NCBI GenBank assembly: GCA_900473915.1
Contig: UCNG01000030.1
Coordinates: 1 to 41,716 of the forward strand
Length of the DNA: 41,716 bases
Reading direction: 5' to 3'
From: Hyphomicrobiales bacterium
Lineage (GTDB): Bacteria; Pseudomonadota; Alphaproteobacteria; Rhizobiales; Rhizobiaceae
The number at the start of each line of letters is the position of its first letter. The first letter of the stretch is position 1. This document shows, in pieces, positions 1-41,716 of the stretch. The position numbers were made by a program, and so were the translations under genes. Below the pieces are notes generated by a model. The model searched no databases. It worked only from the letters and a program-made list of their open reading frames with translations, and was not told the origin of the DNA.

Positions 1-34
1 GTACGCCGTATCCAAACAGTGGGGAGAAACTTTT

Positions 35-715
35 TTATGGCCGCTTCCCCCCCCCCCCCAGCACGGCGCGGGCGCGACGCACATCACCAACAGTGAAATA
101 AGGCTCACGGGTTCCCATGTTGAACATAAGCCCGTGTTCATCTGGAATGCGGGTGAAGGAGCCTTCCGGTCCGTCAGCAGTCTTGATCGCCGCAAACGGC
201 TCCAGCGCCTTTTCAGCAGCCGCGAGCTTGGCTTCGAGTTCCTTGTTTCGTTTCTGATGGTCCTCGCGGAGTTCGGTTTCGGCCTTAATCCGCTCTTCCT
301 TCGCCGCGTTGTCGGCTTTCAGGTCGATGGCCCGTTGTTGCCAAACCAACGTCTCACGCTGGCTCTCGACTAGTTTCTCCATTGCATCGCGGTATTTCGC
401 CCGTTCCGCCGCCAATAGCTCCACAGCCTGCGAGCGGGTGACAAGTTCAATGGTCTTGTCTAATTGACCATCCCATGAAGCCGGTGTGCTTGAAACAAGC
501 GCGTTCCTTGTGTCTGGCAGCGCATTGAGGTCGCCTTCATTGATAAAGGCACGCGTCACCAGTCCCGTAACTGTAGCGGCAGGCGCGGGGCGGGTGTCAG
601 CCGCCGCAAGCACCGCCGTCATGACCCGTTTTTGCCAAGTGCTATCGCAATTCGCGAACGTAATGTCCTGTTTTGCCATTTCGGCAATAGCTGCGTTGAG
701 ACGTTCACTCGCCAT
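35..715 (-). CDS. Hypothetical coiled-coil protein, last gene of left operon
   Basis: 226 residues, function not recognised. The middle (about residues 90-175) is rich in Ala, Glu, Lys and Arg with heptad-like spacing and is very probably a long coiled coil; the C-terminal part (EPYFTVGDVRRARAVL) is globular-looking. The start was set at the ATG at 715 because AGGAGG lies just upstream; it overlaps the end of the preceding gene by 11 bases, so translation is probably coupled. The last codons run through a 13-base G tract (C on the plus strand), giving a Gly-Gly-Gly-Gly-Lys-Arg-Pro end; slippage would change only the last residues. Confidence 0.75.
   Translation of the reverse strand: MASERLNAAIAEMAKQDITFANCDSTWQKRVMTAVLAAADTRPAPAATVTGLVTRAFINEGDLNALPDTRNALVSSTPASWDGQLDKTIELVTRSQAVELLAAERAKYRDAMEKLVESQRETLVWQQRAIDLKADNAAKEERIKAETELREDHQKRNKELEAKLAAAEKALEPFAAIKTADGPEGSFTRIPDEHGLMFNMGTREPYFTVGDVRRARAVLGGGGKRP
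47..59. repeat. C13 homopolymer tract
   Basis: Thirteen consecutive C on the plus strand, lying inside the 3' end of the minus-strand coiled-coil gene, where they encode four Gly codons. Either a slippage-prone tract or a sequencing/assembly artefact close to the window edge. Confidence 0.8.
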
Positions 716-1061
716 GACGGTCGCCTCCTGATGGGTGGGTGGCAACGCGCTCGATCTTATAATCGCAGTACCGATCTACGCTGTTGAACCATAGGTCTTC
801 GGAAGGCGAATAGCCGTCTTCGTCAACATCGTCTGGACGTTCGATCACATCGCATTCTACGGCGCGAGCAACGACTGTTTCACCTTGAACAACTCTGATA
901 TCTTCGGTGTCGTAAGACCATTCGCCATCGTTGCGGCTACCTTCGCGATACTCCGATAGAACTTCTTCAGCGCACTTGATGGCATCATCAATGGTGTCAA
1001 ACTGACCAACAACACAGTCGCCAAAGTGTCCGGGGTCTTTTACCTTGAATTGCTTGCTCAT
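705..1061 (-). CDS. Hypothetical acidic protein
   Basis: 118 residues, not recognised. Strongly acidic in the C-terminal half (several Asp/Glu clusters, e.g. PDDVDEDG) with aromatic residues at the end (DLWFNSVDRYCDYKIE). No membrane segment or cysteine motif. ATG at 1061 overlaps the TGA of the preceding gene (ATGA), and its own end overlaps the next start, so it sits in a tightly coupled operon of the left early region. Such small acidic proteins in phage left operons are often host-takeover or DNA-mimic proteins, but that is only inference. Confidence 0.75.
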   Translation of the reverse strand: MSKQFKVKDPGHFGDCVVGQFDTIDDAIKCAEEVLSEYREGSRNDGEWSYDTEDIRVVQGETVVARAVECDVIERPDDVDEDGYSPSEDLWFNSVDRYCDYKIERVATHPSGGDRHGE

Positions 1062-1507
1062 TCCGCGCCCTCCGATGGTGCAGAGGGGAGAGCAGGCAGA
1101 TTGTAGCCAAACACGGATATGAACTTGTCGGCTTCCTCAAGGAACCATTCCCAACGCTGATCTCCGCGAATAGTTTTCGCATGAGGATCACCGACAGAGT
1201 GGTAGGCGATGGCCTTTGCAACGATTTCACGCATTGGCCACTTCTTCCCATCCCCCTTGACCTTACCGGCGTCGGCATGGCCCGGGGAGGATAGGGTGCG
1301 GATGGCGGCATCTACGGTGTTCAAGGCTATGCGGTGATTTGCAGAGCACGAACCTTCCATAGATGCATACGCTGTTTTCAGGGCCTCCAACGCCAGCTCG
1401 CGCGCGGGTTCAGTGTCTGCTCCCGCTCCGTTCGCTGTCTGATCCGCTAATGTAGCTGGCTCTTCTATTAGCTGTTGCCGGGTTGTTCGCATTCGCTTGG
1501 CACGCAT
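1058..1507 (-). CDS. Hypothetical phage protein
   Basis: 149 residues, not recognised. N-terminal third is low-complexity Ala/Glu/Thr; a mixed region (about 85-149) has a conserved look with Trp and Phe residues (GKKWPMREIVAKAIAYHSV, RWEWFLEEADKFISVFGY). ATG at 1507 overlaps the TGA of the upstream gene, preceded by GGAGGGCGGT as ribosome binding site; a GTG three bases upstream is possible but less likely. Member of the left operon driven from 2796-2824. Confidence 0.75.
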   Translation of the reverse strand: MRAKRMRTTRQQLIEEPATLADQTANGAGADTEPARELALEALKTAYASMEGSCSANHRIALNTVDAAIRTLSSPGHADAGKVKGDGKKWPMREIVAKAIAYHSVGDPHAKTIRGDQRWEWFLEEADKFISVFGYNLPALPSAPSEGAE

Positions 1508-1773
1508 CACACCGCCCTCCGCGTCCGACGGCGATTGTCATTGGCTGGATTGCGACGCTGGCGGGAAGCGCCGTAGCGGAACCGAACGCCAGTAATGCGC
1601 GCCAATTCGAAAGCAGTGTCGCGCAGCGTCTCAGCTTCAGTGTGATAACCAAGAGCGCGCACGGCCTTCGAAATCGATAAGACCTGCGCGGCGGTCGTGC
1701 CCTGTTGCTGAAATTCAGCGGCGGTCAGGATGGGCGCCATAACGGCGTGCGTCGTCGATACATGTCTGTGCAT
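1507..1773 (-). CDS. Hypothetical small protein with C-terminal NDN motif
   Basis: 88 residues, not recognised. Predicted helical core (about 18-60) and a very basic C-terminal tail (RRNPANDNRRRTRRAV) that could bind nucleic acid. The tail contains the PANDN peptide that recurs in other early proteins of this window. The start at 1773 is supported by a CACGAGGAG ribosome binding site preceded by a CCACCACTCACCAAA leader, the same leader seen before most independently translated early genes here. About 110 bases separate it from the upstream gene. Confidence 0.7.
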   Translation of the reverse strand: MHRHVSTTHAVMAPILTAAEFQQQGTTAAQVLSISKAVRALGYHTEAETLRDTAFELARITGVRFRYGASRQRRNPANDNRRRTRRAV

Positions 1774-1883
1774 GTCATTCTCCTCGTGTTTGGTGAGTGG
1801 TGGTAGGTGTGGCGCCAGATGCGCAAAGGCCGTTAATCTTAGGGGTCCGGGGGCTTAAGCGCCCCGTCGCTATCTTTCGCGCC

Positions 1884-2111
1884 TCATGCGGATAACCCCA
1901 ATCCAACGCCGCATACGGCCACAACAAACCCGATAACGACGGTCATTTCGACCGCTTCGCGTACCGCATACCTTATCCACGGCTGCGGGCGTGCATGTTT
2001 CTTGGCGCGATAATCCGGGCGGCGCATAGGCTCGACACTGCCGGCCTTTGGAGCGTCGGTTTCAGGTTCCCCATCATAATCGGCGAGCATTTCCAGGAGC
2101 GCGCGGTTCAT
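1884..2111 (-). CDS. Small C-terminally anchored membrane protein
   Basis: 75 residues. N-terminal 50 residues are polar and charged; the last 25 or so (MTVVIGFVVAVCGVGLGLSA) form one hydrophobic transmembrane segment, so the protein is probably tail-anchored with its soluble part in the cytoplasm. ATG at 2111 overlaps the TGA of the preceding wHTH gene. Function unknown; a membrane role in exclusion or host modification is only a possibility. Confidence 0.7.
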   Translation of the reverse strand: MNRALLEMLADYDGEPETDAPKAGSVEPMRRPDYRAKKHARPQPWIRYAVREAVEMTVVIGFVVAVCGVGLGLSA

Positions 2112-2452
2112 GCTGCAGCCCTCCCGTCATTTGCCGGCCGTTCCGCCTCCGGTGCATTATCGTTCGCAGCTACAGGCTCCAGGCAATAATACCCGTGATT
2201 GCCCGCACCCCGATGGTTCATCGGGATCGTCCAGCCATAGGAAGGCAGGCGCTTCCGAAGATGGCTGATTTGCACTCGCACTGTATTGTGCGCGTTGTCC
2301 AGTCCGCCGTCCGGATCGAAAGCATAGACGTTGTCGACGAGGTCGTTGATGTAAATGCGGCGCGGATAAATCGCTGCCAGCGCGTCGACGATGTTTTTCT
2401 GTCCGCGTGGGAGAGGCGCGGCTTCGAGCTCGGTGGTTGGGTTGCGCTCCAT
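2108..2452 (-). CDS. OmpR-type winged-helix DNA-binding protein
   Basis: 114 residues. Residues about 18-92 match the C-terminal DNA-binding domain of OmpR/PhoB-type response regulators: helix VDALAAIYPRR, then INDLVDNVYA, the recognition-type helix NTVRVQISHLRKRL, and the wing ending in GNHGYYCL. There is no receiver domain, so it is a stand-alone winged helix, as is common in alphaproteobacterial phages. The C-terminal tail (VAANDNAPEAERPAND) is disordered and carries the recurring ANDN peptide. A role as local transcription regulator is inferred; its target is unknown. Translation is coupled to the next gene. Confidence 0.75.
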   Translation of the reverse strand: MERNPTTELEAAPLPRGQKNIVDALAAIYPRRIYINDLVDNVYAFDPDGGLDNAHNTVRVQISHLRKRLPSYGWTIPMNHRGAGNHGYYCLEPVAANDNAPEAERPANDGRAAA

Positions 2453-2453
2453 T

Positions 2454-2720
2454 TTACGCAGCCTCCGCCAGCTCTACCGGCGTGCAGCAAGCTACGGCGC
2501 CGCTCGTCTGGAAAACTTCGAACGTCTCGCCGGGACACAGGGCAGCCAAGCGTGTCGCCTCGGCTAAGGCCTGTTCAAACGAGCCGTGCTCGTATGGCAT
2601 GGTGGTGAAGATTCCAACCCGGCCAGTCTTCTTGCCGCGGCAGAATACAAAGAATCCGCCGCCGATGATTTCATTCGGGCGAGGCTTGGGGCCTCTTCTT
2701 CTCGGTGCTGTTGCGGCCAT
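2454..2720 (-). CDS. Hypothetical protein, first gene of left operon
   Basis: 88 residues, not recognised by family. Basic N-terminus (RRRGPKPRP), then a compact beta-rich part and a C-terminal element of the form EQALAEATRLAALCPGETFEVFQ. The same element is found at the C-terminus of the 264-residue protein at 5249-6043, so the two genes on opposite arms of the early region appear to share a small alpha-beta domain. The start is supported by CACGAGGAG 7 bases upstream. It is the promoter-proximal gene behind the leftward early promoter. Confidence 0.7.
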   Translation of the reverse strand: MAATAPRRRGPKPRPNEIIGGGFFVFCRGKKTGRVGIFTTMPYEHGSFEQALAEATRLAALCPGETFEVFQTSGAVACCTPVELAEAA

Positions 2721-2795
2721 GTGGGTTTCTCCTCGTGTTTTGATCGGTGGGTCAGCAGATCAAGCTGGTGAGGCCGTCTTCGTGCTGTTGAGGAG

Positions 2796-2824
2796 AATAT
2801 GCGATAATCAAATAAGATCGTCAA
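2796..2824 (-). promoter_or_regulatory. Leftward early promoter with overlapping operators
   Basis: Read on the minus strand: TTGACG, 17-base spacer, CATATT. Two pseudo-palindromes of the type ATTAT-NNN-ATAAT overlap it: 2796-2808 (AATATGCGATAAT, covering the -10 box) and 2804-2816 (ATAATCAAATAAG, in the spacer). The same sequences occur at the rightward promoter beside the repressor gene. The arrangement indicates repression of the left operon by the phage repressor; this is inferred from site sharing. Confidence 0.75.
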
Positions 2825-2838
2825 TAGCCAAAAATGTG

Positions 2839-2851
2839 AAAATCAAATAAA
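2839..2851. promoter_or_regulatory. Additional operator-like site
   Basis: AAAATCAAATAAA, a third weaker copy of the ATTAT-NNN-ATAAT operator just upstream of the left promoter's -35 box. Spacing and similarity suggest cooperative repressor binding as at lambda OL, by inference. Confidence 0.45.
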
Positions 2852-2950
2852 AATTTGTTGCAGACGATTTTGATTAACACATAATTGCGTCACGCTACGC
2901 TATGGTGCGGGCGCTACATAAGGAGAAACGTTGATGCAGAGAATGGTCGC

Positions 2951-2978
2951 AAAAAACCGGCCCACACTCATGGGCCGG
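2951..2978 (-). terminator. Intrinsic terminator of repressor operon
   Basis: On the minus strand CCGGCCC, 8-base loop, GGGCCGG followed by TTTTTT. It lies just downstream of the small gene at 3014-3226 and closes the minus-strand repressor transcript before the left promoter. Confidence 0.85.
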
Positions 2979-3013
2979 ATGCTTATCCAATTAATATTGA
3001 CGCAATGAATGCG

Positions 3014-3226
3014 TCAGTCGCCGACCTTTACAAGTGGCTTAAAGAACCCTTCGACCAATTGGCGAATCGAATCGTCCTCGACGGAAGCAATAATTCGATC
3101 CACGGCAGCTTGATCAATTAGCCCTCGATGCAGCGCATTGGCATATAAATGCTGCAACAAAAGCTGATGCGCTGCGAAAGCCGCAGGAATGCGATCCAGT
3201 GGATGCAAGTCAGGATAACTCCCCAT
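3014..3226 (-). CDS. Hypothetical protein downstream of repressor
   Basis: 70 residues, not recognised. Largely helical composition (HQLLLQHLYANALHRG, AAVDRIIASVEDDSIRQLVEGFF). An AAGGGG ribosome binding site precedes ATG 3226. It follows the repressor gene by 65 bases on the same strand and is bounded by the terminator at 2951-2978, so it is probably co-transcribed with the repressor and expressed in the lysogen. A role as repressor partner, antirepressor control or immunity accessory is possible but unsupported. Confidence 0.65.
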   Translation of the reverse strand: MGSYPDLHPLDRIPAAFAAHQLLLQHLYANALHRGLIDQAAVDRIIASVEDDSIRQLVEGFFKPLVKVGD

Positions 3227-3290
3227 TCCAATAACCCCTTATGGTTGTAGCAGCGCCAGATTGGCAAGTTACGTCTATAAGGGCAAGAGG

Positions 3291-3899
3291 TTAGCGCGCG
3301 AACTTGCGCCAAACCCGTCGAGAAATACGGCTGTAGAACATTCGCGCCCAATCTACCGGTACATCAACGATGTCCGGAGCATTGTAACTGGTAAGAGTAT
3401 AGAGGCCGTCCTCTGACCCTCGACGAATTGTTTTGATCAGTAGCCGCCCGTCAGACACCTGCACAATGCAAGTCTCTCCAAGTGCGTCTTCTGGCAAAAC
3501 GGTTTCGCCAGAGTAAGCGACCAGATCCCCGTCCTCGAAAATGGGAAACATACTATCGCCGCGAACAATGGCTCCAACGGTTCCTGGGGGCAGCGGGTAT
3601 TCGATGTTCAATGAATATAATGGGTCGCCATCGTCTATCGGGTGGACTGCAGCGCCGGCACCTACATATCCCAGAACATTCAATGACGCGTTTTCTCCGG
3701 GCAACGGATATCCCGTGACCTGAGATATAAGTGTCGATTCATCGCTGGATAACTTGCGAGTGCCGCGCTTAACATTGCTGATCTTGTCTTGGCTAAGCCC
3801 GATTTTGTCAGCCAGTTCGGCCTGCGTCATGCGCGCGAACTTGCGCGCCTTTTCCATCCAGTCTGACCAGTCAATTTTCTTCATATGGACTTTTCGCAT
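3291..3899 (-). CDS. LexA/CI-type phage repressor with S24 peptidase domain
   Basis: 202 residues. Residues about 16-55 form an XRE/CI-type helix-turn-helix (ARMTQAELADKIGLSQDKISNVKRG). Residues about 75-170 are an S24 self-cleaving domain: Ala-Gly candidate cleavage site at about 81-82 (GYVGAGAAV), nucleophile Ser116 in RGDSMFP and base Lys156 in LLIKTIRR. By family knowledge, RecA filaments stimulate self-cleavage after DNA damage, which would induce the prophage. It is transcribed away from the rightward early genes; both flanking promoters carry the same operators. An alternative start is the ATG at 3884 (MKKIDW), since neither start has a strong Shine-Dalgarno. Confidence 0.92.
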   Translation of the reverse strand: MRKVHMKKIDWSDWMEKARKFARMTQAELADKIGLSQDKISNVKRGTRKLSSDESTLISQVTGYPLPGENASLNVLGYVGAGAAVHPIDDGDPLYSLNIEYPLPPGTVGAIVRGDSMFPIFEDGDLVAYSGETVLPEDALGETCIVQVSDGRLLIKTIRRGSEDGLYTLTSYNAPDIVDVPVDWARMFYSRISRRVWRKFAR

Positions 3900-3923
3900 A
3901 ATCCGTACAAAAAATCATTTGCG

Positions 3924-3936
3924 ATTATCAAATAAT
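3924..3936. promoter_or_regulatory. Operator ATTAT-CAA-ATAAT
   Basis: Perfect 5+3+5 palindrome ATTATCAAATAAT between the repressor start and the rightward promoter. Same core as the sites at 2804-2816 and 3958-3970. It is placed where it could control the repressor's own promoter. Confidence 0.65.
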
Positions 3937-3941
3937 TCTTG

Positions 3942-3970
3942 TTGACTTGATTATGGGATTATCGCATAAT
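3942..3970 (+). promoter_or_regulatory. Rightward early promoter with operators
   Basis: TTGACT (3942-3947), 17-base spacer, CATAAT (3965-3970). The perfect palindrome ATTATCGCATAAT (3958-3970) covers the -10 box, and an imperfect one, ATTATGGGATTAT (3950-3962), lies in the spacer. This is the counterpart of lambda PR and should drive the plus-strand early genes when the repressor is inactivated. Confidence 0.8.
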
Positions 3971-4427
3971 TCAATCATCAACCGACGCAAGAGTTGTCGG
4001 AAACACAAAATGGCAGGCAACAGAATGAACATCCTCCCACGGATTTTCGCCCTTAATAGATAGAAACCATTCTCGAGGAGAAGCGCCACGATGAACACAG
4101 CCGAAAGAAGCCGCATCGCTTCTGCGCCACAAGGGCCATAGATTTATTAGGGACACTGGTCGCTGAAATGCGACCGGTGCTTTCGCTATTGCCAGGCTGG
4201 CGCCGTAATCCAACGCCGAAATGCGAAAGCGGAACCAATTAATAAAGCAGGCTGTTATGGGTCGGCACCACCCGTTACCCCAGCCTGCCCGTACGTCGCG
4301 GTTAACACGAGGAGGGCCGAAGCCGCTTCTACGCCGCGATTTCCTTCGCAGGTACCACCCCGCGCGACCAGACAGATGCCGTTAGACACGGCGCTTGTCA
4401 ACCATCACCAACCACACACGAGGAGAC
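3971..4427 (+). other. Early transcript leader without a clear gene
   Basis: About 450 bases from the rightward promoter to the first convincing gene; no cro-like ORF found. It holds several stem-loops: ACTGGTCGC paired with GCGACCGGT (4155-4178), and GCTTTCGC (4178-4185) with GCGAAAGC (4226-4233). Mini-ORFs of 16 codons (4091-4141, good GAGGAG site) and 42 codons (4257-4385, Arg-rich, weak site) exist but have no coding support. An ACACGAGGAG ribosome-site copy at 4305-4314 has no start codon behind it, suggesting a lost gene. The region could act as an attenuator or structured leader. Confidence 0.4.
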
Positions 4428-4712
4428 ATGCAGCATTCATCAAGGCACGAACTGCAGGCAACTGCCGCCGCGCACCGTAAAAATGGCGCGTCGTTTGGGA
4501 AGATTGCGGAATTGATGGGCATTACCAGAGGCCACGCCTGGTCGCTGCTTTCGGAAAGATCGCCCACGCTACCGGCGCCAGAGCCAACAGAGAAGACCGT
4601 TGTGCGGCGCACAACTTTTAACGGCGGTTTTTCGGGAGGATGCATGGACATTTATGTCTCGCTGCCCCGCATAACCATTCTGGACGGTCCATTTACAGGC
4701 ACAGTCCACTAG
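4428..4712 (+). CDS. Small helix-turn-helix protein
   Basis: 94 residues. Residues 8-42 (LQATAAAHRKNGASFGKIAELMGITRGHAWSLL) read as a resolvase/transposase-like helix-turn-helix. The C-terminal half is low in charge and not recognised. First clear gene after the rightward promoter, so it takes the position of cro/cII-type regulators; a regulatory role is inferred from position and HTH only. The start ATG at 4428 follows the common CACGAGGAG leader but with an unusually short spacer of two bases. Confidence 0.6.
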   Translation: MQHSSRHELQATAAAHRKNGASFGKIAELMGITRGHAWSLLSERSPTLPAPEPTEKTVVRRTTFNGGFSGGCMDIYVSLPRITILDGPFTGTVH

Positions 4713-4779
4713 CCTTTTGAGGCAGGCCGACCGCGAGGATGACGGGGCCGACGACTAACCTCCCGACGAGGAGGCAATC

Positions 4780-4950
4780 TTGAAAACGAAATATACGCGA
4801 ACTGGCGAGCGGGATATGACGAACCGCAAGCCTTACCGGACGACCGCGCAAAAAGCAGAGGCGCGTGCTTCGGCACGTCTTATTGACGGCCGTTACGTTT
4901 CCAGCGCGCCAGTCACTTACCACCGCGCACCGAAAAGAGGTGCCGCATGA
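4780..4950 (+). CDS. Small basic protein, TTG start
   Basis: 56 residues, very rich in Arg, Lys, Thr and Ala, no recognised family. TTG at 4780 is chosen because GACGAGGAGG lies 6 bases upstream, while the in-frame ATG at 4816 has no ribosome site. The TGA overlaps the ATG of the next gene (ATGA), which supports that this short frame is translated. The basic composition is compatible with nucleic acid binding. Confidence 0.6.
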   Translation: MKTKYTRTGERDMTNRKPYRTTAQKAEARASARLIDGRYVSSAPVTYHRAPKRGAA

Positions 4951-5249
4951 CCTGCGATTGCGGTGAATGCTGGGATTTGCCCGGCGAGGTCGTCGTCCAC
5001 AAGCTGTGGAAATGGAAGGGCATCATCATCGAGGAGCGCGACAGCTTCCGCTGGCTGACTGTGCGTTTCATGATCCCCGGCACGGGCCTTGTGCAGCTTG
5101 AAGTCTCGCGCTTCGAAGTCGAGCCAGATTTTGAAGAGGACGACGGCGGTGTCGAGGCTGACAAGCCTGAAGATGACAACGTCATTCCGGTTGATTTCAC
5201 CAAAAAAGAGAAACTGACGAAAAACACCAAGACGAGGGGAGCAGCGTGA
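4947..5249 (+). CDS. Hypothetical protein with N-terminal Cys cluster
   Basis: 100 residues, not recognised. N-terminal CDCGECW could bind metal; the middle looks like a small beta-barrel (VVVHKLWKWKGIIIEERDSFRWLTVRF), and the C-terminus is acidic then basic, probably disordered. Coupled by ATGA overlap to both neighbours; GACGAGGGGAG near its 3' end serves the next gene. Confidence 0.65.
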   Translation: MTCDCGECWDLPGEVVVHKLWKWKGIIIEERDSFRWLTVRFMIPGTGLVQLEVSRFEVEPDFEEDDGGVEADKPEDDNVIPVDFTKKEKLTKNTKTRGAA

Positions 5250-6043
5250 TGGCTGACAAGCAAACAGTGAAGGTTGGCGACAAGGTCAGATGCCTTGTGA
5301 CGGAGTTCGACGTGCGCAATGGCGAACTTTACGAAGTGCTGGAAGTTCAGGATAGCGGTCGAGTTTGGTTTCTCGATGATGTGTCTGACCGGTTCCATCT
5401 GGAAGTCGACGAATACGAACTCCTGCCCGTTGCTGAAGCAACCGGCAAGCCAGCCTTCAAGGTTGGGGATCGGGTGAAGGTCGGCGGCGACCACCCTTAT
5501 ATTCTTTCCAACAACAACACGACCGGCAAGATTATCGGCGGAAATAACGGACGACGCGGCGAGTGGGAAGTCCAGTTAGATAACTATGGTGGCAGCCTAT
5601 CGTTCAAGACGGACGAGCTTGAGCGGTTGTCATCGCCCCTCACCATCGAAACCGGCAAGTTCTATCGTACTCGCGATGGACGCAAGGTTGGGCCGATCAC
5701 CTGTAATAGCTTCGGAGTTTACGGTTCGCCTGAGCATCCGAACCATTGGTACGAAAATGGACTGAGCTTTTCGGACAACAAACAACTTCCGACGGACCTC
5801 ATCGCCGAATGGGTCGACGAGCCGAACAGTAATGGCAATGCGCCTGCGTCTACACCCGCAATCGTCGCCTTGATCGAAGGCGGCCAGCCCAAGCCGTCAG
5901 AGCAGCCGAAGGTTCATAAAAGCGAACAGGCCGCCACTGACGAAGCTGAACGGCTTGCCGTCAAATATCCGGGCCAGAAGTTCGGTGTGTTCGTTCTTGC
6001 TGACTCGCGGATTGCCGATGTCGTTATACGGAGGGCTGCATGA
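5249..6043 (+). CDS. Hypothetical protein with repeated beta-barrel motifs
   Basis: 264 residues. Three SH3/KOW-like beta segments are suggested by repeats of the form VGDKVRC, VGDRVKVGGD and TGKFYRTRDGRKVGPI (about residues 10, 75 and 130), followed by a Pro/Asn-rich linker (about 190-215). The last 40 residues (SEQAATDEAERLAVKYPGQKFGVFVL) resemble the C-terminus of the left-operon protein at 2454-2720. ATG 5249 is preferred to the overlapping GTG 5246 given GAGGGGAG upstream. Molecular function unknown; a DNA/RNA- or protein-binding scaffold is a guess. Confidence 0.7.
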   Translation: MADKQTVKVGDKVRCLVTEFDVRNGELYEVLEVQDSGRVWFLDDVSDRFHLEVDEYELLPVAEATGKPAFKVGDRVKVGGDHPYILSNNNTTGKIIGGNNGRRGEWEVQLDNYGGSLSFKTDELERLSSPLTIETGKFYRTRDGRKVGPITCNSFGVYGSPEHPNHWYENGLSFSDNKQLPTDLIAEWVDEPNSNGNAPASTPAIVALIEGGQPKPSEQPKVHKSEQAATDEAERLAVKYPGQKFGVFVLADSRIADVVIRRAA

Positions 6044-6216
6044 CCTCCACCACCTACAGCCACACGCGCCACTATCCGCCCAAAGACTACGCGGACGGCG
6101 ACACCTTCTACGAGCCGGAAACCACGCTTGGCCTTGGTGACCGCTTTCTCTGGGGCTTGGCAGTCGTTGCTGTGCTCGCCTTGACGGTCGGCTTCTACGC
6201 ATGGGTGCTGGCATGA
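6040..6216 (+). CDS. Small single-pass membrane protein
   Basis: 58 residues. Polar N-terminus with several Tyr/His/Thr, then one transmembrane segment at about 33-57 (FLWGLAVVAVLALTVGFYAWVL). ATG 6040 overlaps the TGA of the preceding gene and GGAGGG lies upstream. First of three consecutive mini membrane genes joined by ATGA overlaps. Confidence 0.65.
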   Translation: MTSTTYSHTRHYPPKDYADGDTFYEPETTLGLGDRFLWGLAVVAVLALTVGFYAWVLA

Positions 6217-6410
6217 TCTCTTTTGCCACAAAAGCCGCGGCTGACATGCCGTTCATCGATCCCGGGCGAAAGCCCGGTGTCGGCCGCATCGGGCAATCCT
6301 TGGCGCTTGCAGCGTTCGCGCTGGCAATCGCCACGACAATTGCAGCGTTCCTGTTCTGGAACCTGCTGCTGCCGTTCTACGGGCTGCTTTATCTGTGGGG
6401 CGCGCACTGA
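6213..6410 (+). CDS. Small membrane protein
   Basis: 65 residues with a hydrophobic C-terminal half (LALAAFALAIATTIAAFLFWNLLLPFYGLLYLWG) long enough for one or two membrane passes. ATG 6213 overlaps the preceding TGA (ATGA); an in-frame ATG 12 bases upstream is less likely. Unknown function. Confidence 0.6.
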   Translation: MISFATKAAADMPFIDPGRKPGVGRIGQSLALAAFALAIATTIAAFLFWNLLLPFYGLLYLWGAH

Positions 6411-6535
6411 TGCCCCTCAGACCGCCACGCGACAACTGCGCAGCCGCCCTCACAAGCCCGCCAGCATGGCTTGTCGGCTGGCTCATACTTGCGGCCGTCA
6501 TCGCCGCAATCGCCATTACCCACCACACCTACTGA
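6410..6535 (+). CDS. Very small membrane protein
   Basis: 41 residues with a single transmembrane segment (about 19-37, AWLVGWLILAAVIAAIAIT). ATG 6410 overlaps the preceding stop (TGATG). Weaker evidence than its two neighbours because of length, but the coupled start and clean membrane segment support it. Confidence 0.5.
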   Translation: MPLRPPRDNCAAALTSPPAWLVGWLILAAVIAAIAITHHTY

Positions 6536-6549
6536 ACACGAGGAGACCT

Positions 6550-7335
6550 ATGGCTCTATCTCTTTCAAGCCTCAAATCGACCAAGAGAAACGATCCGCCT
6601 GTGATCCTTCTCTATGGCGTCGACGGCATCGGCAAAACGTCGCTCGCGGCAGAGTTCCCAGACCCGATCTATCTGGCTACCGAAGGTGAGCGCCCGCCGT
6701 CTGACATCGAAATGGCAACCCCGGGCACGATTGAATCCTTCGATGATCTGCTGAACGTCATCGGCGAACTGCTGACCGAAGAACACGACCGGCGCACCGT
6801 GGTTATCGACAGCCTCGACGGGCTGGAACCGCTTGTCTGGCGTGCGACCGCTGCCCGCCTCGGCATCAATGGCATTGAGGATGCAGGTTTCGGGAAGGGC
6901 TACGTGGAAGCTGATACCGAATGGAACGAACTGATGGCCGCCGTGTCGGCGCTTTCACGTGCAGGCATGTACGTCATCATGCTGGCCCACCCCGAGATCG
7001 TGCGCTTCGACAGCCCGACAACGGATCCGTATTCTCGATACCAGCCCAAGTTGCACAAGCGGGCCAATGCTCTGGTGCGTGAGAAGTCCGATGTTGTTGC
7101 GTTCATGAATTACCGCATCTCCATCAAGGAAAAGGAAGTGGCGCGCCAGACGAAGGTTAGCCACGCCGAGGGCGGCAAAGAGCGCCAGGTGCACTTCAAC
7201 GAGGCGGCGGGTTTCAACGCCAAGAACCGTTATTCGATGCCCGACAGCGTCGTTTACCGCAAAGGGCAGGGCTTCACCGACATTGCCAAGTTCTGGCCGG
7301 TTGGCGACGACAATGGACAGAGGGAGGCGGCGTGA
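6550..7335 (+). CDS. RecA-like AAA ATPase (phage nucleotide-binding protein)
   Basis: 261 residues. Walker A GVDGIGKTS (residues 23-31), Walker B RTVVIDSLD (about 82-90), and the AAA_24-type core typical of phage nucleotide-binding proteins, a group that includes Sak4-like single-strand annealing/recombination ATPases. It sits two genes ahead of a DUF669 protein and next to the clamp and Cas4-like nuclease, the usual context of phage recombination modules, so ATP-dependent handling of ssDNA during recombination is the likely job. Start ATG 6550 follows the ACACGAGGAG leader; a much longer upstream frame is open but lacks support. Confidence 0.88.
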   Translation: MALSLSSLKSTKRNDPPVILLYGVDGIGKTSLAAEFPDPIYLATEGERPPSDIEMATPGTIESFDDLLNVIGELLTEEHDRRTVVIDSLDGLEPLVWRATAARLGINGIEDAGFGKGYVEADTEWNELMAAVSALSRAGMYVIMLAHPEIVRFDSPTTDPYSRYQPKLHKRANALVREKSDVVAFMNYRISIKEKEVARQTKVSHAEGGKERQVHFNEAAGFNAKNRYSMPDSVVYRKGQGFTDIAKFWPVGDDNGQREAA

Positions 7336-7679
7336 TGGGCTGGTTTAAACCAAGACCGATGACGCTCAAGTACGGTGAACCGGTTCACCAGATGGCGATA
7401 CGAGCGCTCATGTGTGGCGCGCTCAAGCCCGACGGCGAGAGCATTCTGACTTCGACGGATTATCATTTCGTCGGACCGCATGGGATTGTCTATCAAGGAA
7501 CCGACAAGACGTGGCGCCGGGGTGAAGATGGCTTTGCATCAGGACTGGCCGAGTTCTGCGAGGAAATCCAGCGAGATTTTAACGAGCGAATAGCAGCTCA
7601 AGACAAGGCGCGTGAATACGCCCGGGAAAAGCTAGCGATTCCCCCACTGTTTGCCTCTGTTAACAAGGACGCCGCCTAA
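7335..7679 (+). CDS. Hypothetical protein
   Basis: 114 residues, not recognised. Begins with MGWFKPRP; contains a beta-rich middle (YHFVGPHGIVYQGTDKTW) and a helical C-terminus (LAEFCEEIQRDFNERIAAQDKAREYAREKL). Start ATG 7335 overlaps the TGA of the ATPase gene, with GGGAGGCG as ribosome site, so it is translationally coupled to it and may act with it. Confidence 0.7.
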   Translation: MGWFKPRPMTLKYGEPVHQMAIRALMCGALKPDGESILTSTDYHFVGPHGIVYQGTDKTWRRGEDGFASGLAEFCEEIQRDFNERIAAQDKAREYAREKLAIPPLFASVNKDAA

Positions 7680-7921
7680 TGGAAAAAGCTCTAGCTTGCC
7701 TTGTCGCAATCGCGGCCATCCTCTTCTTCGCACCGCTCATCGGCGTTCTCGGTGGCGCGTTCGTCGGCTGGGTCGTGGGCCTGTTTTTCGCAGAAACGAT
7801 CCATGCGTTCCTTGCCGCCGTTGGCATCAACGCGGCGGGCCTTGCGATGTGGCAGATAGGCGCTTCGCTCGGTTTCATCGGCGGGTTCTTCCGCCCGGCC
7901 ATTCATCGGGCGAAGGCGTAG
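7679..7921 (+). CDS. Small membrane protein with two hydrophobic segments
   Basis: 80 residues, Gly/Ala-rich, with two predicted membrane segments: about 4-38 (ACLVAIAAILFFAPLIGVLGGAFVGWVVG) and about 45-73. Begins at TAATG overlapping the preceding stop. The Gly-zipper look (GVLGGAFVGWVVG) is shared with small membrane proteins of several kinds; no function assigned. It is not convincingly holin-like, and its place among replication genes argues against lysis. Confidence 0.6.
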   Translation: MEKALACLVAIAAILFFAPLIGVLGGAFVGWVVGLFFAETIHAFLAAVGINAAGLAMWQIGASLGFIGGFFRPAIHRAKA

Positions 7922-7964
7922 GCCTCGCCGCTACCACACCACCAACTACACGAGGAATTTATAG

Positions 7965-8480
7965 ATGGCAAAACTAGCCAGCAGATTTGATGCGACTGCT
8001 CACGATACGGAGCAACGCGACTACGAGGAACTGCCGAACGGCGACTATGAACTGGAAATCGAGGCGTCGGAGGTCAAGGAAGGCGCAAACGGCACCGGCC
8101 TCAAGACAACGATGACGGTTCTTCGCCCCGAGGAATACAAGGGCCGCAAGGTCTTCAATTTCTACAATCTGGAACACAAGAACGCGCAGGCGCAAGAGAT
8201 CGGCGTCTCGGAAGTCGAGGATTCCGAAGAACTGCACTTCAAGGCGTTTACGGCAAAGATTGGTCTCGGAAAGCCTTCCAAGGACGGCCAATACCCGGCT
8301 CGCGCCGAGATCAAGAAGTACTACTTTCCCGACGAAGGCAACGTCCCCCAGCCTTCGATCGACGCCAACCAGCCTGTAGCGCAGGCCCGCCCGGCCAATG
8401 ACAACCGACCGGCTGCGGCAAACAGCAATAAGCCGACACCGGCTGCTGCTGCGGCAGGCAAGAAGCGGCCTTGGGGTTAA
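7965..8480 (+). CDS. DUF669 family ssDNA-binding-type protein
   Basis: 171 residues. The N-terminal 115 residues match the DUF669 pattern (LPNGDYELEIEASEVKEG, MTVLRPEEYKGRKVFNFYNLEHKN, KAQEIG-type segment, then a GKPSKDG...RAEI strand), an OB-like fold regarded as the phage single-stranded DNA-binding protein in many recombination modules. The C-terminal tail (about 125-171) is disordered, Pro/Ala/Asn-rich, includes PANDNRP, and ends KKRPWG rather than the acidic tip seen on SSB. That acidic tip occurs instead on the helicase downstream. CACGAGGAA leader precedes ATG 7965. Confidence 0.85.
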   Translation: MAKLASRFDATAHDTEQRDYEELPNGDYELEIEASEVKEGANGTGLKTTMTVLRPEEYKGRKVFNFYNLEHKNAQAQEIGVSEVEDSEELHFKAFTAKIGLGKPSKDGQYPARAEIKKYYFPDEGNVPQPSIDANQPVAQARPANDNRPAAANSNKPTPAAAAAGKKRPWG

Positions 8481-8540
8481 GCTAAACAACAGGCGCGGCT
8501 ACCAACCGCGCCTTCTACCACCAACCACGAGGAGACTTTG

Positions 8541-9602
8541 ATGAGAGTCAGCATTGACCACTCACAGCTCGCGCACGCCTTGGCGACCGTCACGCGCGCC
8601 ATCGAAACCCGTAATTCAATTCCTATTCTCGCCAACGTGCTCTTGGCTGTTGAGGGCGGCCAGTTGCGCCTCACCGGCACCGATCTGGATGTGGAGATTA
8701 CGACCAGTTTACCGGTGCTCGACTGCCAACCCGGTAGCGTAACCGTTCCCGGCAAGATGCTTGCGGATATCGCAAAGCGCGCGACTGGCGACATTACCGT
8801 TGAGCTAGACGGAGCTAGCGCTGGAGGCCGCCTTACCGTCGCTTCGGGGCGCAGCCGTTACAAGCTCGACGTTTTGCCAGCCGAAGATTTCCCATCCTTC
8901 AGTGTAGGCAAGTTCGACACAACCCTTGAGCTGGATCTGGCAGCGCTTGTTGCGCCGTGTGTGCACTGCATTTCGACGGACGAGACCCGTTATTACCTGG
9001 CTGGCGTTTATCTCCATGCCGTTGACAGCCGCTTGGTTGCTGTCGCAACCGACGGGCACCGGCTGATGCGCAATGTCGGGCCTGCCGGTACCCTGCCTTC
9101 CTCGTTGGAGGGAGGCGTGATCCTGCCGCGCAAGCTCGTAGGATTACTGCCAAAAGGCGCGGTTACCGTTGAACTGTCCCAGAACAAGGTGCGCGTCACG
9201 TCTGGCCCGACGGTAATCACGAGCAAGCTGATCGACGGCACGTTTCCCGACTATGTGCGCGTCATTCCTACCGGCAATAGCAACGTGCTTACCGTTGACC
9301 GCCAGGCGCTCATGAAGGCGGTCGAGCGTGTCGCAGCTGTTGCCGACGACAAATCGCGAGCTGTGAAATTCGCCGTCGGTGATGTGCTGCGCCTGATGCT
9401 GGCTGACAAGGCCAGCGATGAAGTTTCGATTGAGTTCGAGGGCGAGCCTTTGGAAATCGGGTTTAACGCCCGGTACGTCAACGATATTCTTGGCGCTTTG
9501 GATGAACCGAGTGTGCGCTTTGCTTTCAGTGATGCGGGCATGCCTGCCGTCGTCAATGGCGAGGGCGAGTGGACTGGCGTGCTGATGCCGATGAGGGTGT
9601 AG
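8541..9602 (+). CDS. dnaN: Phage-encoded DNA polymerase III beta sliding clamp
   Basis: 353 residues, close to the normal length for a three-domain beta clamp. Recognisable landmarks are the N-terminal RNSIPILANVLL stretch, the domain 2 segment YYLAGVYLH...VATDGHRL, and the C-terminal GVLMPMRV, which corresponds to the conserved VMPMR end that forms part of the peptide-binding pocket. The clamp tethers polymerase and repair factors to DNA. No polymerase gene is visible in this window, so the phage clamp probably serves the host replicase or phage helicase/nuclease partners. ATG 8541 with an ACCACCAACCACGAGGAG leader. Confidence 0.95.
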   Translation: MRVSIDHSQLAHALATVTRAIETRNSIPILANVLLAVEGGQLRLTGTDLDVEITTSLPVLDCQPGSVTVPGKMLADIAKRATGDITVELDGASAGGRLTVASGRSRYKLDVLPAEDFPSFSVGKFDTTLELDLAALVAPCVHCISTDETRYYLAGVYLHAVDSRLVAVATDGHRLMRNVGPAGTLPSSLEGGVILPRKLVGLLPKGAVTVELSQNKVRVTSGPTVITSKLIDGTFPDYVRVIPTGNSNVLTVDRQALMKAVERVAAVADDKSRAVKFAVGDVLRLMLADKASDEVSIEFEGEPLEIGFNARYVNDILGALDEPSVRFAFSDAGMPAVVNGEGEWTGVLMPMRV

Positions 9603-9605
9603 GGG

Positions 9606-10535
9606 ATGGCCCCGCTCCCAAAAGCCGAATCCAGCACCGTCCGCGCCATTTATCAAGCTTACGAGGCCCAGGCTAAGTCCTGGGACTCGTGGGGCATCAG
9701 CGTGGGCGAGGCGGGCACGGAATGTGACAGAGCCTTGTGGTTCGGCTTCCGCTGGGTCTCAGCGCACGAGGTTCATTCGGGCCGTCAGCTTCGTCTGTTC
9801 GCCACCGGCAATATCGAGGAAGATCGCCTCGTTGCCGACCTCGAACGTATTGGCGTCGATGTCTACGGGCAGCAGGACAAAATCAGGCTGGTCTCGGGGT
9901 TCGTGCGCGGCAAGTGCGACGGCAAGGCAATGGGTGTGCCAGAAGCACCGAAGACCGAACACCTGCTCGAATTCAAGTCGAGTAACGAGAAGGGCATTAA
10001 GGAACTGCAAAAACACGGCTGCCAAAAGGCCAAGCCCTTGCACTACGCCCAGTGCCAGCTCGGGATGCAGGCTTTCGGCCTGACGCGCTGCCTGTATCTG
10101 GCGTCGTGCAAGAACACCGACACGCTTTATGCCGAGCGCATCGAATACGACGTCGAATTCTGCCTTCGGCTGCTGGCACGCTGCGAACGCATCGTGTTTT
10201 CGGACGAACCGCCCAGCCGTATCAGCGAAGATCCCGAGTTCTTCGGCTGCATGTTCTGCAAACATCGTGGCGTTTGCCACGAAGGCGTGCAGCCGCGCGT
10301 AAACTGCCGCACCTGCCTTCATGTTCAACCAGAGCATGGTGGCGATTGCCATATGTCATGCGCGCGTTGGAACAAGCCTTTGTCGATCGACGAACAGCGC
10401 GACGGCTGCCCGGCACACCTCTATCTGCCAGGGCTGATAAATGGCGAGCAGATCGATGCGGACGAGGTTGCGGAGACCGTTACTTATCGACTGGCGACGG
10501 GTGAGATTTGGGTGGATGGGGTGAGGGGAGGCTAA
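9606..10535 (+). CDS. Cas4-like PD-(D/E)XK nuclease with Fe-S cysteines
   Basis: 309 residues. N-terminal Cys40 in GTECDRALWF, nuclease core Asp106 (GKCDGKA), Glu123 and Lys125 (LLEFKSS), a QxQ helix (YAQCQLGMQ, about 149-157) and a C-terminal Cys trio C216-X2-C219-X5-C225. One upstream plus three downstream cysteines around a PD-(D/E)XK core is the Cas4/AddB layout for a 4Fe-4S cluster. Extra cysteines follow (about 235-275) and may bind zinc. Likely a DNA exonuclease for recombination or end-processing. Follows the clamp gene by three bases. Its 3' end overlaps the opposite-strand gene by 56 bases. Confidence 0.85.
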   Translation: MAPLPKAESSTVRAIYQAYEAQAKSWDSWGISVGEAGTECDRALWFGFRWVSAHEVHSGRQLRLFATGNIEEDRLVADLERIGVDVYGQQDKIRLVSGFVRGKCDGKAMGVPEAPKTEHLLEFKSSNEKGIKELQKHGCQKAKPLHYAQCQLGMQAFGLTRCLYLASCKNTDTLYAERIEYDVEFCLRLLARCERIVFSDEPPSRISEDPEFFGCMFCKHRGVCHEGVQPRVNCRTCLHVQPEHGGDCHMSCARWNKPLSIDEQRDGCPAHLYLPGLINGEQIDADEVAETVTYRLATGEIWVDGVRGG

Positions 10536-10962
10536 CTCCATGGCGTTCGAGGCGTTCTCTGGCGGCAACTAATACAGCATCATCAAACCTATCTGGGTGC
10601 TCCATAATGATGAACTCCCCAGTAAACTCGGCAAGCCCGTCATTGATCAGCGCGACGAAACCTTCAGTTTCTTTCGGGCTAAGCGCCCAATCGGAGAGTG
10701 TTTTAATGGCCCCAGTTTCACGTATTTTTCGGCGGGTATAGCCCGCAGCTTGGCGACGGCCGTTCTTGGCGCTCAGGATTTCCTCGAGTGCTGCCACAGC
10801 CTCCCAAATTCGACGCTCAATCGGGTCGTCATAATCGCGTCCAGATAACTGAAAAAGCCGTCGTTTGCAGGCCGTGACGATTTCTGGCGCCTTCCCTTCA
10901 GCATTCTTCATCAGATTTCGGATCTTTTCCGGATCATCCATCTTCATCGGATCTAGTACCAC
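10480..10962 (-). CDS. Hypothetical protein on the opposite strand of the replication operon
   Basis: 160 residues from GTG 10962 (a GGGGG-rich ribosome site lies upstream; ATGs at 10947 and 10941 are alternatives). Predicted mostly helical, with no known motif; composition is protein-like (WALSPKETEGFVALINDGL, FIIMEHPDRFDDAVLVAA). It reads against the surrounding plus-strand operon, overlaps the nuclease gene tail-to-tail and starts only 22 bases from the divergent helicase start. It may be an inserted cargo gene or an antisense-organised control gene; the function is not recognised. Confidence 0.65.
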   Translation of the reverse strand: MVLDPMKMDDPEKIRNLMKNAEGKAPEIVTACKRRLFQLSGRDYDDPIERRIWEAVAALEEILSAKNGRRQAAGYTRRKIRETGAIKTLSDWALSPKETEGFVALINDGLAEFTGEFIIMEHPDRFDDAVLVAARERLERHGVSLPSPHPPKSHPSPVDK

Positions 10963-10984
10963 GTTCCACCCCCGGAGAATTGTA

Positions 10985-12709
10985 TTGCTAACCTTACGCG
11001 ATTATCAACGCGCCTCGGTTGACGGCCTTTACGACTACTGGCGCGAACAACCCGGCTCTCCTCTTATCGTGCTTCCGACGGGCGGCGGCAAGAGCCTAGT
11101 GCTGGGCACGATCTGCAAGGAATTGATCGAAGGCTGGCCCGACATGCGGGTGCTTGTCGTGACGCATGTTCGCGAGCTCATTCTCTCGAACTATCAGGAG
11201 CTTTTGAACATCTGGCCGTTCGCGCCAGCTGGCATTTTTTCGGCTGGCGTAGGCCGGCGGGATGCGAAGGCGCAGATCGTTTTCGGCGGCGTGCAGACCA
11301 TCGCAAACAAAGCCGACCAGATCGGGCATATCGACGTCGTTCTGGTCGATGAAGCCCACCTGATGCCCAGAAATTCGGAGACACAGTACGGCAAGCTGAT
11401 TGATGGCCTGCGCGCCATCAATCCGGACCTAAAGTTGGTTGGCCTCACGGCCACGCCTTATCGTCTGGGTGAGGGGCTTTTGACGGAAGGTGACGGAGCA
11501 CTTTTCGACGACATCTGCTTTGAAAAGCCGATCGGCGACATGATCGAGGAAGGTTATCTCTGCCGTCCTATCTCGAAGGGAATGGCAACCGCCTTCGACC
11601 TGTCGGGCGTCGGCAAACAGGGCGGCGACTACAAGCAGAACGCGCTACAGGCGGCCATCGACAAGGACGATATCACCGCTTCCGTGGTCGACGAGATCGT
11701 CACATATGGCACGGCGTCGGGTGCGGAGCGCAAGGCATGGCTGTGCTTTTGCAGTGGCGTCGAACATGCCCGGCATATGCGGGATGAAATTCGCAGCCGG
11801 GGATTTAGCTGTGAGACGGTGACCGGCGACACCCCAACCGGTGAGCGCGACCGGATTCTGGCTGACTTCAAGGCTGGCAAGATCCGCGCTCTGACAAACA
11901 ACTCGGTGCTTACGACCGGCACGAACCTGCCGATCATCGATCTGGTCGCGTTTTGTCGCCCGACCTTATCAGCGGGCCTTTATGTCCAGATGGCGGGGCG
12001 CGGTCTGCGGCTTTATCCCGGCAAGGAGAACTGCCTCTTTTTGGATTTCGCGGGTGTTGTTCGCAAGCACGGCCCGATCGATGCGGTTACGCCGCCGGGT
12101 ATGAAAAAAGGCGACGGCGAGGCGCCCGTGAAGCAATGTCCGCAAGAGCCTGACGATCGTGGTCTAGTGGGCTGCGGCTCGCTGATCCATGCCTCGCTGC
12201 ATACCTGTCCGGATTGCGGATACGAATTCCCGGTCGACGAAACGCCGAAGATATCTGCGCAGGCCGAAGACGTGCCGATGTTGTCAAAAGACAACGCCAG
12301 CACCCGTCAGGTGGAGCGCCGCACATTTGCATACCACGAAGGCAAGGGCGGTAAGCAGGACAGCGTGAAGGTGTCTTACTGGGTTGGTATGTCGCCAATC
12401 AACGAATGGCTTGGGCCGGCCCATACTGGCTTCTTCAAATCGAAGTCAGACAGGTGGTGGCGAAAGCACGGCGGTCAGGCACCTTTTCCTAAAACCGTGC
12501 TGGAATTCATGGAGCGACAGAACGAGCTGCTGGCAACCGCAGAGATTGTAGTGAAGCCGAACGGCAAATACTGGGAAGTGGTCGACGCTATGCCAGGATC
12601 TGCGAATGACAACACGCCGGGGGCGGGCAACGATAATGAGCCGGCGCCGCACTACGCCCGAGTATCTTCCGGGCTGGCTGACGTATTGGATGACGATATT
12701 CCGTTCTAG
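10985..12709 (+). CDS. SF2 DEAH-box helicase with Zn ribbon and SSB-like acidic C-terminal tip
   Basis: 574 residues. Motif I LPTGGGKS (30-37), motif II DEAH (122-125), motif III TATP (155-158), motif VI QMAGRGLR. A four-Cys zinc ribbon follows (KQCP, GCGS, TCPDCGYEFP; about 380-415), then a region shared with phage helicases of this type, then a disordered tail with two NDN motifs and the final residues DVLDDDIPF. The last six residues equal the conserved tip of bacterial SSB. Probably unwinds or remodels DNA at phage forks. Start chosen as TTG 10985, with CGGAGA 6 bases upstream and the typical LRDYQ beginning; no ATG is suitable. Confidence 0.9.
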   Translation: MLTLRDYQRASVDGLYDYWREQPGSPLIVLPTGGGKSLVLGTICKELIEGWPDMRVLVVTHVRELILSNYQELLNIWPFAPAGIFSAGVGRRDAKAQIVFGGVQTIANKADQIGHIDVVLVDEAHLMPRNSETQYGKLIDGLRAINPDLKLVGLTATPYRLGEGLLTEGDGALFDDICFEKPIGDMIEEGYLCRPISKGMATAFDLSGVGKQGGDYKQNALQAAIDKDDITASVVDEIVTYGTASGAERKAWLCFCSGVEHARHMRDEIRSRGFSCETVTGDTPTGERDRILADFKAGKIRALTNNSVLTTGTNLPIIDLVAFCRPTLSAGLYVQMAGRGLRLYPGKENCLFLDFAGVVRKHGPIDAVTPPGMKKGDGEAPVKQCPQEPDDRGLVGCGSLIHASLHTCPDCGYEFPVDETPKISAQAEDVPMLSKDNASTRQVERRTFAYHEGKGGKQDSVKVSYWVGMSPINEWLGPAHTGFFKSKSDRWWRKHGGQAPFPKTVLEFMERQNELLATAEIVVKPNGKYWEVVDAMPGSANDNTPGAGNDNEPAPHYARVSSGLADVLDDDIPF

Positions 12710-12864
12710 GGAGTTCCGCATCGCATGTTGGGGCGGGGGCTCTGGTTCATGCGATGCGGATGCATTCCAGAGAAGGTTTGCGGCACCAGAATATGGGCAT
12801 ATTAGCGAATGGTGAAATAACAGAATGTAACGGTTGCCAACAATAGGCACCGCAACTGCATGAA

Positions 12865-12984
12865 ATAGAAAAGCCCGCTTCGCGATTGGGAGGAGGAGCG
12901 AAGCGGGCCGATCTGAAAAGCGCGGTTGGGAGGAGGAGTACCGCGCTTAGGGTCCGGTTTCTGGGAGGAGGAGTAAAACCGGAC
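12865..12984 (-). ncRNA. Alpha-r14 (NfeR1-like) anti-Shine-Dalgarno sRNA
   Basis: About 120 bases on the minus strand, from a sigma70 promoter to an intrinsic terminator. Three hairpins: stems GTCCGGTTT/AAACCGGAC (12952-12984), GCGCGGT/ACCGCGC (12920-12946) and GCCCGCTTCG/CGAAGCGGGC (12873-12908). All three loops expose the identical CTCCTCCTCCCA. The third hairpin plus the T-rich run (12861-12872) is the terminator. Length, three-hairpin design and CCUCCUCCC loops match the rhizobial alpha-r14/NfeR1 family, which represses mRNAs by pairing at ribosome binding sites. Here it lies inside a phage early region, antisense in orientation to the operon but without an antisense gene partner. Confidence 0.88.
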
Positions 12985-12990
12985 GAGGCG

Positions 12991-13019
12991 TAAATAGGCG
13001 GTCCACTCATGCGTTGCAA
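12991..13019 (-). promoter_or_regulatory. Promoter of the alpha-r14-like sRNA
   Basis: Minus strand TTGCAA (13014-13019), 17-base spacer, TATTTA (12991-12996). The predicted start at 12984 coincides with the first base of hairpin 1, which strengthens both calls. Confidence 0.75.
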
Positions 13020-13049
13020 GGGCAGAAACTGCATAGCTGATATGCAGGG

Positions 13050-13112
13050 AAAATAAAAACCGCCCGGCAGCGGACGGTGCGCGCCTGGGCGGTCTAACTC
13101 CCTCCCAAGAGT
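13050..13112 (-). ncRNA. Short terminated transcript upstream of the sRNA
   Basis: About 63 bases between a promoter-like sequence and a strong intrinsic terminator: stem ACCGCCC/GGGCGGT (13059-13093) followed by TTTTATTTT on the minus strand. The 5' part contains TTGGGAGGGAG (13098-13108); its TTGGGAGG is the exact complement of CCUCCCAA in two loops of the neighbouring alpha-r14-like sRNA. No start codon follows this Shine-Dalgarno-like sequence. It could be a small sponge RNA or the terminated leader of something lost. The rest of the stretch 12710-13301 shows no gene apart from these two RNAs. Confidence 0.5.
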
Positions 13113-13118
13113 GGCGCG

Positions 13119-13146
13119 AATATACATAAACAACCGTCGCATGCAA
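13119..13146 (-). promoter_or_regulatory. Promoter of the short upstream transcript
   Basis: Minus strand TTGCAT (13141-13146), 16-base spacer, TATATT (13119-13124). Directs transcription into the 63-base unit ending at 13050. Confidence 0.6.
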
Positions 13147-13301
13147 CAGTTAAATCCAAGTATTAATTACACTAAAACAGTAGGATTAAGTTTATCAAAA
13201 TAAACCAATCCATTAACGGGATGCGCCGCGAGGCATGTTAACTTACCTTCCGCTGCTTTGGCGACCTACCAGAGCCAACCACTCAAACACGAGGAGCAAC
13301 A

Positions 13302-13835
13302 ATGCAGAACAATGCCGACAACACGAAAGCACAGAACTATCTGGCCTATGATGTCACCGTTCTGGAACGGGAATTCGCCGACTTGGTTGCGGCATACCCA
13401 GAATTGGCCGAAGATGAGGAACTGCGCGCCGACACAATCGAAGGCGAGACGGACGCATACCGCGTGCTCGGTAAGATCGTGGCCATCGAGCGCGATGCAA
13501 ACAGCATGGTACTGGCCATCGGCGAACGCGCCAAGGAATTGGCCGCGCGCAAAGATCGATACGCCAGACGCAAGGACGCCATGCGGGCCTTGTTGCTGCG
13601 TCTGTTGAAGGCTGCTGACTTGAACAAGGTGAGCTTACCGGAAGCAACTGTGTCGGTCAGCAAAGGGCGCGCCGGCATTGAGATAGTGGACGAATCCGCT
13701 GTGCCTGCGCGTTTTTTGAAGGTTGTGAAATCGCCTGACAAGACGCTTATCAAAGAGGCGCTGGACGCTGGGAAGACCGTCAAGGGAGCCGTACTGCGCG
13801 AAGGCCAGCCAACGCTTACGGTGAGGGCTGCGTGA
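13302..13835 (+). CDS. Siphovirus Gp157 family protein
   Basis: 177 residues. N-terminal half is a long helical, probably coiled-coil region (ADLVAAYPELAEDEELRADT, AIGERAKELAARKDRYARRKDAMRALL), followed by the typical Gp157 C-terminal pattern LPEATVSVSKGRAGIEIVDESAVPARFLK...PDKTLIKEALDAGKTVKGAVL. Gp157 proteins are common next to phage recombination/replication genes; the original member was linked to phage resistance in Streptococcus, and a nuclease-modulating role has been proposed. Here it precedes the SNF2 helicase and methyltransferase. CACGAGGAG leader upstream of ATG 13302. Confidence 0.88.
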   Translation: MQNNADNTKAQNYLAYDVTVLEREFADLVAAYPELAEDEELRADTIEGETDAYRVLGKIVAIERDANSMVLAIGERAKELAARKDRYARRKDAMRALLLRLLKAADLNKVSLPEATVSVSKGRAGIEIVDESAVPARFLKVVKSPDKTLIKEALDAGKTVKGAVLREGQPTLTVRAA

Positions 13836-14059
13836 GCTACGGCGACCAATTCATGAAATGTCCCGAATGCGGCGGCACGGCTGAGGCGGAATGCGTCGAC
13901 GTTGGCGTCGGTCTGTACATCAGCAACGAATACGAATGCCCTTGTGGTTATAATTCGGCGGCTGATGGACGGATGAACGTGGGATGTTATGACGACTGGT
14001 TTCCCGACCTAACCCGCCCGATTGCTGCCGTGCAGCAAGGCGGCGCACCCAGCCTATAA
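13832..14059 (+). CDS. Small zinc-ribbon protein
   Basis: 75 residues. Cys pairs CPEC (10-13) and CPCG (about 36-39) form a four-Cys zinc ribbon; the C-terminus is not conserved-looking. GTG 13832 overlaps the TGA of the Gp157 gene with GAGGG just upstream; ATG 13853 is a shorter alternative. May be a nucleic acid-binding accessory. Confidence 0.65.
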   Translation: MSYGDQFMKCPECGGTAEAECVDVGVGLYISNEYECPCGYNSAADGRMNVGCYDDWFPDLTRPIAAVQQGGAPSL

Positions 14060-14118
14060 CAACCACCCCACCAGCCACCAACTGGCGGGTTACCACCACG
14101 AAACACGAGGAGATGAGG

Positions 14119-15519
14119 ATGGACGCCTACGCGCGTTTCCTGCAAGGGAAGGTCATTGCCGATCCTGTGACAGGAATGACTGACATTCCAGAACCAAGCC
14201 CGACTTTAAAGCCACATCAGCGTGATATCGTGCGGTGGGCTTTGCGCCGTGGGCGTGCTGCTATTTTCGCGGGCACAGGTCTCGGCAAGACATTAATGGA
14301 ACTGACGTGGGCCGAGCATGTCTCGGACTACACCGGCAAGCCTGTTATGATCTTCGCGCCACTGGCAGTCGCAGCACAGCATATTAGAGAAGCGGCCAAG
14401 TTCGGTATTCCCGCCCGTATCGTTGCGTCTCAGTCGGACGTTGGGCCAGGCATCAACGTGACCAATTACCAGAAGATGGATCATTTCTCGCTAGAAGAAT
14501 TTGGCGGCGTTGTGCTCGACGAAAGCAGCATCCTGAAAAGCACGGACGGCAAATACCGCAATCGTCTGATCGAGGAATGCTCGACCATTCCTTTCCGCCT
14601 GGCCGCAACGGCGACGCCAGCACCGAATGATTTCATGGAACTTGGGAACCATGCCGAATTTCTCGGGGTGATGTCCTACACCGACATGCTTGCGACGTTC
14701 TTCACTCATGACGGCGGCGAAACCCAGAAATGGCACCTCAAGGGCCATGCTGAAACCGAGTTCTGGAAATGGATGGCGTCTTGGTCGGTTATGCTGCGCA
14801 AGCCGTCCGACCTTGGATATGACAACGAAGGCTACGACCTTCCGCCGCTGATCTATCATCAGCATACGGTGAAAGTTGAATATGCGCCGAGCCTTGAAAC
14901 TGGCCTTCTTTTTCCGATGGAAGCCCGCACGATGCAGGAACGCATCACGGCACGGAAAGACAGCGTGGACGAACGTGTCGCGCGTGCTGCCCGCCTGACG
15001 CCGAATGACAGGCCATTTGTATGGTGGTGCAATCTCAATAGCGAAGCCGATGCACTTGCAAAGGCTATACCGGGCGCAGTTAACCTGTCTGGATCGGACA
15101 AGGACGACGACAAAGAACGCAAGATTGCGGACTTCCTGTCCGGTAACGCGCGAGTACTGGTTTCCAAGCCTTCGATCTGTGGGTTCGGCCTAAACTTCCA
15201 GCATTGCGCCGACACGGGCTTCGTTGGCCTGAATGACAGCTTCGAGCAGATTTTTCAGGCCGTGCGCCGATTCTGGCGGTTTGGTCAGACCCAGCCCGTA
15301 AATGTCCATTTCATTGCGGCTGAAACGGAAGGTGCGGTTGTCGCCAACCTCCGGCGCAAGGAAGCCGATGCCGAACGTATGGCGGCGGCGATGGTCATGC
15401 ATATGGCCGATCTGTCCAGCGAGGCGGTTCGTGGCGCTGTGCGCGACAAACCAAACTACAACCCGCAACAGCCTATGCAAATACCGGCGTGGCTCACCAC
15501 CAACGCCGTCGCCCACTGA
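14119..15519 (+). CDS. SNF2-family helicase/translocase
   Basis: 466 residues. Walker A AGTGLGKT (51-58), motif II DESS (134-137) in the phage form VVLDESSILKS, motif III ATATPAPND, and the C-terminal helicase lobe with GLNFQHC and RRFWRFGQTQPVNVHF (motif VI region). This is the short phage SNF2 type that usually accompanies a DNA methyltransferase, as it does here, 19 bases downstream. It likely translocates on double-stranded DNA to support replication, recombination or methylation. The ATG at 14119 is preferred over 14113, because CACGAGGAG ends directly before the latter. Confidence 0.9.
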   Translation: MDAYARFLQGKVIADPVTGMTDIPEPSPTLKPHQRDIVRWALRRGRAAIFAGTGLGKTLMELTWAEHVSDYTGKPVMIFAPLAVAAQHIREAAKFGIPARIVASQSDVGPGINVTNYQKMDHFSLEEFGGVVLDESSILKSTDGKYRNRLIEECSTIPFRLAATATPAPNDFMELGNHAEFLGVMSYTDMLATFFTHDGGETQKWHLKGHAETEFWKWMASWSVMLRKPSDLGYDNEGYDLPPLIYHQHTVKVEYAPSLETGLLFPMEARTMQERITARKDSVDERVARAARLTPNDRPFVWWCNLNSEADALAKAIPGAVNLSGSDKDDDKERKIADFLSGNARVLVSKPSICGFGLNFQHCADTGFVGLNDSFEQIFQAVRRFWRFGQTQPVNVHFIAAETEGAVVANLRRKEADAERMAAAMVMHMADLSSEAVRGAVRDKPNYNPQQPMQIPAWLTTNAVAH

Positions 15520-15538
15520 CCGACACGAGGAGAATTTC

Positions 15539-16576
15539 ATGAGCAAGAGACTTACCGACCAATCTATCGAAACGAAAACCGCCGCGGTGAAAGCCGTCAG
15601 CCAAGTCGTCACTGAAAATTACGCCATCTATGAAGGCGACGCTTGCGAGCTCATTTGTGGAGTGCCGACGGGAACGGTGCATTTCGGCATCCATAGTCCG
15701 CCTTTCGAGGGGCTTTATCGGTTCAGCAATTCCGATCGCGACATCAGTAACAACGATGGCGATGGGTTCTGGGAGCACTACGCCTACCTGATCCAAGAAT
15801 TGCTACGCGTGACCATGCCGGGCAGAATCCACGCAGTGCATTGCATGCAGTTGCCAACCAGCAAGATCAGACACGGCCATATCGGCATGCGCGACTTCCG
15901 AGGTGAAGTGGTGCGCGCATACGAAGATGCCGGTTGGATCTTCCATAGTGAAGTTTGCATCTGGAAAGATCCAGTTGTCGCGCAGCAGCGCACGAAATCC
16001 ATCCGTCTTCTGCATAAGCAGATCACCAAGGATAGCACGATCAGCGGTCAGGGACTTGCTGACTATATGCTGATGTTCCGCAAGCCGGGCGATAATCCTG
16101 ACCCGGTTGATGGCATGTTCGATCGTTATGTCGGCTATGGCAACGAACCGACGGCATTGGCTGACCGGCTGGCATCCGGCGAAGATCGGGCACGGGCCGA
16201 GAAATGGTTCTCGATTGAAGTCTGGCAGCGTTATGCATCGCCGGTCTGGATGGATATTAACCAGACACGCACCCTGCAATATCGGTCGGCGCGCGACGAG
16301 AAGGACGAGCAGCACATTTCGCCTTTGCAATTGGACGTTATCGAGCGTTGCATCGAACTGTGGAGCAATCCGGGTGATGTTGTCCTGACGCCATTTCTCG
16401 GTATCGGTAGCGAGGTATACGGCGCGGTTGCTGCCGGGCGTAAGGGTATCGGGTTCGAATTGAAGCCGTCCTACTTCTCGCAGGCTGTAAGGAACATCGC
16501 GGCTTTGGATAATAAGCAAGACAGCATCTTTGACGCCGCCAACGACAACTTCACGGAGGCTGCAAATGCAGCCTGA
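15539..16576 (+). CDS. DNA N4-cytosine/N6-adenine methyltransferase
   Basis: 345 residues. Catalytic motif IV SPPF (53-56) precedes the AdoMet-binding motif I region (LTPFLGIGSEVYGAVAAGRKGIGFELKPSYF, about 284-320), the circularly permuted beta-class order. SPP[YF] is more typical of N4-cytosine enzymes, but N6-adenine cannot be excluded. It is an orphan methyltransferase that could protect phage DNA from host restriction or regulate expression. The C-terminal tail contains AANDNFTE. The ACACGAGGAG leader supports ATG 15539; the frame is open upstream inside the helicase gene but is a shadow there. Confidence 0.9.
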   Translation: MSKRLTDQSIETKTAAVKAVSQVVTENYAIYEGDACELICGVPTGTVHFGIHSPPFEGLYRFSNSDRDISNNDGDGFWEHYAYLIQELLRVTMPGRIHAVHCMQLPTSKIRHGHIGMRDFRGEVVRAYEDAGWIFHSEVCIWKDPVVAQQRTKSIRLLHKQITKDSTISGQGLADYMLMFRKPGDNPDPVDGMFDRYVGYGNEPTALADRLASGEDRARAEKWFSIEVWQRYASPVWMDINQTRTLQYRSARDEKDEQHISPLQLDVIERCIELWSNPGDVVLTPFLGIGSEVYGAVAAGRKGIGFELKPSYFSQAVRNIAALDNKQDSIFDAANDNFTEAANAA

Positions 16577-16883
16577 CGATGTGTGTGCTGTCTGCTCCCG
16601 CCACGCCGTAGGCCTCGGCGTGCAAGCTGACCGCGAGCCTATCCGCTGGCTGTGCAAGGAATGCGCCGACATTGCTGAGCATATTCGGCATCGCCGTCGG
16701 TTGGATTCTTACGAGCTGCGCGCCCTTGATACCGGCGTCGAGGCGGTTGGGGAATACTTGCAGTCCATCCAAAAAACCGACCTTAAAGAAATGGATGAAC
16801 TAGAGGCGCGCATGCTGGTGAAAGCCGCGTGGGAAGGCTGCGGGCGGGGGATGCGGGAAGCTTTGAAGGAGGCGCCGTTTTGA
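16566..16883 (+). CDS. Small protein with Cys4 zinc-knuckle-like N-terminus
   Basis: 105 residues. CAVC (7-10) and CKEC (30-33) probably bind one zinc; the rest is helical (VEAVGEYLQSIQKTDLKEMDELEARMLVKAAWEGCGRGM). ATG 16566 lies inside the end of the methyltransferase gene with GGAGG 7 bases upstream, so it is coupled to it. Similar small zinc proteins are found in rhizobial phages, to my recollection; function unknown. It ends 10 bases from the convergent HNH gene. Confidence 0.7.
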   Translation: MQPDDVCAVCSRHAVGLGVQADREPIRWLCKECADIAEHIRHRRRLDSYELRALDTGVEAVGEYLQSIQKTDLKEMDELEARMLVKAAWEGCGRGMREALKEAPF

Positions 16884-16893
16884 CAACGCCGCT

Positions 16894-17709
16894 TTAGCCA
16901 GTTGCCGGCGGCTCGATAGATGGCATCTTCTTGAGTAACGTATCGTTGTATGTGGCGCCACCCTGACCATGATGAACTTTGCGATGGCAGGTTGGGCAAA
17001 GTGCAATCACATAGCTGGGGTCATCAGGGCCGCCGTCGCTCACTCGACGGATATGATGAGGTTCCAGGTACGGTTGGCCGTTGATGCGCAGAAAGGGCGC
17101 TTGGCAGCCGCAACCCTCACAATGACCGTTGGCCCGAGCAAGCACATAATCTCTAACGTGTCGGCTTCGCTCATAGATGGTGCGAGTTGACGCTTTACCC
17201 TCGCGGCTTCCCGCTGCCTGTCGAGCAAGATCTCGCATAGCAGCCAGATCCACAGCGGGGATGGGTTGTTCATCATCGATGGCTTCAACAATGTTCTCGA
17301 GGTTTCTAAGTTCGAAGATAATGGCTTTGCGCATATCATTGTTGCGATCGGGCGACTGTCCCCATCGCCAACTCTCGCAGATAAAGCTGCCCAGGAAGAT
17401 CAGATCTTTGCCTTTTCCGAGGCTTTCGAAAAGGAGTAGATCCTTGCCCAACATAGCATGGTCGCAAATTGCTTTATTGCCGCGGACCATTTCCATGTCG
17501 CCGACTTGACCTTCACCATAATAGTCAAAACGTCCATCCGGCAGGTGTTGGTCTTCATAGCCGTAATGACTGCCAGCCTTGCCGGTGATGATAATTACAA
17601 CGTTATGGTTGGACGGGGTAACGATGCCACCCTGTTGCTGGCCAGCAAACTGACCGTGAATGTCTTTCCGCCTGTTATAATATCTGCCTACGACAAAGCC
17701 CCAAGTCAT
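16894..17709 (-). CDS. SRA-like/HNH endonuclease, type IV restriction-like
   Basis: 271 residues. The N-terminal domain (about 5-140: RYYNRRKDIHGQFAGQQQGG, a TGKAGSHYGYED strand, DYYGEGQVGDMEMVRGNKAICDH, LLLFESL) matches the SRA-like module fused to HNH nucleases in ScoMcrA-like enzymes. The C-terminal HNH domain has C197-X2-C200, EPHHI (216-220) and CPTCH (238-242); the usual Asn before the second Cys pair is replaced (PSYVIALC). By family, these cut modified DNA. It is oriented against the phage early genes with GGGGGG as ribosome site, so it looks like inserted defence cargo. The modified-base specificity is inferred. Confidence 0.82.
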   Translation of the reverse strand: MTWGFVVGRYYNRRKDIHGQFAGQQQGGIVTPSNHNVVIIITGKAGSHYGYEDQHLPDGRFDYYGEGQVGDMEMVRGNKAICDHAMLGKDLLLFESLGKGKDLIFLGSFICESWRWGQSPDRNNDMRKAIIFELRNLENIVEAIDDEQPIPAVDLAAMRDLARQAAGSREGKASTRTIYERSRHVRDYVLARANGHCEGCGCQAPFLRINGQPYLEPHHIRRVSDGGPDDPSYVIALCPTCHRKVHHGQGGATYNDTLLKKMPSIEPPATG

Positions 17710-17774
17710 GCTTACCCCCCGCGTTGAAAGCCAGGGTTAAGCACTACAATATCATCGCGAAGTGTTCCAGACCG

Positions 17775-17984
17775 TCAGCAGGCCTTATGTCGCTCTTCTA
17801 GCGAGTTGAGCAAATCGCTCAGTTCCTTGGCATCGCGGTAGTTCATCCCTACCGCCTGCCGAACGCCCATCTCGACTGGTTTTTGAACTCGTTGATCAAC
17901 TACTGACCAGGTGTCGTTAATTCCGTTTGACGCTTTGTATCGTCCGCCGATGTACCGCCCACCCTTCAATGTTGATCTGCTCAT
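17775..17984 (-). CDS. Small WSVVD-type protein, copy 1
   Basis: 69 residues. Pattern GGRYIGGRYKASNGINDTWSVVD, then a helical C-terminus (YRDAKELSDLLNSLEERHK). AAAGGA precedes ATG 17984. Clearly related in layout to the protein at 18085-18273 (RY...WSVVD...A...LMN). Located 66 bases upstream of the SRA-HNH gene on the same strand. Function unknown. Confidence 0.6.
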   Translation of the reverse strand: MSRSTLKGGRYIGGRYKASNGINDTWSVVDQRVQKPVEMGVRQAVGMNYRDAKELSDLLNSLEERHKAC

Positions 17985-18084
17985 CCCAGTCCTTTCAAGG
18001 TTCGAATCGATTGAAATCTATGATTACAGACATGGCTAACACATCGCAAGTTGCTGCCGTTGCAACCGACCCAATGCTCGACAA

Positions 18085-18273
18085 TCACTGCGGCGTGACG
18101 TTTAGGCCTGCGGCATGAATTCGGTTCATTAGTGCCGTCGCCGCCTCGGCCTCATCGATATCGAGGTCACTTAAATAGGAATCTTGCAGCTTGGCCACGT
18201 GGTCGGTTTCGGTATCGACGACCGACCATTTGCCGTTGCTCATTCTCTTCATTTCATACCGTCCTTTGGACAT
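18085..18273 (-). CDS. Small WSVVD-type protein, copy 2
   Basis: 62 residues from ATG 18273, chosen for GGAG 7 bases upstream. Pattern KGRYEMKRMSNGKWSVVDTET, then IDEAEAATALMNRIH, paralogous to the protein at 17775-17984. Likely a small alpha-beta domain. It starts 25 bases from the divergent primase gene, leaving little room for separate promoters; its own promoter may lie in the primase 5' end. Confidence 0.6.
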   Translation of the reverse strand: MSKGRYEMKRMSNGKWSVVDTETDHVAKLQDSYLSDLDIDEAEAATALMNRIHAAGLNVTPQ

Positions 18274-18298
18274 CTCCAGGCTCCAATAAGGAAGATTG

Positions 18299-20488
18299 AT
18301 GGAAAATAACATCCAAGTGTTTTCGGGTGAAGACCCCATGCTCGACGTTGCGCTGTCCTACGCAGTGCGTAACTGGCCTGTATTTCCATGCCGTGCCGCC
18401 GAAGAGGAATTCGTCGACGAGGATGGCCTTATCGAAATCCTCGCCACCAAAACTCCGCTGACCTCAAATGGGTTCCGCGGTGCGACGCTGAATGAGCGCA
18501 TCGTGCGTGAACTCTGGCGCCGCAATCCCGGTGCAATGATCGGCGTGCCCACCGGTGCGCCTATCGGCGCATGGGTGCTGGATATCGACCCGAAGCACGG
18601 CGGGCCGGATACGCTCGCGGCTTTGGAGACCGAGCATGGCGCGTTGCCAGCCACGCTCACGGCTGAAACCACGAGCGGCGGCCGACATTATTTCTTCAAG
18701 CACAAGGCTGGCGTCCGCAATCGTGGCGCATTGGGCGCTGGCATCGATGTTCGTGGCGATGGCGGCTATGTCATAGCGGCTGGCAGCGTTCCTGCTGTTG
18801 GCCAGCCTTACCGCTGGCTGGTCGATATGGATCCCGTCGATGCGCCGGACTGGCTGCTGGAGCTTGTCTTGCCACGGTCATACGACAGCACGACCGTGTA
18901 CCAGGCGCCGTCGGTCTCGGGCACGATCAACGACCGGTACGTCGAGCGCGCGGTACAGTCCGAGCTCGACGACCTCGCAATGGAACCGATGGGTAACCGC
19001 AACAATCGTCTGAACGATGCTGCGTTCCGGCTGGGTACGTTCGTCGGTGCTGGTGCGCTGGCGGAATCCGAAGCGCGGGCATTGCTGCAAGATGTGGCAC
19101 GCGGCTGGGGCAGGGACTTCCCACGTTGCTGCAAAACGATCGACAATGGGCTGAAGGCTGGCAAGATGCATCCGCGTCAGGCACCAGAAGCCGTCAACGA
19201 CAATACCAAGCTCGTGGACATTACACGCATGCTCGACAATGCGCGGGCGAAGGTGGAGGGCGGAGAGGTCAACCCAGAAGAACTGGTGACGACCGTCCAG
19301 ATTGATCCAGAGAAGTTACCGCCCATCGAAGAAGAGCTCACCGACCAACCCATCCTCGCAGCTACGCCATTCCAGTGGAAAGACCCGTCGACACTGCCAC
19401 GCCGCGAATTCGCTTTCGGCCGGCATTTCATCCGCAAGTATGTCTCAGTCACTGTTGCACCGGGCGGCCTTGGCAAAACCGCAAACAGTATTGTGGAAGC
19501 GCTGGCAATGGCTTCGGGCAAAGCCTTGAACGGCGTCAAGCCACCGCGTCGACTTAAGGTCTGGCTGTTCAACGTCGAAGATCCGCGCGACGAGCTTGAG
19601 CGACGCATCATGGCAGCGTGCATCCACTTCAACCTGAAGCCCGAAGACATTGACGGCCATCTTTTCCTCGACAGCGGTCGCGAGCAGGAACTTGTCGTCG
19701 CTATTGATGACAAGAAAGGCGTCAAAATCCAGGAGCCAATCGTCGAAGCAGTTGCCGAAACCATCCTTGCCAATGGCATCGACGTGATGATCGTCGATCC
19801 ATTCGTGTCGACGCACCAGGTCAACGAAAACGACAATGGCGCAATCGACAAGGTCGCGAAGCTATGGGCGCAGATTGCGGACTACACGAACTGCTCTATC
19901 GACATCGTCCACCACCTGCGCAAGGTAAGCGACCGCGAGGCCACTGTCGAAGACGCACGTGGCGCGGTGGCGTTGATCGGCGCAGCGCGTTCCGTGCGTG
20001 TGCTCAACCGCATGTCGGAAGCGCAAGCTAACGAGGCTGGCATTCCCGGTATGGAGCGGTTTGGTTATTTTTCGATCACATATGGCAAGTCGAACCTTAC
20101 GCCGCTGTCACACCGGTTGGACTGGCGCCATATCGAAAGCGTGGCGCTGGGCAATGGGCGGGGACTCACCCAGCCGCAGGACCATGCACCGGTCGTGACC
20201 GAATGGCATTGGCCGTCGAGCGAGGAAGTGGCTGAAGGGCTGACGGACGAACAGAAAGACGCAATCCGTGGCGCTGTGAACGGCGGCATGTACAAGCAGG
20301 CGCCGCAGGCCAAAGACTGGGTTGGACATGCGGTGGCATATGCGCTGGGGCTGGATATCGACGACGAGGTGCAGAAGAAGAGGGCAGGTCTTATTACCAA
20401 GGCACTTTTCAAGGAAGGCTTTCTGGCGAAGGTCGAGGAGCGCGATCCGGTGCAGCGGAAAACGACGTCGTTTGTGAGGGCGATTTAG
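18299..20488 (+). CDS. Bifunctional PrimPol primase and RecA/RepA-like ATPase
   Basis: 729 residues. N-terminal archaeo-eukaryotic primase-polymerase domain: metal ligands DID (95-97) in WVLDIDPKHGG, SGGRH (126-130), and GIDVRGDGGYVIAAGS. C-terminal RepA-like AAA_25 ATPase: Walker A APGGLGKTA (387-395), Walker B VMIVDPF (D500), and HHLRK sensor region. This is the replication initiator-type primase with helicase-like motor used by many temperate phages and plasmids. The linker holds AVNDNTK (298-304). ATG 18299 with AGGAAG upstream. It is the last gene of the plus-strand replication region. Confidence 0.92.
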   Translation: MENNIQVFSGEDPMLDVALSYAVRNWPVFPCRAAEEEFVDEDGLIEILATKTPLTSNGFRGATLNERIVRELWRRNPGAMIGVPTGAPIGAWVLDIDPKHGGPDTLAALETEHGALPATLTAETTSGGRHYFFKHKAGVRNRGALGAGIDVRGDGGYVIAAGSVPAVGQPYRWLVDMDPVDAPDWLLELVLPRSYDSTTVYQAPSVSGTINDRYVERAVQSELDDLAMEPMGNRNNRLNDAAFRLGTFVGAGALAESEARALLQDVARGWGRDFPRCCKTIDNGLKAGKMHPRQAPEAVNDNTKLVDITRMLDNARAKVEGGEVNPEELVTTVQIDPEKLPPIEEELTDQPILAATPFQWKDPSTLPRREFAFGRHFIRKYVSVTVAPGGLGKTANSIVEALAMASGKALNGVKPPRRLKVWLFNVEDPRDELERRIMAACIHFNLKPEDIDGHLFLDSGREQELVVAIDDKKGVKIQEPIVEAVAETILANGIDVMIVDPFVSTHQVNENDNGAIDKVAKLWAQIADYTNCSIDIVHHLRKVSDREATVEDARGAVALIGAARSVRVLNRMSEAQANEAGIPGMERFGYFSITYGKSNLTPLSHRLDWRHIESVALGNGRGLTQPQDHAPVVTEWHWPSSEEVAEGLTDEQKDAIRGAVNGGMYKQAPQAKDWVGHAVAYALGLDIDDEVQKKRAGLITKALFKEGFLAKVEERDPVQRKTTSFVRAI

Positions 20489-20548
20489 GGTAGGTCCGAC
20501 GCACTACCAGGCTGTTGAGATTGGCTGTGGCCAGGTGCCAATTGGCAA

Positions 20549-20576
20549 TTGCGCAACACAAAACATTTGTTATCTT
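20549..20576 (+). promoter_or_regulatory. Candidate promoter for the lipoprotein gene
   Basis: TTGCGC (20549-20554), 16-base spacer, TATCTT (20571-20576), 29 bases before the lipoprotein start. An AT-rich stretch with ATTAAAAAAA follows. Independent expression in the lysogen is plausible. Confidence 0.4.
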
Positions 20577-20605
20577 AGTCATTAAAAAAAGTAAGGGAGA
20601 TGGGG

Positions 20606-21013
20606 ATGAAAACAATTGCAGTGTGTCTCGTATTGGCGAATACTTTAGTATTGTCTGCTTGCACTACGACAGAAAATGTAAAAACAACAAAGCTTACATT
20701 GAATACGTTAGATGGCAAGGCAGTGAGGGTGGGGTCGGCTTGGCACATCAATCCAGACTGTACGGTTCTGGCTGTTCCAGAAGTAAAAGTGCTTCAGCCG
20801 CCAGCGCATGGAAAGCTGTCAATTGAAAAAGCGGCAACTTTTCCTAAAAGTAATAGTGAAATATACCGGAAATGCAATAGTCATAAGGTGATGGGTCGCG
20901 TCACGTATTATACGCCGGATAAGGGCTTTAAAGGAAAAGACCGCATGAAGCTTCGCGTGTCATACATAAATGGCGTCTTTGACGATGGTGTTATTACTGT
21001 AAACGTTAAGTAA
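20606..21013 (+). CDS. Secreted lipoprotein with Ig/cadherin-like domain
   Basis: 135 residues. Signal peptide with lipobox LSAC (Cys at about 18), so the mature protein is lipid-anchored in the envelope. The C-terminal part (PPAHGKLSIEK, NSEIYRKCNSHKVMGRVTYYTPDKGFKGKDRMKLRV) resembles the Ig/cadherin-like fold in bacterial surface proteins. AAGGGAG precedes ATG 20606; the ATG at 20600 is too close to it. Own promoter, own terminator and lower GC than the neighbours mark it as a cargo gene, possibly affecting the lysogen's surface or phage adsorption. Confidence 0.75.
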   Translation: MKTIAVCLVLANTLVLSACTTTENVKTTKLTLNTLDGKAVRVGSAWHINPDCTVLAVPEVKVLQPPAHGKLSIEKAATFPKSNSEIYRKCNSHKVMGRVTYYTPDKGFKGKDRMKLRVSYINGVFDDGVITVNVK

Positions 21014-21054
21014 ATCATAAAACAAGTTAACTAAATAGCGTAATAATTCTTTAT

Positions 21055-21084
21055 GAAAGCGTGGCTTCGGCTCCGCTTTCTTAT
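21055..21084 (+). terminator. Intrinsic terminator after lipoprotein gene
   Basis: Stem GAAAGCG/CGCTTTC (21055-21061, 21074-21080) with a TTCG loop and TTATT following. Confidence 0.7.
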
Positions 21085-21120
21085 TGCCGCGACCAATCGG
21101 CGGGCTTAGAGCGCAGTATT

Positions 21121-21528
21121 TTAGTTCGCAAAAGGAACCGGGCAAGAAAGGTCACCTTCCTCGCATTTTAGGTAGTCAGAGAACTGCTTATTCCGTTCCG
21201 TTGTTAAGTCTTCTTTGCAGAGAGCGACCGTCATTGGATGCATACTACCGCCAGCCGTTCCCGAAGCTGAAAAATTGCATTCAGCATCTCTGAATTTGAC
21301 CCAAGCGCGTTGCGCCGTGATTAGAAGTTTCTTAGCGTCATCGTCGCCAGAAAGGCGCTTTTCAATCTCACTGTATTGCGCGTTCAGCTGCTTATCAGCC
21401 TTCGCGAAATCGTTGTTGGCACATTTGTTCATAGTTGCCTGATCTTGCGCATTATCGCACTCGGACGATGCAAAAGCAGAGCTTGAGAAGAACAAAGTCA
21501 TTAATGCAATGGCGATATATTTCAACAT
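21121..21528 (-). CDS. LprI-like periplasmic protein (DUF1311)
   Basis: 135 residues. Signal peptide (MLKYIAIALMTLFFSSSAFAS), then the LprI/DUF1311 pattern: CDNAQDQATMNKCANNDFAKADKQLNAQY, AQRAWVKFRDAECNF, GGSMHPMTVALC, LTTERNKQ, with paired cysteines likely forming disulfides. LprI-type proteins are periplasmic and include a lysozyme inhibitor of Mycobacterium. In a phage it could guard the lysogen's envelope against lysozyme-like enzymes, but the family is broad. ATG 21528 is preferred; GTG 21537 is an alternative. Convergent with the lipoprotein gene. Confidence 0.82.
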   Translation of the reverse strand: MLKYIAIALMTLFFSSSAFASSECDNAQDQATMNKCANNDFAKADKQLNAQYSEIEKRLSGDDDAKKLLITAQRAWVKFRDAECNFSASGTAGGSMHPMTVALCKEDLTTERNKQFSDYLKCEEGDLSCPVPFAN

Positions 21529-21537
21529 TATGCCCAC

Positions 21538-21925
21538 CGTTAATTATAGAGTTATAACAATGTAAGAAATATCCGCAAAATATAAACAATGCATCAGGAA
21601 TTGACCGCAATGGTTAATTAAGAGGGGTGTATTACTTATTAGGAGAAGCTGACATTGGTGCTGGGAGGTCGGAAAAACCCTTCTGCTGGATTCTCAGCTC
21701 CAGCTGATCAGCTTGCCAAGTCTAATCTTCCGGTTCGGCTAAGCGCAGACAAAGCTTACAGCGCGCAAGCACGGTGTTCGGTAGCCCGCTTTTTGTTCGT
21801 CGTGATAGATCAGCGCGGCGTATCACGAGAGTTCACACATCGCTAACCATAAGTGAAGTGGCTGCCAACTTTTCGCCGCATGGCAGTCGGCAAATGTCTC
21901 ATCAAAATTCAACGGGAGACGAAAC
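21538..21925 (+). other. Gene-free upstream region of the Gly-rich secreted protein
   Basis: About 390 bases. AT-rich near 21541-21650, then mixed. Short frames of about 60 codons exist but show no family, no good ribosome site and no coding bias. It probably carries the promoters for the divergent LprI-like gene and the downstream secreted protein; no convincing promoter hexamers could be fixed. Confidence 0.4.
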
Positions 21926-22498
21926 ATGTCAATTGGACGGAAAATCGGTGCCATCGGCCTAACTGCGGGCTTGGCCGTTTCACTTACCTTTCTGCCGGCA
22001 CTGACTGGCGGCACTTATACCGATGCTGCTTACGCCAAAGGAGACGGCGGCGGTAATGGCGGAGGCAACGGTGGCGGTAACGGTGGTGGCAATGGCGGTG
22101 GTCACGGCGGCGGCCATGGAGGTAGTAAAGGTGGCAATTCCAGCCACTCCGGCAAGGCAGACTCGCATCGATCATCTGCCAACAAGTCGAGCAGTCATAA
22201 ATCGGGTTCAGTCACGAAGTCGAGCGTTACCAAGGCAAGTGTAACAAAGGACAAGAATACCCTTGGTCCTTTGAACGCAGCGCATGCATCGGCGACTGCG
22301 CGAGCAAACGCAGCTCCGAATTCAGCCGTTGGTAAGATCGCATCCTATGAACAGGCAAGAGATAGCGCGCTGGCTATCGGCGATCCGATTGAACGGGAGC
22401 AGGCTCTGGACGAGGCGAAAGACCAGCTGGAAACGGCATTCAACCGCACGATTTCAGAGAAAGAATTCTCTCAGATCGATAGCATGCTGGACGAATAA
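21926..22498 (+). CDS. Secreted Gly-rich repeat protein
   Basis: 190 residues. Signal peptide about 1-37 (hydrophobic GLTAGLAVSLTFLPALT, cleavage near AYA-KG), then a run of GGGNGGGN/GGGHGGGH repeats (about 39-66), a Ser/Lys/Thr-rich linker (70-115) and a helical C-terminal domain (VGKIASYEQARDSALAIGDP...SEKEFSQIDSMLDE). CGGGAGACG is the ribosome site. Exported to the periplasm or surface; function unknown. Free-standing gene with its own terminator, hence a likely lysogen-expressed cargo gene. Confidence 0.75.
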   Translation: MSIGRKIGAIGLTAGLAVSLTFLPALTGGTYTDAAYAKGDGGGNGGGNGGGNGGGNGGGHGGGHGGSKGGNSSHSGKADSHRSSANKSSSHKSGSVTKSSVTKASVTKDKNTLGPLNAAHASATARANAAPNSAVGKIASYEQARDSALAIGDPIEREQALDEAKDQLETAFNRTISEKEFSQIDSMLDE

Positions 22499-22524
22499 GA
22501 CTAGCCTTGCCGTGGAAGGAAAGC

Positions 22525-22547
22525 CCCCGCCATCGAGCGGGGTTTTT
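22525..22547 (+). terminator. Intrinsic terminator
   Basis: CCCCGC, loop CATCGA, GCGGGG, TTTTT; ends the Gly-rich protein gene and abuts the convergent small gene. Confidence 0.8.
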
Positions 22548-22753
22548 CATATTGAGGAGATGCCAAGGCCATCAATTAACTCGGGTCGGTCCAGTGTATT
22601 AAACGCTTCCGCAACCGCTCGCTGCTCGTCTATCGTTCCCTGCTGGATCTCCGCAGCAATGGCTTGCAAGGCTTTCATGTCAGCGTCAGCATCGCTCACC
22701 TGGTCTTCGATGTGGCAAATAGCGATAGCCAAAGCGGTGGCGAGATGCTGCAT
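22547..22753 (-). CDS. Small helical protein
   Basis: 68 residues, predicted almost wholly helical (HLATALAIAICHIEDQVSDADADMKALQAIAAEIQQG). ATG 22753 follows the stop of the upstream gene by one base with AGCGGAG as ribosome site, so translation is coupled. Not recognised. Confidence 0.6.
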   Translation of the reverse strand: MQHLATALAIAICHIEDQVSDADADMKALQAIAAEIQQGTIDEQRAVAEAFNTLDRPELIDGLGISSI

Positions 22754-22754
22754 T

Positions 22755-22982
22755 TCACTGACTCCGCTCGACCGCGAAGCTTGGGGCGTCGTCGCCTTTG
22801 CCTTCCTGCAGGAAGTCGATTAGTTCACCCATTAATGCTTCGGCTACAGGTTTGATCATTGCCAATTCGATGGTACCTGTATCTGTTTTGAGAGTGAGAA
22901 TTCCGACCAGAGGATCATGGTTGAGCACGGTATAGCCCGCACCTAGAATTTTGTTGAAGCCGGTACGACCGATTTTAGCCAT
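22755..22982 (-). CDS. Hypothetical small protein
   Basis: 75 residues from ATG 22982, chosen because ATGGAGGAAACA places GGAGG 5 bases upstream; the first ATG (22994) lies within the ribosome site itself. Beta-rich N-terminus (GRTGFNKILGAGYTVLNHDPLVGILTLKTDTG) and helical C-terminus. Not recognised; forms a two-gene minus-strand unit with the next gene. Confidence 0.6.
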   Translation of the reverse strand: MAKIGRTGFNKILGAGYTVLNHDPLVGILTLKTDTGTIELAMIKPVAEALMGELIDFLQEGKGDDAPSFAVERSQ

Positions 22983-23061
22983 TGTTTCCTCCATCAGGTT
23001 CGGATCAGCTAACCTCTATCACTAAAAATTGGAGAGAACGATACGCGGTTCGGCTCGACGG

Positions 23062-23445
23062 TCAGGGGCGCTTCGCCAGGCGCTCGGAGATTCTGGCGCG
23101 ATTGATAGCTACGGCATCTTCGGTCGGCTCCCAATCATTGCACCATACATCGGGGAAGCCGTCTAGCAGTTGATCGATGTTGGTAAACTGCGGGGAATAT
23201 CCACGCGCGAGCATTTCGTCGATAATCGCTGCCTGTCTTTTGGCGAGGTAGCCAAGCCGGGGATAGAAAAAGCGAACGTGCCCCTTACCCAAGGTATAAA
23301 CGGATGGGTTGCGGGCATCCGTGGGTGCCTCTCCTCGCTCTATCGCTGAGCGCACCAAAGCGAAAACACGCGGTAATTCCCTATACTCGGCTACAAGATG
23401 GGGGCCGGTTAATTCTGACGGGTCTACGCAATTAATACGAGTCAC
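23062..23445 (-). CDS. denV: Pyrimidine dimer DNA glycosylase (T4 DenV type)
   Basis: 127 residues from GTG 23445, which aligns with the start of T4 endonuclease V (TRIN). Catalytic Thr2 and Glu23 are present, with the family signature HLVAEYRELPRVF (16-28) and LGKGHVRFFYPRLGYLAKRQ. The enzyme removes UV cyclobutane pyrimidine dimers and nicks the abasic site. The protein stops right after AKRP, about 11 residues short of T4 DenV, so the aromatic C-terminal segment used for dimer recognition in T4 is missing. The ribosome site is weak. Possibly partly impaired, or a natural short form. Confidence 0.9.
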   Translation of the reverse strand: MTRINCVDPSELTGPHLVAEYRELPRVFALVRSAIERGEAPTDARNPSVYTLGKGHVRFFYPRLGYLAKRQAAIIDEMLARGYSPQFTNIDQLLDGFPDVWCNDWEPTEDAVAINRARISERLAKRP

Positions 23446-23966
23446 AGTGCCACTTAACGCTCTGCTATTTTGAAAGCGGGGGGTATAGCCGGGAATCTCA
23501 GATTCAGGCAAGTACCGCTGGCGCCAAATGTACCTTGCCAGCCGCCCAATACAACCCGATGTCACAATCAAAATACAACTTCTGATACTGCGCACTTCTT
23601 TGTGCGCACTTCTCGAAAAGACCTAAAAGAAGTTCGCAAATGCACGCTGCTTTTGGTGCGTAAGTGTTCTTATATAGAAACTTACGCACAAAGCGCGCGG
23701 CGCGCAGTTCTCGAGTTTTGAGAAGTGCGCACTTTTCCTGATTTTTGCCAATTCCAGAATACAACCTGATTTGAGGTCGGGCGCAAAATTTTCGCCACGC
23801 TGCGTCGGCCATTAACACCACATTTATTGAGGCGCTGCACACTCGCATCGTCTCTACCACTTTCTGCTTGACACATTCGTTCGAGACTCATTCCATCTTT
23901 ATATCGGACTACCATCCGATTCACGCCGCCACCAACGGCACACCGCAATAAACACGAGGAGCTCAC
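23446..23966. other. Gene-free stretch with repeats and palindromes
   Basis: About 520 bases without a convincing gene. It contains: four copies of GAAGTKCGCA (23589-23598 and 23603-23612 inverted; 23629-23638 with T; 23722-23731); a long inverted repeat GTGCGCACTTCTC (23602-23614)/GAGAAGTGCGCAC (23720-23732); inside it a hairpin GTGCGTAAGT (23656-23665)/ACTTACGCAC (23680-23689) with an AT-rich loop; and direct repeats AATACAACCYGAT at 23548-23560 and 23758-23770 flanking the set. Such iteron plus palindrome clusters are typical of replication origins or multi-operator control regions; it lies just upstream of the late-side operon. Confidence 0.6.
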
Positions 23967-24476
23967 ATGGCACGCAACCGCACGCGCGCGCCTTCATCTA
24001 CGACCACGACCGCCACCAAAACACAAACCGTCCGCATCAACGGCGCTCGCGTCAAGATCACCACCAAGGCCGGGAAGGTGACCACAAAGCCCGCCTTGCC
24101 GCTCGAATGGGAATTACAGGCGGCACAAGTAGCCAGCCTGCGCCGCCTGCCACAGTACCAGCGCCAGTTCCTGCTGGCGGGTGACATGAACGCCAGCAAG
24201 CGCGGGCCAAGAGCCCAGGCTCAGGCAATCGCAACAGGAATGACCAGCGGCGAACCTGACCTTCGCATCTATGGCGAATACGGGCGTCTGCTGATGATCG
24301 AAAACAAGGTCGGGCAGGGAAGGCTGTCGCCGGCCCAGAAAGACCGCCACGCTGCCCTACAGCGGCTTGGCTACACGGTTCTGGTCATTCGGGCCACCAC
24401 AACGACAGAAGCCGCTGAGCAGGCCGTTACGGCGGTTCTGGAATGGCTGGCACAAGAGAAGGGGAAAGCAGCATGA
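23967..24476 (+). CDS. VRR-NUC domain nuclease
   Basis: 169 residues. Disordered Thr/Arg/Lys-rich N-terminus (1-45), then a VRR-NUC PD-(D/E)XK core at about 85-150: GEPDLRIYG with catalytic Asp, LLMIENKVGQGRLSPAQ with Glu-X-Lys, and LGYTVLVIR. VRR-NUC proteins of phages are proposed structure-specific nucleases near DNA-processing or packaging genes. It opens a three-gene unit with a CACGAGGAG leader behind the repeat-rich stretch, so this unit may be the start of the late region. Confidence 0.85.
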   Translation: MARNRTRAPSSTTTTATKTQTVRINGARVKITTKAGKVTTKPALPLEWELQAAQVASLRRLPQYQRQFLLAGDMNASKRGPRAQAQAIATGMTSGEPDLRIYGEYGRLLMIENKVGQGRLSPAQKDRHAALQRLGYTVLVIRATTTTEAAEQAVTAVLEWLAQEKGKAA

Positions 24477-24676
24477 AGCAGAAACTGAAAGACAAATATT
24501 TCGCCGCGAATGACAACTGCCCGATCGATGAAGACCAGCATTCATCATCTCCATATGCACGAGACTTGGAACTAAGAGGCTGGCAGACGGCGGCAATTAA
24601 GCGCCGGGAAGAATTCGAGTTCTATGCGGTCGACGGCGTGTACCTGTCGGATCTTCTGAATGAGCGGGCAGCTTGA
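24473..24676 (+). CDS. Hypothetical small protein with NDN motif
   Basis: 67 residues, not recognised. The N-terminus has KYFAANDNCPIDEDQ, another copy of the ANDN peptide; the C-terminus is charged (RREEFEFYAVDGVYLSDLLNERAA). ATG 24473 overlaps the TGA of the VRR-NUC gene (ATGA). Probably co-produced with both neighbours. Confidence 0.65.
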   Translation: MKQKLKDKYFAANDNCPIDEDQHSSSPYARDLELRGWQTAAIKRREEFEFYAVDGVYLSDLLNERAA

Positions 24677-25473
24677 TGGGAAATGTGATCTATCTGGACC
24701 GAGCAGCACGGGCCAAGCAGGAAACCAAGGCAATGGCCACGCAATTGCGACGCATCAAACAGCGCCAGTCGATCGGTGATCCTGCTGTCCCTGCGAATGA
24801 TAACGAGGATTTTCCACTGCTGGCGGTTTTGCGCCGAGACAAGCTGCACGGCTACATCGAACTGGTTATGCAATATCGTCGGCTTGTCGCCGTCGCCGAC
24901 GCCGAGCCACTTAAGGGCCAAGACTATGGATATGATGCTGGCCTGCACGCTGCTCAAGAAAGCAAACGCTTGAAAGGCACTGAAGAGGTTGAGGCTGCCG
25001 CAGCGCGGAACTGGGAAGGTGGTGTGAAAGGCGGAGAAATTGAATATTCCGGTAAGCTCCGCAGAAGCAAGGGAGCTTATGCCCTTCCTGCCATGCGCAA
25101 GGTGAACGTCAAAGTCGATGCCTACTTCGAGAACGACGACGGCACGGTTCCAATACCCAAGACCGGTAAGACGCCGAGCCTCAGTTTGAAATTCACCGAC
25201 GATTTGCTGCTCGAGAAAATCGACACAAGACCGATACTTGCCTATCTGCGGTCAAGGCTTGGGCCGCTCCTCGAACCATTTGAGGATGCGGTGCTGGGCG
25301 GGCAGACGCTGGCCGAAATAGGCGAGAAAGACGGCTTCAAGCACAAGCAGGCAACTGCAGCGGGAAGGTCTCTTGTTTTCCGCGGGCTAGCTGCGGTGCG
25401 GGGCGCTATGGACGATCTGGAGCTTCATCCCCTGGCGTATCGAAACATTTGGAATATCGCACAACCTGCGTAG
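24676..25473 (+). CDS. Possible late transcription regulator
   Basis: 265 residues, no sure family. Basic N-terminus, PANDNEDF at about 40-47, a central beta-rich part and, near the C-terminus, a helix-turn-helix-like stretch (GQTLAEIGEKDGFKHKQATAAGRSLVFRGLAAVRGAM, about 217-253) with the look of sigma-4/ArpU-type domains. Its place, last before the terminator and packaging genes, is where late activators or antiterminators usually lie. The regulator role is inferred from position and HTH. ATG 24676 is coupled to the upstream stop (TTGATG). Confidence 0.6.
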   Translation: MGNVIYLDRAARAKQETKAMATQLRRIKQRQSIGDPAVPANDNEDFPLLAVLRRDKLHGYIELVMQYRRLVAVADAEPLKGQDYGYDAGLHAAQESKRLKGTEEVEAAAARNWEGGVKGGEIEYSGKLRRSKGAYALPAMRKVNVKVDAYFENDDGTVPIPKTGKTPSLSLKFTDDLLLEKIDTRPILAYLRSRLGPLLEPFEDAVLGGQTLAEIGEKDGFKHKQATAAGRSLVFRGLAAVRGAMDDLELHPLAYRNIWNIAQPA

Positions 25474-25519
25474 TGCACCCCGATCCACTTCAACTCCCCA
25501 ATGAGGGGAAGACTACATC

Positions 25520-25545
25520 AAGGCCGCCATGCGCGGCCTTTTCAT
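25520..25545 (+). terminator. Intrinsic terminator
   Basis: AAGGCCGC, CAT, GCGCGGCCTT followed by TTCATTT, just downstream of the putative late regulator. Separates it from the DUF983 gene. Confidence 0.75.
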
Positions 25546-25630
25546 TTCAGTGCGGTTACAAGAGCCGCCCCTGTCGGCATTGCCGGTGGGGTAACTATTC
25601 CAGCGCCGTTTCTCCTCCGGCTGCTGGTTC

Positions 25631-25664
25631 GGCGGGTTGAGCCTATTGCGGTAGGCTCCCCGCC
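25631..25664. other. Strong stem-loop upstream of DUF983 gene
   Basis: GGCGGG, TT bulge, GAGCCTA, loop TTGCGG, TAGGCTC, CCCGCC: 13 base pairs. No T run follows on either strand, so a structured leader or processing site is more likely than a terminator. The rest of 25546-25723 shows no gene. Confidence 0.55.
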
Positions 25665-25692
25665 GGCACGATTGGCTTGATTGATTGTTGGG

Positions 25693-25716
25693 TCCTCCTA
25701 ATTGATAGTTGGAGGA
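25693..25716 (+). promoter_or_regulatory. Hairpin enclosing the DUF983 ribosome binding site
   Basis: TCCTCC (25693-25698) can pair with GGAGGA (25711-25716), the Shine-Dalgarno 7 bases before ATG 25724, across a 12-base loop. This would lower initiation unless opened by heat, protein or RNA. The CUCC strand also resembles the anti-Shine-Dalgarno loops of the sRNA at 12865-12984. Confidence 0.45.
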
Positions 25717-25723
25717 GCCAGAC

Positions 25724-26113
25724 ATGACGTATTCCGCAACGAACAGTCCGTTTCGTACCGGTGTCCGAGGACTATGCCCGAGGTGCCAACAAGGACACCT
25801 GTTCAAGGGCTATCTAACACTAGCCAAGCAGTGCGAGGTTTGCGGTCTGGACTATTCGTTCGCCGATCCCGCTGACGGCCCCGCATTCTTTTCGATGTCG
25901 ATCGCCGCGGTGCCTGCGCTGCTATTCGGTATCTGGTTGCAATCAGTTTTTGATCCACCGATCTGGGTTCATGCAATCACGACCCTGCCAATCATCGTGA
26001 TTGCATGTGTTCTGTTGTTGAGACCAATTAAAGGCTGGTTGGTCTGCTCCCAGTATTTTCATAAAGCTGAGGAAGGAAGGATTGATACCGACTGGCGGCC
26101 AGGTCCGCGATAG
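25724..26113 (+). CDS. DUF983 family membrane protein
   Basis: 129 residues. Zinc-ribbon-like N-terminus (GLCPRCQQGHLF and CEVCGLDYSFADPADGPAFF; two CxxC pairs), then two transmembrane segments (about 54-75 and 87-107) and the terminal LLRPIKGWLVCSQYFHKAEEGR. This is the usual DUF983 architecture, common in alphaproteobacterial chromosomes and not a normal phage gene, so it was probably picked up from a host. Function of the family is not established. Convergent with the DUF883-like gene. Confidence 0.85.
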   Translation: MTYSATNSPFRTGVRGLCPRCQQGHLFKGYLTLAKQCEVCGLDYSFADPADGPAFFSMSIAAVPALLFGIWLQSVFDPPIWVHAITTLPIIVIACVLLLRPIKGWLVCSQYFHKAEEGRIDTDWRPGPR

Positions 26114-26142
26114 TCTGTTTCAACTGGCTGGCTCAACGGAAT

Positions 26143-26442
26143 CTACCGGTGACGACTGCCGCGGCCCTTCATGAGCATGCATGCAACCAAGGCCACCAGA
26201 CCGACGGATGCCCACGCCGATGCGGTTCCGGGATTTTCGCGTGCGTATTGCACAGCACGTTGACCATGTTCACGTGCCCCTTCGGCGAGCACATTCACCA
26301 CGTCCTTCGTGGATGCGAGGGCGTTGTCGGTTGCGCCGGATAGATTCCCGAGATGATCTGACAATCGGGACGATAGGCTGCTGATTTCCTTGCGCAGTGC
26401 GTCGATTTGTTCGGAAAGCATGCCTTCGGTGGTCTGTGCCAT
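26143..26442 (-). CDS. ElaB/YqjD-like DUF883 protein
   Basis: 99 residues. Helical, coiled-coil-prone N-terminus (SEQIDALRKEISSLSSRLSDHLGNL) and the typical C-terminus YARENPGTASAWASVGLVALVACMLMKGRG, a single membrane anchor. In E. coli the relatives anchor ribosomes at the inner membrane in stationary phase. Start at ATG 26442 with GGAG 6 bases upstream. Host-like cargo gene; with DUF983 it forms a convergent pair between the early and packaging regions. Confidence 0.8.
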   Translation of the reverse strand: MAQTTEGMLSEQIDALRKEISSLSSRLSDHLGNLSGATDNALASTKDVVNVLAEGAREHGQRAVQYARENPGTASAWASVGLVALVACMLMKGRGSRHR

Positions 26443-26507
26443 TTCATTCTCCTTTTCGATTACGAGGAGAGAACGGGCGTCATCGATTAATTGTTCCATT
26501 CAATTTC

Positions 26508-26583
26508 AGCGGGCAAGAGCGCTGGTGTGCTCGCCGGTCTCATAAGCCGGATATGATCGATTCGATCCCGATGCCCGCAACCA
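26508..26583 (+). tRNA. tRNA-Met-like gene (anticodon CAT), degenerate
   Basis: 76 bases folding as a full cloverleaf: acceptor AGCGGGC/GCCCGCA (first pair A-A mismatched), D arm GAGC/GCTC, anticodon arm CCGGT/GCCGG with loop CTCATAA (anticodon 26541-26543), T arm ATCGA/CCGAT (last pair A-C) with loop TTCGATC, encoded CCA. Mismatches at 1-72 and 53-61 and an unusual D loop mean it may be poorly functional or specialised. CAT could also be read as Ile after lysidine modification. The anticodon stem lacks the three G-C pairs of initiator tRNA, so elongator type. Confidence 0.75.
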
Positions 26584-26587
26584 ATTG

Positions 26588-26613
26588 AAGAGCAGCTGAC
26601 TCTTAATCAGCTG
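26588..26613 (+). other. Isolated tRNA-Lys(CTT) anticodon arm
   Basis: AAGAGCAGCTGACTCTTAAT then CAGC reproduces the D-stem-to-anticodon-arm segment of bacterial tRNA-Lys(CTT). It forms a perfect 7-base-pair stem CAGCTGA/TCAGCTG (26593-26599, 26607-26613) around loop CTCTTAA. No acceptor or T arm is present. It follows the tRNA-Met-like gene by 4 bases and precedes the HNH gene. Either a tRNA relic or a free-standing anticodon mimic. Confidence 0.65.
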
Positions 26614-26626
26614 TGCGAAGGTAAGC

Positions 26627-26938
26627 ATGGCCAGACGTGATCAGCGCAGCACAGAAGCCAGTGCTTACCGCAAGCTCTACAAGACCGCACGCTGGCAACG
26701 CTTACGTGAGCGGCAACTGACTGCACATCCATTGTGTGCGTATTGCTTACAGCAAGAGGACGTAACACCAGCGACGGTGTGTGACCATGTCAGGCCACAT
26801 AAAGGCGATGAGGCGCTGTTCTTTGACCCAGACAACCTCCAAAGCCTCTGCGCACCATGCCATGACCGCATCAAACAGCGCGAAGAGCTCGGCCAAGACG
26901 TCGTTCGGTTTGGTCCCGATGGATGGCCGGTCGATTGA
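26627..26938 (+). CDS. HNH endonuclease of the packaging module
   Basis: 103 residues. HNH core: C37-X2-C40 (CAYC), DH at about 53-54 (CDHVRPHKG), NLQSLC and CxxCH (APCHDR). This is the small HNH protein found directly before terminase genes in HK97-type phages, where it works with the large terminase in cos cleavage/packaging. AAGG precedes ATG 26627. Confidence 0.9.
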   Translation: MARRDQRSTEASAYRKLYKTARWQRLRERQLTAHPLCAYCLQQEDVTPATVCDHVRPHKGDEALFFDPDNLQSLCAPCHDRIKQREELGQDVVRFGPDGWPVD

Positions 26939-27048
26939 TCGACCCCGGGGGCGTCAAAAAGTCCAGAGGCCCATCAGCCCCGGACCGGCGGGGTCCGACA
27001 GCGCACGCATCTGCAATTCAAAACATGACCCCATAAGGATTTCATTCC

Positions 27049-27435
27049 ATGGCAAAGCCGAGAAATCCCCTCGGCAAAGCGAAGGTCGAGGGTCGCGACA
27101 AAATCAATGCCGGTCGGTACAAAAACCGCGCCGAACCGGCCGCAAACGGCCCTCTTGGGGCTCCTCCCGTATGGTTGAAAGACAGCGCTGAGATCAAGGC
27201 GAAGTCAGCCTGGAAGCTTTTCGCGAAAGAGCTGCCGTGGTTGAATGAATCGCATCGCACGCTCGTCGGTATGGCATCGACTATTCAGGGCCGCATCATG
27301 GCTGGGCAGGAAGTTGGTGTGCAGGCAATGAACCTGCTTCGCCAGATGCTGGGCCAGATGGGTGCGACGCCGGCTGACGCGTCCAAGGTCGCGACGCCTG
27401 ACGAGGGCGAGGAAAAGGATGATCTGCTTGACTGA
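27049..27435 (+). CDS. terS: Terminase small subunit (P27-like)
   Basis: 128 residues. Basic, disordered N-terminus, then PPVWLKDSAEIKAKSAWKLFAKELPWLNESHRTLVGMASTIQGRI, the typical P27-type small terminase segment, and an acidic C-terminus (ATPDEGEEKDDLLD). It recognises the packaging site and recruits the large subunit. ATAAGGA precedes ATG 27049, and its end overlaps the large terminase start. Confidence 0.85.
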   Translation: MAKPRNPLGKAKVEGRDKINAGRYKNRAEPAANGPLGAPPVWLKDSAEIKAKSAWKLFAKELPWLNESHRTLVGMASTIQGRIMAGQEVGVQAMNLLRQMLGQMGATPADASKVATPDEGEEKDDLLD

Positions 27436-29287
27436 TATGCTTGCGCTTGAGCGTGTGAGCGCTTATGCGCAAGCTGTCATTGATGGCAGAGAAGTTGCCG
27501 GCCCTCACGTTCGCAATGCCTGCCGCCGTCATTTCGACGATCTCGAACATGGGCACGAGCGCGGGCTATATTGGGACGACGATGCTGCCGACCGCGTGTT
27601 TCGGTTCTTTGAAGGGCGACTCAAGCTTTCCGAAGGCCAGTTTGAAGGCAAGCCGTTCAAGCTGCATGCCTCACAGGCTTTCAAGCTTGGGTCGCTCTTC
27701 GGCTGGAAACGGGCCGACGGTTCGCGCCGCTTTCGTCGCGCCTACATCGAAGAGGGCAAAGGCAACGGTAAGTCGCCGTTTGCGGGCGGTGTCGGTTTGT
27801 ACGGGCTGATCGCGGACAAGGAGGCGGGCGCCCAGATTTATGCTGCGGCCGCCAAGAAAGAACAGGCGGGAATTCTCTTCCAGGACGCCGTTAAAATGGT
27901 GCGCGCAGCACCTGCGCTGGTCGAACGACTGAAGTTCAGCGGCGGTATCGGGCGCGAGTTCAATATCGCGCATCACAAGTCGCAATCGTTTTTTCGTCCG
28001 ATCTCGAAGGATTCCGGCAAGTCTGGCTCTGGTCCGCGTCCGCATTTTGCGCTTTGTGACGAGGTGCACGAGCATCCTGACCGCTCGACGATGGAAATGC
28101 TTGAGCGCGGCTTCAAGTTTCGTCGTCAGCCGCTGCTGCTGATGATTACCAACTCAGGCAGCGACCGAAACAGCATTTGCTGGGAAGAGCACGAGCATGC
28201 CGTCAAGGTTGCAGCAGGGACACAGACGCCGGATGAGGATTTTACCTATGTCGGCGAGGTGATCGACGACACGACATTTTCCTATGTTTGCGCGCTGGAC
28301 AAGGGCGACGATCCGCTCAAGGACGAAACCTGCTGGAAGAAGGCTAACCCGCTACTGGGCGTTATCTTGACGCAGGAATATCTGGCCGGTGTTGTCGCGC
28401 AGGCAAAGCAGATGCCGGGCAAGCTGAACGGCATTCTTCGGCTGCACTTCTGCTGCTGGACCGATGCCGACAAGGCATGGATGCCACGCGAGACCGTCGA
28501 TAGCGTAATGGATGACTTCGATCCTGAAGTCGAACACGTTGACAAACCGGTTTTCATGGGCGTCGACCTGTCGGGCAGCAAGGATATGACTGTGCTTGCA
28601 TGCGTCGTGCCTACTGGATTCAAGGAAATGGAGCGCGAGGATGGATCTACCGTCAATCTGCCGACGTTTGATGCGTGGGTTGAGGCTTGGACGCCAGCCG
28701 ATACGCTGGAAGCGCGAGAACAGGCTGACAAGGCGCCATATGCGCTTTGGGTAAAGCAGGGCTGGTTGAATGCCCCGCCCGGCAAGCGAATTCGATATGA
28801 CTTCGTAGCCTCTCGGGTCCAGCAACTCGATCAGGCGTTCGATATCAAGGCCATCGCTTACGACCGATATGCCTACGACAAGTTCCGCGAGGAAGTCGAA
28901 GCGCTCGGGTTGGACATTGAACATGTCGCACACCCGCAGGGCGGTAAGGTTCGGGCACGTCCCGAGCCAGCAAAGGTAGAAGCGGCGAAAGCTGCTGGCT
29001 TACCGCCGCCGCAAGGCTTGTGGATGCCGGGCTCGGTTCTGGCGCTCGAAAACATGATTATCGACGGTCGCATTCGATTGCGGCGCAATCCGGTACTTAT
29101 GACCGCCCTGATGGGCGCCACCTTCGATCATGACCCGCAAGACAACCGATGGTTCGTCAAGACGAAGGCATCAGTGCGCATCGACGCTGCTGTCGCTTTG
29201 GCAATGGCGGTTGGTGTGGCGATGGACGGCGCGGTTATGCCGAAAGAGTCCGTCTACAAGAAACGCGGCATCCGAATGGCCGGCTAA
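27419..29287 (+). CDS. terL: Terminase large subunit
   Basis: 622 residues. ATPase Walker A EEGKGNGKS (111-119), Walker B ALCDE (211-215), coupling motif region MITNSGS (about 242-248), and the RNase H-like nuclease with the first acidic residue in GVDLSGSKD (381-389). Packages DNA into proheads and cuts concatemers. Start ATG 27419 has GAGG 6 bases upstream and overlaps the small subunit gene; ATG 27437 is an alternative. Confidence 0.95.
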   Translation: MICLTDMLALERVSAYAQAVIDGREVAGPHVRNACRRHFDDLEHGHERGLYWDDDAADRVFRFFEGRLKLSEGQFEGKPFKLHASQAFKLGSLFGWKRADGSRRFRRAYIEEGKGNGKSPFAGGVGLYGLIADKEAGAQIYAAAAKKEQAGILFQDAVKMVRAAPALVERLKFSGGIGREFNIAHHKSQSFFRPISKDSGKSGSGPRPHFALCDEVHEHPDRSTMEMLERGFKFRRQPLLLMITNSGSDRNSICWEEHEHAVKVAAGTQTPDEDFTYVGEVIDDTTFSYVCALDKGDDPLKDETCWKKANPLLGVILTQEYLAGVVAQAKQMPGKLNGILRLHFCCWTDADKAWMPRETVDSVMDDFDPEVEHVDKPVFMGVDLSGSKDMTVLACVVPTGFKEMEREDGSTVNLPTFDAWVEAWTPADTLEAREQADKAPYALWVKQGWLNAPPGKRIRYDFVASRVQQLDQAFDIKAIAYDRYAYDKFREEVEALGLDIEHVAHPQGGKVRARPEPAKVEAAKAAGLPPPQGLWMPGSVLALENMIIDGRIRLRRNPVLMTALMGATFDHDPQDNRWFVKTKASVRIDAAVALAMAVGVAMDGAVMPKESVYKKRGIRMAG

Positions 29288-29304
29288 TCGGAACAAGGAA
29301 AGAT

Positions 29305-30588
29305 ATGGGTATTTTAGACCTGTTCCGGTCCAAACCGGAGGCAGCGCCTTCGGTCGCGCCGAAACGAGCGCCGCGAGCTGACTGGCAATATTTCGACGGC
29401 TTGGATGATCCAAGGCTAGCCGCCTTTCTTGGTGGCGGTGCAGAAACCGCGAGCGGCATGGCGGTGACGCCCAAGGCTGCTCTGTTCAACACAACAGTTT
29501 TTCGCTGTGTCGACCTCATCTCGGGCAGTATCGGGATGCTGCCTTTCTACCTAATGCACAAGGACGGGAAGGGGCGACTTCACCCAGCCGATGATCATTC
29601 TCTGTTTGATGTACTTCTTACGCAACCGAATAACTGGCAGACGGCGTATGAATTCCGTCGGCAGCTGCAGTCACATGCACTGACCTACGGCAATGCTTTC
29701 GCTCGTATTGTTCGAAACGGCAAACGTGTGGTGGCTTTGCAGCCCCTGCACCCAACCAATGTCACCGTCGAGCAGAAAGACGATCTGACCGTCATCTACA
29801 AAGTCGTCTTGAAGGGCGGTCGATATGTCGAGCTGCCCCAGTCGGAGGTATTTCATCTCCGTGACATGACGGACGATGGCGTCATCGGCCTTTCCCGTGT
29901 CCAGCAGGCAAAAGAAGCCATTGGCCTTGCCATGCAGACCGAAAAAGCCGCGGCTCGCCTATTTAAGAACGGTACGATGGTCGGCGGCGCGCTCACGCAC
30001 CCAGGTAAACTCGGTGACCCGGAGTTCGAAAACCTCGACACCAGTCTCAAGGAAAAGTTCTCTGGCGCGGAGAACGCGCACAAATGGCTGATCTTGGAAG
30101 AAGGCATGAAGGCCGAGCCGTTCTCTCAGACGGCAAGAGATAGCCAGCAGATCGAGACAAGAAATCATCAAATTGAGGAAGTTGCACGTGCTTTTGGTGT
30201 GCCGCGACCTCTGTTGATGATGGACGACACGTCCTGGGGCAGCGGTATTGAAACCCTTGGCCAGCTTTTCGTTCGTTATGGACTGGCGCCGTGGTTCACC
30301 GCTTGGGAACAGGCGGTTTCTCGGTGCCTGCTGACCCGAGAAGAGCGTCGATCGTATCAGGCTGACTTCGATGAGCGCGAATTGCTGCGCGGTTCGATTA
30401 AAGATCAGGCCGAATTCCTCGCGAAAGCCTTGGGTTCCGGTGGATCTAGACCGTGGATGTCACAGAATGAAGCCCGCGATTATGTGGGCTTGAGCCAGAG
30501 CGACGATCCAGACGCGGACAGCCTCAAAAATCCAATGACGCAGCCAGAAACTGGCCGCCCTCCTTCAGGAACGCGTAATGAGCCTTAA
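29305..30588 (+). CDS. Portal protein (HK97 family)
   Basis: 427 residues. N-terminal MGILDLFRSK, FNTTVFRCVDLISGSIGMLPFYLM, the NNWQTAYEFRRQLQSHALTYGNAFARIVR segment, DDGVIGLSRVQQAKEAIGLAM and IEEVARAFGVPRPLL are all hallmarks of HK97-type portals. Forms the dodecameric DNA channel at the head vertex. AAGGAAAG precedes ATG 29305. The C-terminus (RPPSGTRNEP) overlaps the protease start. Confidence 0.95.
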   Translation: MGILDLFRSKPEAAPSVAPKRAPRADWQYFDGLDDPRLAAFLGGGAETASGMAVTPKAALFNTTVFRCVDLISGSIGMLPFYLMHKDGKGRLHPADDHSLFDVLLTQPNNWQTAYEFRRQLQSHALTYGNAFARIVRNGKRVVALQPLHPTNVTVEQKDDLTVIYKVVLKGGRYVELPQSEVFHLRDMTDDGVIGLSRVQQAKEAIGLAMQTEKAAARLFKNGTMVGGALTHPGKLGDPEFENLDTSLKEKFSGAENAHKWLILEEGMKAEPFSQTARDSQQIETRNHQIEEVARAFGVPRPLLMMDDTSWGSGIETLGQLFVRYGLAPWFTAWEQAVSRCLLTREERRSYQADFDERELLRGSIKDQAEFLAKALGSGGSRPWMSQNEARDYVGLSQSDDPDADSLKNPMTQPETGRPPSGTRNEP

Positions 30589-31453
30589 CAGAACGCCGGT
30601 TGCAGCCGTTGCGCGACCGAAGTCGTATCAGTGGGATGTGCCTCTCTCCGCCTTGGAGCGGTGGGAGAGCGCCCCCCAAGCGGCAGAAGCTGACGATCCG
30701 AACACAATTTCGATCTTTGACGTGATCGGCGAGGATTATTGGAGCGGAGGCGGGTTTACGGCCAAGCGAGCCGCCGCAGCGCTTCGATCTATCGGGAAAA
30801 ACCCGGTCACCGTGAACGTGAATTCGCCGGGCGGCGACATGTTCGAGGGATTGGCGATTTACAATCTCCTCGCAAGCCATCCCGGCGAGGTCACTGTCAA
30901 TGTGATGGGTTATGCGGCGTCTGCGGCATCAATCATCGCGATGGCTGGCGACAGGGTGATCATGTCGACCGGTTCGATGATGATGATCCACCGAGCTTGG
31001 GGCCTTGCTGTCGGCAATACGCACGATTTTACCGACGCTGCGACACTGTTTCAGTCCTTCGATAGTTCAATGGCGGATATTTACGCAGCCCGAACCGGAC
31101 TGGCGCAAGACGTCGTACTTTCCCTATTGGATGGCCCGTCAAAGGCGTCGGACGGCACTTGGCTATCTGCCGACGAGGCCATTGAAAAGGGATTTGCGGA
31201 CGAGAAGGGCGCTGGAATCGGCAAGCCAGACGCAAAAGCTGAACTTCCCGCACATATCGCAGCAATGCGCCGGATTGACCGGGCGCTAGCTGCAGCAGGT
31301 GAGACGCGGCGCTCGCGTACTCAACTTCTCCATGAAATTCGAGGCGAGCGTGATGCCGCCGAGAACGCCAAGCGCGATGCTGGCGAGGACACGACAAGCG
31401 AAGCCGCCATTCGTGCGGCACTTTCCAGCAATTTATCAATTCTCAGGAGGTAG
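30578..31453 (+). CDS. ClpP-like prohead maturation protease
   Basis: 291 residues. ClpP/S14 fold: NSPGGD (82-87), catalytic Ser115 in GYAASAAS, His138 in MIHRAWG, with the Asp probably in the helix-rich part that follows (about 150-190). The C-terminal 60 residues are charged and coiled-coil-like (SRTQLLHEIRGERDAAENAKRDA) and may act as scaffold, since no separate scaffold gene is present; the capsid N-terminus may share this task. Start overlaps the portal stop by 11 bases. Confidence 0.92.
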   Translation: MSLNRTPVAAVARPKSYQWDVPLSALERWESAPQAAEADDPNTISIFDVIGEDYWSGGGFTAKRAAAALRSIGKNPVTVNVNSPGGDMFEGLAIYNLLASHPGEVTVNVMGYAASAASIIAMAGDRVIMSTGSMMMIHRAWGLAVGNTHDFTDAATLFQSFDSSMADIYAARTGLAQDVVLSLLDGPSKASDGTWLSADEAIEKGFADEKGAGIGKPDAKAELPAHIAAMRRIDRALAAAGETRRSRTQLLHEIRGERDAAENAKRDAGEDTTSEAAIRAALSSNLSILRR

Positions 31454-31458
31454 TCCGA

Positions 31459-32679
31459 ATGGACGCTACCGAAATTAAAGCTCTTATCGAAGAGCAGGGC
31501 CGCGCATTTGAAGCGTTCAAGGCAGAACACAGCGCTGCGCTCAATGACGTAAAGAAGGGCACGGAAGATGTCGTTCGAACCGAAAAGGTTGATCGCATCA
31601 ATGCCACTGTCAGCGATCTTCAGGCGGCTCTCGACGAGCAGGCCCAGAAGCTCGCTGCTTTGCAGACGGCAGGTGCGTCGCACCCGGCTCGCGACATCAA
31701 GAACGCCGAATACACCAAGGCGTTTGACCGCTTCTTCCGCAAAGGCGATGAGGCAAGCATCGACGCATTCATTCAGGCCAACCCACAGGCCGCGATGAGC
31801 GTCGCCGTTCCAGAAGATGGCGGCTATACGGCGCCGACCGAATGGGACCGCACCATCACCGACAAGCTGAAGATCGTTTCTCCGATGCGCGGTATCGCTT
31901 CGGTCATTCAGATTTCTGGTAATGGCTTCTCCAAGCTCTACAACGACCGCGCTACGGCTTCGGGCTGGGTAGGTGAAGCCGCTGAGCGTCCTGAAACCCC
32001 GGCTGCAAAGTTCGCCGAGGTGAAGTTCAACACCGGCGAAATCTACGCGAATCCTGCGGCAACGCAGCGCCTGCTGGACGATTCCGAAATCAATCTCGAA
32101 AACTGGCTTGCCGGTGAAGTCGAGACCGAGTTCGCCTATCAGGAAGGCATTGCGTTCGTTTCCGGAAATGGCACCGACAAGCCCAAGGGTCTGCTGACCT
32201 ATACGGCGGCGAATTCGCACCCGTGGGGCGCAATCCCGACGGTGAATAGCGGTGACGCAGCTGGTCTCACGACCGATGGCCTTATTGATCTGGTCTATGA
32301 CCTGCCTAGCGAGCGCACCCCGAATGCGCGTTTTGCAATGAACCGCAAGACGCAGGGCGCTATCCGTAAGCTGAAGGACGGTCAGGGCAATTACATCTGG
32401 CAGCCGGGTCTGGTTCTGGGCCAGCCAGCAACGGTCCTTGGCTTCCCGGTCAGCGAGCTTGCTGCAATGCCGGATATCGCCGCTGACGCCATCCCGGTTG
32501 TCTTCGGTGATTTCCAGCGCGGCTATCTGGTGGTTGACCGCATGGGTATTCGCATCCTTCGCGATCCGTACACCAACAAGCCTTTCGTGCAGTTCTACAC
32601 CACGAAGCGCGTTGGCGGCGGCGTGACTGATCCGACGGCCCTGCGTTACCATAAGATCGCAACGGCACCGACGCCTTAA
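31459..32679 (+). CDS. Major capsid protein (HK97 fold)
   Basis: 406 residues. N-terminal about 100 residues form a helical delta/scaffold domain (IKALIEEQGRAFEAFKAEH, VSDLQAALDEQAQKLAAL), probably removed by the protease; the mature part begins around 105 and has PEDGGYTAPTEWDRTI, WVGEAAERPETPAAKFAEV and RFAMNRKTQGAIRKLKDGQGNYIWQPG, all standard in HK97-type capsids. AGGAGG lies 9 bases upstream. Confidence 0.96.
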   Translation: MDATEIKALIEEQGRAFEAFKAEHSAALNDVKKGTEDVVRTEKVDRINATVSDLQAALDEQAQKLAALQTAGASHPARDIKNAEYTKAFDRFFRKGDEASIDAFIQANPQAAMSVAVPEDGGYTAPTEWDRTITDKLKIVSPMRGIASVIQISGNGFSKLYNDRATASGWVGEAAERPETPAAKFAEVKFNTGEIYANPAATQRLLDDSEINLENWLAGEVETEFAYQEGIAFVSGNGTDKPKGLLTYTAANSHPWGAIPTVNSGDAAGLTTDGLIDLVYDLPSERTPNARFAMNRKTQGAIRKLKDGQGNYIWQPGLVLGQPATVLGFPVSELAAMPDIAADAIPVVFGDFQRGYLVVDRMGIRILRDPYTNKPFVQFYTTKRVGGGVTDPTALRYHKIATAPTP

Positions 32680-32691
32680 CCAATACATAAC

Positions 32692-32711
32692 AGGGCGCCT
32701 CCGGGCGCCCT
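32692..32711 (+). terminator. Stem-loop after capsid gene
   Basis: AGGGCGCC, TCC, GGGCGCCCT followed by TCATAT. A strong stem without a full T run; may give partial termination or protect the capsid mRNA. Confidence 0.5.
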
Positions 32712-32728
32712 TCATATAGGAGGCGCTG

Positions 32729-32905
32729 ATGGAAGTGCGTGTTTCAAAGGCATTCAGGGCGGTGTCTGAAGGTGAGGTTTATCCCCGCCAGTTCGAAGTT
32801 GGCGAAACTGTGAAGGGTCGCATGGCTGAGGTGGCTCGAACGCTGGGTTGCGTCGCAGATGAGCCTGCCAAGCGGAAGGGCTTTGAACGTGGCGGTGGAT
32901 CTTGA
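32729..32905 (+). CDS. Small head-associated protein
   Basis: 58 residues, not recognised; SKAFRAVSEGEVYPRQFEVGETVKGRMAEVARTLG looks like the small beta-type protein often found between capsid and connector genes in rhizobial siphophages. ATAGGAGG precedes ATG 32729, and the end overlaps the connector start by 17 bases. Confidence 0.65.
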   Translation: MEVRVSKAFRAVSEGEVYPRQFEVGETVKGRMAEVARTLGCVADEPAKRKGFERGGGS

Positions 32906-33167
32906 CCGACTGAAGCGGCATCTTCGAATTCAATTCGATGATGAGGATGCAGAGCTTGAAGGTTATTTGTCCGCCGCTCAAGGGTCGGCTCTGCGATATA
33001 TGAACCGCGACACGGTGCCGACAGGGGCTGAAGCCGAAGTGGATGCGGCCGTGCTGCTTATTGCTGGCGATCTTTACGAAAACCGCGAGCGACAATCGAC
33101 TGCCGAGCTGTTCGAAAACCGGTCGGCGCGCTGGCTGCTTGATCCGTACAGGCTGTTGAGGGTGTAG
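32889..33167 (+). CDS. Head-tail connector (HK97 gp6-like)
   Basis: 92 residues from GTG 32889, with GGAAGG 7 bases upstream; the upstream ATG 32859 would add ten out-of-family residues. Sequence MAVDLDRLKRHLRIQFDDEDAELEGYLSAAQ, then VDAAVLLIAGDLYENRE, fits gp6-like adaptors that bind below the portal. Confidence 0.82.
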   Translation: MAVDLDRLKRHLRIQFDDEDAELEGYLSAAQGSALRYMNRDTVPTGAEAEVDAAVLLIAGDLYENRERQSTAELFENRSARWLLDPYRLLRV

Positions 33168-33228
33168 TGCCGTTCATCGCAAGTTCATGCATAATTCTTC
33201 AAGATGCGTCTTGAAAGGAGTATGCAGA

Positions 33229-33552
33229 ATGAAGCTTGTTAAGGGACTTATTGCTGGGGTTCTGGGCGTCGGGCTGCTGATCGGGGCAGGTGCTGCGCAA
33301 GCTGCACCAACAATCAACGTTGCAAAGCCGGACATTAGCTCCAATGTTGAGCAGGTCCGGGATCATCGTGGACATCATTCGCGGAAACACTGGAAGAAGC
33401 GGCATTACTATAAGCGCCATCATTGGCGCTCGCACCACCGCCATTACCGTGGGCCACGGTGGCATTCACACCGCTATTACCGACATGACGGCTGGCGTAA
33501 TCACCATCGTCACCACTATCGCGGTGGGTATTACATCAGAAGAGGGTACTGA
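33229..33552 (+). CDS. Secreted His/Arg/Tyr-rich protein inside the connector genes
   Basis: 107 residues. Signal peptide (MKLVKGLIAGVLGVGLLIGAGAAQA), then from residue 50 an extreme His/Arg/Tyr/Trp composition (repeats such as KRHYYKRHHW and HHRHYRG). The exported product might bind metals, nucleic acids or cell wall. GAAAGGAG precedes ATG 33229, and a terminator follows directly, so the gene is a self-contained insert between connector genes, unrelated to virion assembly. Similar His/Arg-rich exported proteins occur in rhizobial chromosomes. Confidence 0.75.
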   Translation: MKLVKGLIAGVLGVGLLIGAGAAQAAPTINVAKPDISSNVEQVRDHRGHHSRKHWKKRHYYKRHHWRSHHRHYRGPRWHSHRYYRHDGWRNHHRHHYRGGYYIRRGY

Positions 33553-33556
33553 TTTT

Positions 33557-33580
33557 AGGGCGCTACGGCGCCCTTTTCTT
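33557..33580 (+). terminator. Intrinsic terminator after the His-rich gene
   Basis: AGGGCGC, TACG loop, GCGCCCT, TTTCTT. The stem arms resemble those of the stem-loop after the capsid gene. Confidence 0.8.
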
Positions 33581-33592
33581 ACGGAGTAATCA

Positions 33593-33793
33593 ATGCCCTG
33601 GCTCCGCTTCACGGCCACTTTTGACTTCATTCCCAAACCAGCCGTCACGATCCGCTATCCGGCGGGTTACGTCGGGCTAGTGACCACACCTTGCGCTAAT
33701 CGCGCTGTTGCCGCTGGCAAAGCCGAGCGACTTCCAACCCCTACGAAAGACGAGGCCGAAGCATGGCGAAGCGCGCAGGTGCCGGCAGCCTGA
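33593..33793 (+). CDS. Small hypothetical head-tail protein
   Basis: 66 residues, not recognised. PWLRFTATFDFIPKPAVTIRYPAGYVGLVTTPCANRAVAAGKAERL. ACGGAG lies upstream of ATG 33593, and the gene overlaps the adaptor start by 31 bases. Small proteins of this type are common at this position in HK97-like phages of alphaproteobacteria. Confidence 0.65.
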   Translation: MPWLRFTATFDFIPKPAVTIRYPAGYVGLVTTPCANRAVAAGKAERLPTPTKDEAEAWRSAQVPAA

Positions 33794-34140
33794 ATTGCCT
33801 TTTGACGTTTCAGGTCAGACAGGACGTGGACGACGGCTTTGGTGGTACACGCGGCGAATGGGTTGACCAGTTCACCGTGCCGGGAAGGTTGGAACCCCGT
33901 TACGGCAGCAATGCCGAAAGCATCATGGCTGCGCGAATGCAGTCCATGCAGCCGTACAATCTGACCATCCGCGGCAGCAGCGCGGCAAGGCAAATAACGG
34001 CATCGTGGCGAGCCTACGACGCTCGGGCGGGTAAGACTGGGGGCAAGCCAAACCGCGTGTTTGGGATCAAGACGGTTGTAAATCCGGACGAGCGCAATTC
34101 CTATTTGGAAATGCTCGTTGTTGAAAGCGAGGAAACGTGA
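33763..34140 (+). CDS. Head closure/head-tail adaptor protein
   Basis: 125 residues. Beta-barrel adaptor of the SPP1 gp16/HK97 head-tail joining type: LLTFQVRQDVDDGFGGTRGEWVDQFTVPGRLEPRYGSNAE, YNLTIRGS, and a C-terminal VFGIKTVVNPDERNSYLEMLV. Closes the head and connects to the tail. Confidence 0.82.
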   Translation: MAKRAGAGSLNCLLTFQVRQDVDDGFGGTRGEWVDQFTVPGRLEPRYGSNAESIMAARMQSMQPYNLTIRGSSAARQITASWRAYDARAGKTGGKPNRVFGIKTVVNPDERNSYLEMLVVESEET

Positions 34141-34604
34141 TGGCGGTTAAGATAAAAGGTCTGGACCGCCTGCAGAAAAAGCTGAAGAAATTCCCGGAAG
34201 TTGCTGAAACACTTGTCAAAGCCGCTATGGAGCAAGGCGCGCAGGACATCGTCAACATGATGCAAAACTTGGTTCCCGTCGATGACGGTGAATTGATGGA
34301 AAGCATTGGGTGGACGTGGGGCCAAGCGCCCAAGTACAGCCAGCGCATTGGCAGTGTTAAGTCGAATGACGGCAAGCTGACAATCACGATCTACGCCGGC
34401 AATTCCAAGGTGCGTTACGCACATCTGGTCGAATTCGGCAGTGCGCCACACGTGAACGGCGGCATGTTCCCCGGAACATTCAATCCTGGGTCCAAGGCGC
34501 AGCCCTTCTTTTACGTCACATGGCGAGCTAAGCGGCGAAGTGCACGGGCCCGAGTGTCGCGCGCAATCACCAAGGCAGCCAAACAGATCGCGGCGGACCG
34601 CTAA
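34140..34604 (+). CDS. HK97 gp10-like tail/neck protein
   Basis: 154 residues. KIKGLDRLQKKLKKFPEVAETLVKAAMEQGAQDIVNMMQNLVPVDDGELMESIG, then YAHLVEFGSAPH and PGSKAQPFFYVTWRAKR, the pattern of HK97 gp10-like neck proteins. ATG 34140 overlaps the preceding TGA. Confidence 0.9.
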   Translation: MAVKIKGLDRLQKKLKKFPEVAETLVKAAMEQGAQDIVNMMQNLVPVDDGELMESIGWTWGQAPKYSQRIGSVKSNDGKLTITIYAGNSKVRYAHLVEFGSAPHVNGGMFPGTFNPGSKAQPFFYVTWRAKRRSARARVSRAITKAAKQIAADR

Positions 34605-35020
34605 TGGACCCGGTTTTAGAACTTCAGGGCGCAATTATTCAGCGATTGCGCAGCTTTCCCGCGCTTGTCTCGCTGATTGGTCAGCGCAGCTACGATAACC
34701 CGCCGACGAATGACCAAGGGCAAGTCTCACCCTCGATCTTTCCGTATGTCAGCATCGGCGCGTCGAGCGCTCAACAGGCAAACGCCGACTGCATTTTCGC
34801 TGACGATATCATTTTCCAACTGGATGTCTGGTCGATTGAGCCAGCCAAAAAGCAGATGCGCGACATCGCAAACGCAGTGCGTCTCGCAACACGAGGGTGG
34901 GAGCCTGCTTTGGCATCTAATGCCCTCGTGACATTCGACTACTGGCGAACTGACTACATACAGGACGGCGCGATCAATCATGCGTCGATCCGTTACACGG
35001 CGATCATCGAGCAGCCCTAG
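34604..35020 (+). CDS. Tail completion protein (DUF3168)
   Basis: 138 residues. DPVLELQGAIIQRLRSFPALVSLIGQRSYDNPP, FPYVSIGASS, QLDVWSIEPAKKQMRDIANAVR and the RYTAIIEQP end fit DUF3168 tail terminator/completion proteins, which cap the tail tube at the neck. Start overlaps the preceding stop (TAATG). Confidence 0.88.
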   Translation: MDPVLELQGAIIQRLRSFPALVSLIGQRSYDNPPTNDQGQVSPSIFPYVSIGASSAQQANADCIFADDIIFQLDVWSIEPAKKQMRDIANAVRLATRGWEPALASNALVTFDYWRTDYIQDGAINHASIRYTAIIEQP

Positions 35021-35056
35021 GGCCTCCACGCCGCCCACCCCAAAAATCTATCTGTA

Positions 35057-35080
35057 GGCCGCCCTCTGGGTGGTCTTTTT
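35057..35080 (+). terminator. Terminator-like hairpin before tail tube gene
   Basis: GGCCGCCC, TCT, GGGTGGTC, TTTTT, with a G-T pair in the stem. Lies between head-completion and tail-tube genes, so it may tune the level of the two blocks. Confidence 0.65.
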
Positions 35081-35095
35081 CGTATGGAGGCCGCA

Positions 35096-35551
35096 ATGGC
35101 TCAAGCTACGACGATCAAAGGCGGCAAGGTCCGCGTTAAGATCGGCAAAGTTGGCGTAGGAGGTGAAATTACCTATGCCGCACCGTGTGGTTTTACTCAA
35201 AGGTCGATTAGTCTTACCAAAAACCTGAATGAAGTACCGATCCCGGATTGTGAAGACCCCGATAAGGTCGACTGGGTTGGTCGCGACGCGGTATCGCTTT
35301 CTATGGGGGTGAACGGCGAGGGCGTATTGGCTGCGGAATCGGTCGAAGATTGGCTTGATGCCGCTGAATCGATTGATAGCGTCCCTGTCCAGCTTGATCT
35401 CGAGTTTCCCGCCACGACGTACACTTACACGGGCAGAATGCACGTCGAAAGTCTCGAAATTGGCGGCAACAACGGCGAGCGCGCGACAAACAACGTTTCT
35501 ATGCAATCCGACGGCGAAATGGTTCGCACCTCGGCAGCGACTGCCCCATAA
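35096..35551 (+). CDS. Major tail (tube) protein
   Basis: 151 residues. ATTIKGGKVRVKIGKVGVGGEITYAAPCGFTQRSISLTKNLNEVPIPDCEDPDKVDWVGRDAVSLSMGVNGEG is the usual beginning of alphaproteobacterial tail tube proteins, and the C-terminus has the typical NVSMQSDGEMVRTSA. Start ATG 35096, with GGAGG upstream; the out-of-frame upstream ATG at 35084 is part of the leader. Confidence 0.9.
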   Translation: MAQATTIKGGKVRVKIGKVGVGGEITYAAPCGFTQRSISLTKNLNEVPIPDCEDPDKVDWVGRDAVSLSMGVNGEGVLAAESVEDWLDAAESIDSVPVQLDLEFPATTYTYTGRMHVESLEIGGNNGERATNNVSMQSDGEMVRTSAATAP

Positions 35552-35991
35552 TGAGCAGAGATGCGAAAGTTGAACTCGACTGGGCGGATGGTACTTATAC
35601 CTTTCGCCTAGGTTGGGGTGAATTGGAAGCCTTGCAGGAGGCTTGCGACGCCGGCCCATGGGTCATTCTGGAGCGGTTATTCACCAAACAGTGCCGGGTC
35701 GGCGATATTGCCCATGTAATTCGGCAGGGATTGATAGGTGGAGGTCTGGAGCCGACTGCTGCCACGAAACTCGTGCGAACCTATGTCGAAAAGCGCCCGC
35801 CTGCCGAGAATATCGTCTTCGCGACGATCATTTTGCAGGCCGGCATTCAAGGCGTACCGGAGGAGCCGGTGGGGGAGCAAACGGCGGCAAATCAGACGGA
35901 GAGCAACTTGACAGTCTCCCCGACGGAAAAGTCAGATTTGCCGCGGTCTACGGCAACGGTGCGGCGCTCGGTTTCACGCCGCAAGAGGTAA
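35551..35991 (+). CDS. Tail assembly chaperone, G-type (gene transfer agent family)
   Basis: 146 residues. The first about 105 (VELDWADGTYTFRLGWGELEALQEACDAGPWVILERLF...HVIRQGLIGGGLEPTAATKLVRTYV) match the TAC_11/GTA-type tail chaperone. The last 35 or so are Ser/Thr/Arg-rich and look out of frame, whereas the -1 frame in the same DNA encodes FAAVYGNGAALGFTPQEVRRMSMWQF running straight into the next gene. A -1 frameshift around GTGGGGGAG (35869-35877) would make a G-T type fusion. Confidence 0.85.
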   Translation: MSRDAKVELDWADGTYTFRLGWGELEALQEACDAGPWVILERLFTKQCRVGDIAHVIRQGLIGGGLEPTAATKLVRTYVEKRPPAENIVFATIILQAGIQGVPEEPVGEQTAANQTESNLTVSPTEKSDLPRSTATVRRSVSRRKR

Positions 35992-35996
35992 GGCGC

Positions 35997-36116
35997 ATGT
36001 CCATGTGGCAGTTCATGGCTGCCGTTGATGGATATGTGACCGCGAACTCGACCGACGATGGCGGCTTGAGCCAGAAGGAAAAAGACGAGCTTTGGGAGTG
36101 GGTGAACGAGGGGTAG
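35997..36116 (+). CDS. Tail chaperone second part (T-type), or small stand-alone chaperone
   Basis: 39 residues if started at ATG 35997, with GAGGTAAGG 3 bases upstream: MSMWQFMAAVDGYVTANS...LSQKEKDELWEWVNEG, the C-terminal half of small TAC_6-like proteins. In the same frame the DNA is open far upstream and encodes the expected preceding residues (GFTPQEVRR). Two products are therefore possible: a short one from the internal start and a frameshift fusion with the G-type chaperone. Last tail gene before the reverse-strand cassette. Confidence 0.65.
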   Translation: MSMWQFMAAVDGYVTANSTDDGGLSQKEKDELWEWVNEG

Positions 36117-36119
36117 GTC

Positions 36120-36138
36120 GGGTTGCTAGTAGCAACCC
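36120..36138. repeat. Near-perfect palindrome at cassette edge
   Basis: GGGTTGCTA, G, TAGCAACCC: a 9-base-pair inverted repeat with one central base, 4 bases after the chaperone stop and 40 before the end of the reverse-strand nuclease gene. No T run on either strand. It may be a weak terminator or mark the boundary of the inserted cassette. Confidence 0.6.
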
Positions 36139-36177
36139 AACTGTGTCGCTTCAGCTATACTGACAGATTACCAGCTG

Positions 36178-37197
36178 TTAGGATGAACATTGTGTTCGAC
36201 AGTAGCTAATGAACTTCTCCGAAATTGCTATAATCGGTTCAGACTTATTATTAGGCTTAACACTGTAAGTGTGAACCAAAATACCCGCTTTGTTGACCGC
36301 TTCAATGGCGATTTCGCGCATAGGAGGTTCTTCTGGTACTAAAAGCACAGGTTTTAACTGTTTTTCTAGCCCGATAATGTGAGGATATAAGCTAAGCTGA
36401 CCAACTGCTTCGTATACGCTACTCATTGACGAACTTGTTTTGATTTCTATGAGTAAATTGGCCTCTGGATATATCGCGTCAACTGCGAAACCATTCCGTT
36501 GCGGCTTTTGCAGCTTTCCATCTAAGCAGGCATTCAATGCTTGCCAAACATAACCCTGCAGCCGACATACCTCCTTACTCCACCCCGGCTGATCAACAAC
36601 TGTTATGCTTCCCGTCTCGTCGGCGCCTAAATGATAGGAGTTGTCTGTAATATAATTCACGTGGGTCGAACTTGACAGTCTTGCCAATGTGCATCCTAGG
36701 GCAAAATCGACTGTAGTTTTGATAATATTTTCCTCAGAGGAATCAATATTGGCAACCAAATAATATTTTCGCTTCGACAAACCGCCCTCGACAAGTACTT
36801 CGATTGGTCGTAACTTGCTCAATCGCTCGAATTCGTCTCCAACGATTAGATGAGAGAGTGCGTTCTTTTGCAAGCGACCCTCTCGTAGCAAGAGGCGATT
36901 GCCCATCTTGTCTTTGGCTACTATTGTTAGTTTGTGCTTGTCTAAACCAGATCCGGCAGGCCTTACAATTTTTACAATTCCGTTTTTAATGTCGGGATAT
37001 GACCCGAACATAACTTGATCTTCAATTTGTCCAGGGTCGCCGTGTCCATAGTTTCCGAACAGAACTGTACGATCGTGCATCAACCAAACATTTTTGTCAG
37101 TATTTGTGCTGTTTTTCTTAATTGCTGAAACCCAACTTTGATAAACATAATCACAAATATTTTGATCGGTTACAATATCAAGCATTGAATTATCCAC
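36178..37197 (-). CDS. PD-(D/E)XK nuclease, candidate defence cargo gene
   Basis: 339 residues from GTG 37197 (ATG 37185 gives 335); neither has a clear ribosome site. The N-terminal about 230 residues are mixed alpha-beta and not recognised. The C-terminal domain (about 236-315) has the restriction-type nuclease core: VDAIYPEANLLIEIKTSS with D240, E251 and K253, and the helix VYEAVGQLSLYP. Base composition is clearly more AT-rich than the flanking tail genes. It is on the opposite strand between tail chaperone and tape measure genes, so it is not a virion gene. Anti-phage nuclease is the most likely role by inference. Confidence 0.75.
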   Translation of the reverse strand: MDNSMLDIVTDQNICDYVYQSWVSAIKKNSTNTDKNVWLMHDRTVLFGNYGHGDPGQIEDQVMFGSYPDIKNGIVKIVRPAGSGLDKHKLTIVAKDKMGNRLLLREGRLQKNALSHLIVGDEFERLSKLRPIEVLVEGGLSKRKYYLVANIDSSEENIIKTTVDFALGCTLARLSSSTHVNYITDNSYHLGADETGSITVVDQPGWSKEVCRLQGYVWQALNACLDGKLQKPQRNGFAVDAIYPEANLLIEIKTSSSMSSVYEAVGQLSLYPHIIGLEKQLKPVLLVPEEPPMREIAIEAVNKAGILVHTYSVKPNNKSEPIIAISEKFISYCRTQCSS

Positions 37198-37237
37198 GTA
37201 AGTGAGCGCCGGAGATCGAGAATGATCTTTTAGAGAA

Positions 37238-37585
37238 TTATTTATAAGGATCGAGCGACTTACCGCCTTTGGTGTTCTTGTCGACTGTCAACTTGTAAGA
37301 ACCTGCGGGGAATTTATATGGCGTGCATCGCAATAGTGCGCGTTTGAGGCTTTCCACTACTGCCCGCCCATAAGCCCCCGCGGGTTTCGGCGTTTCGGCG
37401 GTTATATCTACCAACTCACCTCGGCTATCTATTTCAACTAGCCAAACCAACTTTGGAGTTGGTCCCTCTGTATAGGGTCGGTTCCAGCACTTTTCTACCG
37501 CTGCGGCGAACTCCGCATCGCGGTCCTGCGCTTGCGCGCTCGTCACTACGAGCAGACCGCTCACTAAAATAATTCCCCACCGCAT
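37238..37585 (-). CDS. Periplasmic TolA C-terminal-like protein
   Basis: 115 residues from ATG 37585 (ATG 37597 is an alternative). Signal peptide MRWGIILVSGLLVVTSAQAQ, then VEKCWNRP...LVWLVEIDSRGELVDITAETPKPAGAYGRAVVESLKRALLRCTPYKFP, the pattern of the TolA C-terminal domain with its paired cysteines. TolA is the receptor partner for some colicins and filamentous phages, so a free periplasmic domain could compete for such entry or disturb Tol function; that is inference. Its start region overlaps the divergent tape measure start. Confidence 0.75.
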   Translation of the reverse strand: MRWGIILVSGLLVVTSAQAQDRDAEFAAAVEKCWNRPYTEGPTPKLVWLVEIDSRGELVDITAETPKPAGAYGRAVVESLKRALLRCTPYKFPAGSYKLTVDKNTKGGKSLDPYK

Positions 37586-37595
37586 CGGATACCCC

Positions 37596-40010
37596 ATGGC
37601 CACTGACCTAGAGACACTTGTCGTCCAATTTTCAGCCGATTTCAAGAAGCTAGAGAACGCGATCAATCGGCAGCGTGGGCAATTCACGCGCCAGTTGGGC
37701 CAGATGGAGAAGTCAGCAAACGCAAGCGTGCAGCGCATAAATGCGGCGCTTGGCAATATCGGCAAGGGTACGATGCGAGATCTCGCCGCTCCCCTAACCG
37801 GCATTACTGCAGCTTTGGGTACGCGCGAGTTGATGCAGTATGCGGACGCGTGGACACAGGCGGGAAACCTCATTCGTGCGTCCGCGACCGCAGCGGGTGT
37901 TGGTGCTCGGTCGTTGAATGATTTGAAGGACGGGGCGAATGAAGCACGCACCAGTCTGGAGACGTATACAGAGCTTTATGCTCGTCTGATCAGATCTGCG
38001 TCTGGAGTTGCTAAGTCAGAAGAAGAGATCGCGCTCGCCACAAATCTAGTCGCCAAGGCGATGAAGGCCGGCGGCGCGTCAGCACAAGAACAACAAGCCT
38101 CGCTTATCCAGCTTGGTCAGGCACTAGGCTCGGGCGTGCTGCAGGGTGACGAACTCCGGTCATTGCGTGAAAACGCGCCAGTCATTGCGAAGGCAATCGC
38201 TGACGAATTTAAGGTTTCTATCGCCGGGCTTAAGAAGCTAGGTGAAGAGGGAAAACTTACTTCCGATCGTGTATTCAAGGCCATTCTGAACGCGCAGAAG
38301 CCAATTGAAGCGCAGTTCAAGGCAACGAACGCGACAATTGCAGACGCCTTCACTCAGCTCAACAATGAATTCACGGCCTATATCGGCAACGCCGACAAAT
38401 CGGCGGGCGCAAGTGCGCAGTTGGTTCACGCGCTGCAGTATGTTGCTGACAACTTCAAAGAAATTGCCGACGTCGTTGCGGCTTTTGCGACGGTTCTGAT
38501 TACCGCATTCACCGGACGGGCAATCGCCGGCGTCGTTGTCGGACTCGGTCAGGCTGTTGTTGCGTTGGGCTCATTCCTCACCGCACTACGCACCGGAACA
38601 AGTGTTGTTGCTGCATTTAGTGCTTCTCTGGGTCCGATTGGCCTTCTTGCAGGTGCAGCCGCTGGGGCAGTTTATCTGCTCTACAATAATATGTCGTCGG
38701 GCGACCGGGCGGCGAAATCCTTCAGTGATGCTATCGAGGCCAACAAAGCAGCGCTCGAAGGCGCCGCCTCAGCATCGCGACAGTACCAGACTGAACTGGT
38801 CAAACAGATCAGTTTGCAGTTGGAGGCGGCGAAATCAGCCGCGACGGCTGCCGATACAGCATTCGATGGTTGGCTAGCGAAAAGTCAGGCGCTTCGTAGT
38901 ATGGGGCTAGAATTCCAGCCCATTGAATCATTTGCCGCCGCTGCCAAGCAAACTGCGCAAAACGCTGGGAAAGCAGTCTATGAGTTAGAGAAGCAAAAAG
39001 CGCGCGCCGAAAAGATACTTGCCTCAACCCCATCGGGCTACGGCGGCGGTATCGCCACGACACCAGACGATAAGAAGAAGGGTCGAACGAAGAAAACTCC
39101 CGCCGAGCGTTTCGACAGCGACATTCAACGTATCGCCGACCGCACAGCCGCCCTTGTCGCAGAGACCGAAGCACAGCGCCAGATCAACCCGCTGATCAAC
39201 GACTATGGCTATGCCATGGAGAAGGCGCGCACAGAGCAAGAATTACTCAATGCGGCGCAAAAGGCGGGCGTGACGCTAACGCCCGAACTGCGGGCGCAGA
39301 TTGCCCAGACTGCAGACCAGTGGGCATTAGCTAGCGCAGAGGCTAATAAGCTTGCGGAGGCGCAGAACCGGATCAAGGAAACCGCTGAAGATATGGCGGC
39401 CTTCCAGAAGGATCTAGTTGGCGGGATTGCTGATGATTTCTTAAACGGTGCAAAGTCAGCAGAGATTTTCGCGAACGCTCTTGGCCGCATTGCACAAAAA
39501 CTAATCGATATCGGCCTTGCGAACATCTTCGATACCGACAAGGGCGGCTTCAATATCTTCAGCGCTCTTGGTGGAATCTTCCGAAAGAACGGTGGCCCGG
39601 TAAAGCGCGCCGGTGGCGGAATTGTGCGCGGTCCTGGCGGGCCGCGTGGCGATAAAATCCCGGCGATGCTGAGCGACGAGGAATTCGTCGTGAACGCGGC
39701 AGCTACGAAGCGCAACCGTGCATTGCTGGAAGCCATCAACAGCGGCCGTGTTATCGGACTTAAGGATGGCGGTTCTCCTTTGCGCGCGCCATCCATGCCG
39801 ATCCTGCGCTCATCTGCTGCGTCGCAGCAGGCCCAAGCCGGCATTGCCGATGTTCGTGTCTTTGTGGATCGCGACGGCAACTGGCAGGCCGAGGTCGAAC
39901 GCATCTCGCAGCGCAACGTCAAGCAGGGGCTGGCTTCCTACGATAAGTCGGGTGCCGTCCGGACCGCGCGCGATCTGCGGCAGGTAAATTCAAGAGGGTT
40001 GGTAAAGTAA
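37596..40010 (+). CDS. Tape measure protein
   Basis: 804 residues. Typical start (TDLETLVVQFSADFKKLENAINRQRGQFTRQLGQMEKSANASV) with coiled coil, the conserved tape measure domain at about 70-235 (YADAWTQAGNLIRASA, ARTSLETYTELYARLIRSASG, QALGSGVLQGDELRSLRENAPVIAKAIADEF), hydrophobic segments at about 285-365, and a C-terminal Gly-rich GGGIVRGPGGPRGDKIPAMLSDEEFVVNA. No lytic domain seen. ATG 37596 has no Shine-Dalgarno and shares its CATG with the divergent gene's alternative start. Confidence 0.92.
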   Translation: MATDLETLVVQFSADFKKLENAINRQRGQFTRQLGQMEKSANASVQRINAALGNIGKGTMRDLAAPLTGITAALGTRELMQYADAWTQAGNLIRASATAAGVGARSLNDLKDGANEARTSLETYTELYARLIRSASGVAKSEEEIALATNLVAKAMKAGGASAQEQQASLIQLGQALGSGVLQGDELRSLRENAPVIAKAIADEFKVSIAGLKKLGEEGKLTSDRVFKAILNAQKPIEAQFKATNATIADAFTQLNNEFTAYIGNADKSAGASAQLVHALQYVADNFKEIADVVAAFATVLITAFTGRAIAGVVVGLGQAVVALGSFLTALRTGTSVVAAFSASLGPIGLLAGAAAGAVYLLYNNMSSGDRAAKSFSDAIEANKAALEGAASASRQYQTELVKQISLQLEAAKSAATAADTAFDGWLAKSQALRSMGLEFQPIESFAAAAKQTAQNAGKAVYELEKQKARAEKILASTPSGYGGGIATTPDDKKKGRTKKTPAERFDSDIQRIADRTAALVAETEAQRQINPLINDYGYAMEKARTEQELLNAAQKAGVTLTPELRAQIAQTADQWALASAEANKLAEAQNRIKETAEDMAAFQKDLVGGIADDFLNGAKSAEIFANALGRIAQKLIDIGLANIFDTDKGGFNIFSALGGIFRKNGGPVKRAGGGIVRGPGGPRGDKIPAMLSDEEFVVNAAATKRNRALLEAINSGRVIGLKDGGSPLRAPSMPILRSSAASQQAQAGIADVRVFVDRDGNWQAEVERISQRNVKQGLASYDKSGAVRTARDLRQVNSRGLVK

Positions 40011-40621
40011 TGGCTGAACTTCTTCCTGTCGGCCTTCGTTATCAGCCAACTTTCCCGGTGCTGAATCGCCCGGTCTCTATGTCTCAGTATGGGGATCGGG
40101 CGATATCGGCGATTGAAAATGGCGACCCGTTCTGGACGTGGACGGCGAAAATAAAAGCGATGACGAACGCGCAGCGCCAGAGGCTCGAGGCCTTCATCGA
40201 TCGGTGCCGCGGCGGTCAGGTGACGGTGCACTATACCCCCAAGCATGTTTGCATTCCTCAAGCCTACTGGGGCGACGCAAGCAACCCGGCGATTGGCGGT
40301 ACGGCTTCACTGGGCGCGATCAACGGCAATACACTTACGTTAAACGGGGCCGCAGTGGGGTTGAAGCTGACGAACGGCGACTTGGTGGGCTTCACGATTG
40401 GCGACTACAACTTTATCGCCCGCATCGTTGCCGACGCCACAGCGGCTAGCACGAGCGTGCAGGTGAAAGTTGAGCCCTTTCTGCCGTCATACATCACTGT
40501 CGGCGCGACGGTGCGATTCAAAGACCCTGTTATGAATATGCGGCTCATGCCGCGGACATGGGAAATTGGCGAAGGCAAGTTTCCCGATGCGTCTTTTCAG
40601 CTCATTGAGGTGCCGAGATAG
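40010..40621 (+). CDS. Distal tail protein-like
   Basis: 203 residues. GLRYQPTFPVLNRPVSMSQYGDRAISAIENGDPFWTWTAKIKAM...AFIDRCRGGQVTVHY, a beta-rich middle and a C-terminus MNMRLMPRTWEIGEGKFPDASFQLIEVPR. The layout and place after the tape measure fit a distal tail/baseplate protein, but I do not recognise the exact family. ATG overlaps the preceding TAA. Confidence 0.7.
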   Translation: MAELLPVGLRYQPTFPVLNRPVSMSQYGDRAISAIENGDPFWTWTAKIKAMTNAQRQRLEAFIDRCRGGQVTVHYTPKHVCIPQAYWGDASNPAIGGTASLGAINGNTLTLNGAAVGLKLTNGDLVGFTIGDYNFIARIVADATAASTSVQVKVEPFLPSYITVGATVRFKDPVMNMRLMPRTWEIGEGKFPDASFQLIEVPR

Positions 40622-40626
40622 GCAGA

Positions 40627-40860
40627 TCACCGCTGTCGCCGAGCGCGAATAGCACGAATCCAGGTGTTGTTGAACATAATGGCCCCGATGGCCAACGCGA
40701 CGGCACCCATGGCGATCATGCCGATAGCCACGCCTTGGTCTCCGAACTGCTGATATAACCAGCCCGTTTTTTCTACTGCCTGGGCAGGATTTCCCAGGCG
40801 AAGAACACCTTGGATCAAGGCGCCAAAACCGACAATCAACATGCAAACGCTTCTAATCAT
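40627..40860 (-). CDS. Small two-segment membrane protein inserted in tail genes
   Basis: 77 residues. Two hydrophobic segments (about 5-22, VCMLIVGFGALIQGVLRLG, and about 44-67, GVAIGMIAMGAVALAIGAIMF) and a basic tail (RAIRARRQR). On the opposite strand between tail genes with its end 6 bases from the distal tail gene stop. Probably a lysogen-expressed cargo gene; superinfection exclusion is a possibility without direct evidence. Weak ribosome site. Confidence 0.65.
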   Translation of the reverse strand: MIRSVCMLIVGFGALIQGVLRLGNPAQAVEKTGWLYQQFGDQGVAIGMIAMGAVALAIGAIMFNNTWIRAIRARRQR

Positions 40861-40921
40861 GCCGGCCAGATATCAGCTGGGCGCGGTTGAATCCACCCTT
40901 TCATTGGTTTGACGGTAACCC

Positions 40922-41488
40922 ATGGCCTTTCCCGCACGTCTACAGCAACTGCTCAACGAGGGCAGGGGCAAGATCGCATCTGCCGTAAAGTTCGAGTTCG
41001 GCACCGGCACCTATGGCTTTTTCTCGGGCAAGGGCAGTGTCGATTATGGTGGCCTGACCTATCACGGCAACACCATCATCGATATCGATGAGCCAATGTA
41101 TGCGCTCGGCACAGCGGCCCAACCAGTCACCATGCGCCTGCCCGCTGCCGCCGATTTCGGCCTGACGCCGGATAAGCTCGGATTGATCGAGCAAGAAGAT
41201 TATAAAAATCGACCTGTTACGTTCTACGACTTTTATTTCGACCTCGACAACAACGCTTTCCTTCATGCCGAGCCGACCTGGTACGGCTATGTCGATTACA
41301 TCGACCACCGCGAAGAAAGCGACGAGGTCTGGTTAGAAGGCCACATTGAAACGGGCGCGGTCGACAACTTCCGCGAGGGCTACCGCTACGCCTCGCATGA
41401 GGACCAGCAGCTTGTGTCGCCCGGTGACATGCTTTTCGAATACGCCGCTAGGATCAAGAATGAGTTCTTCAAAATCAAATTCGGCTAG
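40922..41488 (+). CDS. Tail protein of the hub region (DUF2163-like)
   Basis: 188 residues. FPARLQQLLNEGRGKIASAVKFEFGTGTYGFFSGKGSVDYGGLTYHGNTIIDIDEP, then a beta-rich body and the C-terminal GYRYASHEDQQLVSPGDMLFEYAARIKN, which resembles the hub proteins preceding the NlpC/P60-type gene in gene transfer agents and related siphophages. Family name is tentative. ATG 40922, with no clear ribosome site (GGTAACCC). Confidence 0.65.
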   Translation: MAFPARLQQLLNEGRGKIASAVKFEFGTGTYGFFSGKGSVDYGGLTYHGNTIIDIDEPMYALGTAAQPVTMRLPAAADFGLTPDKLGLIEQEDYKNRPVTFYDFYFDLDNNAFLHAEPTWYGYVDYIDHREESDEVWLEGHIETGAVDNFREGYRYASHEDQQLVSPGDMLFEYAARIKNEFFKIKFG

Positions 41489-41716
41489 GGTCCCCGGTTG
41501 GGATCGGGCGTTGGAAGACCTTGCGACGGCTCATGTATCGATCGCGCCGGAATGGGGCGTTTCGGACTGCCTCATGACTGCCGCCGATGCCATCAAGGCC
41601 GTAACCGGCGAAGACCCGCTTGCTGAGTTTCGGGGTAAGTACAAGACCGAAGCCGGTGCGGCTCGCAAGATGCGCGCCAATGGCTGTGAGAACGTAAAGG
41701 ACGTATTCGAAACCTA
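41460..41716 (+). CDS. NlpC/P60-like tail protein (DUF6950 type), 5' part only
   Basis: First 85 codons; the window ends inside the gene. VPGWDRALEDLATAHVSIAPEWGVSDCLMTAADAIKAVTGEDPLAEFRGKYKTEAGAARKM has the WG-x-x-DC catalytic Cys motif and the following helix of DUF6950/NlpC-like proteins. In GTA-like phages it is the tail peptidase next to the hub. The start ATG 41460 lies inside the upstream gene, overlapping by 29 bases. Confidence 0.75.
   Translation, partial: MSSSKSNSARVPGWDRALEDLATAHVSIAPEWGVSDCLMTAADAIKAVTGEDPLAEFRGKYKTEAGAARKMRANGCENVKDVFET

What the first reader, a model, noticed from the sequence alone, without database searches (positions are those of the whole stretch)
12865..12984. 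Alpha-r14 (NfeR1-like) anti-Shine-Dalgarno sRNA carried by a prophage
The minus strand shows a textbook unit: promoter TTGCAA-17-TATTTA, start at the first stem base, three hairpins with identical CTCCTCCTCCCA loops, the last acting as terminator. This is the structure of the rhizobial alpha-r14/NfeR1 family, known from chromosomes and large plasmids. A copy inside a phage early region is unexpected. The loops are complementary to GAGGAG, the core of the leader used by most early phage genes here, so it could hold down the phage's own early translation in the lysogen, or rewire host mRNAs. Family design is established knowledge; the phage role is inference.
Basis: partly seen in the sequence, partly recalled or inferred. 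Interest (0 to 1): 0.8.

Follow-up and report, generated by a model that had tools for sequence, protein, structure and literature searches.

The report
Phage-borne two-RNA anti-Shine-Dalgarno cassette
A temperate phage of soil bacteria carries a bacterial regulatory RNA of a known family, together with a second small RNA-like unit that resembles its molecular target, as one portable cassette that probably lets the phage adjust how its host's messages are translated.

Summary
Window 12988-12868(-) is a full-length Rfam ar14 (RF02344) sRNA: 81.2 bits against a cut-off of 58.8, three aSD loops, fold z -8.9. It lies in the early region of an Ochrobactrum-type temperate phage.

It is not a stray copy. 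In IMG/VR, 39 of 40 contigs with the exact three-loop pattern carry it antisense just behind a relative of the same helicase gene. Relatives without it have clean empty sites, so about 496 b (12710-13205) is a discrete insertion.

The cassette holds more than ar14. A palindrome fitting the VtlR/LsrB activator box is present in 23 of 23 distinct phage copies. Upstream lies a companion unit of about 62 nt: promoter-like hexamers, SD-like motif, terminator. It accompanies ar14 in 40 of 40 viral contigs found by it and in 31 of 35 genomes of the host genus.

Best reading: a host-derived pair, aSD repressor RNA plus likely decoy, under host stress control, acting mainly on host mRNAs. Self-repression of early phage genes is weakly supported: relatives lacking the cassette keep the GAGGAG leader. 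No transcript was tested.

The parts
12868..12988 (-). ar14 (NfeR1-family) sRNA gene; three hairpins with CUCCUCCUCCCA loops, last hairpin = terminator
   Evidence: Rfam RF02344 81.2 bits vs 58.8; fold z -8.92; covariation in phage copies
12991..13019 (-). ar14 promoter: TTGCAA (13019-13014), 17 nt, TATTTA (12996-12991)
   Evidence: sequence; similar hexamers in phage and chromosomal modules; generic scan negative
13030..13046 (.). palindrome TGCATA-N5-TATGCA fitting the VtlR box GCAT-N3-TG-N3-T and the LTTR T-N11-A rule; candidate VtlR/LsrB activator site
   Evidence: only match in window within 1 mismatch, 0.06 expected; box in 23 of 23 distinct phage modules vs 0.8-0.9% in shuffles; box definitions from PMC7486931 and PMC10746234
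13051..13112 (-). companion unit (about 62 nt, predicted RNA): 5' UUGGGAGGGAG (13108-13098) then terminator hairpin (13093-13059) and T-run
   Evidence: conserved in both phage groups and chromosomal copies; covariance model R1; no Rfam match over a cut-off; terminator scan
13119..13146 (-). companion promoter-like hexamers TTGCAT (13146-13141), 16 nt, TATATT (13124-13119)
   Evidence: sequence; in the main chromosomal type the hexamers recur in 29 of 29 copies around a variable spacer; not seen in that form in the other types
12710..13205 (.). whole inserted cassette (about 496 b) between helicase stop and the Gam leader region
   Evidence: empty sites in relatives, e.g. L110: helicase stop followed directly by the base matching 13206
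12715..12760 (.). perfect 13-bp hairpin with G-rich loop (+ strand) inside the cassette, role unknown
   Evidence: fold of 12700-12800 z -4.35; related hairpins with different stems in L026 and L084
10985..12709 (+). hel1, ResIII/helicase gene next to the cassette (start uncertain)
   Evidence: Pfam ResIII and Helicase_C, PHROG DNA helicase
13302..13835 (+). Mu Gam-like / Sipho_Gp157 gene on the other side, with CACGAGGAG leader at 13288-13296
3291..3899 (-). CI-like transcriptional repressor (temperate phage)
   Evidence: PHROG phrog_4, E 2.6e-15

Best explanation
The locus is a host-derived two-RNA cassette carried by a temperate Ochrobactrum-type phage. In the lysogen a host LysR regulator (VtlR/LsrB) binds the palindrome at 13030-13046 and turns on the ar14 sRNA. 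Its three CUCCUCCUCCC loops pair with Shine-Dalgarno regions of host mRNAs, as NfeR1 does, and lower their translation, so the phage adds a dose of a stress-responsive riboregulator to its host. The companion, made from its own promoter just upstream, carries a Shine-Dalgarno-like stretch near its 5' end and probably acts as a decoy that limits ar14 (its own and the host's). Shown here: family membership, structure and covariation, insertion boundaries, close pairing of the two elements, conservation of the activator box and of the SD-like motif in three of four companion types. Inferred: transcription, VtlR binding, mRNA targets, decoy function, benefit to the phage.
For: RF02344 match well over the cut-off. 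Covariation among phage copies. 39 of 40 IMG/VR contigs with the exact pattern carry it at the same place. Empty sites. VtlR box in 23 of 23 distinct phage modules and 41 of 52 other modules, against 0.7-0.9% in letter shuffles. Of 40 viral contigs found by a companion pattern, 38 are among the 39 with exact ar14 loops and the other two (L245, L246) carry ar14 on reading; the companion pattern is absent from all 23 ar14-less relatives examined. Companion in 31 of 35 genomes of the genus, 57 matches; 51 of 57 have a listed ar14 61-214 nt downstream. Grouped by terminator stem alone, 29 of 29 copies of the main chromosomal type carry ACTTGGAGGAG, between variable flanks. Main chromosomal, phage-A and B-like companions: 31 of 32 distinct segments match the ar14 loop complement over 7 nt or more (about 2% of shuffles), the 16S tail over 5-6. 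Precedents: NfeR1 aSD loops silence mRNAs and LsrB activates nfeR1 (PMC10746234); CrfA, with a G/A-rich stem-loop, sponges the aSD-bearing SisA-D sRNAs in Caulobacter (PMC12559287).
Against: No expression data. Only one of six S. meliloti NfeR1 loci is detectably expressed (PMC7143759), so a phage copy may be silent. The palindrome lies about 10-14 nt closer to the presumed start than the LsrB site of PnfeR1. VtlR targets named for Brucella are AbcR2 and DUF1127 genes; 'ar14' is not in that paper (PMC12595884). The companion-ar14 duplex is not exceptional for a purine-rich 20-mer (91 of 500 shuffles as good) and cofolding gains only 0.1-2.9 kcal/mol. The second chromosomal companion type (17 of 56 copies) has GGAGG in only 3 and GGAG in 15, and matches the loop over only 4-5 nt in 10 of 12 distinct segments. 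Part of the purine stretch can pair with the terminator U-tract. One chromosomal companion (G065) has no CCTCC within 260 nt downstream. The box is missing in 11 of 52 non-phage modules. The cassette is absent from 8 of 26 close relatives, so it is dispensable.
Confidence: 0.58

Rival explanations
1. Self-control or superinfection immunity: ar14 from the prophage pairs with the repeated CACGAGGAG leaders of its own and related phages' early genes and holds down their translation.
For: CACGAGGAG occurs 10 times (0.37 expected), seven of them on the + strand between 4306 and 15532. GAGGAG can form 6 bp with every loop. Leader duplex energies are -9.8 to -10.8 kcal/mol with the loop against -7.5 to -8.7 with the 16S tail. 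Prophage sRNAs that limit other phages exist (svsR, PMC12803456, abstract).
Against: The leader occurs in all 19 examined loci of relatives without the cassette. Other phage leaders pair more strongly. The cassette also sits on chromosomes without relatives of this phage's genes nearby. Genomes of the host genus already hold 3-8 ar14 matches each.
Confidence: 0.2
2. The companion is not an RNA regulator: it is an insulating terminator whose purine flank pairs with the U-tract, and only ar14 matters.
For: Part of the purine stretch pairs with the U-run in some folds. Energy of the companion-ar14 duplex is not exceptional. In the second chromosomal type the motif is weak. No transcript data.
Against: In the main chromosomal type the bases next to the stem vary while the distal ACTTGGAGGAG is the same in 29 of 29 copies, and promoter-like hexamers recur around a variable spacer. 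One copy is kept although ar14 loops are missing downstream (G065).
Confidence: 0.33
3. Passive cargo: a chromosomal fragment caught by chance in a phage and drifting, without function in the phage.
For: Presence is patchy: 18 of 26 close relatives, 1 of 11 with 52-55% helicase identity, 0 of 38 others counted in that scan. Relatives hold other cargo at the site.
Against: Stem covariation, box in 23 of 23 distinct copies, pairing of both elements in two diverged phage groups.
Confidence: 0.12
4. Ribosome-directed reading: the companion mimics an SD and binds the 16S 3' tail, or the + strand early transcript (three TGGGAGGAGGAG stretches) does, while ar14 covers SDs.
For: GGAGG core in the main, A and B-like companions. 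The antisense strand folds into hairpins that hold TGGGAGGAGGAG. No terminator found on the + strand in 12600-13400.
Against: Companion flanks depart from the 16S complement (matches of 5-6 nt) and fit the ar14 loop better. Duplex energies with the 16S tail are weaker than with ar14, though ar14 is the far longer partner in that comparison.
Confidence: 0.1

Closest known systems
alpha-r14 / NfeR1 (Rfam RF02344; 'cuckoo' RNA)
   Same: Length, three hairpins, CCUCCUCCC aSD loops, sigma-70-type promoter with an upstream LysR-type box.
   Different: Carried by a temperate phage as an insertion; paired with a companion unit; NtrC-type site not examined; expression and targets unknown.
CrfA sponge and SisA-D (alpha-r8) of Caulobacter (PMC12559287, abstract and passages)
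   Same: A purine-rich RNA antagonising a family of aSD-bearing sRNAs; here the companion's SD-like motif matches the ar14 loop.
   Different: CrfA uses a G/A-rich stem-loop and acts on alpha-r8; here target and presumed decoy lie side by side, the motif is near the 5' end, and antagonism is unproven.
AgvB, phage-encoded anti-sRNA against GcvB in E. coli (PMC4104026, passages)
   Same: Phage-borne small RNA whose 5' region imitates the target of a core-genome sRNA.
   Different: AgvB opposes the core-genome GcvB and binds Hfq; this cassette carries both presumed members, and Hfq binding is unknown.
CcsR1 (RF02791)
   Same: CCUCCUCCC loops in hairpins.
   Different: 28.8 bits against a cut-off of 65.3: not a member.
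svsR prophage sRNA (PMC12803456, abstract)
   Same: A prophage sRNA that retunes host uptake genes.
   Different: Different host; no paired decoy mentioned in the abstract.

Membership tests
ar14 / NfeR1 (RF02344) | Covariance model score over the curated cut-off, full length | tested here: met
   81.2 vs 58.8 bits, positions 1-123 of 123
ar14 / NfeR1 (RF02344) | Three hairpins, each with an unpaired CCUCCUCCC motif; stems variable in sequence | tested here: met
   Sequence and fold; stems covary among phage copies
ar14 / NfeR1 (RF02344) | Own sigma-70 promoter with LTTR (LsrB-type) box upstream | tested here: inconclusive
   Hexamers and palindrome/VtlR box present; generic promoter scan negative; spacing to the start 10-14 nt shorter than in PnfeR1; binding not testable
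ar14 / NfeR1 (RF02344) | NtrC site TGC-N11-GCA upstream of PnfeR1 | not tested
   Not searched for; the paper says it is not evident in Agrobacterium or Brucella
ar14 / NfeR1 (RF02344) | Transcript of about 120 nt that silences mRNAs at the SD, Hfq-independent | not testable with these tools
   No expression data
CcsR1 (RF02791) | Covariance model score over the cut-off | tested here: not met
   28.8 vs 65.3 bits
Sponge / anti-sRNA (for the companion) | Independent transcript with own promoter and terminator | tested here: inconclusive
   Recurring hexamers and terminator; no transcript data
Sponge / anti-sRNA (for the companion) | Motif complementary to the target sRNA's seed beyond chance | tested here: inconclusive
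   7 nt or more in 31 of 32 distinct main, A and B-like segments (about 2% of shuffles) but 4-5 nt in 10 of 12 of the second chromosomal type; duplex energy not exceptional
Moron-like phage cargo | Extra unit with its own transcription signals, absent in relatives, flanked by genes that are adjacent without it | tested here: met
   Empty sites; own promoter-like and terminator signals on the opposite strand; transcription itself untested

The most novel reading that the evidence does not exclude
Ochrobactrum/Brucella-group bacteria and their temperate phages share a portable riboregulatory cassette made of an anti-Shine-Dalgarno sRNA and its own Shine-Dalgarno-mimicking antagonist RNA, adjacent and independently transcribed. 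The phage uses the host's VtlR/LsrB stress regulator to set the balance of the two and so shifts translation of host nutrient-uptake and nitrogen genes during lysogeny.
Probability: 0.3. Interest if true: 0.82.

Novelty: new variant of a known kind. Interest (0 to 1): 0.6.

Why it matters
If right, this is an NfeR1-family sRNA moved by phages together with a partner RNA: a riboregulatory circuit as phage cargo, wired to a host stress regulator. Relatives with empty sites give a natural with/without comparison to test what an extra aSD sRNA does to a lysogen. It also points to a candidate RNA family, not in Rfam 15, that accompanies ar14 across a genus.

Tried and rejected
CcsR1 membership: rejected by score. 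Rfam identity for the companion: none over a cut-off. SD of a small ORF as the meaning of the companion's GGAGG: no conserved start codon follows at a usable distance in the rows (read by eye). Exceptional companion-ar14 duplex energy: not found. A conserved 5' mini-hairpin in the companion: the fold differs between types, and one arm changes without compensation in L007 and L017 (rows). Two separate captures by phage groups A and B: the tree separates them, but one clade of all phage copies is not rejected, p-AU 0.087. Known phages in INPHARED: no near match to 1-24000, 18 distant matches covering at most 19% of 10500-16500, no ar14-like stretch (one spurious 28-base match); the tool warns that records near the window may be left out. 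Generic promoter scan: nothing.

Rows dropped and limits: L033 (1 of 40 contigs) is a repetitive sequence without the stems and was left out of the later alignments. Of 91 modules that met a loop-spacing filter 76 were distinct; one of these (G001_C2_258640, diverged loops) could not be placed for the box count, so that covers 75. The 55 further ar14 clusters include copies already counted as modules (at least 4 of the 16 with a box: L045, L047, L184, L185). My first grouping of chromosomal companions used the motif itself and was circular for the claim of invariance; regroups by terminator stem alone and gives 29 of 29. The helicase scan kept the best 80 of 96.

The statement that a phage-borne ar14 and the companion were not seen in print rests on searches in open-licence PMC only, of which I saw listings and the papers named in the report; the cuckoo-RNA paper of Reinkensmeier and Giegerich was not read.

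Full report
OBSERVATION. The RNA folds into three hairpins at -53.9 kcal/mol, z -8.92, with none of 200 shuffles as good. The stems covary: 11 distinct phage copies give 329 of 330 paired cells, 14 variable pairs, 8 of 30 with two-sided changes. With one chromosomal copy added the counts are 359 of 360 and 10. Stem rows were aligned by hand. Identity of the loops in these rows is partly selection, because the scan asked for exact loops.

SETTING. Neighbouring genes are phage recombination and replication genes: Sak4, beta clamp, Cas4-type exonuclease, helicase, Gam/Gp157, helicase, methylase, primase-polymerase. A CI-like repressor at 3291-3899(-), terminase, portal and capsid genes mark a temperate tailed phage. 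INPHARED gives no near match to 1-24000. Nine loci of named genomes encode a relative of the adjacent helicase: six Ochrobactrum or Brucella (mostly ex-Ochrobactrum species), one unnamed Rhizobiales, one Pseudaminobacter, one Mesorhizobium; two of the nine (L155, L163) carry ar14 within the 3 kb downstream. The window's own assembly is not held.

A FIXED PLACE AND EMPTY SITES. An exact three-loop pattern was scanned in IMG/VR: 40 contigs. In 39 the sRNA lies antisense directly behind a relative of the helicase gene; the fortieth (L033) has no such gene and no matching stems. Two groups exist: A (helicase 92-97% identical, except L024 with 55%; sRNA about 180 b away) and B (47-56%, about 34-49 b away). 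A scan with the helicase protein alone kept the best 80 of 96 candidates, 78 loci. Of 26 with at least 93% identity and at least 300 b held downstream, 18 have ar14 and 8 lack it. Of 11 at 52-55%, one has it. None of five at 69-86% and none of 33 at 45% or less has it, though many of those are cut short (counts made from that list; L099, L108 and L104 with under 300 b downstream left out). Ten of the lacking loci show the helicase stop followed directly by the sequence that in the window starts near 13206 (L087, L091, L092, L094, L095, L110, L112, L113, L119, L121). The insertion is thus about 12710-13205. Other relatives hold other reading frames there (L097, L098, L109, L116).

THE ACTIVATOR BOX. 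Aligning the upstream parts of phage and chromosomal copies showed conserved islands. The palindrome TGCATA-N5-TATGCA at 13030-13046 is the only match in the window within one mismatch (0.06 expected). It fits the VtlR box GCAT-N3-TG-N3-T, described as confirmed in Brucella abortus and hypothesised in Agrobacterium (PMC7486931, passages), and the T-N11-A rule of the LsrB site that activates nfeR1 (PMC10746234, introduction and passages). LsrB is called a homolog of VtlR (PMC12595884, passages). The short box alone is not rare (15 matches in the window, 7.0 expected). In the place before ar14 it occurs in 14 of 14 group A and 9 of 9 group B distinct modules and 41 of 52 other modules, against 0.7-0.9% in letter shuffles. 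Among 55 ar14 clusters in 42 family and genus loci, a few of which are module copies, 16 have it, 0.74 expected.

THE COMPANION. Further up lies a second unit: hexamers TTGCAT-16-TATATT, an SD-like stretch UUGGGAGGGAG and a terminator (13112-13051). A covariance model of it (R1, 11 rows) finds it in 31 of 35 genomes of the genus (57 matches) and in 4 of 61 genomes drawn from the family: two of the same genus, two weak matches elsewhere. ar14 itself is in 60 of 61 and 35 of 35. Of the 57 companion matches, 51 have a listed ar14 61-214 nt downstream on the same strand, although that ar14 list was cut at 150 rows. Of 56 that I fetched and read, one (G065) has no CCTCC within 260 nt. From the other side, 40 IMG/VR contigs match a companion pattern: 38 are among the 39 above, and the other two (L245, L246) also carry ar14 when read. 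The missing one of the 39, L036, is cut by the contig end inside the companion. None of 23 ar14-less relatives examined has the companion pattern.

Grouped by terminator stem alone, the 56 chromosomal and prophage copies fall into a main type (29), a second type (17), B-like (8) and A-like (2). ACTTGGAGGAG and TTGCTTT-N-TTATT are in 29 of 29 of the main type; GGGAGG is in 8 of 8 and 2 of 2 of the phage-like types; in the second type GGAGG is in only 3 of 17 and GGAG in 15. In the main type the bases on both sides of the motif vary (27 distinct rows). That argues against a mere terminator flank there, but the second type weakens the general claim. Longest exact matches to the complement of the ar14 loop are 7 or more in 31 of 32 distinct segments of the main, A and B-like types (about 2% of shuffles), to the 16S tail 5-6; in the second type 4-5 in 10 of 12. 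Duplex energy is not beyond that of shuffled purine-rich segments (91 of 500 as good) and cofolding gains 0.1-2.9 kcal/mol, so pairing is possible but not proven special.

ORIGIN. Ten 9-10 kb stretches around chromosomal modules, plus 7 kb around the G001 pair, hold no relative of window reading frames of 90 aa or more apart from frames overlapping ar14 itself (tblastn); other kinds of prophage were not excluded. In the tree of 76 modules group A is one clade with two prophage copies, and group B sits in a well supported clade with eight genome copies. A single phage clade is not rejected (p-AU 0.087). So the cassette most likely came from the host genus; once or twice is open.

MECHANISM. NfeR1 silences mRNAs (ntrBC, two ABC-transporter genes) through redundant aSD loops, is activated by LsrB and repressed by NtrC (PMC10746234). 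The phage loops carry the same motif, so the same kind of target is expected (inference). The companion would be the second member of a push-pull pair. The closest experimental precedent that I found is CrfA, whose G/A-rich stem-loop sequesters four aSD-bearing sRNAs in Caulobacter (PMC12559287, abstract and passages); for a phage-borne target mimic it is AgvB (PMC4104026, passages). But it occurs 2-4 times in each of 19 loci of relatives without the cassette, and it is not the strongest partner among phage leaders (gene starts there were chosen by me and some are uncertain).

LIMITS. No transcript, binding or target was measured. Chromosomal copies are counted in genomes chosen by the tool. 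Exact-pattern scans miss diverged copies. Papers not named as read were seen only in search listings; none was read whole.

VERDICT. A real, phage-borne ar14 sRNA: a member of that family, in a new arrangement with a partner unit that Rfam does not hold and a host-type activator box.

Noticed in passing
window 1780, 2729 (-); 4306, 4417, 6537, 8526, 13288, 14104, 15524, 23953 (+): Repeated leader CACGAGGAG, 10 copies against 0.37 expected, several just before early gene starts; 2-4 copies in each of 19 loci of relatives without the sRNA cassette. A shared translation leader of this phage group.
   Followed up: partly
window 12715-12760; L026 near 5650; L084 near 4735; group B loci upstream of the companion: Hairpin with a G-rich loop (TTGGGCGGGGGGCTTGGG type on the + strand) at one end of the cassette in group A and at the other end in group B; stems differ but stay paired. 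Role unknown.
   Followed up: partly
L098, L109, L097, L116 downstream of hel1: The cassette site looks like a cargo hotspot: these relatives carry other reading frames there, in L098 and L109 one that reads like a small helix-turn-helix protein (not scanned), in L097 in addition to ar14.
   Followed up: no
G065:C1:292855-292916 (L223, L243): Companion with the main-type hexamers and motif but no CCTCC within 260 nt downstream: possible stand-alone copy.
   Followed up: partly
L054, L056, L062, L066, L068 and others, upstream of ar14 clusters: Several ar14 clusters in the family lie just behind small DUF1127-like reading frames, some in tandem arrays of two or more ar14 copies (read by eye; DUF1127 name recalled, not scanned).
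   Followed up: no
window 12865-12990 (+): Read from the + strand, the sRNA gene gives three hairpins that hold TGGGAGGAGGAG; early read-through from hel1 would make a natural antisense or SD-like RNA (no + strand terminator found in 12600-13400).
   Followed up: partly
L232 around 3000-4300 (G001:C2:258067-258890): Two companion+ar14 modules in divergent orientation on the host's C2 contig, near a MinD-like gene (name from reading the frame, not scanned).
   Followed up: partly
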